DNA of 64,000 bases, taken from Hyphomonadaceae bacterium. Its GTDB lineage: Bacteria; Pseudomonadota; Alphaproteobacteria; Caulobacterales; Aquidulcibacteraceae. A model generated the notes under the pieces. The model did no database searches. It was given only the letters and a program-made list of their open reading frames with translations, and was not told the origin of the DNA. The stretch is from assembly GCA_019753175.1 (NCBI GenBank), contig JAIELK010000019.1, positions 1 to 64,000 of the forward strand. Direction: 5' to 3'. Position numbers and translations under genes: made by a program. Below, piece after piece: positions 1 to 64,000 of this stretch (position 1 is the stretch's first letter; every line of letters starts with the position of its first letter).

Positions 1-236
1 GGGCGCGCAGCCAAGCGCAAACCCAAACCCTTTAGTTCTTGAAGCTTCAGCTTGAAGCGCGCCCCGCTCTCCCGCCTGCGCGAGAGCATGATGTACAAGA
101 TCGCGAAACCGGAAACGCGGCGCGCGTTGGCCGGGCAAAGGCGCGCAGCGAATGTCTCCCGCATCGTCCGTTGGAGGACTTGCTCAACCCTCCATTTGGC
201 GTAAGCTCTCTCACGCGAGGGTGAGGAGAATACGCA

Positions 237-719
237 ATGCGCACTTCACTTTTTGGCGCTCTGGCGCTGATCGGTTTACTCTATTCCGCGCCCGATGCGC
301 AGGCTCAAACACGATACCCGCTCGCTTGCCGCGCTGGCGGCAATATGGGCGTCAACATCGCACCGCAGGCGAGCGGCGGCGGCACCGAGATCGTCATCTC
401 CTACGACCGCGCGACCCGCACCACTGGTCTGCCGGCCGGCAGCTGCTCGTGGTTCGACCGCACCTTGAATGACCGCGAGCCGCGCTCGATGCGTATCGTG
501 GTGCGCGCGCGCATGAGCGTTGATCTGCGGCCTCGCCCGGGTGACCACGCGGGAGACCGCGGTGACGTTTTCGTCTTTGCCGGCTCAGGCGCCGATGTGG
601 CGCTCGCCGAAACCATTGTGCGGGTGCTCAAGTCGGGCGGCGCCTTCACCGTGCAGGCCTACAACCCGGGCCGCGCGCCCATGGTGGCGGAGAGCTTCCG
701 TGAGACCGCTCCGCGCTGA
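237..719 (+). CDS. Secreted hypothetical protein
   Basis: A 160-residue protein that I do not recognise. The N-terminus has a clear Sec signal peptide: Arg near the start, a hydrophobic stretch at about residues 5-16, and an AQA-type cleavage site near residue 23. The mature part has two cysteines, near residues 31 and 64, that could form a disulfide, and no transmembrane segment. A GAGGAG ribosome site lies just upstream of ATG 237. The gene converges on dinB with 8 bases between stop codons. A periplasmic or secreted location is inferred; no function can be given. Confidence 0.7.
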   Translation: MRTSLFGALALIGLLYSAPDAQAQTRYPLACRAGGNMGVNIAPQASGGGTEIVISYDRATRTTGLPAGSCSWFDRTLNDREPRSMRIVVRARMSVDLRPRPGDHAGDRGDVFVFAGSGADVALAETIVRVLKSGGAFTVQAYNPGRAPMVAESFRETAPR

Positions 720-727
720 GCACGGGG

Positions 728-1987
728 TCACTCCTCCCGCTCCGTCTTCAGCGCCCGCCCAGTTTGCACAGCGCCGCGGCCGAACTTGCTGCGCGCCTTG
801 GCGATTGCCGCTTCCGCGGCGGCGCGTTTGGGCGTTTCGGCATCGAGCATGTCGCCCTTGTCGGCGCCCGCCGCATCGCTGAAATCGGAGAGACCAACGC
901 CGATCAGCCGATACTTCACGCGCCCGTCAGCTTCCGCCGCCAAGAGTTCGCGCGCATGCGCGAAGATGCGCGCCGCCAGCAGCGTCGGCTCCGGCAGTTG
1001 GCGACGGCGGGTCACCGTCTTGAAGCGCGCGTCTTTGAGTTTCAGCGTCAGCGTGAGGCCGGCCGTGTCGGACGCTCTGCAGCGCGCGGCCACCTTCTCG
1101 CACAGCGGCCACAGGATGTCCTCAAGCGCTTCAAGCTCGCGGACATCCTCGAAGAACGTCGTCTCCGCCGAAATGCTCTTGCGCTCGCCGTGCGGATCGA
1201 CGCGGCGCGGATCGTCGGCCATCGACAGCGCGAACAAGTGCGCGCCCCAATCGCCGTAAAGCGCGCGCATGCGCTGCGGGCCCGCGGCGCGGATGTCGCC
1301 GATGCGTCTGAGGCCATTGCGTTCGAGCGCGGTTGCGCCCGCGGGGCCGACGCCCGGAAGCGTGGCGACCGGGCGCGTCTCCAGGAACGCCAGCGCCTCG
1401 CCGCGGCCGATCACCGAAAAGCCGCGCGGCTTGTCGAGGTCGCTCGCGGTCTTGGCCAAGAATTTGTTGAACGACAGGCCGATGGAAACGGTGAGCCGCC
1501 GCGCCTCCCAGATCGCGTTCTGCAGCTTGATCAAGCTCTGCGCCGGCGACGCGCCGTGCAGCGCTTCGGTGCCGGAGAGATCCATAAACGCTTCGTCGAT
1601 GGAGAGCGGCTCAACTTGCGGCGTCAGCGCCTCCATCATGGCCCGGATGAGGCGGCCCTCCTCGACATATTTGCGCATGTCGCCGCGGATCACCTTGGCG
1701 TGCGGGCAGAGCTTCAGCGCCTTGAACATCGGCATTGCCGAGCGCACGCCATAGGTGCGCGCGAGATAGCAACAGGTGGAAACGACCCCGCGCCTGCCGC
1801 CGCCGACGATCACCGGATACGGCTCGAGGCTCGGGTCGTCGCGCTTCTCGATGGATGCATAGAACGCGTCGCAATCGAGGTGGGCGATGGCGAGCGCGGC
1901 GAGTTCGGCATGCGCAAGCATCTGCTCGCCGCCGCAGACGCAGCGCACCCCCGCGAGTTCGCGTGCGCAGGCGCGGCAGAGCTTCAC
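728..1987 (-). CDS. dinB: DNA polymerase IV (Y-family translesion polymerase)
   Basis: A 419-residue Y-family polymerase for error-prone bypass synthesis. The palm motif HLDCDAFYASIE near residue 33 and the SIDEAF motif supply the catalytic acidic residues; the thumb helix-hairpin-helix (LPGVGPAGA) and little-finger region follow. I chose the GTG start at 1987 because it overlaps the stop of the upstream kinase as GTGA and because the extra N-terminus carries a CxxC...CxC cysteine cluster (Cys4, Cys7, Cys16, Cys18), a zinc-ribbon-like extension that I recall from other alphaproteobacterial DinB proteins. A later start at the Met before LAHAEL would lose it. No LexA box is seen close upstream, so translational coupling to the kinase is the likelier expression mode. 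Confidence 0.93.
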   Translation of the reverse strand: MKLCRACARELAGVRCVCGGEQMLAHAELAALAIAHLDCDAFYASIEKRDDPSLEPYPVIVGGGRRGVVSTCCYLARTYGVRSAMPMFKALKLCPHAKVIRGDMRKYVEEGRLIRAMMEALTPQVEPLSIDEAFMDLSGTEALHGASPAQSLIKLQNAIWEARRLTVSIGLSFNKFLAKTASDLDKPRGFSVIGRGEALAFLETRPVATLPGVGPAGATALERNGLRRIGDIRAAGPQRMRALYGDWGAHLFALSMADDPRRVDPHGERKSISAETTFFEDVRELEALEDILWPLCEKVAARCRASDTAGLTLTLKLKDARFKTVTRRRQLPEPTLLAARIFAHARELLAAEADGRVKYRLIGVGLSDFSDAAGADKGDMLDAETPKRAAAEAAIAKARSKFGRGAVQTGRALKTEREE

Positions 1988-2871
1988 GCCGCCTCCTCCG
2001 CCGAAAACAACCACGCCGCGCCGCGCACGCCGGATGAATCGCCGTGCGCATTTTTCACCACACCCGTCCTCACCACGTCGGAAAAGACGTGCGCGATCAG
2101 CTTGCCACGAATGCTGGGATAGAGCGCGTCGATGTTCGAGAGCCCGCCACCGAACACGATCACGTCGGGGTCGAGCACGTCGATCACCGCAGCAAGGCCG
2201 CGCGCGACCCGATCCGCCAACAGATCGAGAGCCACGCGCGCGTTGGCGTCGCCGGCGCGCGCGGCGGCGTCGGCTGCTTCTGCGCTCATGCCGGCCCAGC
2301 GCCTGAAGCCGGACCCGGAAATCCACTGCTCGAGGCAGTTGAAGCGGCCGCACCAATCACGCTCGGTGCGTTCGTCGGCGCGCGCCCACGGCAGCGGCGT
2401 GTGGCCCCACTCGCCGGCGACGCCGTTGGCGCCCGCGATCAGCTTGCGCTCGACCACGACCCCGCCCCCGCATCCGGTGCCCAGGATGACGCCGAACACC
2501 ACGCGAGCAGCAGCGGCCGCGCCGTCCACCGCCTCCGACAGCGCGAAGCAATTGGCGTCGTTCTCCATGCGCACAGGACGCAGCAGCGTCCGGCGCACAT
2601 CATCCAGGAACGGCTTGCCATTGAGCCACACGGAATTGGCGTTGCGCACCAGGCCAGTCGCTGGCGACAGCGAACCGGGGATCGCGACGCCCACGGTCGT
2701 GGCGCTGTGCTCCGATTCGCTCTCGACGGCGCCGACCAGAGTCTCCACAGCGGCCAGCGCGTCCGCATAGGACCCGGGATTGGGCGTTCGCCGCCGCGCC
2801 ATGATCGCGCCCTGCGAATCAAGCATCGCTGCTTCAATCTTGGTGCCGCCGAAGTCGATGCCGAGACGCAT
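1984..2871 (-). CDS. ROK family sugar kinase (fructokinase-like)
   Basis: A 295-residue ROK kinase. The phosphate-binding motif GIDFGGTKIEA is at the N-terminus, the catalytic Asp is in ENDAN (about residue 103), and the ROK signature region (GTGCGGG, GEWGH, then a CGRFNCLE zinc-type motif) follows. The spacing of the motif before ISGSGF resembles the E. coli fructokinase Mak, so fructose or a related hexose is the likely substrate, but ROK members also use glucose and amino sugars and the sequence does not decide this. A good AAGGAG ribosome site precedes ATG 2871. It heads a two-gene unit with dinB through a 4-base GTGA overlap. Confidence 0.88.
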   Translation of the reverse strand: MRLGIDFGGTKIEAAMLDSQGAIMARRRTPNPGSYADALAAVETLVGAVESESEHSATTVGVAIPGSLSPATGLVRNANSVWLNGKPFLDDVRRTLLRPVRMENDANCFALSEAVDGAAAAARVVFGVILGTGCGGGVVVERKLIAGANGVAGEWGHTPLPWARADERTERDWCGRFNCLEQWISGSGFRRWAGMSAEAADAAARAGDANARVALDLLADRVARGLAAVIDVLDPDVIVFGGGLSNIDALYPSIRGKLIAHVFSDVVRTGVVKNAHGDSSGVRGAAWLFSAEEAA

Positions 2872-2879
2872 ATCACTCC

Positions 2880-2894
2880 TTAAGCAGCCCTTAA
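2880..2894. promoter_or_regulatory. CtrA-type binding site upstream of divK
   Basis: TTAA at 2880-2883, seven bases, TTAA at 2891-2894: the exact TTAA-N7-TTAA CtrA pattern, here also nearly palindromic. A further TTAA lies at 2931-2934. The site sits in the intergenic space between the divergent ROK kinase and divK, about 106 bases before the divK start. CtrA activation of divK is known in Caulobacter; use of this copy is inferred. Confidence 0.7.
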
Positions 2895-3000
2895 CGTTAG
2901 CCGCTAGATTGCTGCGATTGCCAGAGGTTGTTAAGGGCTAGGCGCTATAAGGACGGGCGCTGGCGGGGCGCTCCGGGGGGCCGCAAGGCGAAGCTGGTTC

Positions 3001-3366
3001 ATGGCCAAGACGGTTCTCATCGTAGAAGACAGTGAACTCAACATGCGGCTGTTCAACGACCTCCTGGAGGCGTTTGGCTACCGCACGCTGAAAACACGCG
3101 ATGGCCGCCAAGCGCTGCCGATGGCGCGCGAGCACCGCCCCGACCTGATCGTCATGGACATCCAGCTGCCCGAAGTTTCGGGGCTTGAGATCACCGATCG
3201 CTTGAAGAAGGACGAAGTGCTGAAGTCGATCCCCGTGGTCGCCGTCACCGCGTTCGCGATGCGCGGCGATGAGCAGAAGATCATGGCAGCCGGCTGCGAC
3301 GCCTACCTCTCCAAGCCGATCTCGGTGACCACGTTCCTCGAAACGATCCGCAAGTTCATCGGCTAG
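3001..3366 (+). CDS. divK: Single-domain response regulator DivK
   Basis: A 121-residue stand-alone receiver. Phospho-acceptor Asp53 (MDIQLPE), the acidic pair Glu9/Asp10, Thr83 and Lys105 are all present. The length and sequence match DivK, the diffusible regulator that in Caulobacter is phosphorylated by DivJ, dephosphorylated by PleC and controls CtrA through CckA/DivL. Immediate linkage to pleD, with 13 bases between them, is the classic Caulobacterales and Rhizobiales arrangement and strengthens the name. A perfect CtrA-type site upstream suggests cell-cycle control. Confidence 0.95.
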
Positions 3367-3379
3367 GGAACCGCGAGCG

Positions 3380-4753
3380 ATGAGCGCGCGCATCCTCGTT
3401 GTCGACGATTTGGAGGCCAATCGGCGCTTGCTCGAAGCCAAGCTCGGCGAACAATATTATGAGGTGCTGACGGCGCAACGCGGCGAAGAAGCCGTGCAAC
3501 TCGCCAAGCGTGAGCGCCCGGACCTCATTCTGCTCGACGTCATGATGCCCGGCGGCATCGACGGCTATGAGGCGTGCCGGCGCATCAAGGCGCACCCAGA
3601 GACGCGCCACATCCCGGTGATCATCCTCACCACGCTGGACGATCGTGAGAGCAAAGTGCGCGGCCTGCAGGCGGGCGCGGAGGAGTTCCTCACCAAACCG
3701 ATCGACGACGTGCAGCTGATGGCGCGCGCCAAAAGCCTCATTTCGCTGAAGGTCGTTACCGACGAGTTGCGCGCGCGCGAAGCCAGCGGACGCCGGCTTG
3801 GCGTCATCGAGGAAGACGTGAGCGCAGATCAGGCGCACCGTCTGATTACCGGCAATGTTCTGCTCATCGACGACAACGACAACCAGATTCGGCGCATCGA
3901 GAGCGCCCTTGGCGCCGAGCATCGCGTAAGCGTTCTTGGCCGCGAAGAGGACACCAACCCCCCGGACTTTGCCATCGTGTCGGTGACCGCGAAGTCCTTC
4001 GACGGCTTTCGCGTCATCGCGCGCATGCGCTCGGGCGAACCGACGCGCCATCTGCCGATCCTTGCGGTCGTCGACCCTGACGACAAGCAGCGGGCGCTGC
4101 GTGCGCTAGAGCTCGGCGCGCACGACATCATCGTGCGCCCGGTCGACGAAGAGGAGCTGGTCGCGCGCGCCAGAACACTGCTCCGCCGCAAGCGGCAGAT
4201 GGACCTGTTGCGTCAGCGGCTGGACCAAAGCCTGGAGCTCGCGATCACCGATCAGCTGACCGGACTCTACAATCGCCGTTTCCTCGAGGCGCAGCTTGCA
4301 CCGATGGTGCAGCGCGCCGATTGCGGCGGCGAGCCGGTGTCGGTGATGCTGATCGACATCGACTACTTCAAGAAGTGCAACGACACCTACGGCCACGATG
4401 TCGGCGACGCGGTGTTGCGCGAGTTTGCGGCGCGTCTCGCCACCAATACCCGCCCGTCCGACTTTGCCTGCCGTTTCGGCGGCGAGGAGTTCCTCATCAT
4501 CATGCCGCGCACCTCGGGAGACGTCGCCTGCCTCGCCGCCGATCGTCTGCGCCGCCAGATCTGCGCTTCTCCGTTCCATATCCGCGGCATACCGATGCCG
4601 CTCGACATCACCGCCTCCATAGGCGTGGCCTGTTCCAGCGGCGGCGGCGACACGCCGGAGGCGCTGGTGAAGCGGGCTGACGAAGGCCTCTACGAAGCCA
4701 AACGCGGGGGGCGAAACCGCGTCGTCGGCAAGACCGGCCAGCGCGCAGCTTGA
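3380..4753 (+). CDS. pleD: Diguanylate cyclase response regulator PleD
   Basis: A 457-residue protein with two receiver domains (about 1-125 and 155-275) and a GGDEF domain (about 285-450). Receiver 1 has phospho-acceptor Asp53 and Lys107; receiver 2 has no Asp at the equivalent position (FAIVSVTAKS), which is the known PleD adaptor-type receiver. The active site is GGEEF at 367-371, and an RxxD inhibitory site (RPSD, 358-361) lies five residues upstream, so product inhibition by c-di-GMP is expected. It makes c-di-GMP for pole development in Caulobacter. Same operon as divK. Confidence 0.96.
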   Translation: MSARILVVDDLEANRRLLEAKLGEQYYEVLTAQRGEEAVQLAKRERPDLILLDVMMPGGIDGYEACRRIKAHPETRHIPVIILTTLDDRESKVRGLQAGAEEFLTKPIDDVQLMARAKSLISLKVVTDELRAREASGRRLGVIEEDVSADQAHRLITGNVLLIDDNDNQIRRIESALGAEHRVSVLGREEDTNPPDFAIVSVTAKSFDGFRVIARMRSGEPTRHLPILAVVDPDDKQRALRALELGAHDIIVRPVDEEELVARARTLLRRKRQMDLLRQRLDQSLELAITDQLTGLYNRRFLEAQLAPMVQRADCGGEPVSVMLIDIDYFKKCNDTYGHDVGDAVLREFAARLATNTRPSDFACRFGGEEFLIIMPRTSGDVACLAADRLRRQICASPFHIRGIPMPLDITASIGVACSSGGGDTPEALVKRADEGLYEAKRGGRNRVVGKTGQRAA

Positions 4754-4803
4754 CCTTCCCTGCGACAGCGTCCACCTGCTAGTTTCGCTGGTCGGAGCGC
4801 CTG

Positions 4804-5634
4804 ATGAACAACGTCCAAGCCCTGGAGACGCCGACGCGTCACGGCGAGATCAAGATTCACGACCCCGCCGTCGCCTTCCCCGGCATGCGTGCGGCGGGTC
4901 AAGTGGCCGCGCGCTGTCTCGACATGCTCGCGGCGGAAGTACGGGAAGGCGTGACCACGCGCCATTTGGACGATCTCGCGCGTGAATTCGTGTTCGACCA
5001 CGGCGCCACGCCTGCGTGCGTCTTCTATCGCGGCTACCGTCACACCATCTGCACCTCGCTCAATCACGTCGTCTGCCACGGCATTCCCGGCGAGCGCGTG
5101 CTGCGCAGCGGCGACGCGCTCAACATCGACGTCACCGTCATCGTCGATGGCTGGCACGGCGACACCAGCCGCATGTACGTCGTCGGCGAGCCATCGCGCA
5201 AAGCCGAACGGCTGATGGACATCACCTACGAAGCGATGATGCGCGGCATCGCCGCGATCAAGCCAGGCCTGCGCTTGGGAGACCTGGGTCACGCCATTCA
5301 GCGTTATGCGGAAAGCGAGCGCTGCTCGGTCGTGCGGGAATTCTGCGGCCATGGCCTCGGGCGCGTCTTCCACGACGCCCCGAACATCCTTCATTACGGC
5401 AAGCCTGGCCAAGGCGAAGTGCTCCGCCCCGGCATGATGTTCACCGTCGAACCGATGCTGAACGCCGGCTCGCCCGGCGTGAAGATCTTGGGCGACGGCT
5501 GGACAGCGGTGACCAAGGACAAGTCGCTCTCAGCGCAATACGAGCACTCGGTCGGCGTCACCGAAGACGGGGCCGAAATTTTCACCGCGTCGCCCGCAGG
5601 GCTGCATCAGCCGCACAAACAACCACAAGCGTAA
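4804..5634 (+). CDS. map: Methionine aminopeptidase, type I
   Basis: A 276-residue cytosolic metallopeptidase that removes the initiator Met. The five metal ligands are visible: Asp in [10 protein letters not shown], Asp in WHGDTSRM, His in CGHGLG, Glu in VEPML and Glu in QYEHSVG. It lacks the N-terminal zinc finger of eukaryotic type I enzymes, as expected for a bacterial form. A Gln/His/Pro-rich tail of about 12 residues ends the protein. radC starts 5 bases after the stop, so the two are probably cotranscribed, an arrangement common in alphaproteobacteria. Confidence 0.96.
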
Positions 5635-5639
5635 CAACA

Positions 5640-6449
5640 ATGGCGGCGGGGCGCGGCAACAAAAACAAGACCGCCAAAGGCGCCCGCGTCGAGGATTCCG
5701 AACTCTTCCCATTCAAGCTCGACATCGCGCCGCTCGACGTGGAGCGAGTGTCGGCGCCGCAGCCCGCTGCGGCGGCAAAGCCGCACTATCACGAGCACCG
5801 TGCGCGCTTGCGCAAGCGCTTTGACGACGCGGGCCCCGACGCGCTCGCCGATTATGAGTTGCTGGAGCTGGCGCTCTTCCGCACGATTCCGCGGCAGGAC
5901 ACCAAGCCACTGGCCAAGGCGCTGCTGGCGAAGTTCGGCGACCTTGCCGGCGTGCTCGGCGCACCGGTGCAGCGCATCGCGGAAGTCCCTGGCGCTGGTC
6001 CGGCCGTGGCCCAGGACCTGAAGATCGTGCAAGCGCTGCTTGAGCGTGCGTCCAAGACGCCGCTGACCCAGCGCCCGGTCATCTCCTCGTGGTCTCAGCT
6101 CGTCAATTACTGCCGGGTTGCCATGGCGCACGAGCCGCGCGAGCAGTTCCGCGTGCTGTTCCTCGACGTGAAGAACCAACTCATTGCCGACGAGGTGATG
6201 AATGAAGGCACGATTGACCACGCCCCCGTCTATCCACGCGAGATCGCGCGGCGCGCGCTGGAGCTCTCGGCGGCGGCGGTAATTTTGGTGCACAACCATC
6301 CGAGCGGCGATCCGAAACCGTCGGCAGCGGACGTCGCCATCACCCGCGACATCGTCGCCGCGACCGACGCCATAAGCGTCAAAGTGCACGATCACCTGGT
6401 GATCGGCCGCCACGGCGCGGAAAGCTTCAAAAGTCTGGGGCTTTTGTAA
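5640..6449 (+). CDS. radC: RadC family JAB/MPN domain protein
   Basis: A 269-residue RadC-family protein (JAMM metalloprotease fold). An N-terminal helix-hairpin-helix-like region (about 50-120, with a PGAGPAVA loop) is followed by the MPN domain carrying the metal-binding HNHPSGD motif and the downstream Ser and Asp. The open frame extends upstream into map, but ATG 5640, five bases after the map stop, gives the expected length. The first 50 residues are low-complexity and basic. The cellular role of RadC is unsettled; the original link to DNA repair in E. coli was later withdrawn. Confidence 0.9.
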
Positions 6450-6507
6450 TCAAGGCTGCTCCGATAGGGTCGGCGGCATTCCGGCGTGCGACCGGCAGGG
6501 AGGACAC

Positions 6508-7926
6508 GTGACAACCACCGGGACCGCCAACGCGGCGAGCGCCGCTAGCCAGCCGCTGACCAAAAGCTACGTCAATTACGCGCTGGCGATGCTGCTCGTC
6601 GTTTACACGTTGAACTTCGTGGACCGGCAAATCGTCGCCATTCTCGGCGAAGACATCAAAGCCGCGCTGGATCTCGATGACACCCAGTTCGGCCTGCTCG
6701 GCGGCCTCGCGTTCGCGCTGTTCTACACCGTGCTCGGCATCCCGATCGCGCGGCTCGCGGAGCGCGGCAATCGCGTGCGGATTATTTCGATAGCGCTCGC
6801 GGTCTGGAGCGGCTTCACCGCACTTTGCGGCGTGGCGACCAGTTTTGTGCAGATTCTGCTGTTCCGCATCGGCGTGGGCGTCGGCGAAGCCGGCTGCACG
6901 CCACCCGCGCATTCGCTCATTTCCGATTACGTGCCGCCCGAAAAACGGGCGTCGGCGCTGGCGCTCTACTCGATGGGCGTGCCGATCGGTACGTTTGCGG
7001 GCTTCGCGCTTGGCGCGGTCATCGCCGAGAATTTCGGCTGGCGCGCCGCATTTTTCGCCGTCGGCATTCCAGGCGTACTGCTCGCGTTCGTGACTTGGTT
7101 CACTCTGAAGGAGCCGCGCGTCCTCGGCCTCGTGCAGCAATCGGGCGGACACGGCGCCAATTTCGGCGATGCGCTGAAGGAGCTGTCTCGCAAGCCGTCC
7201 TACTGGTACGCGGTGCTCGCCGCGACCGTCATCTCGTTCATCGGCTACGGACACGCCTACTTCTTGCCCGCCTACCTTGCGCGCACGCACGAAATGGGTT
7301 TGCAAGAGCGCGGCCTCGGCATGGCGGTGATGGTGCTGATCGCAGGCGTGCTCGGAACCTGGGCCGGCGGACGCATGGCCGATCGAGCCTCCCAGCGCGA
7401 CACCCGCGCCTACATGACCCTGCCCGCGATCGCGTTTGTGTTGGGCGCGCCGTTCTTCGTCGCCGGCATGCTGGTGCCCGCCGGCGACCACGTCTTGCTC
7501 GGCATGACGTTGAGTTCGGGCTATGTCGCGTTGCTGTTCCTGGCAATCCCGACGGCGCTCAACTCGATCTGGTACGGCCCGATCTACGCCTCCATCCAGG
7601 GTCTGGCGCGCCCGCACACCCGCGCCACCGCCGTCGCTGTGATGTTCTTCATCCTCAACCTCGTGGGCCTTGGCTTGGGCCCCACCATTGTCGGCGTGCT
7701 GAGCGACATGTTCGCGGCGCAGCACTATGGCGCCGCCGACGCCGCCGCGTTCAAAGCCGTCTGCCCGCCGCGCTCGCCGGACGCCCTGTGTCTGGCCGCG
7801 CAAGCAGAAGGGCTGAAGCTGTCCCTGCTCTGGTCAGCCACGGTTGGCGTGCTGGCGCTCGTGTTCTTCGTCCTCGGCCGGCGCACCATCCGAGAGGATT
7901 TGGAGGCCACCGCGCGCGGCGCTTGA
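6508..7926 (+). CDS. Major facilitator superfamily transporter (spinster-like)
   Basis: A 472-residue inner-membrane carrier with about 12 hydrophobic helices. The N-terminal half shows the helix 1 pattern NFVDRQIVAIL, the loop 2-3 motif region ending in ARLAERGNR, and RIGVGVGEAGCTPP in helix 4, which are features of the spinster-like MFS subfamily. A cysteine-containing extracytoplasmic loop is near residue 416. I chose GTG 6508 because AGGGAGGA lies a few bases upstream. The substrate cannot be read from the sequence. It sits alone between radC and purB. Confidence 0.88.
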   Translation: MTTTGTANAASAASQPLTKSYVNYALAMLLVVYTLNFVDRQIVAILGEDIKAALDLDDTQFGLLGGLAFALFYTVLGIPIARLAERGNRVRIISIALAVWSGFTALCGVATSFVQILLFRIGVGVGEAGCTPPAHSLISDYVPPEKRASALALYSMGVPIGTFAGFALGAVIAENFGWRAAFFAVGIPGVLLAFVTWFTLKEPRVLGLVQQSGGHGANFGDALKELSRKPSYWYAVLAATVISFIGYGHAYFLPAYLARTHEMGLQERGLGMAVMVLIAGVLGTWAGGRMADRASQRDTRAYMTLPAIAFVLGAPFFVAGMLVPAGDHVLLGMTLSSGYVALLFLAIPTALNSIWYGPIYASIQGLARPHTRATAVAVMFFILNLVGLGLGPTIVGVLSDMFAAQHYGAADAAAFKAVCPPRSPDALCLAAQAEGLKLSLLWSATVGVLALVFFVLGRRTIREDLEATARGA

Positions 7927-7957
7927 CGATAGGCGCTGAGGGTTCGATCAACCGCCC

Positions 7958-9265
7958 ATGATTCCGCGCTACGCCCGCCCCGAGATGACGGCGCTCTGGT
8001 CGCCGGAGACGCGCTACGCGATCTGGCTCGAAATCGAAACGTTAGCCATGGAGGCGATGGGTGAACTCGGGGTCATCCCCAAGAGCGCCGCCGCAAGCTA
8101 CCGCGCAAAGGCCAAGTTCGATGTCGCCCGCATCGATGAAATCGAGCGCGAAGTGAAACACGACGTCATCGCCTTCCTCACCAACGTGGCGGAGCATGTC
8201 GGCGAGGACGCGCGCTTCGCGCACCAGGGGATGACCTCATCGGACGTGCTCGACACCTGCCTCGCGGTGCAGCTCACGCGCGCGAGCGACCTGCTGATCG
8301 CCGGCTGTGAGCGGGTAATGGCGGCGCTGAAAGCGCGGGCGCACGAATACAAGATGACGCCGTGCATCGGCCGCTCGCACGGCATCCACGCCGAGCCCAC
8401 CACGTTCGGCGTGAAGCTCGCCGGACACTACGCAGAGTTCACGCGAAACCTGCAACGGCTGCGCGCCGCGCGCGCGGAGATCGCCACCTGCGCCATCTCC
8501 GGCGCCGTCGGCACGTTCGCGCAAATCGATCCGCGCGTGGAAGCCTACGTCGCCGACAAGCTCGGTCTTGCGGTCGAGCCGGTATCGACGCAGGTCATCC
8601 CGCGTGACCGCCACGCCGCCTTCTTCGCTGCGCTGGCTGTGGCCGCCAGCGGTGTCGAACGCCTGGCGACCGAAATTCGACACTTGCAGCGCACCGAGGT
8701 GCTTGAGGCGGAGGAGTACTTCTCGCCCGGCCAGAAGGGGTCTTCGGCGATGCCCCACAAGCGCAACCCGGTGCTCACGGAAAATCTTTGCGGCCTCGCG
8801 CGGCTGGTGCGCAGCGCTGTGCTTCCGGCGCTTGAAAACGTCGCGCTCTGGCACGAGCGTGACATCTCGCACTCAAGCGTCGAACGCGGCATCGGCCCCG
8901 ACGCAACGATTCACCTCGACTTCGCGCTGCACCGTATGGCCGAGGTGATCGAGAAACTGGTGGTCTATCCCGAAAACATGGCGCGCAATCTCGCCATGCT
9001 CGGCGGGTTGCACAATTCGCAGCGCGTGATGCTGGCGCTGACCCAAGGCGGCGTAAGCCGCGAGGACGCTTACCGCCTCGTGCAGCGCAGCGCCATGGCG
9101 GTGTGGCAGTCGCCGCCGCCGCGGCCAGCGACGGCGCTGCTTGATCGTTTGAGCGCGGACGCTGAAGTGACGGCCAAGCTGCCGGCCGCGACGCTGTCGG
9201 CGTGTTTCGACGACGCCCACCACTTCGCCCGAGTCGACGGCATCTTCGACCGCGTCTTCGGCTAA
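7958..9265 (+). CDS. purB: Adenylosuccinate lyase
   Basis: A 435-residue member of the fumarase/aspartase superfamily that acts twice in purine synthesis, on SAICAR and on adenylosuccinate. The superfamily signature [10 protein letters not shown] contains the flexible catalytic loop, TSSDVLDT and the RSHG segment (catalytic His) lie upstream, and the length fits the bacterial short form. With purC, purS and purQ following within about 5 kb on the same strand, this region is a purine biosynthesis neighbourhood. Confidence 0.96.
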
Positions 9266-9315
9266 GGCTTGCCTCAGCCGGCGAAGCACCTCACAGCCCC
9301 AGCCAGGAGGCCGCC

Positions 9316-9501
9316 ATGTCCGAAGACCTGACACCCGACGACGAGTGGGACGAAGACACCATGATCGAGGTGCGCCGTTTCGGTCTGGAGCATGCGCTGC
9401 TCGCACACCTCCACAAGCGAGAGACGCCAGCCGACCTCTCGACCGTGTTCAAGGACGCCGACCGAATCGTTGCCTATGTGCTCGGCGATCTGAACCCCTA
9501 G
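9316..9501 (+). CDS. Small acidic hypothetical protein
   Basis: A 61-residue acidic cytosolic protein that I do not recognise. The first 15 residues are almost all Asp/Glu, followed by an amphipathic helical stretch. A strong AGGAGG ribosome site stands at 9305-9310, six bases before ATG 9316, which is the main support for its being real. It lies 50 bases after purB and converges on the DUF1476 gene with 3 bases between stops. Confidence 0.6.
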   Translation: MSEDLTPDDEWDEDTMIEVRRFGLEHALLAHLHKRETPADLSTVFKDADRIVAYVLGDLNP

Positions 9502-9504
9502 GGG

Positions 9505-9828
9505 CTACGTTCCAGCCTTCAACGAAGCTCGCGCCTCGGCCATGGCCTCGTCCATCTTCGCCCGGATTTGGTGGTCCGAGAGCTTGACAGCGTGCATGTC
9601 GAGATCGGCGCGTATCTTTCGGAACAAATCCTCGGCGCCTGCCTCTTCCAGGTCGGCCATGACGACGGATTTGGCGTAGCTCTCCGCCGCCTCGTCGGCG
9701 AGGCCCATGAGACCAGCCGCCCACAGCCCGACGAGCTTTGCCCGGCGAGCCTGCGCCTTAAACTCAAGCTCTTGATCAAGCTGGAATTTCTTCTCTTCGG
9801 CGCGTTCACGATCGTCGAATTGGCCCAT
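9505..9828 (-). CDS. DUF1476 family protein, F1-ATPase inhibitor (zeta type)
   Basis: A 107-residue, highly helical, charged protein. The N-terminal FDDRE...EEKKF, the middle ARRAKLVGLWAA and AESYAKSVVMADLEEAG segments are hallmarks of DUF1476. In Paracoccus the family member is the zeta subunit, an N-terminal-helix inhibitor of F1-ATPase hydrolysis. I chose ATG 9828 rather than an upstream in-frame codon because the family begins at MxxFDDRE. The family is essentially restricted to alphaproteobacteria, so it also supports the taxonomic call. It is divergent from purC. Confidence 0.9.
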   Translation of the reverse strand: MGQFDDRERAEEKKFQLDQELEFKAQARRAKLVGLWAAGLMGLADEAAESYAKSVVMADLEEAGAEDLFRKIRADLDMHAVKLSDHQIRAKMDEAMAEARASLKAGT

Positions 9829-10007
9829 CGGGCGCGACCTCCACTCTTGCTGGCCTTGAATAGGGACCCGGCTCTGCTCGTTCAACCCAGGAGCTGCCCG
9901 CAAACAGCCATGAGCAATTGTGACGCAGACCCAAGTACCTTAAGTTCACAGCTCACGTTCGCGGCGATTCCCGATGCTCGCCGCTCGCCCCCCAAGGAGG
10001 GCAACCC

Positions 10008-10760
10008 ATGTCCCGTCGCAAGAAGATTTACGAAGGCAAGGCCAAGATCCTGTTCGAAGGCCCTGAGCCCGGGACCCTGATCCAGTACTTCAAGGACGAC
10101 GCCACCGCCTTCAACGCACAGAAGAAGGCGATCCTCGAAGGCAAGGGCGTGATCAACAACCAGATCTCCGGGTTCATCATGCAGAACCTGAACGCGATCG
10201 GCGTCCCCACTCATTACATCAAGACCATGAATATGCGCGAACAGCTGGTTCGCGAGGTCGAGATCATCCCGCTCGAAGTGGTGTGCCGCAATGTGGCGGC
10301 CGGCTCGCTGGCGACACGCCTCGGCATCGAGGAGGGCACGCCGCTACCGCGCTCGATCATCGAGTTTTATTACAAAAAGGACGAACTCAACGATCCGATG
10401 GTAGCCGAAGAGCACATCACCGCATTCAACTGGGCCTCGACCCAGGAGATCGATGACATGATGGCGCTCACCCTGCGGGTGAACGATTACCTGTTCGGCA
10501 TGTTCGGCGCGGTGGGCATCAAGCTCGTCGATTTCAAGTTGGAGTTTGGCCGCCTTTATGAGGGCGACATGGTGCGCACGGTGATCGCTGACGAAATCAG
10601 CCCTGACAGCGCGCGTCTGTGGGATATCCAGACCAACGAGAAATTGGACAAGGATCGGTTCCGCCGCGACCTGGGCAATGTCACCGAGGCTTACGTGGAA
10701 GTGGCGCGCCGGCTCGGCATCGTCAAACAGGCCGCGGCTGGCGGCGAAAGCGTGCACTAG
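10008..10760 (+). CDS. purC: Phosphoribosylaminoimidazole-succinocarboxamide synthase
   Basis: A 250-residue SAICAR synthetase, which joins CAIR and aspartate with ATP hydrolysis. Recognisable segments are YEGKAKILF at the N-terminus, [13 protein letters not shown], the [17 protein letters not shown] block and [10 protein letters not shown], all family-typical, and the length is that of the monofunctional bacterial enzyme. A strong AAGGAGGG ribosome site precedes ATG 10008. purS follows after 29 bases. Confidence 0.97.
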
Positions 10761-10789
10761 GGTCGCACGGCGGCGGATGAGGGGCTGAG

Positions 10790-11035
10790 ATGAAGGCGAT
10801 CGTGACGGTGGGCTTGAAGCCCGGCGTATTGGATGTGCAGGGCAAAGCCGTTGCTGGCGCCCTGCACGAACTCGGTTTTGCCGGCGTGCAGGACGCGCGT
10901 GTTGGCAAGCGCATCGAAATCCAGCTTGAAGGCGATCTCGATCCGGCCACGGCCGAAGCTCAAGTGCGCGAGATGTGCGAGAAGCTGCTCGCCAACACGG
11001 TGATCGAAAGCTATCGCGTCGAGATCGCGCGTTAG
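10790..11035 (+). CDS. purS: Phosphoribosylformylglycinamidine synthase subunit PurS
   Basis: An 81-residue PurS, the small dimeric subunit that bridges PurL and PurQ in the three-part FGAM synthase. It shows the typical VGLKPGVLDVQGKAV start and VGKRIEIQL core. Usually purQ follows directly; here two genes on the other strand (a glycosyltransferase and pstS) lie between purS and purQ, and the purS stop overlaps the glycosyltransferase stop by 4 bases. Confidence 0.95.
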   Translation: MKAIVTVGLKPGVLDVQGKAVAGALHELGFAGVQDARVGKRIEIQLEGDLDPATAEAQVREMCEKLLANTVIESYRVEIAR

Positions 11036-12036
11036 TGTCCTTGCACCGCGGCATACGGGTGGGCGCGAATGCCAAGCGCGGGGCTGATGCAGCCTGCGGC
11101 AAAGCTCACGTTGGCGCAGCCCTTCCGAGCTTGACGACGCGCAGCCTTGGTTTGCAGCAATAATGCCAGCACGCCAGCCCCGAGCACCTTCACGGTCCCG
11201 CTCAAACCTCGCTCGAGGGCGCGCAGACCGATGCGAGCCCGCCCGCGCAAGAACGGTTCGTGCTTCACCATGCGCGTGACGTAATTGTTGCCCGCTGCGA
11301 ATGCGCGGGCGCATTCATACGCGAGCGTTTCGCGTCCCGCGGCTACCTCCTCAAGCACATCGACGCCGTGCACGACGATCATGCGCGCACCCTTCTTATG
11401 CGCGTGCATAAAAAACTCGCGGTCGCTCCCGCCGGTATAGCGCATGCCCGTGTCGAACCGGATCGACAAGGGCGGCCGCACAAGGCGCGTATCAAAGAGG
11501 AGATTGCAGGTCGCAAGCGTTTCCGAGGACTCCCAGCGCAGCGGCGATGTCCGTAGAGCCGACATGACAGCGAGGTCAGCGCCCGCCGGCGCTTTTCTCA
11601 CGCCGCCCTGGACCGCGTCGGCGCCCGACACTCGCAGCGCCTCGAACAACGCAGTCAGCCAAAAGGGCGGCGCAACTTCGTCATCGTCAATGAACGCGAT
11701 ATACGCCGCGTCGGCGGTAAGCGCGGCGTCGATAGCCGCGTTACGGGCGAAAGGAATGCCCGGCTCCTCACACAGCACATATCGACCAGCACCGCCGATG
11801 ACGGCGTCGAATATCGGACGCGCGCTGCCCTCTGCGTCGTTGTCGACCACAAACAGGCTGGCAGCGAAGGGAGCATCCGCAAGATCCTGACGAACCAGCG
11901 ACTCCAGACACCGACGCAGCATGATCGGCCGCCCGCGTGTGCACACGCAAACCGCGATCAGCGGCCTCGATTGCCGGTTTTCTTCCATGAACGACAGCGT
12001 GGACCATGGCACGACCATGGTCCGCGCCTCAAGCAT
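11032..12036 (-). CDS. Family 2 glycosyltransferase
   Basis: A 334-residue GT-A fold glycosyltransferase. The nucleotide-sugar motif region VCVCTRGRPIMLRRCLES, the FVVDND segment and the metal-binding DDD in AFIDDDEV are present; GGSDREFF fits the acceptor-side acidic motif. A short hydrophobic stretch (GVLALLLQ) near residue 295 may touch the membrane. The ATG at 12036 overlaps the pstS stop as TAATG, favouring it over internal Met codons at 12018 and 11988. Donor and acceptor are unknown. It follows pstS in a two-gene unit inserted between purS and purQ. Confidence 0.87.
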   Translation of the reverse strand: MLEARTMVVPWSTLSFMEENRQSRPLIAVCVCTRGRPIMLRRCLESLVRQDLADAPFAASLFVVDNDAEGSARPIFDAVIGGAGRYVLCEEPGIPFARNAAIDAALTADAAYIAFIDDDEVAPPFWLTALFEALRVSGADAVQGGVRKAPAGADLAVMSALRTSPLRWESSETLATCNLLFDTRLVRPPLSIRFDTGMRYTGGSDREFFMHAHKKGARMIVVHGVDVLEEVAAGRETLAYECARAFAAGNNYVTRMVKHEPFLRGRARIGLRALERGLSGTVKVLGAGVLALLLQTKAARRQARKGCANVSFAAGCISPALGIRAHPYAAVQGH

Positions 12037-13055
12037 TACTCGGCGGGGATTTCCGTCGAGAGCGGCCGAGCGATCGCCTCCGCGATCGAGGCCTCGACAT
12101 CGTTGTGGCCGCCGAACGCAGTGCCAACGGCGATATCGCGCAGACGCTGCGCATAGGTGTCATAAGCGGATTGGGGCAGCGGGACATAACCCACTTCCGG
12201 CGCCAGCCGCGCGGCATTAGCCACATAGTACAGCATGAACCGCTGCACTTGGGGACGACGCAGCGCCTCGGCGTTGACGTAGACAAACATCGGACGCGAG
12301 AGCGGATACGATCCGTCGGCGATCGTCTCTGGCGTCGGCGCGACCCCGTCGACGGTCAGCGACCGCACCCGGTCGCGGTTCTGCAGATAGTAGGCAAAGC
12401 CAAAGTAGCCGAGCGCGTTGGCGTTGCCCGCCACGCCCTGCACGATGACATTGTCGTCTTCACTCGGGGTGAAATCAGTGCGTGAAGAGCCGCCGTCGCC
12501 CATCACAGCTTCGGTGAAATAGTCAAACGTTCCAGACGCGGTGCCGGGGCCGAACAGCTGGAGGGCTTGGTCGGGCCACGCCGGATTCACTTGACGCCAA
12601 CGCGTGATGGTTCCTTCGGCCGAGGGCTCCCATATGCGCCGAAGCTCGGCCTTGGTCACGCCCGTCACCGGGTTGCTCGGGTGAACCACCACACTCAAAC
12701 CATCGAACGCAATCAGCACTTCAACATAGCGAACGCCTGCTTCATCGCAGGCGCGCATCTCGTCCAGCAGGATCGGCCGCGACGCGTTCTGGATTTGCGT
12801 CTCGCTTCGGCAGAACTTACGGAAACCGCCGCCGGTTCCGCTCTCGCCGACGGTCACGCGCGCCGCCCCGCGTTGAGTGGTGGTGAACGCTTCCGCCGCC
12901 GCTTCCGTGAGCGGATAGACGGTTGAGGATCCATCGATAACGATGGACTCCGAGGTCGAGCCCGGCGCCGTCTCGGTGTCGCCGCCGCCGCATGCGGCCA
13001 GCGCCAATGCGGCCGCAAGCGCCAGTACGGCGCGCTTGGTGTTTCCCTGGGTCAT
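12036..13055 (-). CDS. pstS: Phosphate-binding lipoprotein PstS
   Basis: A 339-residue periplasmic binding protein. ATG 13055, behind an AGAGGA ribosome site, gives a lipoprotein signal with lipobox LAACG, so Cys about residue 21 is lipidated. The phosphate-binding pattern is visible: [13 protein letters not shown] near the start, [11 protein letters not shown] and the ISRPI-like NASRPI segment, and a [10 protein letters not shown] loop. No pstCAB genes follow, so the transporter is encoded elsewhere or this is an accessory binding protein. I found no convincing Pho box. Confidence 0.92.
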
Positions 13056-13128
13056 CAAGATGGTCCTCTTATGAACAGTCACGTTTGTGCTTGGTGCGCA
13101 TGTGCCAGCGGATTGTGACAGTATCGTC

Positions 13129-13365
13129 TCAATCGCCCCCGCCCCCGCTGCCGCCATCGCCGCCAGCGCCATCGCTGCTCTCCGAGTCGCCCTGTCGGCG
13201 TCCGCCGCCATCGCCGTCCACGACCATCGGACCGCCATCACCGCTCGCGGGCCGTCTGCGAGATTGCTCTTGCTGCGGCGTTGCATTGAGCCGCCACAGC
13301 ACGCTGGTCAACAATAGGGTGGCGCCTATCGTTGCGAGAATAGCGGCAATAACCCAAATCGGCAT
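13129..13365 (-). CDS. Small membrane protein with Gly/Asp-rich tail
   Basis: A possible 78-residue protein: one transmembrane helix (about residues 3-27), a short basic linker, then a tail of Gly, Asp and Ser ending in a Gly-rich run. The hydrophobic start right after the Met and the abrupt switch to a low-complexity tail look like a real small membrane protein; the GC-rich tail could equally arise by chance. It stands between pstS (same strand, downstream) and purQ (divergent). No function can be assigned. Confidence 0.42.
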
Positions 13366-13423
13366 GCACCGCCTGCTTAGCACGGCCTTGGCCGGAATCA
13401 CCCCTCGGATTAGAAGACCCCCC

Positions 13424-14086
13424 ATGAAGTCCGCCGTCGTTGTTTTTCCCGGTTCCAACTGCGATCGCGACGCCGCTCGCGCCCTGGAACGGATGACCGG
13501 GGCGGCGCCCGCGATGGTCTGGCACAAGGACACCGAATTGCCCCAGGGCACGGACTTGGTTGTGCTGCCCGGGGGGTTCTCTTACGGCGATTATCTGCGG
13601 TCTGGGGCCATGGCGGCCCGTAGTCCCGTGGTGCGCGCGGTTGCCGCCCATGCCGATCGCGGGGGGCTTGTGCTCGGGATCTGCAACGGTTTTCAGGTCC
13701 TCACCGAAGCGCGCCTGCTGCCAGGCGCGCTCACGCGGAACACGGGTCTGCGGTTTGTCTGCCGGGAAGTTCCCCTGGCGATCGCCAACGCCAACACCGC
13801 CTTTACCCGAGCGTACCGAGAAGCCCGCGACACAGTCATACCCGTCGCCCACGGCGACGGGCGTTTCGTCGCCGATGAAAGCGCGCTTGACCGGCTGGAG
13901 GGCGAAGGCCGAGTCGTTTTCCGATACCTGAACAATCCGAATGGATCAGCGCGCGACATCGCCGGCATTGTCAACGACCGCGGCAACGTCATGGGCATGA
14001 TGCCCCATCCCGAGCGCGCTTCCGATGCCGCGCTTGGCCGACTCGGAGGCGCGCCAGTGTTTCAAAGCTTACTGGAAGCAGCATGA
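13424..14086 (+). CDS. purQ: Phosphoribosylformylglycinamidine synthase subunit PurQ
   Basis: A 220-residue class I glutamine amidotransferase that supplies ammonia to PurL. The nucleophile is the Cys in [10 protein letters not shown] and the triad His/Glu lie in MMPHPER near the C-terminus. The frame is open far upstream, but ATG 13424 gives the family start ([15 protein letters not shown]). The last 4 bases overlap the next gene (ATGA). purS is separated from it by an opposed pstS-glycosyltransferase pair. Confidence 0.96.
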
Positions 14087-14493
14087 GCGCGAAAAAGCCA
14101 TCTGTGGCAACCGCGCGCTCCACCTTTGACGCCGAGGTGGACTCGGCGCGCAAGCGCCTGGAAGAGGCGCTTTCGGACGATTCCCCGTTTGACGATCTCG
14201 CGGCGCTGCAAGCGCTGGCGCCGCTCCTTGAGAAGAACATCTCATCGCGCCGGCTGTCGTTCGCACTTGGGGGCGAAGACGATGAGACCAGCATCGTCAT
14301 CGTCCATACGCGCACCGATGAGGAACTCGGCTTCATTTTCGCCGAGGACGGCGAGTACGTGTTTGAGAGCAATCTCGATGACTATTTCGACGACTTCGTG
14401 GACGACGACGCGGAACGGTTCATCGAGCGGCTCTACGAAACGCTCCGCGCAGACCTGCCAAAGTACGAGGTCGAGAACGAAGGCGAGGCTTAA
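14083..14493 (+). CDS. Acidic hypothetical protein coupled to purQ
   Basis: A 136-residue strongly acidic protein with a run of Asp near residues 105-115 ([13 protein letters not shown]). It is predicted cytosolic with mixed alpha/beta character and no recognised domain. Translation probably depends on purQ through the ATGA overlap at 14083. The stop overlaps the stop of the opposing response-regulator gene by 4 bases. Its function is unknown; the coupling hints at, but does not prove, a link to purine synthesis. Confidence 0.72.
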
Positions 14494-15377
14494 GCCACTC
14501 GCGCGGGCGACGGCTTGCCGAGCCGCTTATCGACCACCTTGACGAGGCCCTGAACCAACGCCTGGCGCTCGCCGAGATGGTCTGCGCCCAGGGCGGACAG
14601 CTGCTGCATGGCGGCCACGTGCGTGTTCAATACCAATGGGTCCATTGGCCCGGCGACGCCAACACCGCCCATGTATCGCAGGAGTGAGCGCACTGCGTCG
14701 AGAAGCGACTGGTCGCAAATGTCTTGTGCGAGTTGCTCGGTTTCCTTCACCGCCGTATGGATTTCGCGGAGCCGGGCCTTGTCGCTTTCGGCAAATCCAG
14801 TGAGGAGTCCGGTCAGCCGCGCCACGCATTGACGCACGAGCGCCGCGTTGGCTTCCGCCTCCCAAGGCGGCTTGTCGCTATCGGCGAGCGGATCGCTCAG
14901 CCGCCGCAGCGGCCCGCCATACTCCTCCAGCATGCGTCGCCGACGGCAGGGCCCGACATAACTGACGCTTTTGACAAAACGCCTTGGCCTCAGCAGCACT
15001 GCCTCAACTCTCACCAGCAGCGCCTGGCCGGTAAAGGGACGCAGGAGCATCTCGTCGACCCCTGACCCGCGCGCTGCGTCAAGAAACTTTTGTGTCGGCG
15101 TATCGCTCATCACGATGATGGAGGTCGCGCGATTCACGGTTCCGTAACCGCCGCGAACCGTCCGCGTGAATTCCAGCCCCGACATGCCGGGAATCCTCGA
15201 TGAGGTGATCACGACGCGCGGTTCGCAGCGAACCGTCAGCTCCAGCAGCTCGCGACCGTCGCCCGCCACCGCAACTCTTTCGAAGCCCGCACCTGACAAC
15301 ACGTCCATGACAAGCCGGCGCGTGAAGGCGTTGTCGTCGCACACCAGAAACTGGGTCATGCGCACTTTAGCCAGCAT
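14490..15377 (-). CDS. Pseudo-receiver regulator with helical C-terminal domain
   Basis: A 295-residue protein (289 if it starts at the more receiver-like Met at 15359). Residues 1-125 are a CheY-like receiver with the acidic pair (CDDN) intact, but at the phospho-acceptor position the sequence is ITSSRIPGMSG: Ser at residue 53 (counted from Met 15359) instead of Asp, and the conserved Lys is Arg (LLRPF). Residues 150-290 are helical with no recognised output domain. It cannot be phosphorylated in the usual way, so a protein-interaction role is inferred. It sits alone, convergent with the purQ-linked gene. Confidence 0.8.
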   Translation of the reverse strand: MLAKVRMTQFLVCDDNAFTRRLVMDVLSGAGFERVAVAGDGRELLELTVRCEPRVVITSSRIPGMSGLEFTRTVRGGYGTVNRATSIIVMSDTPTQKFLDAARGSGVDEMLLRPFTGQALLVRVEAVLLRPRRFVKSVSYVGPCRRRRMLEEYGGPLRRLSDPLADSDKPPWEAEANAALVRQCVARLTGLLTGFAESDKARLREIHTAVKETEQLAQDICDQSLLDAVRSLLRYMGGVGVAGPMDPLVLNTHVAAMQQLSALGADHLGERQALVQGLVKVVDKRLGKPSPARVA

Positions 15378-15433
15378 CGAGCACTGCCCCCCGCGAGAAT
15401 GACCCTTATGGACCGCCCACGGTTGAAAAAGCC

Positions 15434-16300
15434 TTAGCCGCGCTGCCTCTCAAGCCGCGCGATCAGGCTTGAGGTGTCCCAGCGGCGCCCGCCCATCGCC
15501 TGCACGTCGGCATAGAAGCCGTCGACCAGCTCGGCCAGTTCGAGCTTCGCGCCGTTGCGTTCGGCTTCCTCCAGGACCAGCGCCAGGTCCTTGCGCATCC
15601 AATCGACAGCGAAACCGAAGTCGAACCGGCCTTCGACCATCGTCCTCCAGCGATTTTCCATCTGCCAGCTTTGCGCCGCGCCTTTGGAGATGGCGGCGAT
15701 AACCTTCTCGATATCGAGATCGGCGCGCTTGGCGAAGTGCAAGCCCTCCGCCAGCCCCTGAACCACCCCAGCGATGCAGATTTGGTTCACCATCTTCGCC
15801 AGCTGGCCCGAGCCAGCGGGCCCGATCAGCGTGATGTTGGCGGCGTAGGCGCGCATGATTGGCTCGGCCTCCGCAAACACGCTGGGCTCGCCCCCCGCCA
15901 TGACCGTCAACCGCCCTGCTTCTGCGCCGGCCTGCCCACCGGAGACCGGGGCATCCAGGAACCCCAGCCCAGCGACCTCGGCGCGGGCCGCCAACTCGCG
16001 GGCGATTTCGGCCGATGCGGTCGTGTGATCGACGAAAATCGCGCCTCTACGCATGGTCGCAGACGCGGCTTCAAACACCTCGCGAAGATCGCGATCGTCG
16101 CCGACGCACGAGAACACGATGTCGACGCCGTCGGTCGCGTTGGCGACCGAGCTGTACGTCCTACCCTGGTTCTTCTGCGCCCAATCCCGCGCCTTGTCCT
16201 CGGAGCGGTTGTAAACGGCGACGTCGTGCCCCGCTTTGGCCAGATGTCCGGCCATTGGCGCACCCATCACGCCCAAACCTATGAATGCAACTCTTGCCAT
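15434..16300 (-). CDS. NAD(P)-dependent beta-hydroxyacid dehydrogenase (3-hydroxyisobutyrate dehydrogenase family)
   Basis: A 288-residue enzyme. The N-terminal Rossmann motif is GLGVMGAPMAGHL, the substrate loop is DAPVSGGQAGAEAG, and the catalytic Lys lies in GSGQLAKMVNQ, all features of the 3-hydroxyisobutyrate, tartronate semialdehyde and glyoxylate reductase family. The sequence does not settle which acid is used. It is a single gene, divergent from motB with 88 bases between start codons. Confidence 0.9.
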   Translation of the reverse strand: MARVAFIGLGVMGAPMAGHLAKAGHDVAVYNRSEDKARDWAQKNQGRTYSSVANATDGVDIVFSCVGDDRDLREVFEAASATMRRGAIFVDHTTASAEIARELAARAEVAGLGFLDAPVSGGQAGAEAGRLTVMAGGEPSVFAEAEPIMRAYAANITLIGPAGSGQLAKMVNQICIAGVVQGLAEGLHFAKRADLDIEKVIAAISKGAAQSWQMENRWRTMVEGRFDFGFAVDWMRKDLALVLEEAERNGAKLELAELVDGFYADVQAMGGRRWDTSSLIARLERQRG

Positions 16301-16388
16301 CGCTAGTCCCCGTTCGGCGGTTCGGCCGGATACACGATTTTAACTTCGTTTGGGCATTGATGCGCCTCTCTTCCAGAATGGACCGGTT

Positions 16389-17306
16389 ATGGCGGCCGCG
16401 ACCAATCAGCGCCCTATTGTCATAAAGAAGATCAAGAAGGTCGTAGGCGGCGGCCATCACGGCGGCGCTTGGAAAGTCGCCTATGCCGACTTCGTGACGG
16501 CGATGATGGCGTTCTTTCTGCTCATGTGGCTCATCAACACCACGAGCCCCGAACAGCGCCGCGGCATCGCCGAATTCTTCGCGCCGGCAAGCGTCAGCCG
16601 CGTCTCTTCGGGCTCCGGCGGGCTGCTCGACGGCACCAGTTTCGCTGAGGAAGGGGTGCGGAGCGGTCATTCGGCGCCCGTGGTGCAAAGCGCTCAACCG
16701 CAATACACATCCAACGCCTCCGATGAGAACCGCTCCGAAAGCGAAACCGGCTCGGGCGGCGAGCAAGCTCCGAACGAAGACAGCCTGGCGCGCGCGCGCA
16801 CGCTGCGGGAAAATGCCGACTTCGCCAGCGCCGAAGTCGCAATCCGTCAGGCGATGCAGGATATGCCCGATGTTGCCGAGCTGTCCCGCAATGTCATCAT
16901 GGAGCAGACGCCGGAAGGCTTGCGCATCCAGATCGTCGATCAGGAAGGACGTTCGATGTTTGCGCCCGGCGAGGCAATGCCCAATGACCGCGCCCGCCGG
17001 TTGTTGGTGGCCATTTCAAGCGGCATTTCGCAATTGCCGAACCGCATGACGATCTCGGGCCATACAGACGGCGCGCGTCCGGGCCGGCGGTTCAGCTCGA
17101 ATTTCGAACTCTCCGCCGCCCGCGCAGACGCGGCGCGGCGCATCCTCGCGGCGCAGGGGATCGCTGCGGATCGCTTCTTCGAAATCGCCGGCCGCGCCGA
17201 TTCGGAGCCGCTGTTCGCCGACGATCCTTCGCTGCCAGGCAACCGGCGGATCGCCATCACGTTGCTGCGCGAGGCGCCGCCGCTCCCTACCGAGCACGGA
17301 CTCTAA
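16389..17306 (+). CDS. motB: Flagellar stator protein MotB
   Basis: A 305-residue stator subunit. After a basic N-terminus (IKKIKKVVGGGHHGGAWKVAYADF) comes one transmembrane helix with the proton-carrying Asp34 in YADFVTAMMAFF, then a Ser/Glu-rich linker and an OmpA-like peptidoglycan-binding domain (about 185-295, SGHTDGARPG...NFELSAARADAARRIL). ATG 16389 is chosen over an upstream in-frame codon at 16350 because it gives the family start. motA is not adjacent. The stop overlaps the stop of the coiled-coil gene on the other strand. Confidence 0.95.
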   Translation: MAAATNQRPIVIKKIKKVVGGGHHGGAWKVAYADFVTAMMAFFLLMWLINTTSPEQRRGIAEFFAPASVSRVSSGSGGLLDGTSFAEEGVRSGHSAPVVQSAQPQYTSNASDENRSESETGSGGEQAPNEDSLARARTLRENADFASAEVAIRQAMQDMPDVAELSRNVIMEQTPEGLRIQIVDQEGRSMFAPGEAMPNDRARRLLVAISSGISQLPNRMTISGHTDGARPGRRFSSNFELSAARADAARRILAAQGIAADRFFEIAGRADSEPLFADDPSLPGNRRIAITLLREAPPLPTEHGL

Positions 17307-18508
17307 GCGTCTTCGTGCTGAATGCGGCGCGCGGCGGCGACGCCATCGCGCACCAGATCGGCCGCTTGCTCGACCCATTCCTCGGCTTCAATGCGGCCAT
17401 CGAGCCGGAAGTACTGATCAAGCCAGGCGACATTCTCCGCCGTCCACGCGGCTATCTGATCGAAGTGGAACACCCCAAGCGAATACAAAGTCGTGCGCTG
17501 CAGCAGACTTACTCTCTCGATCAAGGTAAGATCGTCTGGCGCGCCATTGCGCGGGCCGGAGAGTACTGGGGGCTTGGCGCGGCGAGACGTTTGCGCACGC
17601 GTTATCGGCGCTTGCTCACGCGGCGCCGGCTGCGCCGCGGGGGCACCTGCGGGCCCCACCACGCGCGCCTGCTCCAAATGGCGCACCCGCGCCTCCAGAT
17701 AACGCGTGCGCCATTTCCAGCGATCCGCCTGCGCCGCCAACGGCGCCTGCACCGTCAGAGCACGCGCACTCGCGCCGGCTTCCTCGCGTGCGTACTGCGC
17801 GCGCCGCTCCAGATACAGCGTCCGCCAGCGGAGCAGCGCATCGACATCGGCGTTGGCCGCGAACGCTGGGGCATTTTGTACCGGGCGGCTCGGCGAGCGC
17901 GACCGGGAACGCAGCTCCGCCTCCAAATGCGATGCCCGCGCCTCGGCTTCGCGCGCGCGCCACTCGGGCAACGCCGCTATTCCCTTGGACTCTGCTGCTC
18001 TCGGCAAGCCTTCGAGGTACTTCACCCGCTGCTCAAAGTAGCGCAGCCGCCAGGCGCCGAGCGCTTCGGCGTCCGCGGAGGGTTCCGCGACGACCTCGAC
18101 CTCGCGAGCACGGGCGTTCTCTTGCTCAGCAACGCGTGCGCGAAGGCGATCGAGTTCATCGTTGTGCTGCAACGCCAGCGGCGCGCGCTCAAGCTCCGCC
18201 ACCCGCCCGGCAGCTTCATCAGCGCGTGCACGCGCCGCATCGAGCAATCGCTCAAGTTCGGCAATCCGGCCATCGCGCACGGTCAGCAGGCGCTGCATCG
18301 CTTCGCCTTGACGCTCCGACGCGCCATCATCTTCTTCTCGCTCGCCGCCGATGGCGCGACCGAGGTCGCGCAGCAGCTTTTCACGCTCGTGCTCAAGCGC
18401 GCGCTGCGCCGGACCATCGCGCTCCTTCGCCCACGCCCAGCCCGCGAGCGCCGCGAACCCCGCGGCAAGAAGAAGCCAAGGCGCCAACTGGCCGATGACG
18501 TAGATCAT
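17303..18508 (-). CDS. Membrane-anchored coiled-coil protein with degenerate helix-hairpin-helix C-terminus
   Basis: A 401-residue protein that I do not recognise as a whole. It has one N-terminal transmembrane helix (about 5-25), a long charged coiled coil (35-285), and a C-terminal domain (325-385) whose SLGVFHFDQIAAW and DGRIEAEEWVEQA segments match the helix-hairpin-helix domain seen at the C-terminus of some alphaproteobacterial NuoE proteins, but whose usual IxGVGP hairpin is replaced by IERVSLL. Four copies of a W-R-x-x-[YE]-x-E-x-R-x-x-[YH] motif start at residues 153, 183, 228 and 266. ATG 18508 overlaps the OmpA-like gene stop (ATGA): third gene of a coupled module. Confidence 0.75.
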   Translation of the reverse strand: MIYVIGQLAPWLLLAAGFAALAGWAWAKERDGPAQRALEHEREKLLRDLGRAIGGEREEDDGASERQGEAMQRLLTVRDGRIAELERLLDAARARADEAAGRVAELERAPLALQHNDELDRLRARVAEQENARAREVEVVAEPSADAEALGAWRLRYFEQRVKYLEGLPRAAESKGIAALPEWRAREAEARASHLEAELRSRSRSPSRPVQNAPAFAANADVDALLRWRTLYLERRAQYAREEAGASARALTVQAPLAAQADRWKWRTRYLEARVRHLEQARVVGPAGAPAAQPAPREQAPITRAQTSRRAKPPVLSGPRNGAPDDLTLIERVSLLQRTTLYSLGVFHFDQIAAWTAENVAWLDQYFRLDGRIEAEEWVEQAADLVRDGVAAARRIQHEDA

Positions 18509-19641
18509 GGCGTATTCCTTGGCCTGACATGAAACTCGATCCGGCGGTTCGCAGCCTGACCCTCGGCGGTGGCGTTGCTCGCGCGCGGGCGCTCGGCGCC
18601 GTAGCCGCGCGCAACCAGCCGCGACGGCCCCACGCCTTGACCGGCGAGATAGTCAGCCACCGCGTCGGCGCGCCGTCGAGACAAATCGAGATTGCTCTCT
18701 CGCGTTCCCTCACTGTCGGTGTGGCCGGCGACCTCAATCTGGAAGCGGTCACAGCGCAGCGCGACTGAAGCGAGGCTATCCAGTATCGGCCGGCTTGAAG
18801 GATCGATCGCGGCGGATCCCGTGGCGAAGTTGATGACGTTTCCCTCCATCAAGCGCTCAAAGGCCTGGTCGCACGTGTTCGCGTCACCGCTGGAGAGGTT
18901 GAGCCCTTGCAGCTGCGGGTTCTCCAGATCCAAACCATCCACGGTCACCGCGATCCGCACCTTGTAAGGCGCGGGCGGATCGGCGAACGCCTGGCGCAGG
19001 GCGTCAACCGCGGCTGCGCCGCCATCACCGATGAACGCCACCTGCTCGTCGACGATGCGCGCCTCTCCCATGCTGAGCCCCGCCAGCGAGCGCACCGCCT
19101 GGCGCGCAAGATCTGCGAAGGCGGGCGATGCGGCGCCGCCCGCGATGCGGAGTTCGTCGACGATCTCAGCGGTCGGAAGAGCATCGCGCGCCGTCGCCAA
19201 CAACGACTCGCGCACCGACTGGCTGGGCGTCGGACCGGATAACACCAAGCGCGGGCCGTCACGGCGCGCGCTCCAAGCATACGGCCGCTCGAACACGCCC
19301 AGGCTTACATCCGAGATGTCCACGCGGGTGACGCCTCCAGCCCAAGCGCCGCCGGGCCCGGACGAGGTCAACGCGAGCCGCTCGGCTGCGGCCACATCCT
19401 CTTCATTCTCGACGACGCCGCGCAGGATGAGCGCTTGTCCGTCGGCGACCACCTCCAGCCCGCCGAGACCGGCGGCGGCGAGCGCTGCGCCGGCGCGCTC
19501 CTCCAGCACCTGTGGCATGCGCCACACAGCAGCCTGGTGCGGACCAAGCATGCCCAGCAGCAGCATGACCACGACGCCGAAGACGCCGAGCAAGAGCAGA
19601 CGCCGCTCCGGCGATTCATTGGGGTCCAGATCGTCGTTCAT
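18505..19641 (-). CDS. Inner-membrane-anchored BON/OmpA-domain protein
   Basis: A 378-residue protein: short cytosolic N-terminus, one transmembrane helix (about 15-35), two or three BON-like repeats (about 45-110, 115-165 and 180-235), and a C-terminal OmpA-like peptidoglycan-binding domain (about 255-375) with the VAGHTDSEGTRESNLDLSRRRA signature including the Asp and Arg that contact diaminopimelate. The architecture recalls mycobacterial OmpATb/ArfA (TM, BON, OmpA), itself in a three-gene operon of membrane proteins. ATG 19641 overlaps the upstream small gene stop (ATGA) and removes a non-conserved N-terminal stretch. Confidence 0.82.
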   Translation of the reverse strand: MNDDLDPNESPERRLLLLGVFGVVVMLLLGMLGPHQAAVWRMPQVLEERAGAALAAAGLGGLEVVADGQALILRGVVENEEDVAAAERLALTSSGPGGAWAGGVTRVDISDVSLGVFERPYAWSARRDGPRLVLSGPTPSQSVRESLLATARDALPTAEIVDELRIAGGAASPAFADLARQAVRSLAGLSMGEARIVDEQVAFIGDGGAAAVDALRQAFADPPAPYKVRIAVTVDGLDLENPQLQGLNLSSGDANTCDQAFERLMEGNVINFATGSAAIDPSSRPILDSLASVALRCDRFQIEVAGHTDSEGTRESNLDLSRRRADAVADYLAGQGVGPSRLVARGYGAERPRASNATAEGQAANRRIEFHVRPRNTP

Positions 19642-19820
19642 GGCGAACGCGCGCGGCGCACCTGCGCTTCGGTCAACGCGTGACGCAGCTGGTCGTTGGT
19701 TCGCGTTTCGGAGCGACGCCGGTCGTGAGCTAAGGTGGCGTAAGCCCGCCACCCGATCGCGAACCCGACGAGGGCGCTGACCGCGAACAAGATCGCCTGG
19801 GACACGATTAGGCCGAGCAT
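19638..19820 (-). CDS. Small single-pass membrane protein, first gene of BON/OmpA module
   Basis: A 60-residue protein with one transmembrane helix (about residues 4-25, LIVSQAILFAVSALVGFAIGW) followed by a basic helical cytosolic tail. The stop codon overlaps the start of the BON/OmpA gene by 4 bases, and that gene overlaps the coiled-coil gene in the same way, so three membrane-anchored proteins are made in sequence from one message. No family recognised. Confidence 0.62.
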   Translation of the reverse strand: MLGLIVSQAILFAVSALVGFAIGWRAYATLAHDRRRSETRTNDQLRHALTEAQVRRARSP

Positions 19821-19927
19821 GTTTCCCGCACCGCGCGCACCGCCAGCCCGCGCCTTTACGCCTCTTCTAATCCGCGACGAACTAAGGGAAAACCGGAAAA
19901 CCCACGCACGCGAACGTCAAGCATCTT

Positions 19928-20728
19928 ATGGTTCATGTCATCACCAGCGCGGCCAATCCGCTGATCAAGCGGATGAAGAGCCTGCACCTGAAGAAGGGAC
20001 GCGCCGAGACCGGGCTGTTCCTGGCCGAGGGCGCGCGGCTGGCGCTGGAGGCCGCCGACCTTGGCGTCTGGCCCGATGTCTTGGTCTACGCGCCGGCGGC
20101 CTTGGAGCGCGGACCCCTCCGCGATCTGATCGCCCGCGCCGAGACGCGCGCGCGGGTGATCGAAACCAGCGAAAGCGTGCTCGCCCAGATCGCCAAGCGC
20201 GACAATCCCCAGACGGTGTTGGGCGCCTACCGGCAGATGATGTCACCGCTAGCGGGGCTTGATGGCGCGACCATCGTCGCGCTCGACGGCGTGCGCGATC
20301 CGGGCAATCTCGGCACCATCCTGCGCACCGCCGATAGCGTCGGCGCCGGCGGCGTCGTACTGGTCGGCGAAAGCTGCGATCCGTTCTCCGTGGAAGCCGT
20401 GCGCGCCAGCATGGGCTCGCTGTTTGCGGTGAAGCTCGCGCGCGCGAGCTTTGCGGAGCTGTTGGCATACAAGCACGAGCGCGGCGCGACGCTGATCGGC
20501 GCTTCGCTCAAGGGCCGCGCTTTGGATGAAGCCGCAGCGCCATCGCGCGCGATCGTGCTGATGGGCAATGAGCAATCGGGCTTGAGCGCGGAGATGGAGG
20601 TGGCGTGCGATCTGTTGGTGAAGCTGCCGATGAAGGGTCGCGCCGACAGTCTGAACCTCGCTATCGCGACCGGCGTTCTGTTGTATGACCTTTGGCGGAG
20701 ACGCGGATATGACGGCGCGCGCGCCTGA
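19928..20728 (+). CDS. SpoU/TrmH-family RNA 2'-O-methyltransferase
   Basis: A 266-residue SPOUT-class methyltransferase. An N-terminal substrate-binding domain (about 1-95) precedes the knotted catalytic domain with motif 1 PGNLGTILRTADSVGAGGVVLVG, motif 2 LMGNEQSGLS and motif 3 DSLNLAIATGVLLYD. Family members methylate ribose in 23S rRNA or tRNA; the target nucleotide cannot be read here. The last 20 bases overlap the next methyltransferase gene, so the two are probably one transcription unit. Confidence 0.88.
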   Translation: MVHVITSAANPLIKRMKSLHLKKGRAETGLFLAEGARLALEAADLGVWPDVLVYAPAALERGPLRDLIARAETRARVIETSESVLAQIAKRDNPQTVLGAYRQMMSPLAGLDGATIVALDGVRDPGNLGTILRTADSVGAGGVVLVGESCDPFSVEAVRASMGSLFAVKLARASFAELLAYKHERGATLIGASLKGRALDEAAAPSRAIVLMGNEQSGLSAEMEVACDLLVKLPMKGRADSLNLAIATGVLLYDLWRRRGYDGARA

Positions 20729-21617
20729 GATTCTGATCGCCGACGATTGGGCCGATTATCGCCTGCTCGACAGCGGCAATGGCGGCAAGCTCGAACGCGT
20801 GGGGCCTTACACCTTTGTGCGCCCCGAGCCGCAGGCTTTGTGGGCGCCCGCTTTGAGCGCTGGCGCGTGGGACAATGCCGACGCCATTTTCGCGCCCTCC
20901 GGCGCCGACGATGACGAAGCTGGCCGCTGGCGCTTCAATCGCGAGCTGCCGCCAAGCTGGACGCTCAAATGGGACGACATCGCCTTTCTCTCGCGCCCAA
21001 CGCCGTTCCGGCATCTGGCCTTTTTTCCGGAGCATTCGGTGCATTGGCGCTTCGCACGTGCGTGCCTCGCTGCACACTCGGGCGCGCAGGCGGAAGTGCT
21101 GAACCTGTTCGGCTATACCGGGCTTGCTTCGCTGGTCTGTGCCAAGGCCGGGGCGAAGGTGACGCATGTGGACGCGTCCAAGAAAGCCATCGGCTTTGCG
21201 CGCGACAACCAGGCCGCCGCCGGCCTGAGCGAAGCGCCGATCCGCTGGATCTGCGACGATGCGCTCGGCTTCGTGAAGCGCGAAGTGCGGCGCGGGCGGC
21301 GTTATGACGGGATCATCCTCGACCCGCCCAAATTCGGCCGCGGCCCCGACGGCGAAACCTGGCGGCTGGAAGAAGATTTGCCCGAATTGCTGGACGCCTG
21401 CCAAATGCTGCTGTGCACCGACGTGGGCGACCGCGCCAGCGCGCGCGGCTTTCTGATCGCGACTGTATACGCCGTGCGCCTCTCCTATCTGGCGCTCGCG
21501 CAAACCGCGCAGCAAATGTTCGAAGGCGGCGAATGGGAGGCAGGCGAAATGTGCCTGCCGCATGCGGAGCGAGACTTGCTGCTGCCAACGGCAATCTTCG
21601 CGCGCTGGCGGGGGTAA
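20709..21617 (+). CDS. Class I SAM-dependent methyltransferase (RlmI/RlmK-like)
   Basis: A 302-residue methyltransferase. The SAM-binding motif is VLNLFGYTGLASLVCAKAG, the acidic ribose-contact segment is THVDASKKAI, and DPPKFGRG is a catalytic-type DPPxF motif as in 23S rRNA cytosine or guanine methyltransferases of the RlmI/RlmK group. There is no PUA domain, unlike RlmI. The first ATG of the frame is at 20685; I prefer ATG 20709, which gives the shorter overlap with the upstream gene. The substrate is probably RNA, by inference. Confidence 0.82.
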   Translation: MTARAPEILIADDWADYRLLDSGNGGKLERVGPYTFVRPEPQALWAPALSAGAWDNADAIFAPSGADDDEAGRWRFNRELPPSWTLKWDDIAFLSRPTPFRHLAFFPEHSVHWRFARACLAAHSGAQAEVLNLFGYTGLASLVCAKAGAKVTHVDASKKAIGFARDNQAAAGLSEAPIRWICDDALGFVKREVRRGRRYDGIILDPPKFGRGPDGETWRLEEDLPELLDACQMLLCTDVGDRASARGFLIATVYAVRLSYLALAQTAQQMFEGGEWEAGEMCLPHAERDLLLPTAIFARWRG

Positions 21618-21646
21618 GTCGCAGTGCATGAAGATTGCTTCGGCGG

Positions 21647-22108
21647 CTAGGGTTTGTGCCTCAACGGCGCAACGAAGACGCTCGCGAAATTGGACCCAGC
21701 CATCTCAGCAAGCGATTTTCCCGAATTGAGCGCGTTGTCGACAGCGTGAACCTCTGCACTCAGTCGCGCCACCGCGCCAAACTGCTTTCTGCGCTGAGGA
21801 TCGGTGCGAATTGTCTCGACGAATGCTTCCACGTCCCCCCATAGGGGGTCATCCGAAAATGCGGTTGGCGCCCCCCAACTCCCATCCGCTTTAGAACGAC
21901 GATATGTGTCGGAAGGCCTAAGTCCGATCTCGCGTAGAAATGCCCTGCCGCAGGTGGCGGGCAGGTAGTCAGCCAGAAGCTCAGCTTTGGCGGCCGGGCA
22001 CCCCATCCCAACCAATGCTTGCTCTATGCCGATACTGCCAGACGTGTCAGCTTGCGAGAGCAGGTTAAGTACCCTGTCGAGCAGTAAAGGGAGTTCGAGG
22101 TCGCGCAT
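21647..22108 (-). CDS. Hypothetical protein downstream of dnaE2
   Basis: A 153-residue soluble protein with no recognised domain. The first 55 residues are helical and the middle is rich in Ser/Asp/Trp. Codon composition is less GC-skewed than its neighbours (the 21,640-22,110 stretch is visibly more AT-containing), which hints at later acquisition. It lies 54 bases downstream of dnaE2 on the same strand and may be cotranscribed. No function assigned. Confidence 0.55.
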   Translation of the reverse strand: MRDLELPLLLDRVLNLLSQADTSGSIGIEQALVGMGCPAAKAELLADYLPATCGRAFLREIGLRPSDTYRRSKADGSWGAPTAFSDDPLWGDVEAFVETIRTDPQRRKQFGAVARLSAEVHAVDNALNSGKSLAEMAGSNFASVFVAPLRHKP

Positions 22109-22162
22109 TTAAACATGCTAGCTCGCCCTATGAGGTCGGCCAATGTCCACATCGAGCCAACC

Positions 22163-25100
22163 TCAATGAAAATTCCGCCCCTTCGGCATCGCTTCGGCGG
22201 CGCCGCTGACAGAGAGATTGATGCGCACATTGCGCAGGTGGCGTTGCGGGTCACCGCGCCAGGACCCGCCGGGGCCTCCTTTCTTCGGTTCGTCGTTCGG
22301 CGTGGTCGCGTCGATGTCCGGCCCGCAGGCGGAAAGCTTCGCGAGCAGCGACGTCCAGTCCAGCACGCGCTCGGCGATCACGTGGATCACGCCGCTTTCG
22401 CTCTGCACCGGGCCGTCGATGGCGACGAGGCGACCGCCCAGCACTTCGGCGCGGAATCGCTCGAACAATTTCGGCCACACCACGATATTGGCGATGCCGG
22501 TCTCGTCCTCCAGCGTCATGAAGATGACGCCCGACGCCGTGCCCGGGCGTTGTCGTACAAGAACCAGACCCGAAACGCGCACGCGCCGGCCATTGCCGAT
22601 CTCCTGCAGCAGCTCGGCCCTGATGGCGCGGCCCTTGTCCAGATTCGCGCGCAGCAGCGCGCAGGGATGTGCCTTCAGCGACAGCCCCAGCGTGCGATAA
22701 TCCTCGACTATATGTTCGCCGAGCGGCATGGAAGGGAGCTGGAAGTCGCCTCCCCCTCCCCCTTGCGGGGAGGGGGCCGGGGGGTGAGGGGCGGGCAAAC
22801 GATCCAACGCAGGATCATTTGAACTCCCCACTTCCGGATCGTTACATCGATCGCGCTGCAAACGCTCCGACGCCTGTGTGTCGGATCGCCCCTCCTCCCC
22901 CAACCTCTCCTCCGCAAGGGAGGAGGGGAGCGCAGCTTCCGCAAACAACGGCAAATCCTCTTGCCCCCCGACGCGGTTCAGCCCCCGCGCGGCCCAGAGC
23001 GCGTCGCGGCGATCGAGGCCGAGCGAGCGGAACGCGTCGATATCGGCGAGGCGCTCGATGGTGGAGGCCGGCAAGCCGCTGCGCAGCCACACATCGCGTA
23101 CAGAATCGTAGCCCCACCCGCGCCGCGCCACGAGCTGTTCCATCTCCGCCCGCTGCAAGCCCTTGGCTTGGCGAAAGCCAAGCCGCAGCGCGTGCGTGGA
23201 GCGGATATCGCTTTCCATCTCACGATGGCGCGGATGCAGGCGCAGGCCGGCGCGGGGGCCGGGCTCAAGCGTGTTGTCCCAGGCGGACTGGTTCACATCG
23301 ATGCCGCGCACTTCGACGCCATGCTCGATCGCATCGCGCACGATCTGCGCCGGCGCATAAAAGCCCATGGGCTGCGCGTTCAGCAAGGCGGCGGCGAACA
23401 CGTCGGGATAATGGCATTTGAGCCAGCACGAAGCGTACACAAGCAAAGCAAAGCTCGCCGCATGGCTTTCGGGAAAGCCGTATTCGCCGAAGCCTTCGAT
23501 CTGGCGGAAGCTCGCTTCGGCGAATTCGCGCGCATAGCCATTGGCGATCATACCGTCGATGAACTTCGCTTTCAGCTGATGAATGGTGCCGACACGCTTG
23601 AACGTGGCCATGGCGCGGCGCAATTTATCCGCTTCCGGCGGGGTAAAACCCGCGCCGACAATGGCGATCTGCATCGCCTGCTCCTGAAACAGCGTCACGC
23701 CTAAAGTGCGCTTCAGAACGTCTTCGAGCGCCTTCGACGGATAGAAGACCTTCTCCAGACCCTGCCTGCGCCGCAGATACGGATGCACCATGCCGCCCTG
23801 GATCGGCCCAGGCCGCACGATCGCCACCTCGATGACGAGGTCGTAGAAATTCTTCGGCCTCAAGCGCGGCAGCATCGACATCTGCGCCCGGCTCTCGACC
23901 TGAAACACACCCACTGAATCCGCGCGATGCAGCATGGCGTACACGCGCGGATCGTCGGGCGGCCAGAAGATGGAGAGATCGCCTCCCCCTCCCCTTGAGG
24001 GGAGGGGGAGAAGAGTGCGCCAGTCCGGGTAATGCGCCGCCATCATATCCAGCGCTTTCTTCAGACAGCTCAGCATTCCCAAGCCCAGCACATCCACCTT
24101 CAACAACCCCAGTGCTTCCAGATCGTCCTTGTTCCACTCGATCACGGTGCGATCTTCCATCGCCGCGTTCTGGATCGGCACGACGTCGTGCAGCTTCTCG
24201 CGCGTGATCACGAAGCCGCCGACATGCTGGGAGAGGTGGCGGGGAAAGCCGTGCAGGTCGCGCGCGAGCGTCACACAGGCGCGCAGGTGCGGGTCGCTCA
24301 CATCGAGCCCCTGCTGCTGCAGGTCGCGCTCGGTGACGCCGTCCGACCACCAATGCAGCGCCTTGGACAGCGCATTGATGCGGTCCTCCGAATAGCCGAA
24401 GGTTTTCGCCGTTTCGCGGATGGCGCTGCGGCCGCGATAGCAGGTGACCACGGCCGACAAGCCCGCGCGGTCGCGGCCGTATTTCTTGTAGATGTATTGG
24501 ATCACTTCTTCGCGGCGCTCGTGCTCGAAATCGATGTCGATGTCGGGCGGCTCATTGCGCTCTTCGGAGACGAAGCGATCGAACAGGAGTTCGTTTTCCG
24601 CCGGGTTCACTTCGGTAACGCCGAGGCAATAGCAGATCGCCGAATTCGCCGCCGAGCCGCGCCCTTGGCAAAGGATCGGGTCGATGACGTTGCCATCCTT
24701 ATCGAAGCCTGAGCGCGCGAAGCGCACGATGTCGGCGACGGTGAGGAAGTACGGCGCGAATTTGAGCTTGGCGACGATGGACAGCTCGCGCCTGAGCGCG
24801 GCATCCACCTTTGCCGGCGCGCCCTGCGGATAGCGCTTGAGCGCCCCGGCCCAGGTGAGCGCTTCCAAGGCTTGTTGCGGATCGGCGAAACCCTCGGCGG
24901 TTTCTTCCGGATATTCGTAGCGCAGATCGTCCATGGAGAAATGCACGCCCTCGAGGAAACGCAGGCTTTCAGCGACCGCATCCGGCGCATCGGCATAGAG
25001 CCGCGCGATCTCCGCCGGCGCTTTCAAGTGCCGCTCGGCGTTTTTCGCCAGCAACGCGCCGGCTTGCGCGAGGGTGGTCTTCTCGCGGATGCAGGTGACG

Positions 25101-25780
25101 ACATCCAAGAGCGCACGCCGTTCGGGGGCATGCATCAACGGCTCGGTGGTGGCGAGGAGACGCGCGCCGGTTTCCTGCGCGAGCGCCTTAAGTTCACGCA
25201 GGCGGCGTTTGTCTTCGCCGTCGAAGCGCATCGGCGCGGCGAGCCAGACCTGGCCGGCAGCTTCGCGGATGGCGGCGAGGTAGGGCGCAAGCCTCCCCTC
25301 CCCCCTTGCGGGGGAGGGGCCGGGGGAGGAGGGGCGCTCCGACACGCAGGTGCCGGACGCGTTTGCACGCCCCTCACCCCCTGCCCCCTCTCCGCAAGGG
25401 AGAGGGGGAATTGCAATCGCCCGCAAGCCCTCCGCATGCTCCAGAAAATCCGCAAACCTGAGCCAGCACTCGCCCTTCGGCGCCCGCAAATTGCCGCGCG
25501 TCAGCAAGCGTGTGAGTTGCGCGTAAGCGGCGCGATCCTGCGGATAGACCATCACATCGGGCGCGTCCGCGAAAACAAGCCGCGCGCCCACCAGCAAACG
25601 CAAACCCTGCTCCTTGGCCGCCATATGCGCGCGCACCACGCCCGCCAGCGTATTGCGATCGGCAACGCCCAGTCCCGCAAGCCCCAGCATTTTGGCCTTC
25701 TCGACCATCTCTTCCGGATGCGACCCCGCGCGCAGGAAAGAAAAATTCGTCGTCACGCAGAGTTCGGCGAACGCCGTCAT
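22163..25780 (-). CDS. dnaE2: Error-prone DNA polymerase DnaE2 (ImuC), enlarged by in-frame palindromic repeats
   Basis: A 1205-residue C-family polymerase used in damage-induced mutagenesis with ImuA and ImuB. The PHP domain starts at MTAFAELCVTTNFSFLRAGS, polymerase aspartates are in PPDIDIDFEHERREEV, the HhH region and the OB domain (RVRVSGLVLVRQRPG) follow. ATG 25780 is the family start; the frame is open further upstream. At about residues 124-163, 590-600 and 950-1010 the protein is interrupted by Gly/Pro/Glu-rich stretches encoded by palindromic repeats, making it roughly 100 residues longer than I expect. A LexA box lies 26 bases upstream. imuA and imuB are not beside it. Confidence 0.94.
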   Translation of the reverse strand: MTAFAELCVTTNFSFLRAGSHPEEMVEKAKMLGLAGLGVADRNTLAGVVRAHMAAKEQGLRLLVGARLVFADAPDVMVYPQDRAAYAQLTRLLTRGNLRAPKGECWLRFADFLEHAEGLRAIAIPPLPCGEGAGGEGRANASGTCVSERPSSPGPSPARGEGRLAPYLAAIREAAGQVWLAAPMRFDGEDKRRLRELKALAQETGARLLATTEPLMHAPERRALLDVVTCIREKTTLAQAGALLAKNAERHLKAPAEIARLYADAPDAVAESLRFLEGVHFSMDDLRYEYPEETAEGFADPQQALEALTWAGALKRYPQGAPAKVDAALRRELSIVAKLKFAPYFLTVADIVRFARSGFDKDGNVIDPILCQGRGSAANSAICYCLGVTEVNPAENELLFDRFVSEERNEPPDIDIDFEHERREEVIQYIYKKYGRDRAGLSAVVTCYRGRSAIRETAKTFGYSEDRINALSKALHWWSDGVTERDLQQQGLDVSDPHLRACVTLARDLHGFPRHLSQHVGGFVITREKLHDVVPIQNAAMEDRTVIEWNKDDLEALGLLKVDVLGLGMLSCLKKALDMMAAHYPDWRTLLPLPSRGGGGDLSIFWPPDDPRVYAMLHRADSVGVFQVESRAQMSMLPRLRPKNFYDLVIEVAIVRPGPIQGGMVHPYLRRRQGLEKVFYPSKALEDVLKRTLGVTLFQEQAMQIAIVGAGFTPPEADKLRRAMATFKRVGTIHQLKAKFIDGMIANGYAREFAEASFRQIEGFGEYGFPESHAASFALLVYASCWLKCHYPDVFAAALLNAQPMGFYAPAQIVRDAIEHGVEVRGIDVNQSAWDNTLEPGPRAGLRLHPRHREMESDIRSTHALRLGFRQAKGLQRAEMEQLVARRGWGYDSVRDVWLRSGLPASTIERLADIDAFRSLGLDRRDALWAARGLNRVGGQEDLPLFAEAALPSSLAEERLGEEGRSDTQASERLQRDRCNDPEVGSSNDPALDRLPAPHPPAPSPQGGGGGDFQLPSMPLGEHIVEDYRTLGLSLKAHPCALLRANLDKGRAIRAELLQEIGNGRRVRVSGLVLVRQRPGTASGVIFMTLEDETGIANIVVWPKLFERFRAEVLGGRLVAIDGPVQSESGVIHVIAERVLDWTSLLAKLSACGPDIDATTPNDEPKKGGPGGSWRGDPQRHLRNVRINLSVSGAAEAMPKGRNFH
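22749..22795 (+). repeat. GC-rich palindromic repeat inside dnaE2 (pair C, first arm)
   Basis: A hairpin core CCCCCTTGCGGGGAGGGGG followed by a G-rich arm ending GTGAGGGGCG. It is translated in frame within dnaE2. Same family as the copies near 22.9, 24.0, 25.3, 25.4 and 54.0 kb. Confidence 0.75.
22864..22930 (-). repeat. GC-rich palindromic repeat inside dnaE2 (pair C, inverted arm)
   Basis: Inverted copy of the same element: CGCCCCTCCTCCCCC arm, then a core around CTCCGCAAGGGAGGAGG. Conservation extends outward: the flank CTCCGACGCCTGTGTGTCGG resembles the spacer of the pair at 25.3 kb, so the unit is larger than the hairpin. Confidence 0.7.
23983..24010 (+). repeat. Short solitary palindromic repeat inside dnaE2
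   Basis: Only the hairpin core is present (CTCCCCCTCCCC, TTGA loop, GGGGAGGGGGAG), translated in frame as a Leu/Pro/Gly-rich stretch near residue 590. It appears to be a reduced copy of the paired elements. Confidence 0.65.
25292..25336 (+). repeat. GC-rich palindromic repeat inside dnaE2 (pair A, first arm)
   Basis: Core CCCCCCTTGCGGGGGAGGGG followed by the G-rich arm ending GGAGGAGGGGCGC. It encodes part of a Gly/Pro/Ser-rich insert near residues 148-163 of DnaE2. Confidence 0.75.
25368..25408 (-). repeat. GC-rich palindromic repeat inside dnaE2 (pair A, inverted arm)
   Basis: Inverted partner of the copy at 25.3 kb, separated by about 31 bases: CGCCCCTCACCCCCTGCCCC arm and a CTCTCCGCAAGGGAGAGG core. 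It encodes the start of the first DnaE2 insert (about residues 124-137). Confidence 0.75.
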
Positions 25781-25805
25781 GGGGACCTCGGTCCCAGGAC
25801 TATAT

Positions 25806-25820
25806 GTTCTCTTTTTGTTC
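25806..25820. promoter_or_regulatory. LexA (SOS) box upstream of dnaE2
   Basis: GTTC at 25806-25809, seven bases, GTTC at 25817-25820: the exact GTTC-N7-GTTC direct repeat recognised by alphaproteobacterial LexA. It stands 26 bases upstream of the dnaE2 start and downstream of ccoS, so dnaE2 likely has its own DNA-damage-inducible promoter rather than reading through from the cco genes. Confidence 0.75.
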
Positions 25821-25835
25821 TGCGCTAGTCGCCCC

Positions 25836-25976
25836 TCAGTCGTCATCGATGAGGATACGGTGCGCAGCGCCTTCCAGGTCCTCATACTGGCCTGACTTGA
25901 GGCTCCAAAAGAACGCAACCAGTCCCACAAGCCCCATCAGCACCGCTACCGGGATCAGGAAGATCATGATTTCCAT
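25836..25976 (-). CDS. ccoS: Cbb3 oxidase maturation protein CcoS
   Basis: A 46-residue single-pass membrane protein. The sequence begins MEIMIFLIPVAVLMGLVGL, continues with the helix end AFFWSLKSGQYEDLEGAA and closes with the acidic RILIDDD tail that is diagnostic of CcoS/FixS, needed for cofactor insertion into cbb3 oxidase. The start overlaps the ccoI stop by 13 bases; an alternative ATG at 25967 would overlap as ATGA. Last gene of the ccoGHIS assembly operon. Confidence 0.9.
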   Translation of the reverse strand: MEIMIFLIPVAVLMGLVGLVAFFWSLKSGQYEDLEGAAHRILIDDD

Positions 25977-28243
25977 GACGGGCCTCCCCACTGCAACCGC
26001 AGCGCGTTCAGCGTCACCACCAACGACGATCCCGACATGGCCAGCGCGGCAATAAGCGGGGTCAGCAGCCCCGCGGCGGCGGTCGGCGCCGCGATCAGAT
26101 TATAGAGCGCCGAGAAGCGCAAATTCTCAAGCGCACGTTCGCGCGCCGCCTTCGCGACATCGATGGCCTCGACCAACGTCATCAACCCCGCGCCCTGGAG
26201 AACAATGTCCGATGCAGCCTGGCTCGCTTCGATCGCGGACCCGGGCGAAGCAGAAGCGTGCGCGACGGCCATGGCGGCGGCATCGTTGAGGCCATCGCCG
26301 ACCATCATCGGACGCTTGCCTTGCGCTTTCAGCGCAGCCAGCCGAGCCGTCTTGTCGCCGGGCGAGACGCCGCCCGCCCAGCGCTCGATGCCAGCCGCAT
26401 GCGCCGCCGCTTCCACCGCGACGGGCCGATCGCCGGAGATGAGTTCGACAGCGAACCCACGCGCTTTGAGCGCAGCAATGGTGTCAGCGGCGTCGGCCCG
26501 CAGCGCGTCCTGAAACGCAAAGCGCACAGGCGCTGCATCGCCGCGCTTGAACCAAAGTTCGGCAGCGCCATCCTCAGCGTCCTTGGCCTCGGGCGCTGCA
26601 AACGAACGACGCCCGAGACGCAGCAGCAGCCCGTCGACCTGGGCTTCGATGCCTTCTCCCGGGATTTCACGCGCATCTTTCACCGCGACGCCCGGTCCCG
26701 CCGCTTCCACCAGCGCGCGCGACAGCGGGTGACGCGACACCCGCGCCAGCGCGGCCGCGGCGTGTAGCACTTCGACACTGGCGAGACTGGTGAGGCGCGG
26801 CTTACCGAGCGTGAGCGTGCCGGTTTTGTCGAAAACGACCACGTCGATCTGCGCCAGCCGCTCCAACGCGTCGCCGGACTTAACCAACACGCCGCGTTTG
26901 AAGAGGCGCCCGGTGGCGACGACCTGCACGGCGGGAACGGCGAGTCCGAGCGCGCACGGACAGGTGATGATCAGCACGGCAACCGCATTCATCAACGCGA
27001 TGCGCACGCCGACATCGCCCGCTTCGACGCCGACAGCGCGCAACAGCGCCGGTGCGAACATCCAGCCAAGGAACGTCAGCGCCGCCAGCGTATGAACGAC
27101 CGGGACGTAGAGCGCCGCGGCCTTGTCCGCCAAGCGCACGAAACGGGCGCGGCCCTGCTCGCCGATCTCGATCAGACGCGCTAGCTCGGCGACCGCAGAG
27201 TCTTGCGCGCGAGCGGTGGCGCGTATGACCAACGGCTGGCTCAGATTGATGACGCCGGCATGGATTGCGGCGCCGCTCGCGGTTGGCTGCGGCAAAGTCT
27301 CGCCCGTCAGCATCGAGCGGTCGAATTCCGACACGCCCTCTTCAACCACCCCATCGACCGGTGCGCGCTCACCCGCCGCAAGCGCGAGCCGATCGCCGAC
27401 CCGGATCTCACGCGCCTGCACCGCGACGATGCGCCCATCTGCTTCGATGCGAGAGGCGGACACCGCCTGCAAGGCGAGCAGATCGAGCGCGGCGGTGCGC
27501 GCCCGCTGGCGCAGCCTGTGATCGAGATAGCGCCCGATCAGCAGGAAGAAGAGCAGCATGGTGATGCCGTCGAAATAGGCATGGTCGCCCTGCTGCAAGG
27601 TCTCTGACACTGAGATACCCAGCGTCAGAAATACCGCGAGCGAAATCGGCACGTCCATGTTGGCGCGCCGCGCCTTGAGCGCCGCCCAAGCCGACGCGAA
27701 AAACGGTTGCGCCGCATAGAGCGCGGCAGGAATGGCGATCAGCGCCGACACCCAATGCAATAGCGTGCGCGTGCCTTCGCCCATCTCGCCATGGCCTGAC
27801 CACACCGGCACCGAGAACATCATGATGTTCATCGCCGCGAAGCCTGCGACGGCGAGATAACGCAGCAGCCTGCGTCCTTCTTCGTCGACCTCGCGTTTGA
27901 CCGCCTCCGGATCAAACGGGGCGGCGGCGTATCCCAGCCTTGCAAGCGCCTCGGTTACGGTTTGCGCACGCACGGCGCCCGCGGGCCATGCCACGCTCAA
28001 GCGGCCAGTTGATAAATTAAGCCGAACCTCGCGGACGCCAGGCAGCGCCAATAGCCCGCCTTCGATCTTCCGTATGCAGCCCGCGCACTTGGCGCCGCGC
28101 ACCATCAATTCGAGCGACTCCCGACCCTGCGCGTCACGGCGTACAAACGCGGCCGGATCGGAACGCGGCGCCTCGTTGTCGGGTGCGGGGGCGAGCCCTG
28201 AGGGGCACCCGACGCCAAGCGGGTTCAGCGCGATGTCGGCCAT
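25964..28243 (-). CDS. ccoI: Copper-translocating P-type ATPase CcoI (FixI)
   Basis: A 759-residue P1B-type ATPase that delivers copper for cbb3 oxidase assembly. An N-terminal heavy-metal-associated domain with the CxxC motif GAKCAGC (about residue 52) precedes the membrane helices; the ion-binding CPC is in ITCPCALGLAVP, the phosphorylated Asp is in FDKTGTLT, and the hinge is VGDGLNDAAAM. Position between ccoH and ccoS supports CcoI rather than the general exporter CopA. It overlaps ccoH by 19 bases. Confidence 0.95.
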   Translation of the reverse strand: MADIALNPLGVGCPSGLAPAPDNEAPRSDPAAFVRRDAQGRESLELMVRGAKCAGCIRKIEGGLLALPGVREVRLNLSTGRLSVAWPAGAVRAQTVTEALARLGYAAAPFDPEAVKREVDEEGRRLLRYLAVAGFAAMNIMMFSVPVWSGHGEMGEGTRTLLHWVSALIAIPAALYAAQPFFASAWAALKARRANMDVPISLAVFLTLGISVSETLQQGDHAYFDGITMLLFFLLIGRYLDHRLRQRARTAALDLLALQAVSASRIEADGRIVAVQAREIRVGDRLALAAGERAPVDGVVEEGVSEFDRSMLTGETLPQPTASGAAIHAGVINLSQPLVIRATARAQDSAVAELARLIEIGEQGRARFVRLADKAAALYVPVVHTLAALTFLGWMFAPALLRAVGVEAGDVGVRIALMNAVAVLIITCPCALGLAVPAVQVVATGRLFKRGVLVKSGDALERLAQIDVVVFDKTGTLTLGKPRLTSLASVEVLHAAAALARVSRHPLSRALVEAAGPGVAVKDAREIPGEGIEAQVDGLLLRLGRRSFAAPEAKDAEDGAAELWFKRGDAAPVRFAFQDALRADAADTIAALKARGFAVELISGDRPVAVEAAAHAAGIERWAGGVSPGDKTARLAALKAQGKRPMMVGDGLNDAAAMAVAHASASPGSAIEASQAASDIVLQGAGLMTLVEAIDVAKAARERALENLRFSALYNLIAAPTAAAGLLTPLIAALAMSGSSLVVTLNALRLQWGGPSWKS

Positions 28244-28731
28244 TGCAGCTCCGCTTCAAAGTCGAGCGCATGCGGCCCGCGTTCGCCTCGCGCGCGCAAG
28301 CGCCACAGACCAGGGCGGAGGCCATCGATATGCGCGGCATAGCGGCCCGCGCCGACCTGCTCGAACGCCAATGCCCGGTCAAACCTGGAATCCGTAGGCC
28401 ACCGCAGCTCACCCGCTATCAGCGCATCATCCAAGGGCAGGCCGTTGCTGTCGGTTAGCGTGACAATGAGATCGACCCCGCTGCCGCGCGGCGACAATTG
28501 TGCGGCGGCCCTCCATCCAAGCGCAGCTTGGACACGGCGCGCTGCCAACGTGTCATTGTAGCGTACGCCCTGCAGGTAGGAGCGACGCACATCCTCGCCC
28601 GGGAAGGTTGAGACCGCGATCACAGCGAACGCGACATTGACGGCGATTACCAAGCCGAACGCGGCGATCATGACCGCCAGGACATGCCAGCCCTTGATCT
28701 CAAATGGCCGTTTCGTCGACACCACGGTCAT
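28225..28731 (-). CDS. ccoH: Cbb3 oxidase accessory protein CcoH (FixH)
   Basis: A 168-residue membrane protein with one N-terminal transmembrane helix (about 15-40, GWHVLAVMIAAFGLVIAVNVAFA) and a periplasmic beta-rich domain, as in FixH/CcoH, which stabilises the cbb3 oxidase and its assembly. It contains the typical SYLQGVRYND segment just after the helix. It overlaps ccoG by 4 bases and ccoI by 19. Confidence 0.92.
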   Translation of the reverse strand: MTVVSTKRPFEIKGWHVLAVMIAAFGLVIAVNVAFAVIAVSTFPGEDVRRSYLQGVRYNDTLAARRVQAALGWRAAAQLSPRGSGVDLIVTLTDSNGLPLDDALIAGELRWPTDSRFDRALAFEQVGAGRYAAHIDGLRPGLWRLRARGERGPHALDFEAELQWPTSR

Positions 28732-30206
28732 CGCCGCTCTCCTGCAAGGAATGCCGACGCGCTTTCGGCGCTCGCGCCGCTTTGCGTGTCCCGCACGGTA
28801 AACACCAGGTCGTGCGAACCCTCTCCGACATCGTTCCGCGCAACGACGTGGACGCGCACATTGGTCACGCCGTCAGCCTGCGCGACCGCGGCGATCGCAC
28901 CGTCACTGGAAAGCCGCGGCGCCTGTAACCGTGCGCCATCCAGACCCGACAGCTCGATTCGGATCTGCCGTGGCGCCGGCGACATGTTGATCACTTTGAC
29001 ATCGTAATCGTTGCGGATCGAGCCGTCCGCGAGGCGCACGAACGGCGGGCTGCGGTCGCGAATGACATTGAGGTCCAAGGTTTGGCGCGTGGCAAGACCG
29101 TAGATCATCGCCACGCCCACAACGGCCATGAGCGCGCCATAAAGGATAGTTCGCGGCCGTATCAGGCGATATCGCATCGCCTTGCCAGCTTCCCGCCGTT
29201 CCAGATTGGCGTAGCTGTCGTATGCGATAAGCCCAGTCGGGCGGCCCACTCGGCGCATGATGTCATCGCAGGCGTCGATACACAGCGCACAGTTGATGCA
29301 TTCGAGCTGATCGCCGTCGCGGATGTCGATTCCTTGCGGGCAGACGGCGACGCACTGGCGACAGTCGATGCAGTCGCCCCGTCCATCCCAGCTCTCGCCC
29401 TTCTTGTGCGCCCCGCGCGGTTCGCCGCGGTCGACGCGATAAGTGACCGAAAGCGCGTCCTTGTCGATCATCGCCGCCTGGATGCGCGGCCACGGGCACA
29501 TATAAGTGCACACCTGCTCACGCATAGTGCCCGCGAGGGCGTAGGTGGTGAAGGTCAGGACGCCGATGAACAGATAGACCGGCACGGACGCCTCGCCGGC
29601 GAAGATTTCACGGAAGAGCGTTGGCGCGTCGCCGAAATAGAACACCCACGCGCCGCCGGTCACCGCCGCGATCAAGAGCCAGATCGCGTGCTTGGACGCC
29701 TTCTTCGCCGCTTTGCCAAACGACCACGGCGCCTTGTCCAACCGCATGCGCTCGTTGCGGTCGCCTTCGATCGCGCGTTCTACGTAGATGTAGAGGTCAG
29801 TCCAAACCGTCTGCGGGCATGCATAACCGCACCACACCCGCCCAAACAGCGCTGAGGACAGGAAGATGCCAAGCGACGCCAGTATCAGAAGGCCGGTGAT
29901 GTAATAGACTTCTTGCGGCCACAACTCGATGAAGAAGAAGTAGAAGCGCCGCCCCTCGAAGTCGATCAGCACAGCCTGATCCGGTCTGCCGACGCCACGA
30001 TCCCAGCGTATCCATGGCGTGAGGTAGTAGATGGCGAGCAGTACGGCCATCGCCGCCCACTTGAGATTCCGGAACACGCCGTGCGCGAGCTTCGGGTAAA
30101 TCTGCTCGCGCTTCTTGTAGAGCGCGCGGAATTCTCTTGAGTTTACGGCATGCGCGTCGATCGCATGGTCATCGTCGCGGCGATCGATCAGCGTGACCTT
30201 GTTCAT
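28728..30206 (-). CDS. ccoG: Cbb3 oxidase accessory ferredoxin-type protein CcoG (FixG)
   Basis: A 492-residue polytopic membrane protein with about five hydrophobic helices, a pair of 4Fe-4S motifs (CIDCRQCVAVCP and CINCALCIDAC), extra cysteine motifs CGYACPQT and CTYMCPWP, and a C-terminal periplasmic Ig-like domain (about 395-480). CcoG is linked to copper reduction for the CuB site of the cbb3 oxidase. I chose ATG 30206 because a GAGAGG ribosome site lies six bases upstream; a closer ATG at 30212 touches that site. Confidence 0.95.
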   Translation of the reverse strand: MNKVTLIDRRDDDHAIDAHAVNSREFRALYKKREQIYPKLAHGVFRNLKWAAMAVLLAIYYLTPWIRWDRGVGRPDQAVLIDFEGRRFYFFFIELWPQEVYYITGLLILASLGIFLSSALFGRVWCGYACPQTVWTDLYIYVERAIEGDRNERMRLDKAPWSFGKAAKKASKHAIWLLIAAVTGGAWVFYFGDAPTLFREIFAGEASVPVYLFIGVLTFTTYALAGTMREQVCTYMCPWPRIQAAMIDKDALSVTYRVDRGEPRGAHKKGESWDGRGDCIDCRQCVAVCPQGIDIRDGDQLECINCALCIDACDDIMRRVGRPTGLIAYDSYANLERREAGKAMRYRLIRPRTILYGALMAVVGVAMIYGLATRQTLDLNVIRDRSPPFVRLADGSIRNDYDVKVINMSPAPRQIRIELSGLDGARLQAPRLSSDGAIAAVAQADGVTNVRVHVVARNDVGEGSHDLVFTVRDTQSGASAESASAFLAGERR

Positions 30207-30279
30207 CACCATCCTCTCGACGCGGAGAGCGGTCGCCCTGCTTGCGCGAGGCAACTGCTAGAGCCGCGCCGGTGCGTCG

Positions 30280-31224
30280 TCATTGAGCAGGCGCAGTCGC
30301 CGCCGCTGGCGTCGCTTCCGGGAGCGGCGGCGGAGGCGCGTCTGGTTCACCGCCGCCCATTTCGTGGACATAGTATGCCAGCGCGCGGATTGTGCCGGCG
30401 TCAAAACGCGCTTCCCACGCTGGCATGACCCCACCGCGGCCAAGTTCGACCTGACGGCGTATCTCCTCGCGGCTGCCGCCATAGACCCAGACATCGTCCA
30501 GGAGGCTCGGCGCGCCTTGAGTGCGGTCGCCCGCACCCGAAGGCCCGTGGCAAAGCGAACACTGCTCCTGGTACACAATGGCCCCGCGCGCCGCGGCGGC
30601 TGGGTCCGGCGAGAGGCGCTCACGCGCCGCGGAGACCGAGATCACGTACTCGGTGACGTCGCCGATCTGCGCCGCACTCAGAAGATTGTCGCGACCGTAG
30701 GCCGGCATTTGTGACATGCGCGTCTCTGGGTGATCCGAACGGATGCCGACGCGCAGAGTGCGCTCGATGTCGGCAAGCGTTCCGCCCCAAGTCCAAACGT
30801 CGTCGGCGAGCACCGGGAAACCAGGCGCGCCCGCGCCGCCGGCGCCGTGGCAAGTCCGGCAGTAATCGCCGAACACGGACGCCCCAGCGGCCCGCGCGAA
30901 CTCCTGCAGATCGGGATCGGCGGCGATGTCGGTTACACTCGCTTGCCCCAGGCGCTCGAACATCGGCAATCGCGAGGCTTCCAGCTGTTGCACCTCGGCG
31001 CGGACATTGTCGCGATCCGACCAATTCAGAATGCCGGTGGTGTAACCGTTGGCCAAAGGCCAAGCCGGCATCAACACCCAGTAGACCACCGAAGCCAAAA
31101 TCGTGGCGTAGAAGACATAAAGCCACCAGCGCGGCAACGGGGTGTCCAACTCCCTGAGCCCATCCCACTCGTGGCCGGTGGTCTCGGTCCCGCTGATCTC
31201 GTCGCGTTCACGCTTATCGGCCAT
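30280..31224 (-). CDS. ccoP: Cbb3 cytochrome oxidase subunit III CcoP (diheme)
   Basis: A 314-residue subunit with one transmembrane helix (about 33-52) and two periplasmic cytochrome c domains, each with its heme-binding motif (CRTCH and CSLCH) and downstream Met ligands (MPAYGR, MPAWEA). It passes electrons from CcoO. The tail is Pro/Ala-rich. ATG 31224 is chosen for GGGG spaced seven bases upstream. It overlaps ccoQ by 11 bases. Confidence 0.95.
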   Translation of the reverse strand: MADKRERDEISGTETTGHEWDGLRELDTPLPRWWLYVFYATILASVVYWVLMPAWPLANGYTTGILNWSDRDNVRAEVQQLEASRLPMFERLGQASVTDIAADPDLQEFARAAGASVFGDYCRTCHGAGGAGAPGFPVLADDVWTWGGTLADIERTLRVGIRSDHPETRMSQMPAYGRDNLLSAAQIGDVTEYVISVSAARERLSPDPAAAARGAIVYQEQCSLCHGPSGAGDRTQGAPSLLDDVWVYGGSREEIRRQVELGRGGVMPAWEARFDAGTIRALAYYVHEMGGGEPDAPPPPLPEATPAAATAPAQ

Positions 31225-31378
31225 TGTCATCCCCGTCGTCGAGTGGAGCGCGCGCGGCGCGCTCGAACGTGTCGCGATTGCTGGGCCACAGCGCATAGAC
31301 GACGGCCGCGATGAAGCAGGCCATCAAAAGCCAGAGCCCCCAGGTCTGTGCGAATTGGTTGGCGGTTTGGTAGTCCAT
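31214..31378 (-). CDS. ccoQ: Cbb3 oxidase subunit IV CcoQ
   Basis: A 54-residue single-pass membrane protein. It begins MDYQTANQFAQTWGLW, has a helix to about residue 32, then the WPSNRDTFERAAR motif and a short acidic tail typical of CcoQ, which stabilises the cbb3 complex. It lies between ccoO (9 bases upstream) and ccoP (11-base overlap), completing the canonical ccoNOQP order. Confidence 0.9.
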   Translation of the reverse strand: MDYQTANQFAQTWGLWLLMACFIAAVVYALWPSNRDTFERAARAPLDDGDDNGR

Positions 31379-31387
31379 CTCGACCCC

Positions 31388-32122
31388 CTACCTGCGATTG
31401 CCAGGCGTGTCGGCCTGGTAGGTTTCGAAGTCCACGCCGGTACCCAGCATCTGAAGATACGCGATCAGCGCATCCATCTCGGTGACACGCGCGGGGTCGC
31501 CGTCGAAGTCACGCACGGCGACGCCGGGATAGCGCGCCTCGAAGTCCATCGCGTAATTGCCCATGGGCTCGGCCTGCGCGCGTGCATCGGCGGCGGCGTT
31601 GGCGACCTGCTCGTCAGTGTACGGCACGCGCAGCATGCGGTTGACGCGCAGGTGATCGCCCATCTGCTCGAAATCGATCTCGGTCTGAGTGAGGAACGCG
31701 TACGGCGGCATGACCGACTCCGGCACAACCGAGCGCGGATCGATCAAGTGGGCGCGGTGCCACTCGTCCGAATAGCGGCCGCCGACCCGCGCCAAGTCCG
31801 GCCCGGAGCGCTTCGACCCCCACTGGAACGGGTGATCGTACATGCTCTCCGCCGCAAGCGAATAATGGCCGTAGCGCTCCACCTCGTCGCGCAGTGGGCG
31901 GATCATCTGCGAGTGGCAGACATAACAGCCCTCTCGGATATAGATCCGCCGGCCCGCCAACTCGAGCGGCGTATAGGGTCGCACGCCCTGCACGCGCTCG
32001 ATCGTCGACTCGATGAAGAAGAGCGGCGTGATTTGCACCAGGCCGCCGATCGAGACGACCACCAGGATGCCAATGATCAAGATGAGCGAGTGACGCTCGA
32101 ACCACTTGTGAAAGGACCACAT
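31388..32122 (-). CDS. ccoO: Cbb3 cytochrome oxidase subunit II CcoO (monoheme)
   Basis: A 244-residue membrane-anchored cytochrome c. One N-terminal helix (about 11-32) leads to a periplasmic domain with GCYVCHSQM heme binding near residue 65 and the family segments [11 protein letters not shown] and [19 protein letters not shown]. It receives electrons from CcoP and passes them to CcoN. It starts 15 bases after ccoN. Confidence 0.96.
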
Positions 32123-32137
32123 GATCTTCGCGCCCCC

Positions 32138-33793
32138 TTATTCAGCCGCTACAGCCGCCGCGGCGGGCACATCGCCCGCGCGTTCCGCCGCCGGTGCGTC
32201 GCCGCGCGCGGTGCGCCACAAATTGTAGACCATGACCAGCGAGCCGAGCAGGAACAGCGTCCCGCCGACAGCGCGGATGATGTAGTAGGGATGCATGGCC
32301 TCGACGGTTTCGACGAATGAGTATTCGAGGAAGCCGAACTCGTTATAGGCGCGCCACATCAGGCCCTGCATGATGCCGGCGACCCACATCGAGGTGATGT
32401 AGAGCACGATGCCGATGGTCGAGAGCCAGAAATGCCACTCGACCAACGCGAACGAGTGCAGGCGTTGGCGCTTCCAAAGCCACGTGGTGAGACAGTAAAG
32501 CGCGCCGAAAGAGACAAAGCCGACCCAGCCCAGGGCGCCCGAATGCACGTGGCCGATGGTCCAATCCGTGTAGTGCGACAAGGAATTGACGGCGCGGATC
32601 GACATCACCGGGCCTTCGAAGGTCGACATGCCGTAGAACGCGACCGACACCACCAGCATGCGCAGCACCGGATCGGTGCGCAGCTTGTCCCATGCGCCCG
32701 AGAGCGTCATCAGGCCGTTGATCATGCCGCCCCAGGACGGCATCCAGAGCATGATTGAGAACGTTGCGCCAAGGGTCTGCGCCCATTGCGGCAACGCCGT
32801 GTAGTGTAGGTGGTGCGGACCCGCCCAGATGTAGAGAAAGATCAGCGCCCAGAAGTGGATGATCGATAGCCTGTAGGAATAGACCGGGCGATCGGCCTGC
32901 TTCGGGATGAAGTAGTACATGATCCCGAGGAAGCCCGCGGTAAGGAAGAAACCCACCGCGTTGTGGCCATACCACCACTGCGTCAACGCATCCTGCACAC
33001 CCGAGAACAGAGAATAGCTGAACCAACCGGCGAAACTCACCGGGATCGCCATGTTGTTGACGAGGTGCAACATCGCCACCGTCACGATGAACGCGAGGTA
33101 GAACCAATTGGCGACGTAAATGTGCTGTTCCTGCCGTTTCCAGATCGTGCCCAGGAACACCAGCAGATAGACGACCCACACCAGCGTCAGCCAGATGTCA
33201 GTGTACCAAGGCAACTCGGCGTATTCGCGTCCCTGCGTTACGCCAAGCAGATAACCCGTGCCGGCCAGCAGAATGACGAGCTGGAAACCCCAGAAAACGA
33301 ACCAGGGCCAAAGCCCGCCGGCGAGCCGCGCCCGGCACGTGCGCTGCACCACATAGAAGCTGGTCGCGATGAGAACATTGCCGCCAAACGCGAAGATCAC
33401 CGCGTTTGTATGCAGCGGCCGCAACCGGCCAAAATTCAGCCACCCGAACTCTTGGAAATAGAAGAGGCTCGGAAACGCCAGCTGGAACGCAATGATGACG
33501 CCGACCAAGAAACCGGCGACCCCCCAAAACATCGAGGCGAACACCCCCGCCTTGATCACGCCGTTCTCGTAGCGAGACGCCACGCTTTCTGCGCTCGGCC
33601 CGCGGCTGATGTGCAACACCAACATCGCGCTGCCGACCAGAAACGCGCCGAGCGCCGTCCACATCTGAATGGCGTAGGCGCGATCCGCCGCATGGGCGAT
33701 GCCCCACAGGGCATAGAACGAACCCAACACCAGGATTGCCAAAATGGCGACGGCGTCGATCCGCCATTCTTGTTTCTTAACAGCCGCTGTCAT
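32138..33793 (-). CDS. ccoN: Cbb3 cytochrome oxidase catalytic subunit I CcoN
   Basis: A 551-residue, roughly 12-helix heme-copper oxidase subunit that reduces oxygen with high affinity and pumps protons. Heme and CuB histidines are visible in [41 protein letters not shown] and the [16 protein letters not shown] segment. ATG 33793 follows a GGGGAG ribosome site; the frame remains open upstream but lacks a site. A perfect FixK/FNR palindrome lies 87-100 bases upstream, so low oxygen should induce the operon. Confidence 0.97.
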
Positions 33794-33879
33794 GCGCCGC
33801 TCCCCAAACGGCGCTCGCCGCGCCGCCGCGATTCCAATGCAACCGGCGACGGAGCTAACAGCGGCCAACGTCTGCGCTT

Positions 33880-33893
33880 TTGATCGCGATCAA
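33880..33893. promoter_or_regulatory. FixK/FNR box upstream of ccoN
   Basis: TTGATCGCGATCAA, a perfect palindrome matching the TTGAT-N4-ATCAA consensus of FixK and FNR. Its centre (33886.5) lies 93 bases from the ccoN start and 59 bases from the start of the small divergent gene at 33946, so it could serve both directions with a class II spacing. The FixK gene itself is 4 kb away. Confidence 0.85.
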
Positions 33894-33945
33894 CCGCCTG
33901 CCGCGTTGCACACGATATGGGCAACGTGTCGCGGGGAACTCTGAA

Positions 33946-34212
33946 ATGAACTCAGCACGAACATTAGGCGCAGCAGCCCTTGGCTTGGCCGCTGCAATAT
34001 GGCCTCTCGCTATATGCGCGATTGCGATTGCGAGCGCGATGCGTACACCGCTAGAGCGCGTGGCGCTGGCGTCCTGGTGCGGCTCGGCGCCGCAGCCAGC
34101 CGAACTCCTGGGTCATTGTGCGTTGTGCTGGGGCAGCAGCGCCGCGTTCCTCGCGGCCGCCATCGTGGTGTTGACCGCTAACCGCCAACCGGTTCGTCGC
34201 GCCGCAGCTTGA
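33946..34212 (+). CDS. Small membrane protein with HCxxC motif, divergent from ccoN
   Basis: An 88-residue protein with two transmembrane helices (about 8-30 and 65-82) and, between them, CGSAPQPAELLGHCALCW, a His-Cys-x-x-Cys motif that may bind a metal such as copper. ATG 33946 is preferred to an upstream in-frame codon at 33880 because the latter lies inside the FixK box. The 3' end overlaps the META gene on the other strand by 35 bases. Family not certain; DUF2946-like short copper-associated proteins have a similar motif. Confidence 0.55.
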   Translation: MNSARTLGAAALGLAAAIWPLAICAIAIASAMRTPLERVALASWCGSAPQPAELLGHCALCWGSSAAFLAAAIVVLTANRQPVRRAAA

Positions 34213-34618
34213 TCAACGTCTCGCTGCCGCTCGCGGCTTGCAGCAGTTCCAGCGACTGGCCGCGCTGAATCCGCCGCTGCACTTGCGGAAGCACCACCAA
34301 GAAGCGTCGCTCGTCGGTGGCGGCAGCGTCGTTCGCGCACTCGCCGGCTTCTTCGCTGACAGCGCCAATCGCGATCATGCGTCCAAAATTGTCGAGTCGT
34401 GCGGTGAAGTTATTGCAGCCGGTGAAGCCGCTAATGGCCCCTGCCTCCGCGTCGATCTCCATCCAGATGTCGACCTCCTCGCCCAGCGAAGCCCCAGCGA
34501 TCTCCTGCACTTGCCAGCGGCCCGTCATGTCTGCGGGCGCGTCGCTTTGTGGAGTGCAGCCGCCTAAAGCGACAAGCGTCGCGACGGCGGCAATGGCGGG
34601 AAGGCGCTTGGACATCAT
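34178..34618 (-). CDS. META-domain lipoprotein (HslJ-like)
   Basis: A 146-residue outer-layer lipoprotein. The signal peptide ends in the lipobox VALGGC (Cys about residue 21), followed by a META domain starting GRWQVQEIAG and containing the hallmark SGFTGCNNFTARL. META proteins are linked to stress tolerance in other bacteria, with no defined chemistry. A GGAGA ribosome site fits ATG 34618 or 34615. It follows the universal stress gene by 14 bases, so it may be the last gene of the fix-linked unit. Confidence 0.85.
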   Translation of the reverse strand: MMSKRLPAIAAVATLVALGGCTPQSDAPADMTGRWQVQEIAGASLGEEVDIWMEIDAEAGAISGFTGCNNFTARLDNFGRMIAIGAVSEEAGECANDAAATDERRFLVVLPQVQRRIQRGQSLELLQAASGSETLIKLRRDEPVGG

Positions 34619-34632
34619 CGTCTCCGCAAACA

Positions 34633-35481
34633 TCAGTGACTGAGCAACAACGGAACAGGCGCTTCGGCCAGCAACGCCCGCGTCACCCCGCCGAATAGGA
34701 ATTCCTGCGCGCGCGAGTGGCCATAGGCGCCCAGGACCAGCGCGTCCGCCCCGATGGCTGCGACCTCGGCCAGAAGCGCATCTTCAACCTCGCGGCCCAT
34801 GCTGTCGAGATTCCGCACGCTCACCTGAACATCGTGCTTGGCCAGGTGATGCGCCAATTCGTGGCCAGGCGCCTCGCCATGACCGGCTTCGTTGGGCTTG
34901 GCGTCCACCGTGGCGACGATCACCTCCTGCGCGCGCTGAAGAAGCGGCAGCGCCGCGCTCACGGCGCGCATCGCCTCGGCCTTGGCGTTCCAACCAATCA
35001 CGAACCGCTCCCAGCGGCGTTCGCGCACGGGCGCCGCCGGCGTCAGCAACAACGGCCGTCCAGCGCGAAACAGAACTCTCTCGATCAACGCCTGGCGGGC
35101 GCGCTGATGCGCCTCGGCGCGCGCCATGACCACCAAATCGGCGACGCGCACGTGCGCCTCCGCGTGACCTTGATACACCGCGCCCTCGACTTGCACGTCG
35201 CGTACCTCAAAATCGTGCGGTCGCTTCTGCAGCCAATCCACCAACCGTTGGCGTTCCCGGGCGGCGGCGGAACGCGAGCCGGCTGCGATGTCCTCCAGCA
35301 CCTCCGACAGAGTATGTGGCTCATCAGCATAGCTCGACGCCAAATGCACCGCGACAATGAGGGCGGTTGCACGCGTGCCGAACAGCGACGCGAGTTCGCC
35401 CGCCGCCACGAGCGCGGCCTCATCCTCCGCGAGCGAGATAACGGGTGCGATGATGTCCTTGTAGATCATAAGGCAACTCAT
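34633..35481 (-). CDS. Tandem universal stress protein (UspA family)
   Basis: A 282-residue protein made of two UspA-type domains (about 5-145 and 158-282). The C-terminal domain carries LGAYGHSRAQEFLFGGVTRALL, close to the G-x2-G-x9-G-S/T nucleotide-binding motif but with Gly in the last position. Domain 1 lacks a full motif. Either of two starts (35481 or 35469) is possible; no clear ribosome site decides. Usp genes are frequent FNR/FixK targets in low-oxygen regulons, and this one sits directly behind the fix regulators. Confidence 0.88.
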   Translation of the reverse strand: MSCLMIYKDIIAPVISLAEDEAALVAAGELASLFGTRATALIVAVHLASSYADEPHTLSEVLEDIAAGSRSAAARERQRLVDWLQKRPHDFEVRDVQVEGAVYQGHAEAHVRVADLVVMARAEAHQRARQALIERVLFRAGRPLLLTPAAPVRERRWERFVIGWNAKAEAMRAVSAALPLLQRAQEVIVATVDAKPNEAGHGEAPGHELAHHLAKHDVQVSVRNLDSMGREVEDALLAEVAAIGADALVLGAYGHSRAQEFLFGGVTRALLAEAPVPLLLSH

Positions 35482-35509
35482 TTGTCGGTGCGCGAGGTCA
35501 TACGCAAGC

Positions 35510-35899
35510 TCAATTCGTGATCAGCAAGCGGCGAATGCTGCGAACGAGATCCCCGGCCAGCAACGGTTTCTCGACGATCTCCAGGTCAGCGGCGCGCGCA
35601 CGCGCCCTGGTCGATCTGGACGGCGTAGTGGTGATAAGAATTACCGGCGCAACAACCCCCTGACGCCGCAACTCCTCGGCGAAATCAAGCCCCGACATTC
35701 CCGGCAATTTGAGATCAACAATGAGGCAGCTCCAGGTTTCTTCGGCAGCCGCCGCCAAGGCGCTTTCAGCGTCTCCGAATGCGGAAACCTGAAATCCAGC
35801 AATGTCGAGATCAAACGCCAACGCCGCGCGCAGCGGTGCATCATCATCGACGAGCGCCAGCACTGCGCGCTCTGTTCGGTTGGCGTTGAGCTGCAACAT
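35510..35899 (-). CDS. Orphan single-domain response regulator next to fixJ
   Basis: A 129-residue stand-alone receiver with the acidic cluster DDD (18-20), phospho-acceptor Asp62 in IVDLKLPGMSG, Thr in LITTTP and Lys in VEKPL. The frame continues upstream to a TTG at 35953 that overlaps the fixJ stop as TTGA, so translation could instead be coupled to fixJ with an 18-residue extension. No output domain. It may act as a phosphate sink or competitor for FixL; this is inference from position only. Confidence 0.82.
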   Translation of the reverse strand: MLQLNANRTERAVLALVDDDAPLRAALAFDLDIAGFQVSAFGDAESALAAAAEETWSCLIVDLKLPGMSGLDFAEELRRQGVVAPVILITTTPSRSTRARARAADLEIVEKPLLAGDLVRSIRRLLITN

Positions 35900-35949
35900 C
35901 GCTAAGTTCGCAGCTTGAACAATCGGCGGGCAAGCTGCTTTGATCCGGC

Positions 35950-36564
35950 TCAACCCGGGGGCGTGCGCAGCAGCGCCATGCGGACCAGGTCGGACAGCGT
36001 CTCAGCCTGCATTTTGGCCATCACATTGGCCCTGTAGATTTCGACCGTGCGCGGGCTAATCCCAAGGCGGCGCGCAGCTTCCTTGTTGGAGTCGCCGCCG
36101 GCGATGGCTTCGAAGACCTCGCGCTCGCGTTGCGTGAGATTGCGGTAGCGCTCGTCCACCGCAGCGCTCGCTCGAGATTTTGCGGCTTCGTCATCGACGC
36201 GAGCACAGGCGGCGCGGACCGCCCGCAGCAACACCTCGTCGGAGAAGGGCTTCTCCAAGAAGTCGACCACACCCGCTTTCATCGCTTCGACCGCGAGCGC
36301 GACGTCGGCATGGCCGGTGATCACCACTACCGGGTTCAGCACGCGGCGCGCCTTCAATTCGCGCACCAGATCGAGGCCGCTCATGCCGGGCATGCGCACG
36401 TCAGTGAGAATGCAGCCGCGATCGAGGGACGCACTGCCCGCCAACAAAGCGTCCGCCGACGCGTAGGTGCACGACTGTATCCCCGCGGAAGCGAGCAGAA
36501 AGGCTATCGACTCACGCATCGCCGCGTCATCGTCGACAATGTGCACAAGCGTGTCAGCCGGCAT
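35950..36564 (-). CDS. fixJ: FixJ-type response regulator
   Basis: A 204-residue regulator: receiver (1-125) with acidic triplet at 11-13, phospho-acceptor Asp55 (TDVRMPGMSG) and the FixJ-like GHADVALAVEAMKAGVVDFLEKPF stretch, then a LuxR/FixJ helix-turn-helix (about 140-200, LTQREREVFEAIAGG and GISPRTVEIYRANVMAKM). It overlaps the fixL stop by 11 bases, so the pair is translationally linked. Expected to activate fixK, which starts divergently from fixL. Confidence 0.93.
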   Translation of the reverse strand: MPADTLVHIVDDDAAMRESIAFLLASAGIQSCTYASADALLAGSASLDRGCILTDVRMPGMSGLDLVRELKARRVLNPVVVITGHADVALAVEAMKAGVVDFLEKPFSDEVLLRAVRAACARVDDEAAKSRASAAVDERYRNLTQREREVFEAIAGGDSNKEAARRLGISPRTVEIYRANVMAKMQAETLSDLVRMALLRTPPG

Positions 36565-38032
36565 GGGCTACACCCTCTCCCGTTGTGCTTAGGCTGAACT
36601 TAAAGGCGGCGCCGCCGCCAGGGTTGGGCTCCACCCAGATGCGTCCGCCATGCGCTTCAACAATGGTCCGCGAGATCGATAGCCCCACGCCCATGCCATT
36701 GGGCTTGGTGGTCATGAACGGCTGAAACAGCTTGCCGGCCGCCTCCTCGCTGACGCCGGGGCCCGTGTCAGAGACGCCGACGACCACCCCGCTTTCGGCT
36801 TTACACGTGGTGACGACGAGCTCGCGGCGCGGTGACTGCTCCATCGCATCCATGGCGTTGCGGACGAGATTGATCACCACCTGCTGGATCGGCACGCGAT
36901 CGACCATGACGCGATCGACGCTCTCGTCCATCTCATATCGCACCCGAACACCATGCTCCTTGGCGCCGACGAGCGCCAGCGCGCACGCCTCCCTCACGAT
37001 CTTGGACAGCGACTCCACGCGCCTGTCACTGTCGCCGCGCGCCAGGAAATCGCGCAGCCGGCGGATGACTTCTCCCGCCCGCAATGTCTGCGCGTTCGCC
37101 TTGTCGAGAGCATCAAGCGCGCGCGGGTCGACCGTCTCTGACTGGCCGATCAGGCGCCGCGCGCCACTCAAGAAGTTGGCCGCTGCACTCAGGGGCTGGT
37201 TGAGTTCGTGCGCCAACGCCGACGCCATTTCGCCCATCGCGCTCAGACGCGACATGTGCATGAGGTCCGTTTGCAATTCCTGCAGGCGCGCTTCGCGCGC
37301 TTGTCGCTCGCTCAGGTCGCGGACGAAGCCGGTGAACAAACGACCTCGCTCCGACCGCACTTCGCCGACCGCGAGTTCCATCGGAAAGGTCGTTCCATCC
37401 TTTCGTTCGCCGACCACAATGCGGCCGATGCCGATAATCCTCCGCTCGCCGGTCTTGAGGTATCGCTGGACGTAACCGTCGTGCGCCTCTCGATATGGCG
37501 AGGGCATCAGCATGTTGATGTTGCGGCCGAACGCTTCCGAGGCCGTCCAGCCGAACATGCGTTCTGCGGCGGCGCTATAGGATTGGATAGCGCCCGCTTC
37601 ATCGATGACGATCAATGCGTCGGGCGCCGTGTCGAAGATCGAACGCAGTTGCGCTTCGCGCTCCGCGAGTACCTTGGCCGCACGCTCGCCCATGAGGCGC
37701 TGATCCAACACCCATTGACCGGAGAACGAAATCGCGACGCCGGCTATCGCGAACATGGCAAGCACGGCGGCGCTGACGTGGCTGCTATTGAGCAACGCGA
37801 GCCAGAACAGTCCGAGGCAGGTTGCGGCCAGGCCGATCAGACGCCCTCCCAGCATCGCCGACCCGCAAACAATCGACGTGAACAGCACCAGCGCCAGCGA
37901 TTCATCGAGCAGCGGCTCAAGCGCCCAGTCGAGGCCCGCCGCCAACACGCTGGCGAGCACAAGCAGCCCATATGCCCCGGCGCCGTCATAGCGCCGGGCA
38001 ACACGGCCAAGGAGCGTGTGCAAAGCCTGCAT
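36554..38032 (-). CDS. fixL: Oxygen-sensing heme PAS histidine kinase FixL
   Basis: A 492-residue kinase: about four N-terminal transmembrane helices (20-108), a PAS domain (about 125-245) and a histidine kinase core (His275 in SALAHELNQPLSA; N box NLVRNAMDAM; G boxes DTGPGVS and GMGVGLSIS). The PAS domain has the FixL heme features: His184 in YREAHDGY at the proximal ligand position and Arg204 in IIGIGRIV, equivalent to the oxygen-contact Arg of rhizobial FixL. Oxygen release should switch the kinase on. It is followed by fixJ with an 11-base overlap. Confidence 0.94.
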   Translation of the reverse strand: MQALHTLLGRVARRYDGAGAYGLLVLASVLAAGLDWALEPLLDESLALVLFTSIVCGSAMLGGRLIGLAATCLGLFWLALLNSSHVSAAVLAMFAIAGVAISFSGQWVLDQRLMGERAAKVLAEREAQLRSIFDTAPDALIVIDEAGAIQSYSAAAERMFGWTASEAFGRNINMLMPSPYREAHDGYVQRYLKTGERRIIGIGRIVVGERKDGTTFPMELAVGEVRSERGRLFTGFVRDLSERQAREARLQELQTDLMHMSRLSAMGEMASALAHELNQPLSAAANFLSGARRLIGQSETVDPRALDALDKANAQTLRAGEVIRRLRDFLARGDSDRRVESLSKIVREACALALVGAKEHGVRVRYEMDESVDRVMVDRVPIQQVVINLVRNAMDAMEQSPRRELVVTTCKAESGVVVGVSDTGPGVSEEAAGKLFQPFMTTKPNGMGVGLSISRTIVEAHGGRIWVEPNPGGGAAFKFSLSTTGEGVAHAG

Positions 38033-38154
38033 CGAACCTCCTTAGCCTCGCCCGAGCCGCCGGCGAAAGCGCCGCGGCGCGCGGCGACGCCACAGCTACG
38101 GGAAAGCCCTTAAGCGCTTGTCCCGAATATCGAAGGGCCAATCATACTCCTAAC

Positions 38155-38172
38155 CTCCCCTCAGCGAGGGAG
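38155..38172 (+). promoter_or_regulatory. Hairpin covering the fixK ribosome site
   Basis: CTCCCCTC (38155-38162), loop AGC, GAGGGAG (38166-38172) form a 7-bp stem with one bulged C. The right arm is the probable fixK ribosome-binding site, six bases before ATG 38179, so the fold would mask it. Confidence 0.5.
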
Positions 38173-38178
38173 ATTGCC

Positions 38179-38859
38179 ATGCGTGAGCTATGCGATGCCG
38201 GCGGGGGCCCTGGATCGGTGCATCCTTTTCCCGTCTCGGACGCGATTTCCTTGGGCGTAGGCGTTGTGCTGCAGGGCGTACGCAGGCGTTTTTCCCGCAA
38301 TGAAGAGATTTTTGGCGAGGGTGAACCCTCTGACTACGTCTACCGCGTCGTGTCAGGCACTGTGCGTACGGTGCGCTTCAGCAACGATGGACGCCGCCAA
38401 ATCCTTGCGTTTCATCTTCCAGGAGACGTCTTCGGCTTCGAGTCCGCGCCACGGCACGTGATGTCGGCGGAGGCGGTTTCCGATACGGAAGTCTCGTTGG
38501 TGCGCCGCTCGATGATCGAGAAGGCGGCTTCGGAGGACGTTGCGGCGGCCGGGGCGTTATTGTCGTTGGTCTCGCGCGACCTCGTCAGCGCCCAGCAGCA
38601 TGCCTTGGTTCTCGGCCGCAAAGGCGCTGGCGAGCGGGTTGCGGCGTTCCTGCTGCAATTGGCCGATCGCGCCAAGGCGGGGGACGAGATCGACCTGCCC
38701 ATGTCCCGCGCCGACATCGCGGATTATCTGGCGCTGACCATCGAGACCGTTTCGCGCGCCTTTACCCAGATGGAGCGCGATCGCGCCATTGCGCTCCCGA
38801 GTTCGCGCCATGTCGTGGTGCGCGACCGGTGTGCGCTGGAGCTGCTGGAAGCGGCGTAA
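38179..38859 (+). CDS. fixK: Crp/Fnr-family regulator FixK
   Basis: A 226-residue regulator with a cyclic-nucleotide-fold N-terminal domain (about 25-145, with GEGEPSDYVYRVVSGTVRTV and LPGDVFGFE) and a C-terminal helix-turn-helix (about 175-210) with SRADIADYLALTIETVSRAF, in which Glu, Ser and Arg match the FNR/FixK recognition helix for TTGAT half-sites. It lacks the four-Cys iron-sulfur cluster of FNR, so oxygen input comes through FixLJ. The frame is open upstream; ATG 38179 is supported by a GAGGGAG site. Confidence 0.92.
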   Translation: MRELCDAGGGPGSVHPFPVSDAISLGVGVVLQGVRRRFSRNEEIFGEGEPSDYVYRVVSGTVRTVRFSNDGRRQILAFHLPGDVFGFESAPRHVMSAEAVSDTEVSLVRRSMIEKAASEDVAAAGALLSLVSRDLVSAQQHALVLGRKGAGERVAAFLLQLADRAKAGDEIDLPMSRADIADYLALTIETVSRAFTQMERDRAIALPSSRHVVVRDRCALELLEAA

Positions 38860-38971
38860 GGTTTGACCACCGGGCGTTCCCCAGTGTAAGAGCGCCGCCA
38901 CGCGCAAAGCGAAGCTTCGCGCTTTGACCGGCACAAGCGCGCCCTGCATTGCGCTGGAGGCTGGCGAAGCA

Positions 38972-38999
38972 CCCCGCCCGACGTGATCGTCCGGCGGGG
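38972..38999 (+). other. Strong GC hairpin between fixK and ffh
   Basis: CCCCGCCCGAC (38972-38982), loop GTGATC, GTCCGGCGGGG (38989-38999): an 11-bp stem with one mismatch, with no T-run after it. It may terminate fixK transcription or sit in the ffh leader, 30 bases before the ffh start. A second, weaker inverted repeat (CAAAGCG...CGCTTTG) lies at about 38,903-38,925. It does not match the SRP RNA consensus. Confidence 0.45.
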
Positions 39000-39028
39000 C
39001 AAGCGGCGTTGTGCGCATCGGAGTTGCG

Positions 39029-40468
39029 ATGTTTGAGGCCCTTACAGAGCGCCTGACAGGCGTGTTCGACAAGCTCACCGGGCGCGGCGCGCTCAGTGAG
39101 GCGGATGTCGACGCCGCCTTACGCGAGGTGCGTGTGGCGCTTCTGGAAGCCGACGTGGCGCTGCCGGTGGTGAAAGATTTCATCGCCAAAGTGAAGCCGC
39201 AGGCGATTGGCGAGACCGTGGTCAAGTCGGTGAAGCCTGGCCAGCAGGTCATCAAGATCGTCCACGATGCCCTGATCGACATGCTCGGCGGCGATGCGCC
39301 GCCAGAGGGCCTGCGGGTTCACGGCGAACCGCCCAACGTGATCATGATGGCGGGCCTGCAAGGCTCCGGCAAAACCACCACCTCGGCCAAGCTGGCGCTC
39401 CGACTCACGAAGACCGACAAACGCCGCGTGCTGATGGCGTCGCTCGATACCCGCCGCCCGGCGGCGATGGAGCAACTCAGCACCCTCGGCAAGTCGATCG
39501 GCGTCGACGTCCTGCCGATCGTCCAGGGCCAACCTCCGGCGGAGATCGCCAAACGGGCGTTGACCGCGGCCCGGCTCGGCGGCCACGACGTGCTCATCCT
39601 CGACACGGCCGGTCGGACGACGCTCGACGAAGACATGATGACAGAGGCGGCGCTCGTCGCCTCCATCGCCAGGCCGAGCGAGATCCTGCTGGTGGCCGAC
39701 AGCCTCACCGGCCAGGACGCGGTGGAAACGGCGCGCCGCTTCCATGAGCGACTGCCGTTGACCGGGCTGGTGCTGACCCGAACCGATGGCGACGGCCGCG
39801 GCGGCGCGGCGCTGTCGATGCGGGCGGTCACCGGCCTGCCGATCAAGTTCCTCGGGGCGGGAGAACGCCCGGACGCGCTCGAGCCGTTTGAGGCCCGTCG
39901 CGTGGCGGGCCGGATTCTCGGCCAGGGCGACATCGTCGGTCTGGTCGAAAAGGCCGCCGAACAAGTCGACCGCGCGGAAGCCGAGAAGATGGCGGCGAAG
40001 CTGGCCAAGGGCCGCTTCGACTTCGACGACATGGAAAAGCAGCTGAGCCAGTTGATCCAGCTCGGTGGCCTCAAGGGCGTGATGGGGATGTTGCCAGGCG
40101 TCGGCAAGATTAAGAACCAGCTCGACGAGGCCCAACTCGACGATCGCCAGCTCCGGCGTCAGATCGGCATTATCCGGTCGATGACCAGGGAGGAACGGCG
40201 CAAGCCCGACCTGCTCAATGGCCGCCGGCGGGCTCGCATCGCCCGCGGCGCCGGAGTGGAAGTGGTTGACGTCAATCGGCTTTTGAAGATGCACCGCAAC
40301 ATGGCGGACATGGCCAAGGCCATGGGCAAGGGCAAGATGCCGTTCGCCATGCCAGGCGGGCGCCCGTCGCCAGAGATGCTCAAGAACCTGGGCGCTGGCG
40401 CCCAGCTCCCCGGCCTTAACCCTTCGGGGGGACTGCCGGGCCTTCCCGGAAGCAACAAAAAAAGCTAA
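39029..40468 (+). CDS. ffh: Signal recognition particle protein Ffh
   Basis: A 479-residue SRP GTPase. The N domain (1-90) is followed by the G domain with [22 protein letters not shown] and a [10 protein letters not shown] motif, then the Met-rich M domain (about 300-435) that binds 4.5S RNA and signal sequences, with a Gly/Pro-rich tail. ATG 39029 gives the family start MFEALTERL. It starts a same-strand run that ends at ftsY, its receptor. Confidence 0.97.
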
Positions 40469-40491
40469 GAGTTCAAGGAGAAAGCAAAGAC

Positions 40492-40842
40492 ATGTCGCTG
40501 AAAATTCGCCTCGCCCGCGGCGGCGCCAAAAAGCGCCCATTCTACTCAATAGTGGTGGCCGACAGTCGCAGCCCCCGCGATGGGCGTTTCATAGAGAAGG
40601 TCGGCACTTACAATCCTATATTGAAAGCCGATGATCCCAACCGGGTCACGCTGAAGCTCGACCGAATTCAGGACTGGATGAAGAAGGGTGCTCTCCCGAC
40701 TGATCGGGTCGCGCGCTTCCTCGACCAGGTCGGCGTGATGAAGCGCGAACCGCGCAGCAACCCCAGCAAGGCTCAGCCCGGCAAGAAGATGGCGGAACGC
40801 GCCGCTTCGCGCGCCGGCGGCGAGGCCGCATCGGAGGCGTAA
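40492..40842 (+). CDS. rpsP: 30S ribosomal protein S16
   Basis: A 116-residue ribosomal protein with the canonical [35 protein letters not shown]-type start (quoted only in part: [27 protein letters not shown]) and a basic/Ala tail of about 30 residues that is common in alphaproteobacteria. An AAGGAG ribosome site precedes the ATG. It is followed by rimM and trmD, the standard order. Confidence 0.97.
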
Positions 40843-40851
40843 GTAAACAAG

Positions 40852-42123
40852 TTGCCCGAAAAAAAATCAGTGCTTTCAAAACAAACCGCGAAACCCGCGG
40901 CGAAAGCGGCAGTCGCGAAGGCGACCGCGCCGGCGCAGCGCGCGCCCAAGAAAGAGGCGCCGAAAACGGTGAAGGCGAAAGCCGCACCCGCCAAGGCGGC
41001 GAAGCCCTCGCCCAAGCCTAGCCCGACGAAGTCCGCCAAACCGGCCAAGGCGCCGCCCGCCAAGGCCCCACCGATCAAGGCGGCTAAACCTGCGGCGCCG
41101 CCGGCTTCAAAAGCCAAGGCCCCCGCGCTCAAACCAGAGCCCAAGGCGAAGGCACCGCCGTCCAAGAAGGTCGAGAGTAAGCCCGCTGCGCCAGCAAAGA
41201 AGGCTGAGGCCAAGCCAGCGCCGACCGCCAAGCCGGCAACGCCGCCGAAGGTGAAGGTCGAGCACAAGGCCAACGGGGCCGATGCGAAGACTGCCGCAAC
41301 GGCAGCTCCGAAGCCCGCAGCGACAGCCAAACCGGTTCCAGCGCCCAAGCCGCCTAAGCCCGCCAAGCCGGCGAAGGAGCCAAAGCCGCCCAAACTCGCA
41401 CCCGTCGAAGCAGCGTTCGCCAAGCCGAGGCCGGCCAAGCCGCTGGCGGTAGCGGCCGGTCGCGCGCAACCGCTGGCGCGCACTTTGGCGACCCCGGTGG
41501 TGCGCTCCGCCCCGCGCCCGCTGGCGACACCTAAGCCAACCGCTACGCCCGAGCCCGAACTGGTCGGCGAACTCAAGCCTGTGCCCGCCTATAAGGGCAA
41601 GAGCGGCGCCAACAAAGGCATGGTCCTGGTCGGCGCCATCGCCGGGGCGTTCGGCGTCAAGGGCGAGGTCCGGCTGCGCGCTTTCACCGAAAAGAAGGAA
41701 GGCGTGATCTCGTACGGACCGCTTTACGGCGAAGACCAGAAGCTGCTGTTGCGGCCAAAGAACTGGCGCGAACTCAGGGACGGCGTCGCCGTCACCGCTC
41801 CGGAAGTGAAGTCGCGAGAGGACGCCGAAAAGATGCGCGGCCAAAAGCTCTATGTGCCGCGCGCCAATCTGCCATCGCCGGCCGAGGACGAATTCTACAT
41901 CGTCGATCTTCTTGGCTGCCGCGCCGAAGCGCTCGACGGCAACGTCCTCGGCGAGATTTGCGCGGTGTGGAATTTCGGCGCCGGCGACATCATCGAGTAT
42001 CGCCCGCCGAACGGTGGCCCGAACGTCCGCGTCACCTTCACCAAGGACACTGCACCGCTGGTCGATCTTGCCGGCAAGCGCGTCGTGCTGGACCCTCCGG
42101 CGCCGGAAGCGATCGAGAAATAA
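40852..42123 (+). CDS. rimM: Ribosome maturation factor RimM with long Lys/Ala/Pro-rich N-terminal extension
   Basis: The last 167 residues (from Met257, base 41620) are RimM, the S19-binding factor for 30S maturation: VGAIAGAFGVKGEVRLRAFTE start, then the PRC-barrel (DEFYIVDLLGCRAE). In front, the same frame is open for 256 codons with a composition almost restricted to Lys, Ala and Pro, like histone H1 or AlgP tails, from a TTG at 40852. GGAGG lies 14 bases upstream of TTG, a long spacing; an alternative start at Met257 has only a weak site. I think the extension is real because of its coherent composition. Confidence 0.8.
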   Translation: MPEKKSVLSKQTAKPAAKAAVAKATAPAQRAPKKEAPKTVKAKAAPAKAAKPSPKPSPTKSAKPAKAPPAKAPPIKAAKPAAPPASKAKAPALKPEPKAKAPPSKKVESKPAAPAKKAEAKPAPTAKPATPPKVKVEHKANGADAKTAATAAPKPAATAKPVPAPKPPKPAKPAKEPKPPKLAPVEAAFAKPRPAKPLAVAAGRAQPLARTLATPVVRSAPRPLATPKPTATPEPELVGELKPVPAYKGKSGANKGMVLVGAIAGAFGVKGEVRLRAFTEKKEGVISYGPLYGEDQKLLLRPKNWRELRDGVAVTAPEVKSREDAEKMRGQKLYVPRANLPSPAEDEFYIVDLLGCRAEALDGNVLGEICAVWNFGAGDIIEYRPPNGGPNVRVTFTKDTAPLVDLAGKRVVLDPPAPEAIEK

Positions 42124-42162
42124 GGACGCTCTCTCAGGTGGGTTTGCAGGTAGGGTCTGCGA

Positions 42163-42849
42163 ATGAACTTCGCCGCCTCGATCATCACGCTGTTCCCGGA
42201 AGCGTTTCCGGGGACGCTGGGACTCTCGCTGATCGGCAAAGCGTTACGGGACGGCTTGTGGTCGCTCCAGACACACGATCTGCGTCAGTTCGGCGTCGGC
42301 CCACACCGAAGCGTCGATGACACGCCAGCCGGCGGCGGCGCGGGCATGGTGATCCGCGCCGACGTCGCCGCGGCCGCAATCGACTCGATTTCAGCCGCGG
42401 GCCGGCCGCTGATCTATCTCTCGCCGCGTGGCGAGCCGTTTACGCAAGCGATAGCGCAAGACTGGGCAGCCGGCCCTGGGCTCGTCGTGTTCTGCGGGCG
42501 CTTCGAGGGATTGGATGAACGCGCGATCGAGGCGCGCGGCATGCGGGAGATCACCGTTGGCGACGCCGTGCTGGCCGGCGGCGAGGCGGCAGCACTGGTC
42601 GTTGTCGAAGCGTGCGTGCGCCTTCTGCCCGGCGTCTTGGGAAATCAAGGCTCGGTGACCGAGGAGTCGTTCGCGGACGGCCTGCTCGAGCATCCGCAGT
42701 ACACGCGGCCGCGCGAATGGGAAGGCCGGGCGATCCCAGAAGTGCTCCTGTCAGGTGACCACGCGAGAATCGAGGCGTGGCGCAAAGCTGAAAGGCTGCG
42801 CATCACCGCCCAACGACGGCCCGATTTGCTGGCCAAGCGGAAGGAGTGA
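42163..42849 (+). CDS. trmD: tRNA (guanine-N1)-methyltransferase TrmD
   Basis: A 228-residue SPOUT methyltransferase that makes m1G37 and prevents frameshifting. The knot motifs are LIYLSPRGEPFTQ and VVFCGRFEGLDERAIE, followed by EITVGDAVLAGGEAA and the RPREWEGRAIPEVLLSGDH segment with the catalytic Asp. It is in the conserved rpsP-rimM-trmD-rplS order, with one small secreted-protein gene inserted before rplS. The stop overlaps the next start (GTGA). Confidence 0.97.
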   Translation: MNFAASIITLFPEAFPGTLGLSLIGKALRDGLWSLQTHDLRQFGVGPHRSVDDTPAGGGAGMVIRADVAAAAIDSISAAGRPLIYLSPRGEPFTQAIAQDWAAGPGLVVFCGRFEGLDERAIEARGMREITVGDAVLAGGEAAALVVVEACVRLLPGVLGNQGSVTEESFADGLLEHPQYTRPREWEGRAIPEVLLSGDHARIEAWRKAERLRITAQRRPDLLAKRKE

Positions 42850-43352
42850 TCCTCCGCTCTCTCTTCGTGCTCGCGCTCTGCGCCACCACCCCCGCCGCCG
42901 CTCAAACGACGACCTCGCCCGATCCGGCGATCCGCGCGCTGTCGGCGATCTGGCGTCCGATCGGCGCCAATGAAGCGGTGAACGCTGCGGCCGTCCTCAC
43001 CGCCTGTGAGGGCGCGGTCGAGGAAATGGCTTCGATTGAGGCCGCACTGCCAGAGACAATCACGCCCGAAGCCCTCGCCCGCATCCGCGCGCCGCGCGGC
43101 CTGCTGGTCGTCCCGGCCGAAGAAGCCGGACGCGCCTACTTCTTCCCCGGCCCATCCACACCCTGGTTCACCAGCGGTTTGGCCGCGGTCGCGGCATTAT
43201 CCGAGGCCGAGGGGCTGATCGGGGTCCGCGACGCAGGCAACCAGGATGTCGCGCTCCAGCTCGGCGCAGTCGGCGGACGACCTGTCCTTCGGGTGAGGGG
43301 ACCTGATCGGGCTGTGCACACCTTCATCGGATGCGCGCGGGTTCCCGAATAG
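42846..43352 (+). CDS. Secreted hypothetical protein between trmD and rplS
   Basis: A 168-residue protein with a Sec signal peptide (hydrophobic residues 2-16, AAAQT cleavage near 20). Two cysteines near residues 54 and 163 could pair in the periplasm. No domain recognised. The GTG start at 42846 overlaps the trmD stop (GTGA) and AAGGA lies just upstream, so it is translationally coupled to a tRNA methyltransferase despite being exported. Confidence 0.7.
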
Positions 43353-43453
43353 AGCCCCCTCGACAGGGCCGCGCGCTTCCCTTATACGCCCCGCTTTCCC
43401 GTGGTTTCCAGAAGGAAGCGCCGGCGATAAGCCCGTGCGCTCCGGTAGTGCTC

Positions 43454-43861
43454 ATGAACCTGATCGACACGCTCGAGAAAGAAGAAGTCGCCCGCATCAC
43501 CAAGGGCAAGACGGTGCCGTCCTTCGACCCGGGCGATACCTTGCGTGTGAACGTCAAGATCAAGGAAGGCGACCGCGAGCGCGTTCAGGCTTACGAGGGC
43601 ATCTGCATCGGCCGTTCCGGCGGTGGCCTCAACGCCAATTTCACCGTGCGCAAGATCAGCTTCGGCGAAGGCGTCGAGCGCGTGTTCCCGCTGTTCTCCC
43701 CGACGATCGATTCGATCGAAGTGGTTCGCCGCGGCAAGGTCCGCCGCGCGAAGCTGTATTATCTGCGCGATCGCCGCGGCAAGTCGGCGCGCATCGCCGA
43801 ACGCGCGGGCGGCGCGCGCGAAGAGGATTTCGTCGGCGCCGAGGCCGACAGCGCCGAATGA
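43454..43861 (+). CDS. rplS: 50S ribosomal protein L19
   Basis: A 135-residue ribosomal protein. The core [59 protein letters not shown]-type sequence (recognisable in parts) is typical; an acidic tail of about 25 residues follows. ATG 43454 gives the usual start [11 protein letters not shown]. The stop overlaps the lipoprotein gene start (ATGA). Confidence 0.97.
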
Positions 43862-44334
43862 GGCTGCGCGCGGCGGTGATCGCCGCGCTCTCTCTTGCCG
43901 CATGCGCGCCTGATCGTACGCCTCAGCAGCCATACACGATTGAAGGCTTCGGCTGGCTCGAAGGCTGTTGGCTGAGCCGCGATGGCGCTGTCGAGCGCTG
44001 GGAGCCGGCAGCCAGCGCGATGATGTCCGGCAGCAATCTCTACCCCCAAAGCGACGGCAGCCAGATTGCACTCACGCTCCAGATCGAGGCGGGGGCCGAC
44101 GGCATCGTGTTTTCGTCGCGGTCGCCTGAAGGGGCCACGGCGCACTACACGCTCGCTTCCCGTGGTGAAGGCGAAGCGGCGTTCGAGAACGCCGATAACA
44201 CGGGTCCGCAACGCATCGCCTATCGCCGAGACAACGGGGCGCTGGTCGTTGCCCTGTCAGAATCGCTCGATCCCGCCGCGCCGAGCTTCGTTACGCGCTA
44301 CCAACCTTGCGCCAATGACACGATCGCGCCTTGA
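43858..44334 (+). CDS. Lipoprotein of the DUF6265 type
   Basis: A 158-residue protein with a lipoprotein signal (LSLAACA, Cys16) and a beta-rich domain that opens with [13 protein letters not shown], the WLxGxW motif seen in DUF6265-like and related lipid-binding-like folds. Function unknown. ATG 43858 overlaps the rplS stop by 4 bases, so its synthesis is tied to a ribosomal protein message. Confidence 0.75.
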
Positions 44335-44365
44335 CGGCGCTCTCCCCTCCCCGCACCTCTCAACC

Positions 44366-45649
44366 ATGGCTGTAACAGCCCCTGCCCGCCCCAATGTCGA
44401 GTTCGTGACGCTCGGCTGCCGCCTCAACGCCTATGAGAGCGAAGCGATGCGCGCGTTGGCGAGCGAAGCGTCGCTCACCAACGCCGTCATCGTCAACACC
44501 TGCGCGGTGACGGGCGAAGCGGTGCGTCAGGCTCGCCAAGCGATTCGCCGTGCGCGCCGCGAGCGGCCGGACGCCGAGATCATCGTCACCGGCTGCGCCG
44601 CGCAAATCGATCCAGCCAGCTTCGCGGCGATGCCGGAAGTCAGCCGCGTCATCGGCAATGCGGAGAAAACACAGGCGGCAAGCTTCGCGCAGGGCGCCGA
44701 GCGGGTGCAGGTCGGCGACATTATGAGCGTGCGCGAACTGGCCCCGCACATGATCGACGCCTTCACCGAGCGCACGCGCGCCTACGTGCAGGTGCAGAAC
44801 GGTTGCGATCACCGCTGCACGTTTTGCATCATCCCTTACGGACGCGGCAATTCACGCTCCGCGCCGGCCGGCGATGTGGTGGAGCAGGTTCGCCGGCTTG
44901 CCGACAATGGCGCACCTGAAGTGGTGCTCACCGGCGTCGATCTCACCTCTTGGGGCGGCGATCTGCCCAGCGCGCCGACGCTCGGCGCGCTGGTCGCGCG
45001 TGTTTTGAAGCACGCGCCCACCCTGCCCATGCTGCGCCTTTCTTCGCTGGACGCGATCGAAATGGACGCGCAACTGTTTGAGCTGGTGACGCAACACGAG
45101 CGCGTCGCGCCTTATCTGCATCTTTCGCTACAGCACGGCGACGATCTGATCCTGAAGCGCATGAAGCGCCGCCACTTGCGCGCCGAAGCGATCGCGCTGT
45201 GCGAGCGCTTGAAAGCCGCCCGACCCGCAATCGCGCTGGGGGCCGACCTTATCGCCGGCTTTCCCACCGAAACAGAATCGCAATTCGATAACGCACTGTC
45301 GTTGATCGACGCCTGCCAGCTGTCGTTTGTGCATGCGTTCCCGTTCAGCCCGCGCGAGGGCACGCCCGCTGCGCGCATGCCGCAACTCGACCGCCGCGTG
45401 GTGAAGGCGCGGGCCGCGCGCCTGCGCGTGGCGGGCCAGACCGCTCTTCTACGACACTTGCAGCGTTGGGTCGGACGCGAAGCGGAGGCGCTGGTCGAGC
45501 GAGATGGCTTCGCCCGTTTGCCGGATTTTACCGGTGTTTCCCTTGGAGCGCCGGCATTCTCGCCAGCCAGCAACGACGCTGGCAGTTCACGTGTCCGCCT
45601 CCGCTTTACCGCCCATGACGGCGCGCATCTCATCGGCGAGCCGGCATGA
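44366..45649 (+). CDS. mtaB: tRNA t6A37 methylthiotransferase MtaB
   Basis: A 427-residue radical-SAM enzyme that adds methylthio to t6A37. The N-terminal MTTase domain has three conserved Cys (LGCRLN, NTCAV, TGCAAQ), the radical-SAM cluster is CDHRCTFC (about 149-156), and a TRAM-like C-terminal region (about 365-427) follows. The N-terminal LGCRLNAYES distinguishes MtaB from MiaB and RimO. ATG 44366 is the first start after the upstream stop. It overlaps ftsY by 4 bases. Confidence 0.94.
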   Translation: MAVTAPARPNVEFVTLGCRLNAYESEAMRALASEASLTNAVIVNTCAVTGEAVRQARQAIRRARRERPDAEIIVTGCAAQIDPASFAAMPEVSRVIGNAEKTQAASFAQGAERVQVGDIMSVRELAPHMIDAFTERTRAYVQVQNGCDHRCTFCIIPYGRGNSRSAPAGDVVEQVRRLADNGAPEVVLTGVDLTSWGGDLPSAPTLGALVARVLKHAPTLPMLRLSSLDAIEMDAQLFELVTQHERVAPYLHLSLQHGDDLILKRMKRRHLRAEAIALCERLKAARPAIALGADLIAGFPTETESQFDNALSLIDACQLSFVHAFPFSPREGTPAARMPQLDRRVVKARAARLRVAGQTALLRHLQRWVGREAEALVERDGFARLPDFTGVSLGAPAFSPASNDAGSSRVRLRFTAHDGAHLIGEPA

Positions 45650-46620
45650 TCTGGGGGCTGTTTAACAAGAACAAAAAGCCAGACGAGCAATCCCGTGAAG
45701 ACCGCGAGGACAAGCGCGGCCTCTTTGATGGTCTGCGTAAGTCCTCCTCCAAGCTCGCCGACAGCTTCACCTCGGTGTTCAGCAAGGAGAAGCTCGACGC
45801 CGACGCGATGCAGGAGCTGGAGGAAGCGCTGATCGCTTCCGACATGGGCGCGCCGTCCGCGGCGCGCATCGCCGCCGCGCTTGCCGACCGCCGCTTCAGC
45901 AAGGAGAACGCCGCTGCCGAAGCGCGCGAAGCCCTGACCGAGGAAGTCGCGCGTATCCTGAAGCCACGCGAGGCGACGCTTGATCTCACGAACGGGCCAA
46001 AGCCGCGCATTGTGCTGGTGATCGGCGTCAACGGTTCGGGCAAGACCACCACCATCGGCAAACTGGCGAGGAAACTAACCGACGCCGGCGCCAAAGTCGT
46101 GATCGGCGCCGCCGACACCTTCCGCGCCGCTGCGATCGAGCAATTGCAGGTGTGGTCAGAGCGCGCCGGGGCCTCGTTCGTCGCCTCGACGCAAGGCGCG
46201 GACGCCGCCGGCGTCGCTTACGAGACGGTGGCGCGCGCCAAAGCCGAGAACGCCGACGTCGCCTTGATCGACACCGCCGGGCGCCTGCAGAACAAGTCCG
46301 AGCTGATGGCGGAGCTCGCGAAGATCGTGCGGGTGATGCGCAAGATCGACGAGGACGCGCCGCACGAGACGCTGCTGGTGCTCGACGCTACCGTCGGCCA
46401 GAACGCGATGAGCCAGGTCGAAAGCTTCCGCTCGGTGACTGAGATTACCGGCCTCGTGATGACCAAGCTCGACGGCACCGCCAAAGGCGGTGTGCTGGTG
46501 GCGCTGGCGCAGCGCCACGCCATCCCAATCCACTTCATCGGCGTCGGCGAAAAGGCGGAAGATTTGCAGCCGTTCGAGGCAGACAGCTTCGCGCGCGCGC
46601 TGGTGGGAGTGGATGCATAG
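45646..46620 (+). CDS. ftsY: Signal recognition particle receptor FtsY
   Basis: A 324-residue SRP receptor GTPase. A short charged N-terminal region (residues 1-35; no long acidic A domain) precedes the NG domain with GVNGSGKTTTIGKLA, DTAGRLQNKSELM and TKLDGTAKGG. The ATG overlaps the mtaB stop (ATGA). Ffh and FtsY, the two partners of cotranslational targeting, bracket the same-strand translation cluster from 39.0 to 46.6 kb. Confidence 0.97.
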   Translation: MIWGLFNKNKKPDEQSREDREDKRGLFDGLRKSSSKLADSFTSVFSKEKLDADAMQELEEALIASDMGAPSAARIAAALADRRFSKENAAAEAREALTEEVARILKPREATLDLTNGPKPRIVLVIGVNGSGKTTTIGKLARKLTDAGAKVVIGAADTFRAAAIEQLQVWSERAGASFVASTQGADAAGVAYETVARAKAENADVALIDTAGRLQNKSELMAELAKIVRVMRKIDEDAPHETLLVLDATVGQNAMSQVESFRSVTEITGLVMTKLDGTAKGGVLVALAQRHAIPIHFIGVGEKAEDLQPFEADSFARALVGVDA

Positions 46621-46622
46621 AG

Positions 46623-47309
46623 GTGAGCGACCGCTTTTCGCCGGGAGCGGACGCCCGAGTCGATAATTGGCAACAAGAACCAGCCTGGTTAGGAAGTTCA
46701 ATGCGCCCAGCCACCTTGGACGGAAATTGGGATCAGGCGTTTCGCGCCAGCCCCTATTGGCTTCGCTTCGAGTTGGGTGGCGAGGCTTTGAGCAACACCG
46801 ATCAGCCTGTTCCGAGGTTCATTCAAGCGTTCCATCGAGCCCAGACCGTGGCGAACGGGCTGTTCGCGAGGTCGCCATCGCTCACCGCAATAATCGCAGT
46901 ATCACCGGGGTCGGGACGCGACTTGTTCGCGCCAGCTACCAATGCGTTCGATGCATTAAACGCCTTGGGCTTCCGCGCCGCTTCGCCTTGGTGCGAGTGG
47001 TCGGCATCGCTTGATCCGGGTGATGACGATGGTGTCCCGCTCGACTGGCGCGCCATCGAACTCAACGCACCTACGATGCGCGACACACTGCTGTGGACGT
47101 CGATTGTCTATGAGATGCCGATCTCTCCGAAGGCGCCGGTCCTGTCATGGCTGATCGACTTTGAGGCTGGCGTGACGCTGCACGTCTATGACGACAGAGG
47201 GATGGACGTGCGCGCGATACATCGCGACGCAGTTGAGCCTCTTTACCGGCGTTTCGATGCTTGGTTGCTGGACTACGACCGCCCCAGGATGACTGCCGCT
47301 TTTGAATAG
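46623..47309 (+). CDS. DUF3885-like protein
   Basis: A 228-residue soluble protein. The pattern RFELGGE...PRFIQAFHRAQTVANGLF and the end segment LHVYDDRGMDVRAIHRD resemble DUF3885, a family of unknown function sometimes found with contact-dependent toxins. GTG 46623 lies 2 bases after the ftsY stop. Base composition is less GC-rich than ftsY, suggesting a separate history. The assignment to DUF3885 is from memory of the motif and is moderately sure. Confidence 0.65.
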   Translation: MSDRFSPGADARVDNWQQEPAWLGSSMRPATLDGNWDQAFRASPYWLRFELGGEALSNTDQPVPRFIQAFHRAQTVANGLFARSPSLTAIIAVSPGSGRDLFAPATNAFDALNALGFRAASPWCEWSASLDPGDDDGVPLDWRAIELNAPTMRDTLLWTSIVYEMPISPKAPVLSWLIDFEAGVTLHVYDDRGMDVRAIHRDAVEPLYRRFDAWLLDYDRPRMTAAFE

Positions 47310-47353
47310 ACGCGCCGCCGTGGCGACCGTCCGCAATGGGACAACTCCCGCCC

Positions 47354-48235
47354 TCACCCCCTCACCCTTATCGGCAGCGGCACGTTGCAGACATTGATCC
47401 GCCCCGTCGGCTGCAGGAACCACGCTTCGCGGCGCGTGCGGCGGCTGTCGATCAGCTCACGAAAGGTGGCGCTGTCGGTGCGCAGCGCTTCGAGCGGCAC
47501 GCGCGCGCGCTCCGGCACTTCCGACGCCAACCGCAGCGAGCGGATCGGCGTGCGCTCCTGCGGGGTTTCGTAGAAGCCAAGCGGGCCCGTGCCGCGCGGC
47601 ATCACCGAGAGCAACTCCATGCCCTGCAACACGCGCCCGACCACAGTCACATTGCGGTCGAGGTGACGCGGCGCCTGGCCGATGACGACATAAAGCTCGC
47701 CGCCGTTGCCGCTGTCGGGCGCGTCGCCGCGGCCGGCGCCGACCATGCCGTAGCAGTGCGCGAGCCACGTGCGCCCGTTCTGTCCGGCGACCGGGAAGCC
47801 GTTGGCGAAGCCGACCTCGCGCGCATAGCTGTCGGGATCGCGCAGGCGCGTAACAGCAACGCCGCGGCGGGCGCGGTCGTACTCACCGGCGAGCGTGCGC
47901 TGCGCTTCGCCGAGCGGCGCCGGATCGCCCTCATCGCGGCCCCATTGCACGACGTAATTGTCCTGGCTGCGCACGATGGCCGCACCGTCGAACCAGCGCG
48001 CGGCGATGAGCGCGCGGATGTTGGCGGCGTGGTTGGGCGCGTATTCCGGCGCTAACTCAATGATCACGCGGCCAGCCGGCAGCTCCATATAGAGCGTGTT
48101 TTCGGGCGGGACCGTGCGCCAGTCCGAAGCCGGGGACTGCTCCAGAATCTCCGCCATCGAACGCGGCGGCGTCTGCGCGGCGGCCGGCGCCGCCGTCCAG
48201 GCGACGAGCGCCGCCACGATCGCAAGATATCGCAT
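47354..48235 (-). CDS. Periplasmic cyclophilin-type peptidyl-prolyl isomerase
   Basis: A 293-residue secreted protein: signal peptide (residues 1-20, AAAQT cleavage) and a cyclophilin fold (about 45-215) with RVIIELAPEYAPNHAANIRALI, the HCYGMVGAGRG strand and ELYVVIGQAPRHLDRNVTVVGRVLQGM. The catalytic Arg region is altered (FDGAAIVRSQDNYVVQWG in place of FHRVIPGFMVQGG), so activity may be reduced. The true start is the Met at 48235; the frame is open further upstream without signal-peptide logic. A C-terminal 80-residue extension ends the protein. Confidence 0.87.
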   Translation of the reverse strand: MRYLAIVAALVAWTAAPAAAQTPPRSMAEILEQSPASDWRTVPPENTLYMELPAGRVIIELAPEYAPNHAANIRALIAARWFDGAAIVRSQDNYVVQWGRDEGDPAPLGEAQRTLAGEYDRARRGVAVTRLRDPDSYAREVGFANGFPVAGQNGRTWLAHCYGMVGAGRGDAPDSGNGGELYVVIGQAPRHLDRNVTVVGRVLQGMELLSVMPRGTGPLGFYETPQERTPIRSLRLASEVPERARVPLEALRTDSATFRELIDSRRTRREAWFLQPTGRINVCNVPLPIRVRG

Positions 48236-48289
48236 CTGCACCCCCTCTGGGACTGGTCTGATCCGTGCACCGTGTCGTATCACAGGTTT

Positions 48290-48910
48290 ATGGCTGCACC
48301 ACCCTCCCGCGCCGTCCGCGCCGGCATCGGCTCGATCCTCACCGATCTCGGGCCGATCCTCGTCTTCATCGTCGCCTTCAACGTGCTGCAACGCATCGAA
48401 GCGACGAAGGACAATGCAATCTTCATCGCCACTGGATTGTTCATGGCGGCGACGGTCGCGGCGATCGCCTATTACAAGCTGAACAAAGGGAGCGTTCCAC
48501 CGGTTCTGATTATCACCGGCGTCCTGGTGCTGGCGTTCGGCGGCCTGACGATCCTGTTGCGCGATCAGACTTTCATTCAGCTGAAGCCGACGATCGTAAA
48601 TTTGTTCTATGTCGCAGCGATCCTTGGCTCGATGGCGTTTCGGCAAAACATCTGGAAGCTCTTGTTCGGCCACGCATTCGACTTGCCGGACCGCATCTGG
48701 AACATTCTGGCGCTGCGCTGGTGCGGCTTCTTCGTGTTCATGGCGCTGTTGAACGAATACATCCGGCACAATTTCTCGTTCGAGTTCTGGCTCAACACGC
48801 GGCCGCTGGTGATCTTCCCGCTGTTTTTCCTGTTCGCCGCGCTCAACACGCCGCTGGTGATGAAGCACAACCGCGAGGAAACCGAGCCAACGCCGCCGCC
48901 GGCGTCCTAA
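48290..48910 (+). CDS. yciB: Inner membrane septation protein A (YciB/IspZ family)
   Basis: A 206-residue polytopic membrane protein with five to six helices. GPILVFIVAFN, ATGLFMAATVAAIAYYKL, LRDQTFIQLKPTIVNLFYVAAILG and RWCGFFVFMALLNEYIRHNFSFEFW are family features. YciB is linked to cell-envelope synthesis and septation in enterics. ATG 48290 is preferred over GTG 48272. It is divergent from the cyclophilin gene, 54 bases apart. Confidence 0.92.
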   Translation: MAAPPSRAVRAGIGSILTDLGPILVFIVAFNVLQRIEATKDNAIFIATGLFMAATVAAIAYYKLNKGSVPPVLIITGVLVLAFGGLTILLRDQTFIQLKPTIVNLFYVAAILGSMAFRQNIWKLLFGHAFDLPDRIWNILALRWCGFFVFMALLNEYIRHNFSFEFWLNTRPLVIFPLFFLFAALNTPLVMKHNREETEPTPPPAS

Positions 48911-49018
48911 TTCCATCGGTTTTGTGACTGATTTTCGCCTCGCTGGCGAACCAACCTCTTGTGCATGATTGAAGGCGCTGCTTACGGCGCTAAGGTCCGC
49001 CCGCTTTGGGAGCGGCTG

Positions 49019-49588
49019 ATGGCTCGGTCAATGAAGGACGACGCTGAGGCCGACGGCTTCCGGCTGGGCGCTTCGCCCAGCCACCTTCTGCATCGCGCCG
49101 AGCAACTTGCGGCGGACCGCTTCGCGAGCCTCGTTGGCGACACGCTCACCCTGCGCCAGTTCGCGGTGCTGGCGGCGATCGCCGAAGCGCCCGGCTTGAG
49201 CCAAAGCGATCTGGTGCGATCAACCGGCATCGATCGCTCGACCTTGGCGGACATGGTCGGCCGCATGGAAAAGCGCGGCTGGATCGCGCGCACGGTTTCG
49301 CCGCTCGACGCGCGCGCGCACGCGGTAACTCTTGCCGCCACCGGCGCGACCTTGCTGGCCGCCGCCACCCGCCATGCGCGCGCCGCCGACGCCGCCATCC
49401 TGGACGCGCTGCCGCGCACCAAGCGGCGGACCTTCCTCAACATCCTCACGAAGCTCGCGAAGTTTGCCGACGAGAGCGCCGCGCGGGCCGAGCGCGAGGC
49501 GCGGCGTACAGCCAAACGCGAAGCGCGCGCTAAACTGGCCATGAAGAAGAAAACGAAACGCGGAGACGCGCGTAAACCGAGCGCTTAG
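49019..49588 (+). CDS. MarR-family transcriptional regulator with basic tail
   Basis: A 189-residue winged-helix regulator. The DNA-binding part (about 45-125) contains LTLRQFAVLAAIAEAPGLSQSDLVRSTGIDRSTLADMVGRMEKRGW (in parts) and the wing TVSPLDARAHAVTLA. The last 35 residues are an Arg/Lys-rich helix (EARRTAKREARAKLAMKKK) unusual for MarR. ATG 49019 follows GGGAG at six bases; upstream starts exist at 48959 and 48965. It converges on ccmG with a 4-base overlap. Ligand and targets unknown. Confidence 0.85.
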   Translation: MARSMKDDAEADGFRLGASPSHLLHRAEQLAADRFASLVGDTLTLRQFAVLAAIAEAPGLSQSDLVRSTGIDRSTLADMVGRMEKRGWIARTVSPLDARAHAVTLAATGATLLAAATRHARAADAAILDALPRTKRRTFLNILTKLAKFADESAARAEREARRTAKREARAKLAMKKKTKRGDARKPSA

Positions 49589-50109
49589 CGCGGCTCCAGC
49601 GCCGGCAAAATCGTGCGCTCGACCACGTCAGGCGTGAGCGGCCCGCGATGCACGGCGCGGATGACGCCGTCACGATCCACGACGAATGTCTCGGGCGCAC
49701 CCGTGACGCCGAGTTCCAGACCAAGCCGTCCGTCAGGGTCCATACCGACCACCGCAAACGGATCGCCCAGTTCGTCGAGGAAACGTTGCGTGTCTTCAGC
49801 CTCGTCTTTGTATGCCACGCCGACAATCGCGACGCCGCGCTCCTCCAACGCCATCAGCACTGGATGCTCGGCGCGGCAGGGCGTGCACCACGAGGCGAAG
49901 ATGTTAATGATGTACGGGCGGCCCCGCATGGCGTCGCTGGTCACGAGATCGCCACCGCCAAGCCGCGTCACTGCATAGGTCGGCGCCGGCCTGTCGACCA
50001 TGCCGCTGGCGAAGCTTTCGCGTTCGCCGCCGCGCAGCAGCAGGAATGCGGAAACCGCCACCAAAGCCGCGAGCGCGATCAACGGCAAAAAGGCGAGCAC
50101 ACGCTTCAT
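49585..50109 (-). CDS. ccmG: Cytochrome c biogenesis thioredoxin CcmG/DsbE
   Basis: A 174-residue membrane-tethered thioredoxin. One N-terminal helix (5-25), then a periplasmic Trx fold with the redox site WCTPC (Cys75, Cys78) and the CcmG-type acidic stretch VAYKDEAEDTQRFL and cis-Pro region GVTGAPETFVVD. It reduces apocytochrome c heme-binding cysteines. The start overlaps ccmD (ATGA). Confidence 0.94.
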   Translation of the reverse strand: MKRVLAFLPLIALAALVAVSAFLLLRGGERESFASGMVDRPAPTYAVTRLGGGDLVTSDAMRGRPYIINIFASWCTPCRAEHPVLMALEERGVAIVGVAYKDEAEDTQRFLDELGDPFAVVGMDPDGRLGLELGVTGAPETFVVDRDGVIRAVHRGPLTPDVVERTILPALEPR

Positions 50110-50240
50110 GGCCGCTCCAGCTTCTGCGCTTCGCGCGCCCAATGCCGCGCACTGCGGAGCACGATAACAGTCAGAGCGACCAGCGCCACACCGGCAATCG
50201 CGTAAGACGCGAGCACGTAGGGCCAGCCGCCTTCGATCAT
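50106..50240 (-). CDS. ccmD: Heme exporter small subunit CcmD
   Basis: A 44-residue single-pass protein: MIEGGWPYVLASYAIAGVAL then a helix to about residue 28 and the basic tail RSARHWAREAQKL. It links CcmABC to CcmE. Too short for many gene finders. It overlaps ccmC by 4 bases upstream and ccmG by 4 bases downstream. Confidence 0.88.
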   Translation of the reverse strand: MIEGGWPYVLASYAIAGVALVALTVIVLRSARHWAREAQKLERP

Positions 50241-50959
50241 GTCGCGCCGGCCCGCAGGCGCGCGCTCTCGACGCGGCGGCGCAAGATTGCGCTGCGCATG
50301 TTGAGCATGAGCAGCCCCACGAACAACGAGAGGAACGCGCCTGCCATGGTGAAGAGCGGGCCCATCATACTCGCATGAATGGCCGAGCCCTCGGCGCGCA
50401 AGATCGAAGCGGGCTGGTGCAGGGTGCTCCACCAATCGACCGAGAATTTGATGATCGGCAAGTTGATCAGACCGACGAGGCAGAGGATGGCGGCCAGGCG
50501 TGCGGCGCGGTCTTCGTCGTCGATCGCGTTCCAGAGCGCGATATAGCCGAGATAGATCACGAACAGCGCCAGCATCGAGGTGAGCCGCCCGTCCCACTCC
50601 CACCAGGTGCCCCAGGTCGGCGCTCCCCACAACGACCCGGTCACCAGACAGAGGCCGGCGAAGGTCGCGCCGATCGGCGCCGCCGCGCGCGCGGCGACAT
50701 CGGCCAGCACATGGCGCCAAACCAAACCAATGAAACTCGCCGCGCCCATGAACGCATAGACGCCCATCGACCACCAAGCGGCCGGCACATGCAGGTACAT
50801 GATGCGCACGGTCTCGCCCTGCTGGTAATCGGCCGGCGAGTAGATGAGCGCCCAAGGCAGCCCGATCGCAAACAGCAGCGCGGCCAGCGCCAGCGCCGTC
50901 GGCGCCGCCCAGGCCGACAGGGCCATGAAGCGCTGCGGGTTTGCGAAAGTGCTCAGCAT
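50237..50959 (-). CDS. ccmC: Heme handling protein CcmC
   Basis: A 240-residue six-helix membrane protein of the heme-handling family. The periplasmic tryptophan-rich WWD motif is GTWWEWDGRLTS, flanked by conserved His residues (YLHVPAAWW and TLHQPASI) that hold heme for transfer to CcmE. It starts 47 bases after ccmB and overlaps ccmD by 4 bases. Confidence 0.95.
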   Translation of the reverse strand: MLSTFANPQRFMALSAWAAPTALALAALLFAIGLPWALIYSPADYQQGETVRIMYLHVPAAWWSMGVYAFMGAASFIGLVWRHVLADVAARAAAPIGATFAGLCLVTGSLWGAPTWGTWWEWDGRLTSMLALFVIYLGYIALWNAIDDEDRAARLAAILCLVGLINLPIIKFSVDWWSTLHQPASILRAEGSAIHASMMGPLFTMAGAFLSLFVGLLMLNMRSAILRRRVESARLRAGAT

Positions 50960-51006
50960 CGAAGCGCTCAGATATCAGCTGTCGGCGGACTTGCCATTGT
51001 GTCCAA

Positions 51007-51657
51007 TCACTCCGCCTGGAGACGCAACGCCGCAGCCGCGGCGATCGGGCCAAGGGCGGCGGCGCCCAAGGCGCATCCGGCCAGAATCGAAATCGCCGCC
51101 CCCACGTCCTCTCCCGAGGCGGCGGCGGCGCCGAAGATGATCGGCGGCGCGAAGAAGGGGAGCACGATCAGCGCAATCAGCACCCCGCCACGCCGCACGC
51201 CAGCGGTTACGGCGGCCCCGACGAGTCCCACGCCGATGAAGGCGGCTCCACCCAGCGCAAGGCTCGCCACGATCGTGGGCACGCGCTCGATCGGCGCCTG
51301 CAATGCGATTGCCGCGGGCGCCCCCGCCAGCGCGAGCGGCAGCGCCACCACGCACCAGAGTGCTGCACCCTTGGCCAGAACCAGCAGTTCCAGCGGCGCG
51401 GACGACAGCAGCATCTGATCGAGCGAGCCGTCTTCCAGATCGGCCTGGAACAAGCGTTCGAGCGTCGCCAGGATCGCCAGCGCGGCGGCGATCCAAACCA
51501 GTGGCGGACCGGCTGCTTCGAGGAGCGCGCGCTCAGGGCCCATCGCCAACGGCACCAGCATGGTGGCGCCCAGGAAATAGCCGAGCGGCGCCAGCGCGCC
51601 GCCGCCCGCCCACATCAACCCAAGCTCGCGCTTGAAGGTGGCGGCGAACGCGCTCAT
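51007..51657 (-). CDS. ccmB: Heme exporter permease CcmB
   Basis: A 216-residue six-helix ABC permease subunit. ERLFQADLEDGSLDQMLLSSAPLELLVLAK (in parts) is the family signature between helices 2 and 3, and VLPFFAPPIIFG lies in helix 5. It partners with CcmA and CcmC to release holo-CcmE. It overlaps ccmA by 4 bases (ATGA). Confidence 0.95.
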   Translation of the reverse strand: MSAFAATFKRELGLMWAGGGALAPLGYFLGATMLVPLAMGPERALLEAAGPPLVWIAAALAILATLERLFQADLEDGSLDQMLLSSAPLELLVLAKGAALWCVVALPLALAGAPAAIALQAPIERVPTIVASLALGGAAFIGVGLVGAAVTAGVRRGGVLIALIVLPFFAPPIIFGAAAASGEDVGAAISILAGCALGAAALGPIAAAAALRLQAE

Positions 51658-52271
51658 GCGCCTAGCCTCAGCGAGAATGTTGGCGCCGGACCCAGCGGCT
51701 CATGCACCGCCGCCAGCGTAACGCCACCGGCTGCGCAATGCGCTTCGATGGCGGTCGCGAGCACCTCGCGGCCTTGCGTGTCGAGCCCGGCAGCTGGTTC
51801 ATCGAGCAGCCACACAGGGCGCGGCGCGATCAGCAAACGCGCCAGCGCCAGCCGCCGCGCCTGCCCTTGGCTCAACACGCGCGCGGGCAATTCCTCTTGT
51901 CGGGTGAGACCGACGCGCTCGACGACCTGCGCCGCATCCGCCGCAGACCCAAACAGCCCGGCCCAATAGCGGATGTGCTCGGCCACCGTGGCGGCGCCTT
52001 TCAGCGCGTTGAGATGCCCGACATAGTGCAGCGCGAGCGCCGGCTCCAAAGCGCCGTCGAACGCGATGCGCCCTGCGCGCGGTCGCACGAAGCCGGCGAG
52101 CGCGCGCAGGAGCGTGGTTTTGCCAGAACCATTGCCGCCGCGGATTTCGCCGAAAGCGCCCGGACGGGCTTCGAAGCTCAGAGCCTCAATCAACAGCCGT
52201 TCGCCGCGCGCCAGGGTCAGCCCCTCGACCCGCACCGCGATCGATTCCGAAAATGCATGGCCCGCGCCCAT
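51654..52271 (-). CDS. ccmA: Heme exporter ATP-binding protein CcmA
   Basis: A 205-residue ABC ATPase with Walker A GGNGSGKTT, a signature LSQGQARRLALARLL, Walker B VWLLDEP and switch His (AAVHE). First gene of ccmABCDG, each overlapping or closely following the last except for 49 bases before ccmC. ccmE, ccmF and ccmH are not in the window. It is divergent from the DUF4349 lipoprotein gene. Confidence 0.95.
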   Translation of the reverse strand: MGAGHAFSESIAVRVEGLTLARGERLLIEALSFEARPGAFGEIRGGNGSGKTTLLRALAGFVRPRAGRIAFDGALEPALALHYVGHLNALKGAATVAEHIRYWAGLFGSAADAAQVVERVGLTRQEELPARVLSQGQARRLALARLLIAPRPVWLLDEPAAGLDTQGREVLATAIEAHCAAGGVTLAAVHEPLGPAPTFSLRLGA

Positions 52272-52331
52272 AATGCGGCCTAGGTTCTATTGAGGGTCGG
52301 CGTCAGCGCCAAGAGCGTTGGGAGAAGAGAG

Positions 52332-53279
52332 ATGCGCAGTCTTTTCGCGGTTGCCGCGCTCGCGGTGATGCTAGCGGCATGCGGCCAAGACTCACAGGTC
52401 GCCACCGAGGAAGCGCCAGCGGCGATGATGGACGAGATGGGGGTCGTCGCGCCGATGGAGGCCGGGGAAAGCGCGCGCAGCCAAGCGGCCGATCAACCAG
52501 CGCAAGCCAGCGGCGGCGGTGCGCCAGCACAACCCTCTGCGCCAACCCCCGTCCTCTACCTCGCCTATTCCTATGCCATCGGCTTCGAGCTCCCAAGTCA
52601 GAACCTGATCGGCGTTATGGATTCCCATATCGAGGCCTGCCAGGCCGCGGGCCCGCGCCAGTGCCAGCTGATCGGCTCCAACCGCTCCGGTGATCCGGAA
52701 AGCTACCTCGAAGGCTATGTCTCGCTGCGGGGCGAGCCCGGCTGGCTGCGGACCTTCAGGGCCAATATGGAAGCGCAAGCCGACGCTGCCGGCGGTCGGA
52801 TCGTTTCGCAAACGACCAATAGCGAAGACCTGACCCGCGCCATCGTCGACACCGAAGCGCGCCTGCGGGCGCAAACCGCACTGCGCGACCGGCTGCAGCG
52901 TCTGCTGGAGAGCCGTCCTGGCCGGCTCGCCGATCTGCTTGAAGTGGAACGCGAACTGGCGCGCGTCCAGGCCGACATCGACGCGGTGCAATCGAACCTC
53001 GCGGTCATGCGCACACGGGTGTCGATGTCCGAACTCAACCTTTCCTACCGCTCGGTCCCGCGATCGGTCGGCAGCGACACGTTCGAGCCGCTGCGCGACG
53101 CGCTCGCCAACTTCCTCCGCGTCGTGGTGATTGGCTTCGCCGCGATCATCACCATCGTCGCTGGGCTGCTGCCGTTCGCCATCGTGCTGATCCCGATCGT
53201 GTGGGGCTTGCTGCGCTGGCGCAAGGCGCGCGGCGGGCGCTTCTTTGGGCCGCGGGAGGCAACGCCAAGATCGGAGTGA
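52332..53279 (+). CDS. DUF4349 lipoprotein
   Basis: A 315-residue protein: lipoprotein signal with LAACG (Cys about 17), a Pro/Ala/Gln-rich linker, a DUF4349 domain (about 75-260) with a coiled coil (LRDRLQRLLESRPGRLADLLEVERELARVQADID, in parts) and a C-terminal transmembrane helix (about 265-295) with a basic cytosolic tail. The lipid anchor plus the C-terminal helix place the coiled coil in the periplasm, attached at both ends. Role unknown; the family is widespread. Confidence 0.85.
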   Translation: MRSLFAVAALAVMLAACGQDSQVATEEAPAAMMDEMGVVAPMEAGESARSQAADQPAQASGGGAPAQPSAPTPVLYLAYSYAIGFELPSQNLIGVMDSHIEACQAAGPRQCQLIGSNRSGDPESYLEGYVSLRGEPGWLRTFRANMEAQADAAGGRIVSQTTNSEDLTRAIVDTEARLRAQTALRDRLQRLLESRPGRLADLLEVERELARVQADIDAVQSNLAVMRTRVSMSELNLSYRSVPRSVGSDTFEPLRDALANFLRVVVIGFAAIITIVAGLLPFAIVLIPIVWGLLRWRKARGGRFFGPREATPRSE

Positions 53280-53361
53280 AAGCGCGGAGCGCGCGTTGGC
53301 GGACGCGTGCATTGGCCCGGAGCTTTGCCCACTCGGATATTCCGAGGTAGGAAAGCCCATC

Positions 53362-53622
53362 ATGGGATCAACAACATCAAAGCTGGTGGCGCTAGCGGCG
53401 CTTCTTCAGTTGCTGGTGGCGATCCCTGCGCTTACGAGCCCACCCGAGCCGGGAAGTTTTTCCGTGATGGGGATCGAGGGCGGGCCGATCACCCATTGGG
53501 CATTCAACACACAAACCGGACTATGGCCTGCGATCTACTTACTGGCCCTGGCAATCGGCCTGGAGGTTCTGCAACGTATCGCTCACGCGGTGGAACAGGC
53601 CGCTGTTAACGAGGAGCAATAG
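53362..53622 (+). CDS. Small two-helix membrane protein, tandem copy 1
   Basis: An 86-residue protein with two transmembrane helices (about 7-24 and 50-68) and a short Glu-rich C-terminus. The helix 2 end (ALAIGLEVLQRIAHAVEQ) resembles the end of the next gene product (AAVVEYLSRIADALQR), so the two may be diverged tandem copies. The next gene begins 1 base after this stop. No family recognised. Confidence 0.62.
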   Translation: MGSTTSKLVALAALLQLLVAIPALTSPPEPGSFSVMGIEGGPITHWAFNTQTGLWPAIYLLALAIGLEVLQRIAHAVEQAAVNEEQ

Positions 53623-53623
53623 G

Positions 53624-53872
53624 ATGCGTTTTACGTGGCGCAACAAGCTTGCCTATGTGCTCCTTGGCGTGGCGCTCTTGCACTACGTGTTGGGCGGCTT
53701 CGCGCTTCTCTCGAATCTGAATTGGATGCGGGGCGGTGGTGAGCTAACACGCGGCCAAGAGATTCAGATCATCATAGGATGGCTCACGGCGCCTGTTACA
53801 ATCATCGCCTGGGCCGCTGTTGTCGAATATCTTTCACGCATAGCGGATGCGCTCCAGCGGCGCGGCTCCTAG
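53624..53872 (+). CDS. Small two-helix membrane protein, tandem copy 2
   Basis: An 82-residue protein with two transmembrane helices (about 9-29 and 47-67), a short loop with GGGELTRGQ between them, and a basic C-terminus. Topology and C-terminal helix pattern parallel the preceding gene, one base upstream. Function unknown. Confidence 0.6.
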   Translation: MRFTWRNKLAYVLLGVALLHYVLGGFALLSNLNWMRGGGELTRGQEIQIIIGWLTAPVTIIAWAAVVEYLSRIADALQRRGS

Positions 53873-54190
53873 TCTGCCGACGGACCTGGTCATCACGCCT
53901 GCGCCGGGCCGAAGCGAGATGTCTGAGCGTTTGCGCAAACACGGTGTTTCGCCCCCCTCTTATCCCCTCCCCTTGCGGGGAGAGGGTGCGCGATTCGACG
54001 ACGCCGTCTCCGACGCCTGCTTCCAGTCGCCCCCACGGGCGACACACTCGCACGGCACATGTTGTACACCCTTTGCGATGCATTAGGTGTGTGTCAGCCA
54101 CTGTAGCCACCCACTGCAGGACATCAAGGGCCTATTACCGAGGCGGCTCGGACAAAAACAGGCAGTTCAATCCAGTGCGGCGCTGACGCT
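53873..54190. other. Gene-free interval between convergent small membrane genes
   Basis: About 320 bases with no supported gene. It holds a palindromic-repeat copy at 53964-53986 and, at about 54009-54042, a stretch starting CTCCGACGCCTG that matches the outer flank of the repeat pair near 22.87 kb. Nothing else recognised. Confidence 0.6.
53964..53986 (+). repeat. GC-rich palindromic repeat (intergenic copy)
   Basis: CCCCTCCCCTTGCGGGGAGAGGG, same core as the copies inside dnaE2, here between genes, showing that the element is dispersed and not a part of dnaE2. Confidence 0.65.
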
Positions 54191-54454
54191 TCAGCGCCCC
54201 AATACGCTTGAGAGGACGACCGGTATGCCCAACGCCAAAAGATTGAGCCAGTATGCGGCGCCGATTGCTGCCCGCCAAAAGCCCTTGATGGGCGGGTCTG
54301 ATGAAAGCAGGCAATGCGTACCCAAGACGAATGAAGCCGCAAGGAGCACCACGGCGACTGTGGCCAAGTTACTCTCGCGCATTACGCCGCCAACAAACAT
54401 CATTGTGACGAGAACAGAGGCGCCACCAGAGAACCAGATCACCTGCTTATCCAC
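54191..54454 (-). CDS. Small membrane protein, minus-strand tandem copy 2
   Basis: An 87-residue protein with two to three hydrophobic helices (about 7-25, 30-45 and 62-82). GTG 54454 is chosen because GGAGG lies four to five bases upstream; it overlaps the preceding gene by 16 bases. The pattern FSGGASVLVTMMFVGG resembles FAGLVSGALLTLLLVF of the neighbour, hinting at tandem duplication. No family recognised. Confidence 0.52.
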   Translation of the reverse strand: MDKQVIWFSGGASVLVTMMFVGGVMRESNLATVAVVLLAASFVLGTHCLLSSDPPIKGFWRAAIGAAYWLNLLALGIPVVLSSVLGR

Positions 54455-54708
54455 ACGACCTCCGTGAACAACGAATAGCCCAACAGAAGGATCGCGGCAC
54501 CAGTTAGCACGACGAATGACAGCGCCTGGAAGAGGTCTGCCGTCATAGTCAGGCTCCGCCATCTTGAGCCAAACTCAATCGCGACAAAGCTAACGCCCAC
54601 GGACAATGGCAGTAACAGACTCGCCCAAGCGTCAGCGGCGAACACTAGCAAGAGGGTGAGCAGCGCGCCGCTGACCAAGCCCGCGAACAGCTTGCGTTGC
54701 TCATGCAT
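54439..54708 (-). CDS. Small membrane protein, minus-strand tandem copy 1
   Basis: An 89-residue protein with three hydrophobic helices (about 8-28, 30-42 and 62-82). The frame could start at 54741; ATG 54708 (MHEQRKLFAG) is preferred. The region is less GC-rich than the surroundings. Function unknown. Confidence 0.5.
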   Translation of the reverse strand: MHEQRKLFAGLVSGALLTLLLVFAADAWASLLLPLSVGVSFVAIEFGSRWRSLTMTADLFQALSFVVLTGAAILLLGYSLFTEVVWISR

Positions 54709-55026
54709 TGGGTCACCATCCACGAGAAGTAAGACAATCACTGCTGGCGGCCAGGAACAACCCTATCTCACCAACACCGTCCCGTCGCCGCGATTAAGGG
54801 CGCCGCCGCTGCTTCAGACGGGCGTCGTTTTCCCGGCTGGTTTTGAATAACAATCATCGCACGCTCCTAAAGGGCTCCGCATCAGCCTATCCCGGCCAAC
54901 GCCGCATTTGCACTGCCCGCGAACATCGCTACATAGAGCCCGCCGCGCGCCCGGTTTGAATCCGGATTTGGGGCGCTCCCCAACGCGTTTCGCATCGCTG
55001 TCGCAACAGAACCAGGATGCACGACC

Positions 55027-57723
<2,697 letters not shown>

Positions 57724-57772
57724 GGCCGTCCGTCACGGGGGTTTGATTAGAAACAGAGGGGGCGGACGAGAC

Positions 57773-58501
57773 ATGGTGTGGGCCATGATCGGCCGCTTCT
57801 TCACTATCCTGGTCCTTGCCCTGGCCTGGACCGCGAGCGCACATGCCCAGACGGAAGGGCGTCCCGCGCGCGTGGTGGTCGAGCTGTTCACAAGCCAGGG
57901 CTGTATTCAGTGTCCGCGCGCGAACCGCCTGCTGGGCGGCTTTTCACGCCAGGATGACGCCTTGGCGCTCACCTTCCCTGTCGGCATCTGGGATTATCTC
58001 GGCTGGCACGACACGCTGGCGCTGCCGGAGTTCTCCGAGCGTCATCGCTCTTATACGCGCGCCATGAGAGCGCGCCGCTCAACGCCGCAACTGGTGCTGA
58101 ACGGCGCAACGCCGTTGAGCGCCTCGGATTGGGACGACGCTCGCGCCGTCTTTAACCACGCCCACGAGAGGGGCATGCCGGCGAGCGCGCCCACGCTGGC
58201 GCTGCGCCGCCAGCGCAACGGCCGCGTAACCGTGGAGGTCGGCGCAGGCCAGCGAGACGGCGCTCCCGCAGACGTCTGGCTTGCCGCCTATGACGGCGGC
58301 CCGATCACCGTGTTCGTGCGCGGCGGCGCCAACATCAATCGCAGCGTGCCGCACTACAATCTGGTGCGCCGCATCGACCGCATCGGCGTCTGGAGCGGCG
58401 AGCCCGCCACCCTTCAACGCGCGCGCTGCTCGCCGAAGTGCGCCGCCATCCTTCAGGAACCCGAAGGCGGCCCAATCCTGGCCGCCACCTTTATCGACTA
58501 G
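57773..58501 (+). CDS. DUF1223 family secreted thioredoxin-like protein
   Basis: A 242-residue protein with a signal peptide (residues 1-26, AHAQT cleavage) and a DUF1223 domain: VVELFTSQGCIQCPRANRLL with a CxxC pair (Cys44, Cys47), FPVGIWDYLGWHDTLALPEFSERH (in parts) and YTRAM. Two further cysteines lie near the C-terminus. The family is predicted periplasmic and thioredoxin-like; no defined substrate. AGAGGGGG precedes the ATG; it follows acnA by 49 bases. Confidence 0.85.
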   Translation: MVWAMIGRFFTILVLALAWTASAHAQTEGRPARVVVELFTSQGCIQCPRANRLLGGFSRQDDALALTFPVGIWDYLGWHDTLALPEFSERHRSYTRAMRARRSTPQLVLNGATPLSASDWDDARAVFNHAHERGMPASAPTLALRRQRNGRVTVEVGAGQRDGAPADVWLAAYDGGPITVFVRGGANINRSVPHYNLVRRIDRIGVWSGEPATLQRARCSPKCAAILQEPEGGPILAATFID

Positions 58502-59514
58502 GGTCCCGCCGTGATCGTCGCCAAAGGCGGCGCCAGCGCGTCAGCCTCGCGCTGATCCAACGCATAAGCCCAGCTCGACACACGATTGTTCACGTCGAGG
58601 GCTGCCAGCTCGTGCTCGGGCGCCGCAGGCCGCGCCACCAATTTGAGCCACGCACGATCGGAGACGCGAATGATCTCAGCGTCGATAATGACCCCATCAA
58701 ACGTCGACGCACGCACCCGCGCATTCGGCGTTCCCTGGATCGCCGGCGCCGTCTGCACATCGACAGGCGAGACGCTCGCAAGGCGCTCCGCCGTCGCGCT
58801 CACCAATGTCGGCGAGACGGCGCCCAGTGGCGGTGACACCACGCGCCAGGGCTGCTCGGCTGCGCCGCGTGCAAGCACGTAAGCACGGCCCTCGGCCGGC
58901 ATGATTTCGATGCGCGCGAGCCGCTCGGGCGCGAGCGTCATGGGCTGCAAGTCCAGCCAAGCGGCGACGTCGCGTAAAGGCGGCAGCTCGCCCTCAGCGG
59001 CGAAGGTTTGGTCCTGATCGGGCCGACGCACATAAAGGCCGCCGGGCTCAACGCCGAGGATCAGGTTGACGAGTTGCGCGCCGCGACCGTCTTCGATCTG
59101 CACCAAAACGCCGCCGCCGCCCTGACGCGGATCGCCAACGCCGAGCCGCTCGTGATTTCCCGGGTCGCTGCTCATGCGCCGCGTGTAGCGAAGCGCCTGG
59201 ATGCCCTGCGTGAATTGCGCGAGCCGCGCGGCGTTGACGGGATAGTCCCCGCGATCCCGCATGACCCAAACGCTCTCGGCCCCGCGTTCGATGCGCTCTA
59301 TTCGATAGCTCGCTTCGGCACTCGTGACCTGGATCCGTTCGGCATTGTGGATCGTGCTCTCCAGTCCAGCCACGACCGGGCCGCCAGCGGTGTCGCTCCG
59401 CAGCATCCGGTTTTCGATCGCAGTGGTGACGGCCGCGACCGCGATCAACGCACCAGCGACAAGGAAGAGCGTAAGCACGCGCCGTTGGCGGCGCTCACCA
59501 ATGGCGTTGCTCAT
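58498..59514 (-). CDS. DUF4340 protein of the Gld-type ABC transporter operon
   Basis: A 338-residue protein with one N-terminal transmembrane helix (about 12-33) and a beta-rich extracytoplasmic DUF4340 region in two similar halves. This family is regularly the last gene behind GldG-type auxiliary proteins. It overlaps the GldG-like gene by 4 bases (ATGA) and converges on DUF1223 with a 4-base overlap. Function unknown. Confidence 0.82.
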   Translation of the reverse strand: MSNAIGERRQRRVLTLFLVAGALIAVAAVTTAIENRMLRSDTAGGPVVAGLESTIHNAERIQVTSAEASYRIERIERGAESVWVMRDRGDYPVNAARLAQFTQGIQALRYTRRMSSDPGNHERLGVGDPRQGGGGVLVQIEDGRGAQLVNLILGVEPGGLYVRRPDQDQTFAAEGELPPLRDVAAWLDLQPMTLAPERLARIEIMPAEGRAYVLARGAAEQPWRVVSPPLGAVSPTLVSATAERLASVSPVDVQTAPAIQGTPNARVRASTFDGVIIDAEIIRVSDRAWLKLVARPAAPEHELAALDVNNRVSSWAYALDQREADALAPPLATITAGP

Positions 59515-61448
59515 GCCCGCGCCCTCCCGCGGCGTTGACGTCGCCAGAACAAGAACAAACCCGCCGCAGCCACGAGCAACGGCGCGAGCCAGACGTTGAC
59601 GAATACGACGATCGCCTGCAGGCGATCGATGTCGCCGCGCAGCTCGCGCTCTGAGGCGCGCAACTCGCTTCGCACGTCGACCACGCGCTGCCGAAAACGC
59701 TCTATCTCGGCGCTTTCCTCTGAGGTGAGCTCGGCGCCAAGGTCGCCGGCGAAGAAGCCTGAGCCGCGTCCGCCCGCCTGAAGTTCCGCGAGCCGGGCCT
59801 CGGTCTCACGCAATTCTTGCTGCAATTCCTCCTGCCGACGCTGGATGCGACGGTCGGCATCCCGCTCCATGTCTTCAAGCAGCTCCATGCTCCGCGCCGA
59901 GGGTGCGCGTGAGCGCAGCGAAACGAGCGCGTCAGAGCCGCTCAACACATCGATCGCATTCAGCGCAAAGGCGCCGTTGTCCGCAGCGGCGCCGCCGGCG
60001 TTGGGGTCGATGTAGAAGTCGTCCGCCAGAAAGTCGCTGTCGGAGACAATTACCAGCTGAGCCGGTCGTTGCGATCGGGCCAGATGCTCGCGCGGCTGCG
60101 GCGCGGCCGCGGGCGATGTCGGCTGCTGTGGCTCCACCGCTTGAACGTCCGGCGCCGGCGCCGGATCGGGCGGGGGCGCACCATCGGGAAAGGCGGTCTG
60201 CAGCGGCCCGCTCAGCCGCAACGCAATCGTCTCGACGCGCCCGCCCGTGGCGGGCCACATCTGCTGAACGTCATATGGCGAAGGCTGCGCCAGCGCTTGC
60301 GCCGCCGGCATGCGCATCGTCTGCCCGCTGGTGCGCGCCAGCGCCACCGTTTCCACGTCGTCGCGCTCACTGACGCTGAGCCCGCCGGCCAATCCGAAGT
60401 ACAGCCCCCTCGGCAACTGCGCCGTCATCAGGTCATCGCGATTGAGCTGATCAGCGGGCACGGCGAAGAAGAGCGGTTGCCGCATCCGGACCGGCTGCCC
60501 GGTGGGATCCTGCGCACCCACCTCAAGCGCATTCTCGGCGTCGAGCACGACGCTGGGCGTCATCGCCACGCCCCATTGCGACAGCAAGGGCTCGAGCGTG
60601 GAAGATGTCGGCGCCATACTGGCGGCCCCGAAAGGATCGAAGCTCCCCGCTTGCTGCGGTGTCGAGGCGGCGGGATCGAGCACAATGAAAGCGTGCCCGT
60701 TGCGCAGCACATACTGATCGATGGCGTAGAGCTGCTGTTGTGTCAGCGGCCCCGGATGAATGATCGCCAGCACATCAGCGTTCGGGATCTCGGTGAAGTC
60801 CGGCGCAAGCTTCGTAACCTCCATGAGGCGACCCAGCTCCGCCGCGAAAGCGGCGTACGCGCCGCCGCCGAACGCCGACATCGCTGGATCAATCGGCAGC
60901 GAGGTTATCAGCGCCACCTGCGTGCGCTCGGGGTTCTCAAGTTCGAACACCAGCCGGGTGATCTCGTATTCGAGGAACGGTTCTCGTTGCGGGTTGAGAA
61001 ACGAGATAACGCGCCTGTCGTCGATGGCGTTCGCGCCCGCCAAACCGAAATATATCGCATCAGCCCCCTGAAACGGCCGAACGGGTTCGATCCCCGCTTC
61101 AACCGCAGCGTCTTCTTCCTCAGAGAACGCCTCTACATTCACTTCACGAACGCGGATGCGCCCGCGTGATCGCGCCTCGAACGCCTGCAGCATCTCACGC
61201 ACACGCGCCGCATAGGCCTGCAGTTGCGGCACGGGCTGCGCCGCATCCCGCGCATAGTACAGCGTGAGTTCGAGCGGCTCGGAGAGGCCGTCCAAGGTTT
61301 GCTTGGTGCCTGGGCTGAGCGAATAGAGCTGGTTCTCGGTGAGATCGAGGCGCCACCCGCGCATCCACGAAGTGGCGACGACGTTCGCGGCGACGAAGCA
61401 CAACAGCAGCGCCAGCGCGACGAGAATAGCGTAACGACGCGGGCTCAT
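59511..61448 (-). CDS. GldG-like ABC transporter auxiliary protein
   Basis: A 645-residue protein: N-terminal transmembrane helix (about 7-28), a large periplasmic GldG/ABC_transp_aux domain (about 35-520) with RLDLTENQLYSLSPGTKQTLDGL, a Pro-rich low-complexity insert (about 425-465), a coiled coil (about 550-620) and a C-terminal helix followed by RRQRRGRARA. ATG 61448 follows GGGAGG at nine bases. GldG is needed for gliding in Bacteroidota; here its function is unknown. Confidence 0.88.
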   Translation of the reverse strand: MSPRRYAILVALALLLCFVAANVVATSWMRGWRLDLTENQLYSLSPGTKQTLDGLSEPLELTLYYARDAAQPVPQLQAYAARVREMLQAFEARSRGRIRVREVNVEAFSEEEDAAVEAGIEPVRPFQGADAIYFGLAGANAIDDRRVISFLNPQREPFLEYEITRLVFELENPERTQVALITSLPIDPAMSAFGGGAYAAFAAELGRLMEVTKLAPDFTEIPNADVLAIIHPGPLTQQQLYAIDQYVLRNGHAFIVLDPAASTPQQAGSFDPFGAASMAPTSSTLEPLLSQWGVAMTPSVVLDAENALEVGAQDPTGQPVRMRQPLFFAVPADQLNRDDLMTAQLPRGLYFGLAGGLSVSERDDVETVALARTSGQTMRMPAAQALAQPSPYDVQQMWPATGGRVETIALRLSGPLQTAFPDGAPPPDPAPAPDVQAVEPQQPTSPAAAPQPREHLARSQRPAQLVIVSDSDFLADDFYIDPNAGGAAADNGAFALNAIDVLSGSDALVSLRSRAPSARSMELLEDMERDADRRIQRRQEELQQELRETEARLAELQAGGRGSGFFAGDLGAELTSEESAEIERFRQRVVDVRSELRASERELRGDIDRLQAIVVFVNVWLAPLLVAAAGLFLFWRRQRRGRARA

Positions 61449-61452
61449 CGGA

Positions 61453-62208
61453 TCAGCCTCCCCGCCGCGCATCGACCGCGAGCGCGGTAAAACTCAGGCA
61501 CACCGCAATCAGGGTCGCGAAATAGAACACCGATCTGAACTCCACGACCCCGCGCTGGGCGGCATCGAAATGATGCAGTACTGAAAAACGCGCCAGCGCC
61601 TCGGCTGCGCCGCCGTCGATCACCCCAGCGAGGAAGTCGAGGACCAGCGGCAAACCGAGCGCCGTCACAAGAAAGGAGATCAGCACCGCCAGGACGAACG
61701 CGACGATCTGCGCCTGCGTCAGGGCAGACATCGCCGATCCGATGGCGATGTAAGCCCCCGCCATCAACAAGCTGGCAATGTACGCTGTCAGGATCGCGGC
61801 GTTGTCTGGGCTGCCGAGCACGTTGACGGTGATCCAGAGCGGCGTCGTCAGCAGCAGCGCCGCCGCGGCGACTGTCCACGCCGCCAAAAACTTGCCCAGC
61901 ACCAACGACCATGTCGGACACGGCAGCGTCAGCAGCAATTCGAGCGCGCCGGAGCGGCTCTCTTCAGCCCAGAGACGCATGGCGATCGCAGGCAGGAACA
62001 CCATGAAAATCCAGGGGTGGAAGCCGAAGAATGCGCTGAGGTCAGCGGTTCGCGCTTCGAAGAAGCCGCCGATTTGAAATGTGAACAGCCCGATCGAGAA
62101 CAGGAACACCGCGGCGAACACGTAGGCCGTCGGCGTGGTGACATAGGACAGCAGCTCGCGGCGGTAGATCGCAAGCATGCTGGCAAGGCCGGGGCGCTTG
62201 GTTTTCAT
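61453..62208 (-). CDS. ABC-2 type permease (GldF-like)
   Basis: A 251-residue permease with six transmembrane helices. RRELLSYVTTPTAYVFAAVF at the N-terminus and PAIAMRLWAEESRSGALELLLTLP after helix 2 are typical of GldF and NosY-like ABC-2 permeases. It overlaps the ATPase gene by 4 bases and is 4 bases from the GldG-like start. Confidence 0.9.
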   Translation of the reverse strand: MKTKRPGLASMLAIYRRELLSYVTTPTAYVFAAVFLFSIGLFTFQIGGFFEARTADLSAFFGFHPWIFMVFLPAIAMRLWAEESRSGALELLLTLPCPTWSLVLGKFLAAWTVAAAALLLTTPLWITVNVLGSPDNAAILTAYIASLLMAGAYIAIGSAMSALTQAQIVAFVLAVLISFLVTALGLPLVLDFLAGVIDGGAAEALARFSVLHHFDAAQRGVVEFRSVFYFATLIAVCLSFTALAVDARRGG

Positions 62209-62927
62209 ACGCGCTCCTCCTGGCGCGTCAGCGCCGCAAAGGCGCGTTCAAGATCCCCATGCTTTTCGATAAGCGCTTGCGGCGTCGCATCTGCGACGAT
62301 TCGGCCCTGATCGATCACGATCGCCCGCGTGCACACTGCCTCCACCTCTTCCAGGCTGTGCGTCGAGATGATGAGCCCGCGCTCTTCACCGAGCTTCCGG
62401 ATCAGGTCGCGCACGGCGTGGCGTTGGTTGGGATCGAGCCCGTCCGTGGGCTCGTCGAGAATAAGCAGCATGGGATCATGCAGCAGCGCCGCCGCGAGGC
62501 CGACGCGTCGACGATAGCCCTTGGACAGCGTGTCGATCGGCCGGTCGATGCTGTCGCCGAGCCGGGCATCCTGTGCGGCGCGGCGAACCGCATGTCGCGC
62601 CGCGGTCAGCGTCATGCCTCGCGCCTCCGCGACGAAGCGCAGAAAGCTCCATGGCGTCATCTCCCCGTAGAGAGGCGCGCCCTCCGGCAGATAGCCGACC
62701 CGCTCTTGCGCCCGCCGCCGCTCTTGCACGACATCAATGTTGAAAACCTTGATCGCCCCATCGTCCGGCTCAAGATAGCCGGCGATCATGCGCATGGTCG
62801 TCGTCTTGCCGGCGCCGTTAGGGCCTAAGAACCCCACGATTTCCCCGACATCGATGGAAAAGGTAACGCCGTCGACCGCGATGCGGCGCCCGAACGCCTT
62901 TCGCAGTCCGTCGACTTGCAACAGCAT
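62205..62927 (-). CDS. ABC transporter ATP-binding protein (GldA-like)
   Basis: A 240-residue ATPase with Walker A GPNGAGKTTT, signature LSKGYRRRVGLAAAL, Walker B LLILDEP and switch His (ISTHS). ATG 62927 gives the normal start MLLQVDGLRKAFG; an upstream in-frame start lacks support. It leads the ATPase-permease-GldG-DUF4340 operon, all joined by 4-base overlaps or tiny gaps. Confidence 0.93.
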   Translation of the reverse strand: MLLQVDGLRKAFGRRIAVDGVTFSIDVGEIVGFLGPNGAGKTTTMRMIAGYLEPDDGAIKVFNIDVVQERRRAQERVGYLPEGAPLYGEMTPWSFLRFVAEARGMTLTAARHAVRRAAQDARLGDSIDRPIDTLSKGYRRRVGLAAALLHDPMLLILDEPTDGLDPNQRHAVRDLIRKLGEERGLIISTHSLEEVEAVCTRAIVIDQGRIVADATPQALIEKHGDLERAFAALTRQEERV

Positions 62928-63391
62928 GTGGAGAACACCACCCCGGACCAAAAAACGAGCGCTGCTCTTAGGGTGATTTCCGGCGCTTTGCCACCCAAAA
63001 CCGGGCTCAAAAGCGAATCGCCGCACGCGATTCCAGCACCTCTTTAGAGAGTGCTAAGAGCCTCCGTCGCCCAGGGCGCCAGCCACAAGACCAGTCGCGC
63101 ATACGGCGCAATCAAACGCGCGCGCTTGAATCTACACGGCTTTCGCGTGCAATTTGCTATCCATGGTGAGAGTGAAGTGTGACCGGCCGAAGCGCGCACC
63201 CGGGGGGCTGGGGGGGCTGATGGATACCGGGAGCGGCAATTCTCCGGCCGGTCACAATGCTAAGCTTGCGCTTGCTTGCGGCGAGAGCAAGCAGAAAAGC
63301 AGGCGAAATGCCGACCTCATCCCATTTGTAATGATGGGTATGGTTGTGTTCGCAGTGCTTCCACAAGTTGTTCACAGTGCAACCGGGCGTC
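62928..63391. other. Divergent intergenic region with inverted repeats
   Basis: About 460 bases without a supported gene between the ABC operon and the DUF2794 gene. It contains a perfect 12-bp inverted repeat (63178-63189 with 63245-63256) and a small hairpin GCTTGC-7-GCAAGC at 63274-63292. It likely holds both promoters. Confidence 0.6.
63178..63256. repeat. Perfect 12-bp inverted repeat upstream of DUF2794 gene
   Basis: TGTGACCGGCCG at 63178-63189 and CGGCCGGTCACA at 63245-63256, exact reverse complements separated by 55 bases. It may be a pair of operator half-sites or a long stem in the leader. No known consensus matched over the full length. Confidence 0.6.
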
Positions 63392-63709
63392 ATGAACATG
63401 AGTTCAGGCAAAGTATTCTTTGAGCGCACTGAGTTCGACCGCTTGTTGCGCTTCTATGGCTACATGGTCGCCGCCGGCGAGTGGCGCGATTACGCGCTCG
63501 ATGCTCTCGCCGATCGGGCCGTATTCAGCGTCTATCGACGCGCCAGCGAGGCCCCGCTCTATCAGATCGAGAAACGTCCGGGCGAAACCCAGAAGCAAGG
63601 CGCCTACAGCGTTCGGGCCATGGACGGGCGCGTGCTTCGCCGCGGCCACGACCTTGAGCGAGTCCTTGCGGTGTTGTGGCCGGCGCGCGTGCAGGCCGTG
63701 TCAGACTAA
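63392..63709 (+). CDS. DUF2794 family protein
   Basis: A 105-residue soluble protein. It begins with VFFERTEFDRLLRFYGYMVAAGEWRDYALD (in parts) and has DRAVFSVYRRASEAPLYQIEKRPG in the middle, diagnostic for DUF2794, a family found in alphaproteobacteria with no known function. ATG 63392 (or 63398) fits the family start. It ends in a strong bidirectional terminator. Confidence 0.86.
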   Translation: MNMSSGKVFFERTEFDRLLRFYGYMVAAGEWRDYALDALADRAVFSVYRRASEAPLYQIEKRPGETQKQGAYSVRAMDGRVLRRGHDLERVLAVLWPARVQAVSD

Positions 63710-63713
63710 CTAA

Positions 63714-63739
63714 AACGCCCCGGCTTTCGCCGGGGCGTT
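63714..63739. terminator. Bidirectional intrinsic terminator
   Basis: AACGCCCCGGC, loop TTTC, GCCGGGGCGTT: an 11-bp perfect stem between convergent genes, with A-rich sequence before it and GGTTT after it, so it can act in both directions. Confidence 0.85.
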
Positions 63740-63765
63740 GGTTTAGCTCAGTTCCTCGCGCCCAC

Positions 63766-64000
63766 CTATTCGCGCGACGACAGCAGCGTCAGGAAGAACC
63801 GGAACAGGTTCACGAAGGTGATGTAGAGGTTCAGCGCGCCAAACGTGGTCGCGACCGACATCGCCCGTTGATCGCCGCCGATGTCGTAGTACATGTACTT
63901 CAGCTGCTGGGTTTCCCAGGCGGTGATGCCGGAGAACAGCAGCACGCCGACGATGCTGATGATGAACGAGAAGTTCTCGATCGGCACGCCGGTGAAGGCG
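63766..64000 (-). CDS. Bax inhibitor-1 (TMBIM/YccA) family protein, partial
   Basis: The C-terminal 77 codons of a polytopic membrane protein; the 5' part lies beyond the window end, since the frame runs open through base 64000. ISIVGVLLFSGITAWETQQLKYMYY and the ending LNLYITFVNLFRFFLTLLSS (in parts) match the last two helices of Bax inhibitor-1 family proteins such as YccA, which modulate FtsH in E. coli. It converges on DUF2794 across a terminator. Confidence 0.9.
   Translation of the reverse strand, partial: AFTGVPIENFSFIISIVGVLLFSGITAWETQQLKYMYYDIGGDQRAMSVATTFGALNLYITFVNLFRFFLTLLSSRE

Follow-up and report, generated by a model that had tools for sequence, protein, structure and literature searches.

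Three palindromic inserts in dnaE2

The window, the whole stretch of 64,000 nucleotides that was analysed, carries a dnaE2 gene whose reading frame is open from end to end although three palindromic inserts lie within it (Table 1). We use the ATG as the start codon; the program-made ORF begins further upstream, at a TTG. Inserts 1 and 3 are each built from two inverted arms, while insert 2 is a solitary hairpin core whose stem is perfect even though its score is weak. In insert 1, arms of 43 and 42 nt enclose a 31-nt spacer; the spacer of insert 3 is ~60 nt longer. The two inverted-arm units measure 116 and 179 bp, and both are in frame. Their four arms score 64.5–66.8 bits (E 4e-10 to 9e-10, covariance model, filter off), a match that follows by construction, because the arms were among the sequences from which the model was built. 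These results confirm the palindromic inserts described in an earlier note on this DNA, including both inverted pairs, the solitary core and the intact frame. What that note had taken for a sixth copy, at ~53964, is a weak and degenerate arm and is not counted.

Table 1. Coordinates of dnaE2, its inserts and an arm-like hairpin in the window
Feature	Position	Strand	Remarks
dnaE2 (error-prone DNA polymerase III alpha-like)	22163..25780	-	1205 aa, ATG at 25780, open through three palindromic inserts
Insert 1 (N-terminal side), REPIN-like complete unit plus few flanking bases	25286..25417		residues ~129–160
Insert 1 arm	25294..25336	-	65.6 bits (covariance model)
Insert 1 arm	25368..25409	+	65.8 bits (covariance model)
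Insert 2, solitary hairpin core, 12-bp perfect stem	23984..24008		22 bits, E 0.025; residues ~592–603
Insert 3 (C-terminal side), composite unit, two inverted arms	22746..22930		residues ~959–1011
Insert 3 composite-unit arm	22751..22793	-	66.8 bits (covariance model)
Insert 3 composite-unit arm	22887..22929	+	64.5 bits (covariance model)
Intergenic weak degenerate arm-like hairpin	53950..53987	+	17.9 bits, E 0.13; excluded from family count

In the AlphaFold model of DnaE2, all three inserts are predicted to lie in low-confidence loops, with block-mean pLDDT of ~30–47 versus a model mean of 80.9 (the residue numbers in Table 1 are the model numbering plus 10). These segments are close to the residues given earlier for the inserts (124–163, 590–600 and 950–1010), and the predicted structure fits the proposal that the inserts are tolerated at surface loops.

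The inserts belong to a dispersed REPIN-like family

The 43-nt arm is composed of a 17-nt tail and a 10-bp stem with a 5-nt loop, GCAAG. Two arms are set inversely around a spacer and their 17-nt tails pair with each other, so the unit is larger than a hairpin, as the earlier note had held. Folded as single-stranded DNA, the two dnaE2 units lie 5.6 and 6.1 SD below shuffles. Folding and the arm alignment thus give the organization of a REPIN, an inverted doublet of palindromic arms and a spacer that together form one hairpin. The stem is preserved through compensatory changes: it is paired in 98.3% of 233 cells, and both sides have changed in 24 cells versus 8.6 in shuffles, these double changes being confined to 3 of the 10 stem pairs, which is not above shuffles. 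A search of Rfam returned five matches, all to microRNA families far below their gathering scores, which we take as chance.

The genome-wide search that the earlier note had called for reveals a dispersed, multicopy family, as REPINs are, extending far beyond dnaE2. A model-free BLASTN search with the second pair gives 53 matches in the genome at E ≤10 and 30 at E ≤0.0015, the best non-self matches having E 1.5e-24. With the covariance model, 26 arms of at least 48 bits merge into 17 strong places in the 3.13-Mb genome; the model was built from those same arms, and BLASTN recovers them independently. Both methods were used in place of a mismatch pattern search, which returned 7 places, mostly of another hairpin type, and missed the real copies. 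Arms are also present in 20 of 23 genomes of the genus, many of the relatives being fragmented drafts. When paper texts were searched for the arm letters, all of the matches listed look unrelated, and the REPIN-like family appears to be new within the literature searched.

In-gene copies share one reading frame and recurrent sites

In the genome of the window, 10 in-frame copies, comprising 8 of the 17 strong places and 2 weaker copies, lie in 7 genes (dnaE2, uvrD, polA, ileS, glyS, epmA and trmB), all encoding enzymes of DNA repair/replication or translation/tRNA. Further spanning ORFs (C2:185818, C6:10397, C7:7856, C8:65561, C11:41903, C19:65969, C7:114373 and ORFs on the other strand) were left out, having no coding signal on one side or no family. 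Among the relatives, 35 of 120 places (16 genomes) are in frame in genes, and all 35 fall in open ORFs because the count admitted no others. The inserts in dnaE2 are real, but the picture centred on that gene is too narrow, since uvrC, polA, ileS, uvrD and more are hosts too.

The frame bias that the earlier note had proposed to look for is pronounced: the printed peptides show a single reading frame in 34 of the 35 in-gene copies of relatives. In 16 of the 32 anchored in-gene dimers, however, a second frame was free of stops as well. This result bears on the idea that the palindromes are bypassed at translation or spliced out, making frame irrelevant. Bypass elements are known in other systems, and strong hairpins do lie within the coding sequence here, but skipping would require no open or fixed frame, and the shared frame makes the idea very improbable.

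Furthermore, the same sites are used in several species. All 11 host genes compared in at least two genomes have inserts at or near one position, the window's own genome having a second site in ileS; in this comparison, single-arm copies count the spacer as flank, which shifts positions by up to ~26 columns, while the uvrC row L264 is 38 columns out of register despite identical flanking residues. Different elements are found at the same spots in related species, so it may be that elements land in the host repair and tRNA genes recurrently and not simply by chance.

dnaE2 sites are empty in most relatives

The dnaE2 query matched in 61 of 61 genomes, the best match in some being dnaE1 rather than dnaE2. 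Among 39 aligned dnaE2 copies, 34 have no palindromic insert, which supplies the empty sites that the earlier note had proposed to look for; inserts are present in 4 of 28 same-genus copies and in 1 of 11 others. The alignment leaves out the frame-broken loci of G013, G023, G026 and G031 and counts the copy of G016, which has one internal stop. No insert is present in 20 dnaE1 controls. The dN/dS of dnaE2, ~0.11–0.18 against five relatives, shows that the gene is under purifying selection.

Sites q148 and q574 are common to three sister genomes (G000, G011 and G028) and site q927 to two of them (G000 and G028), as would be expected if the inserts were old structural loops of DnaE2 and not insertions. 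However, the inserts of these sisters differ strongly in sequence, identical arms, or close variants of them, are found both in intergenic DNA and in other genes, and the palindromic insert is missing from 24 of the 28 same-genus copies, a few of which are partial. The old-loop reading is refuted by these empty sites, and we give it practically no credence. Neither inserts conserved in all relatives nor a mere handful of genomic copies was found. Occupants of q574 are also seen outside the genus, in a Rhizobium MAG and in a second genus of the same family. In G004, G022 and G025 the length of the q574 loop differs with no palindrome present.

RAYT transposases do not track the element

Of 34 Y1_Tnp matches in 16 genomes, 30 loci were examined, and at none of them does an arm lie within ~1.5 kb at E 0.01; there is one weak match at E 0.045. 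At E 0.001, and subject to draft assemblies and profile sensitivity, Y1_Tnp is absent from 10 of the 23 genus genomes, four of which have 17–29 arms (G013, 25; G016, 17; G017, 29; G020, a single contig, 25), and G004 has Y1_Tnp and no arm. The RAYT that the earlier note had suggested might travel with the element was thus not seen to do so. The architecture of the unit, together with three Y1_Tnp matches in the window's own genome (one with a stop inside the frame), would suit REPIN transposition by a dedicated, linked RAYT of the Pseudomonas kind, but the arm-free Y1_Tnp loci and the arm-rich genomes devoid of Y1_Tnp render it quite unlikely.

Direct repeats at the ends of 80 dimers are no longer than those of shuffles, so the target-site duplication of a MITE is not seen, and no clear flank motif was found at the insertion sites.

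Three element families occupy one uvrC linker

Of the 24 genomes whose uvrC could be read, 18 carry an element in one linker, and these elements belong to three families. Assigned by eye, the types are A in 6, B in 5, A/B in 1 and C in 6; the window's own genome has a remnant, and 5 have none. The pattern used could not read G001, G011, G014, G025, G026 and G028; G014 was excluded from the alignments, and G025 entered the tree test as 'none' from a separate alignment. On the tree, the type changes 16 times versus a shuffled mean of 14.7, giving no phylogenetic signal. The presence of three families without such a signal points to a fixed site at which elements have repeatedly settled or been replaced, and multi-family turnover of this kind at one site appears to be new within the literature searched. 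Some neighbours (G020, G027 and G029) have the same uvrC type, so part of the pattern is possibly vertical.

The G013 element is nearest to B over its left 60 nt and nearest to A over its right 60 nt, and in G003 (type C) a residual tail aligns to the B-element end of the sister G007. The C element of G006 has 87–90% identity to dispersed C copies in other genomes versus 73–81% to four listed orthologous uvrC elements. For type A, comparison of uvrC inserts with copies in the same genome is mixed; the copies were fetched with a type-A model, which makes the comparison fair for A alone. BLASTN with one B and one C element finds matches spread over several genomes (maxima of 33 and 34 in a single genome at E 1e-6), with at most 40 candidates scored and the B query also retrieving A copies.

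A 30-bp linker with the receptivity of neutral intergenic DNA would be expected to receive ~0.002–0.005 hits per genome, a rough estimate with copy number and intergenic length assumed, compared with the 18 of 24 genomes in which the linker is filled. Occupation of the uvrC linker exceeds what bare tolerance predicts. This excess, the three families without phylogenetic signal, the placement of inserts at or near one position in each compared host gene, the filled q574 site outside the genus and the affinity of the G006 element to dispersed copies all favour repeated de novo insertion, by a machinery that prefers a target sequence or DNA state at these sites and does not replace the resident. 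On the other hand, target duplications and a clear flank motif are absent, and the hybrid and possible remnant elements indicate replacement in place; on balance, de novo insertion of this sort is possible but doubtful.

The inserts could also be retained for function, the hairpins tuning translation or mRNA decay, or the peptides tuning the activity of repair and tRNA enzymes. Consistent with such a role, the uvrC linker is so often filled, and repair/replication or translation/RNA modification accounts for 13 of 19 identified host families versus 4 of 18 identified ORFs of the window (Fisher p 0.006), or 13 of 23 versus 4 of 30 (p 0.001) when unidentified ones are counted as negative; the baseline, 30 other long window ORFs scanned with two libraries, is small and local, and detection is biased to conserved genes with a clear coding signal. 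Nevertheless, the same sites are empty in relatives and the element sequences vary freely, and we consider retention for function unlikely, with some room for it.

A model for spread and persistence

We are largely confident that the dnaE2 inserts are copies of a dispersed, non-autonomous REPIN-like element, kept in frame in flexible loops of a protein that remains functional. The element would be two inverted palindromic arms of ~43 nt around a short spacer, and copies would survive in genes where they are in frame at flexible loops. Translation there would use a single frame that is hydrophilic and mostly free of stops (..SLAEKGLGGEGRSN..APHPPTPSPQGGGG..), which is proposed to let the host protein keep its function.

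The mechanism of spread and any function of the elements are matters of inference. The unit is probably mobile and may have moved in trans, or spread by recombination, without a linked RAYT. The uvrC hybrid and possible remnant suggest that an element resident in a linker can be replaced by one of another family, and such replacement, together with structural limits on loops, would account for the recurrence of sites.

More tentatively, a few linkers of repair and tRNA enzymes in this genus might be standing docking sites, at which different families keep taking over a ~10-codon site in frame by targeted insertion or replacement; the bias would then be systemic rather than chance, with a possible effect on repair or mutation. 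We put this somewhat below an even chance. The linkers concerned would be that of UvrC above all, and also those of PolA, IleS, UvrD, DnaE2, EpmA, TrmB and MnmC.

The genus offers a replicated natural experiment, with ~30 genomes, the same sites filled or empty, several families and one frame. It makes testable how REP-like DNA spreads without a linked transposase, and whether the repair and tRNA enzymes simply tolerate their palindromes or are changed by them in how they are produced or function. Repeated DNA would here be a source of new flexible linkers in core enzymes.

Relation to known palindromic repeats

A 2013 report described REPs within DnaE2 and further repair genes and, in the part considered here, deemed them hard to call chance (PMC3733652), so the kind of insertion is already known. 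As described in the same part, the GTAG and CGTC REP super-families (Di Nocera, De Gregorio and Rocco 2013, PMC3733652) are likewise palindromic, mostly inverted dimers and mostly intergenic with some copies in ORFs, and CGTC REPs likewise have no linked transposase, judged here by Y1_Tnp. Compared by eye with this description, however, our arms do not have the 8–9-bp stem, A-T first two positions, CGTC-type head and CCA-type tail of CGTC REPs (the text also permits CCTC heads), nor, in the arm alignment, the GTAG-type unpaired head. The only shared site in that part of the report is in recB of two Xanthomonas species, with other genes hit at differing sites, whereas here three families use one linker genus-wide.

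REPINs, in the portion of the 2011 description used (PLoS Genet., PMC3116915), are likewise dispersed and consist of two inverted REPs that fold, together with a spacer, into one hairpin. There they are nearly all extragenic and a REP flanks every RAYT; in contrast, about half of the strong places in the window's own genome and over a quarter of the places in relatives lie within genes, and the Y1_Tnp matches examined include no RAYT with this REP at its flanks.

Rickettsia palindromic elements, as far as the passages of PMC10969869 describe them, are ~150 bp long and in frame in many unrelated genes. The element studied here is found in frame in many unrelated genes as well, which backs the analogy drawn in the earlier note, a likeness by description; here, in contrast, the element is GC-rich, belongs to another lineage and has several families re-occupying one site. 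Small intragenic mobile repeats of enterobacteria and other bacteria (PMC2759123, PMC2229807 and PMC5896051, in the passages compared) are likewise short and non-autonomous, again a likeness by description. In the coding palindromes of nematomorph mitochondria, as presented in the excerpt of PMC6649704, palindrome and protein function are maintained together, as they appear to be here, but both arms encode conserved residues and there are no dispersed insertions.

Palindromic inserts leave the dnaE2 reading frame intact

The palindromic repeats that the earlier note had described inside dnaE2 are confirmed, and the reading frame is open across all three of them (Table). Each arm, the palindromic half-unit, of insert 1 consists of a tail and a 10-bp stem with the loop GCAAG. 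In the spacer of insert 3 the spacer end GCAAACG is present twice, and from its sequence this insert looks like two fused units. With an arm model run with the filter off, the four dnaE2 arms score 64.5–66.8 bits, the solitary core of insert 2 scores 22 bits, and the copy near 53964 scores 17.9 bits. Among named dnaE2 relatives the nearest are MAGs, and one of these carries the label Hyphomonadaceae.

Table. Coordinates of dnaE2, its palindromic inserts and other features (q, position along dnaE2)
Feature	Position	Strand	Description
dnaE2	22163–25780	minus	1205 aa
Insert 1	25294–25409		complete unit; inverted arms of 43 and 42 nt, 31-nt spacer between
Insert 2	23984–24008		solitary hairpin
Insert 3	22751–22929		arms of the insert 1 kind; ~60 nt longer than insert 1
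DNA polymerase IV and RadC-family genes	731–2356, 4986–6446		
Locus L204	G000:C6:9941–10439		two inverted arms ~415 bp apart, flanked by glyS and another gene
dnaE2 of Rhizobium MAG Q54 (L095)	q574, q867		palindromic in-frame inserts
dnaE2 of Methylocapsa sp. S129 (L089)	q822		palindromic in-frame insert
dnaE2 of a Rhodospirillaceae MAG (L155)	q816		palindromic in-frame insert

The inserts belong to a dispersed family

Insert 1 has 53 BLASTN matches at E values up to 10 in the 3.13-Mb genome, 30 of them at E ≤0.0015. At 48 bits or more the arm model finds 26 arms, the very ones used to build it, which merge into 17 places; at E 0.01 it finds at least 39 arms, with 150 of ~1300 first-look candidates scored, so that weak copies may be undercounted. 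The genome-wide, dispersed family proposed from the window is thus borne out. Compensatory change maintains the stem: 98.3% of 233 stem cells are paired versus 91.7% in shuffles, and 24 versus 8.6 are changed on both sides, while such changes affect 3 of 10 stem pairs, which is not above shuffles, all these counts being open to inflation by related copies. Arms at E 0.01 occur in 20 of 23 genus genomes, this one included, with 3 to 55 per genome, although G002 and G006 qualify only with arms at E ~1e-3. Elsewhere in the order, 8 of 14 genomes have arm matches, none better than E 3e-4.

Copies inside genes mostly share one frame and appear to favour certain hosts

A copy was called in-gene where an ORF spans it with coding signal on both sides, as judged by a codon model; 31 long ORFs of the window served to train this model, and the tails of its in-frame and off-frame score distributions overlap. 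Names are from NCBIfam and Pfam. In this genome, eight of the 17 strong places are in genes: uvrD (uvrD/pcrA match under the curated cut-off), ileS (two), glyS, polA, epmA and dnaE2 (two). Two weaker in-gene copies are the solitary core in dnaE2 and one in trmB, where the N-terminal-side coding signal is weak. The remaining nine strong places fall between genes, at gene edges or in unsupported ORFs. The gene on the other side of L204 from glyS resembles, by eye, pyruvate phosphate dikinase.

For the relatives, 108 stretches from 16 genomes were fetched around listed arm places. Among the matches listed in them there are 120 places, 35 of which count as in-gene by the same codon-model rule: uvrC (6), polA (3), two each in ileS, trmB, mnmC, the ligase-associated DEXH helicase gene, pdhB, putA and a chromate transporter gene, and one each in uvrD, priA, epmA, argS, rsmB, pdhC, hutI and the gene of an ArnT-like protein, several of these matches being under the curated cut-off (e.g. 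argS, rsmB, uvrD, ArnT-like); four ORFs (L208, L259, L275 and L309) are without family.

A frame bias is seen in these copies, the peptides of 34 of the 35 showing one shared frame (..GEGR.. or similar, followed by ..PPxPSPQG..). L309, the exception, is perhaps not a gene. Among anchorable dimers (two inverted arms plus spacer) on the strand tested, 29 of 32 in-gene and 33 of 41 other dimers have no stop in the common frame, a few anchors being wrong (e.g. for L212 and L293, which their peptides place in the common frame). Of the 32 in-gene copies, 16 also have a second frame free of stops, and only L309 uses it.

Furthermore, 13 of the 19 identified host families, own and relatives', fall into DNA repair/replication or translation/RNA modification, versus 4 of the 18 that could be identified in a small, local baseline of 30 other long ORFs from the window, scanned with two libraries (Fisher p 0.006); with the unidentified included, the figures are 13 of 23 and 4 of 30 (p 0.001). 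We take the function classes from general knowledge. Since DNA polymerase IV and RadC-family genes are also present in the window, its background is not poor in repair genes.

dnaE2 sites are filled in few relatives and lie in predicted loops

The alignment of 39 dnaE2 copies, some partial, comprises 28 from the genus and 11 others. Palindromic inserts are present in just four of the 28 (G011, G017, G028 and the genome studied here, G000), so that relatives have the empty sites expected of a mobile element, and a second dnaE2 copy in G011 is without one. Among the 11 others, only G036, from another genus of the family, has one. From sequence, the elements in dnaE2 of G028 (L066) and G011 (L072) look mosaic; their arms contain additional nested mini-palindromes of GTCGAC and GGCCGC type. 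In G004, G022 and G025 the length of loop q574 varies with no palindrome present, and non-palindromic inserts lie elsewhere in two other genomes, with G035 having them at q92 and the C-terminus. Three of the best 80 of 593 named dnaE2 loci carry palindromic inserts (Table), and the recurrent positions are q148, q574 and q816–822 (L042 numbering). The hosts of those three are unrelated alphaproteobacteria. In dnaE1 controls, 0 of 20 have an insert of at least 12 residues or an arm; four of the 20 have a perfect 9–13 bp hairpin in their own sequence, and therefore a hairpin alone is no evidence.

In an AlphaFold model of DnaE2 (42-row alignment, mean pLDDT 80.9), pLDDT is below 50 at residues 129–160, 592–603 and 959–1011, which are the three inserts and are thereby placed in loops without predicted order. 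Also below 50 are 937–956, directly before insert 3, the C-terminal linker, the final residues and two short stretches. Without inserts, dnaE2 gives dN/dS of 0.11–0.18 across five comparisons, most of which have dS close to or above 1; the gene is thus under purifying selection.

A linked RAYT is an unlikely mover

Apart from its link to a RAYT (REP-associated transposase), the earlier interpretation of a mobile palindrome tolerated in DnaE2 is supported overall. None of 30 loci examined that encode Y1_Tnp, the RAYT domain, has an arm at E 0.01, and 10 of 23 genus genomes, some arm-rich, give no PF01797 match at E 0.001, with draft assemblies and profile sensitivity as caveats; together these loci and genomes make a dedicated, linked RAYT unlikely. 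No target duplication is seen among 80 dimers. The element may instead be moved in trans by some enzyme or spread through recombination.

Several palindrome families recur at the uvrC linker

Recurrence at fixed linkers is the strongest new point. In each of the 11 genes compared across at least two genomes, the inserts share one position or nearly so. uvrC is present in all 30 genus genomes searched, and its linker before GGVDFSKE, readable in 24, carries three palindromic element families, typed by eye from sequence and peptide: A in six, B in five, an A/B hybrid in one, C in six, a remnant in one and none in five. The remnant is that of this genome (L362, G000:C29), a decayed C-like palindrome. 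On a quick tree of dnaE2 and uvrC without inserts (25 genomes labelled, some rows partial), the types need 16 changes versus a shuffled mean of 14.7; as 93% of shuffles get by with 16 or fewer, no phylogenetic signal emerges. Close pairs carry different types, e.g. G003 (C) and G007 (B), and the tail after the G003 C element aligns with the end of the G007 B element. Of the G013 element, the left 60 nt are closest to B and the right 60 nt to A.

By BLASTN, families B and C are likewise dispersed. The C element of G006 matches dispersed copies in other genomes at 87–90% versus 73–81% for the four orthologous uvrC elements listed, whereas the best match of the G005 B element is the G007 uvrC element, with a dispersed copy close behind. 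The recurrence may reflect replacement of a resident element, targeted insertion or selection.

Passages of the 2013 paper on REPs inside genes (PMC3733652) describe REPs within ORFs, with many copies in genes for replication and repair and DnaE2 named, note tRNA synthetases as hosts and CGTC REPs without a linked transposase, and give a shared site only for recB of two Xanthomonas species. The open literature, mostly at listing level, yielded no account of more than one palindrome family sharing a gene site across a genus. Against these sources, REPs in genes are a known kind; what looks new is this family and the turnover of several families at fixed sites.

A second hairpin type, CCCTCACCCT..CTCTCCCCC..GGGGGAGAGGG, is found in this genome at six fetched loci (L001, L003, L004, L005, L007 and L035); several copies lie near contig ends, and it is perhaps an assembly-breaking repeat.
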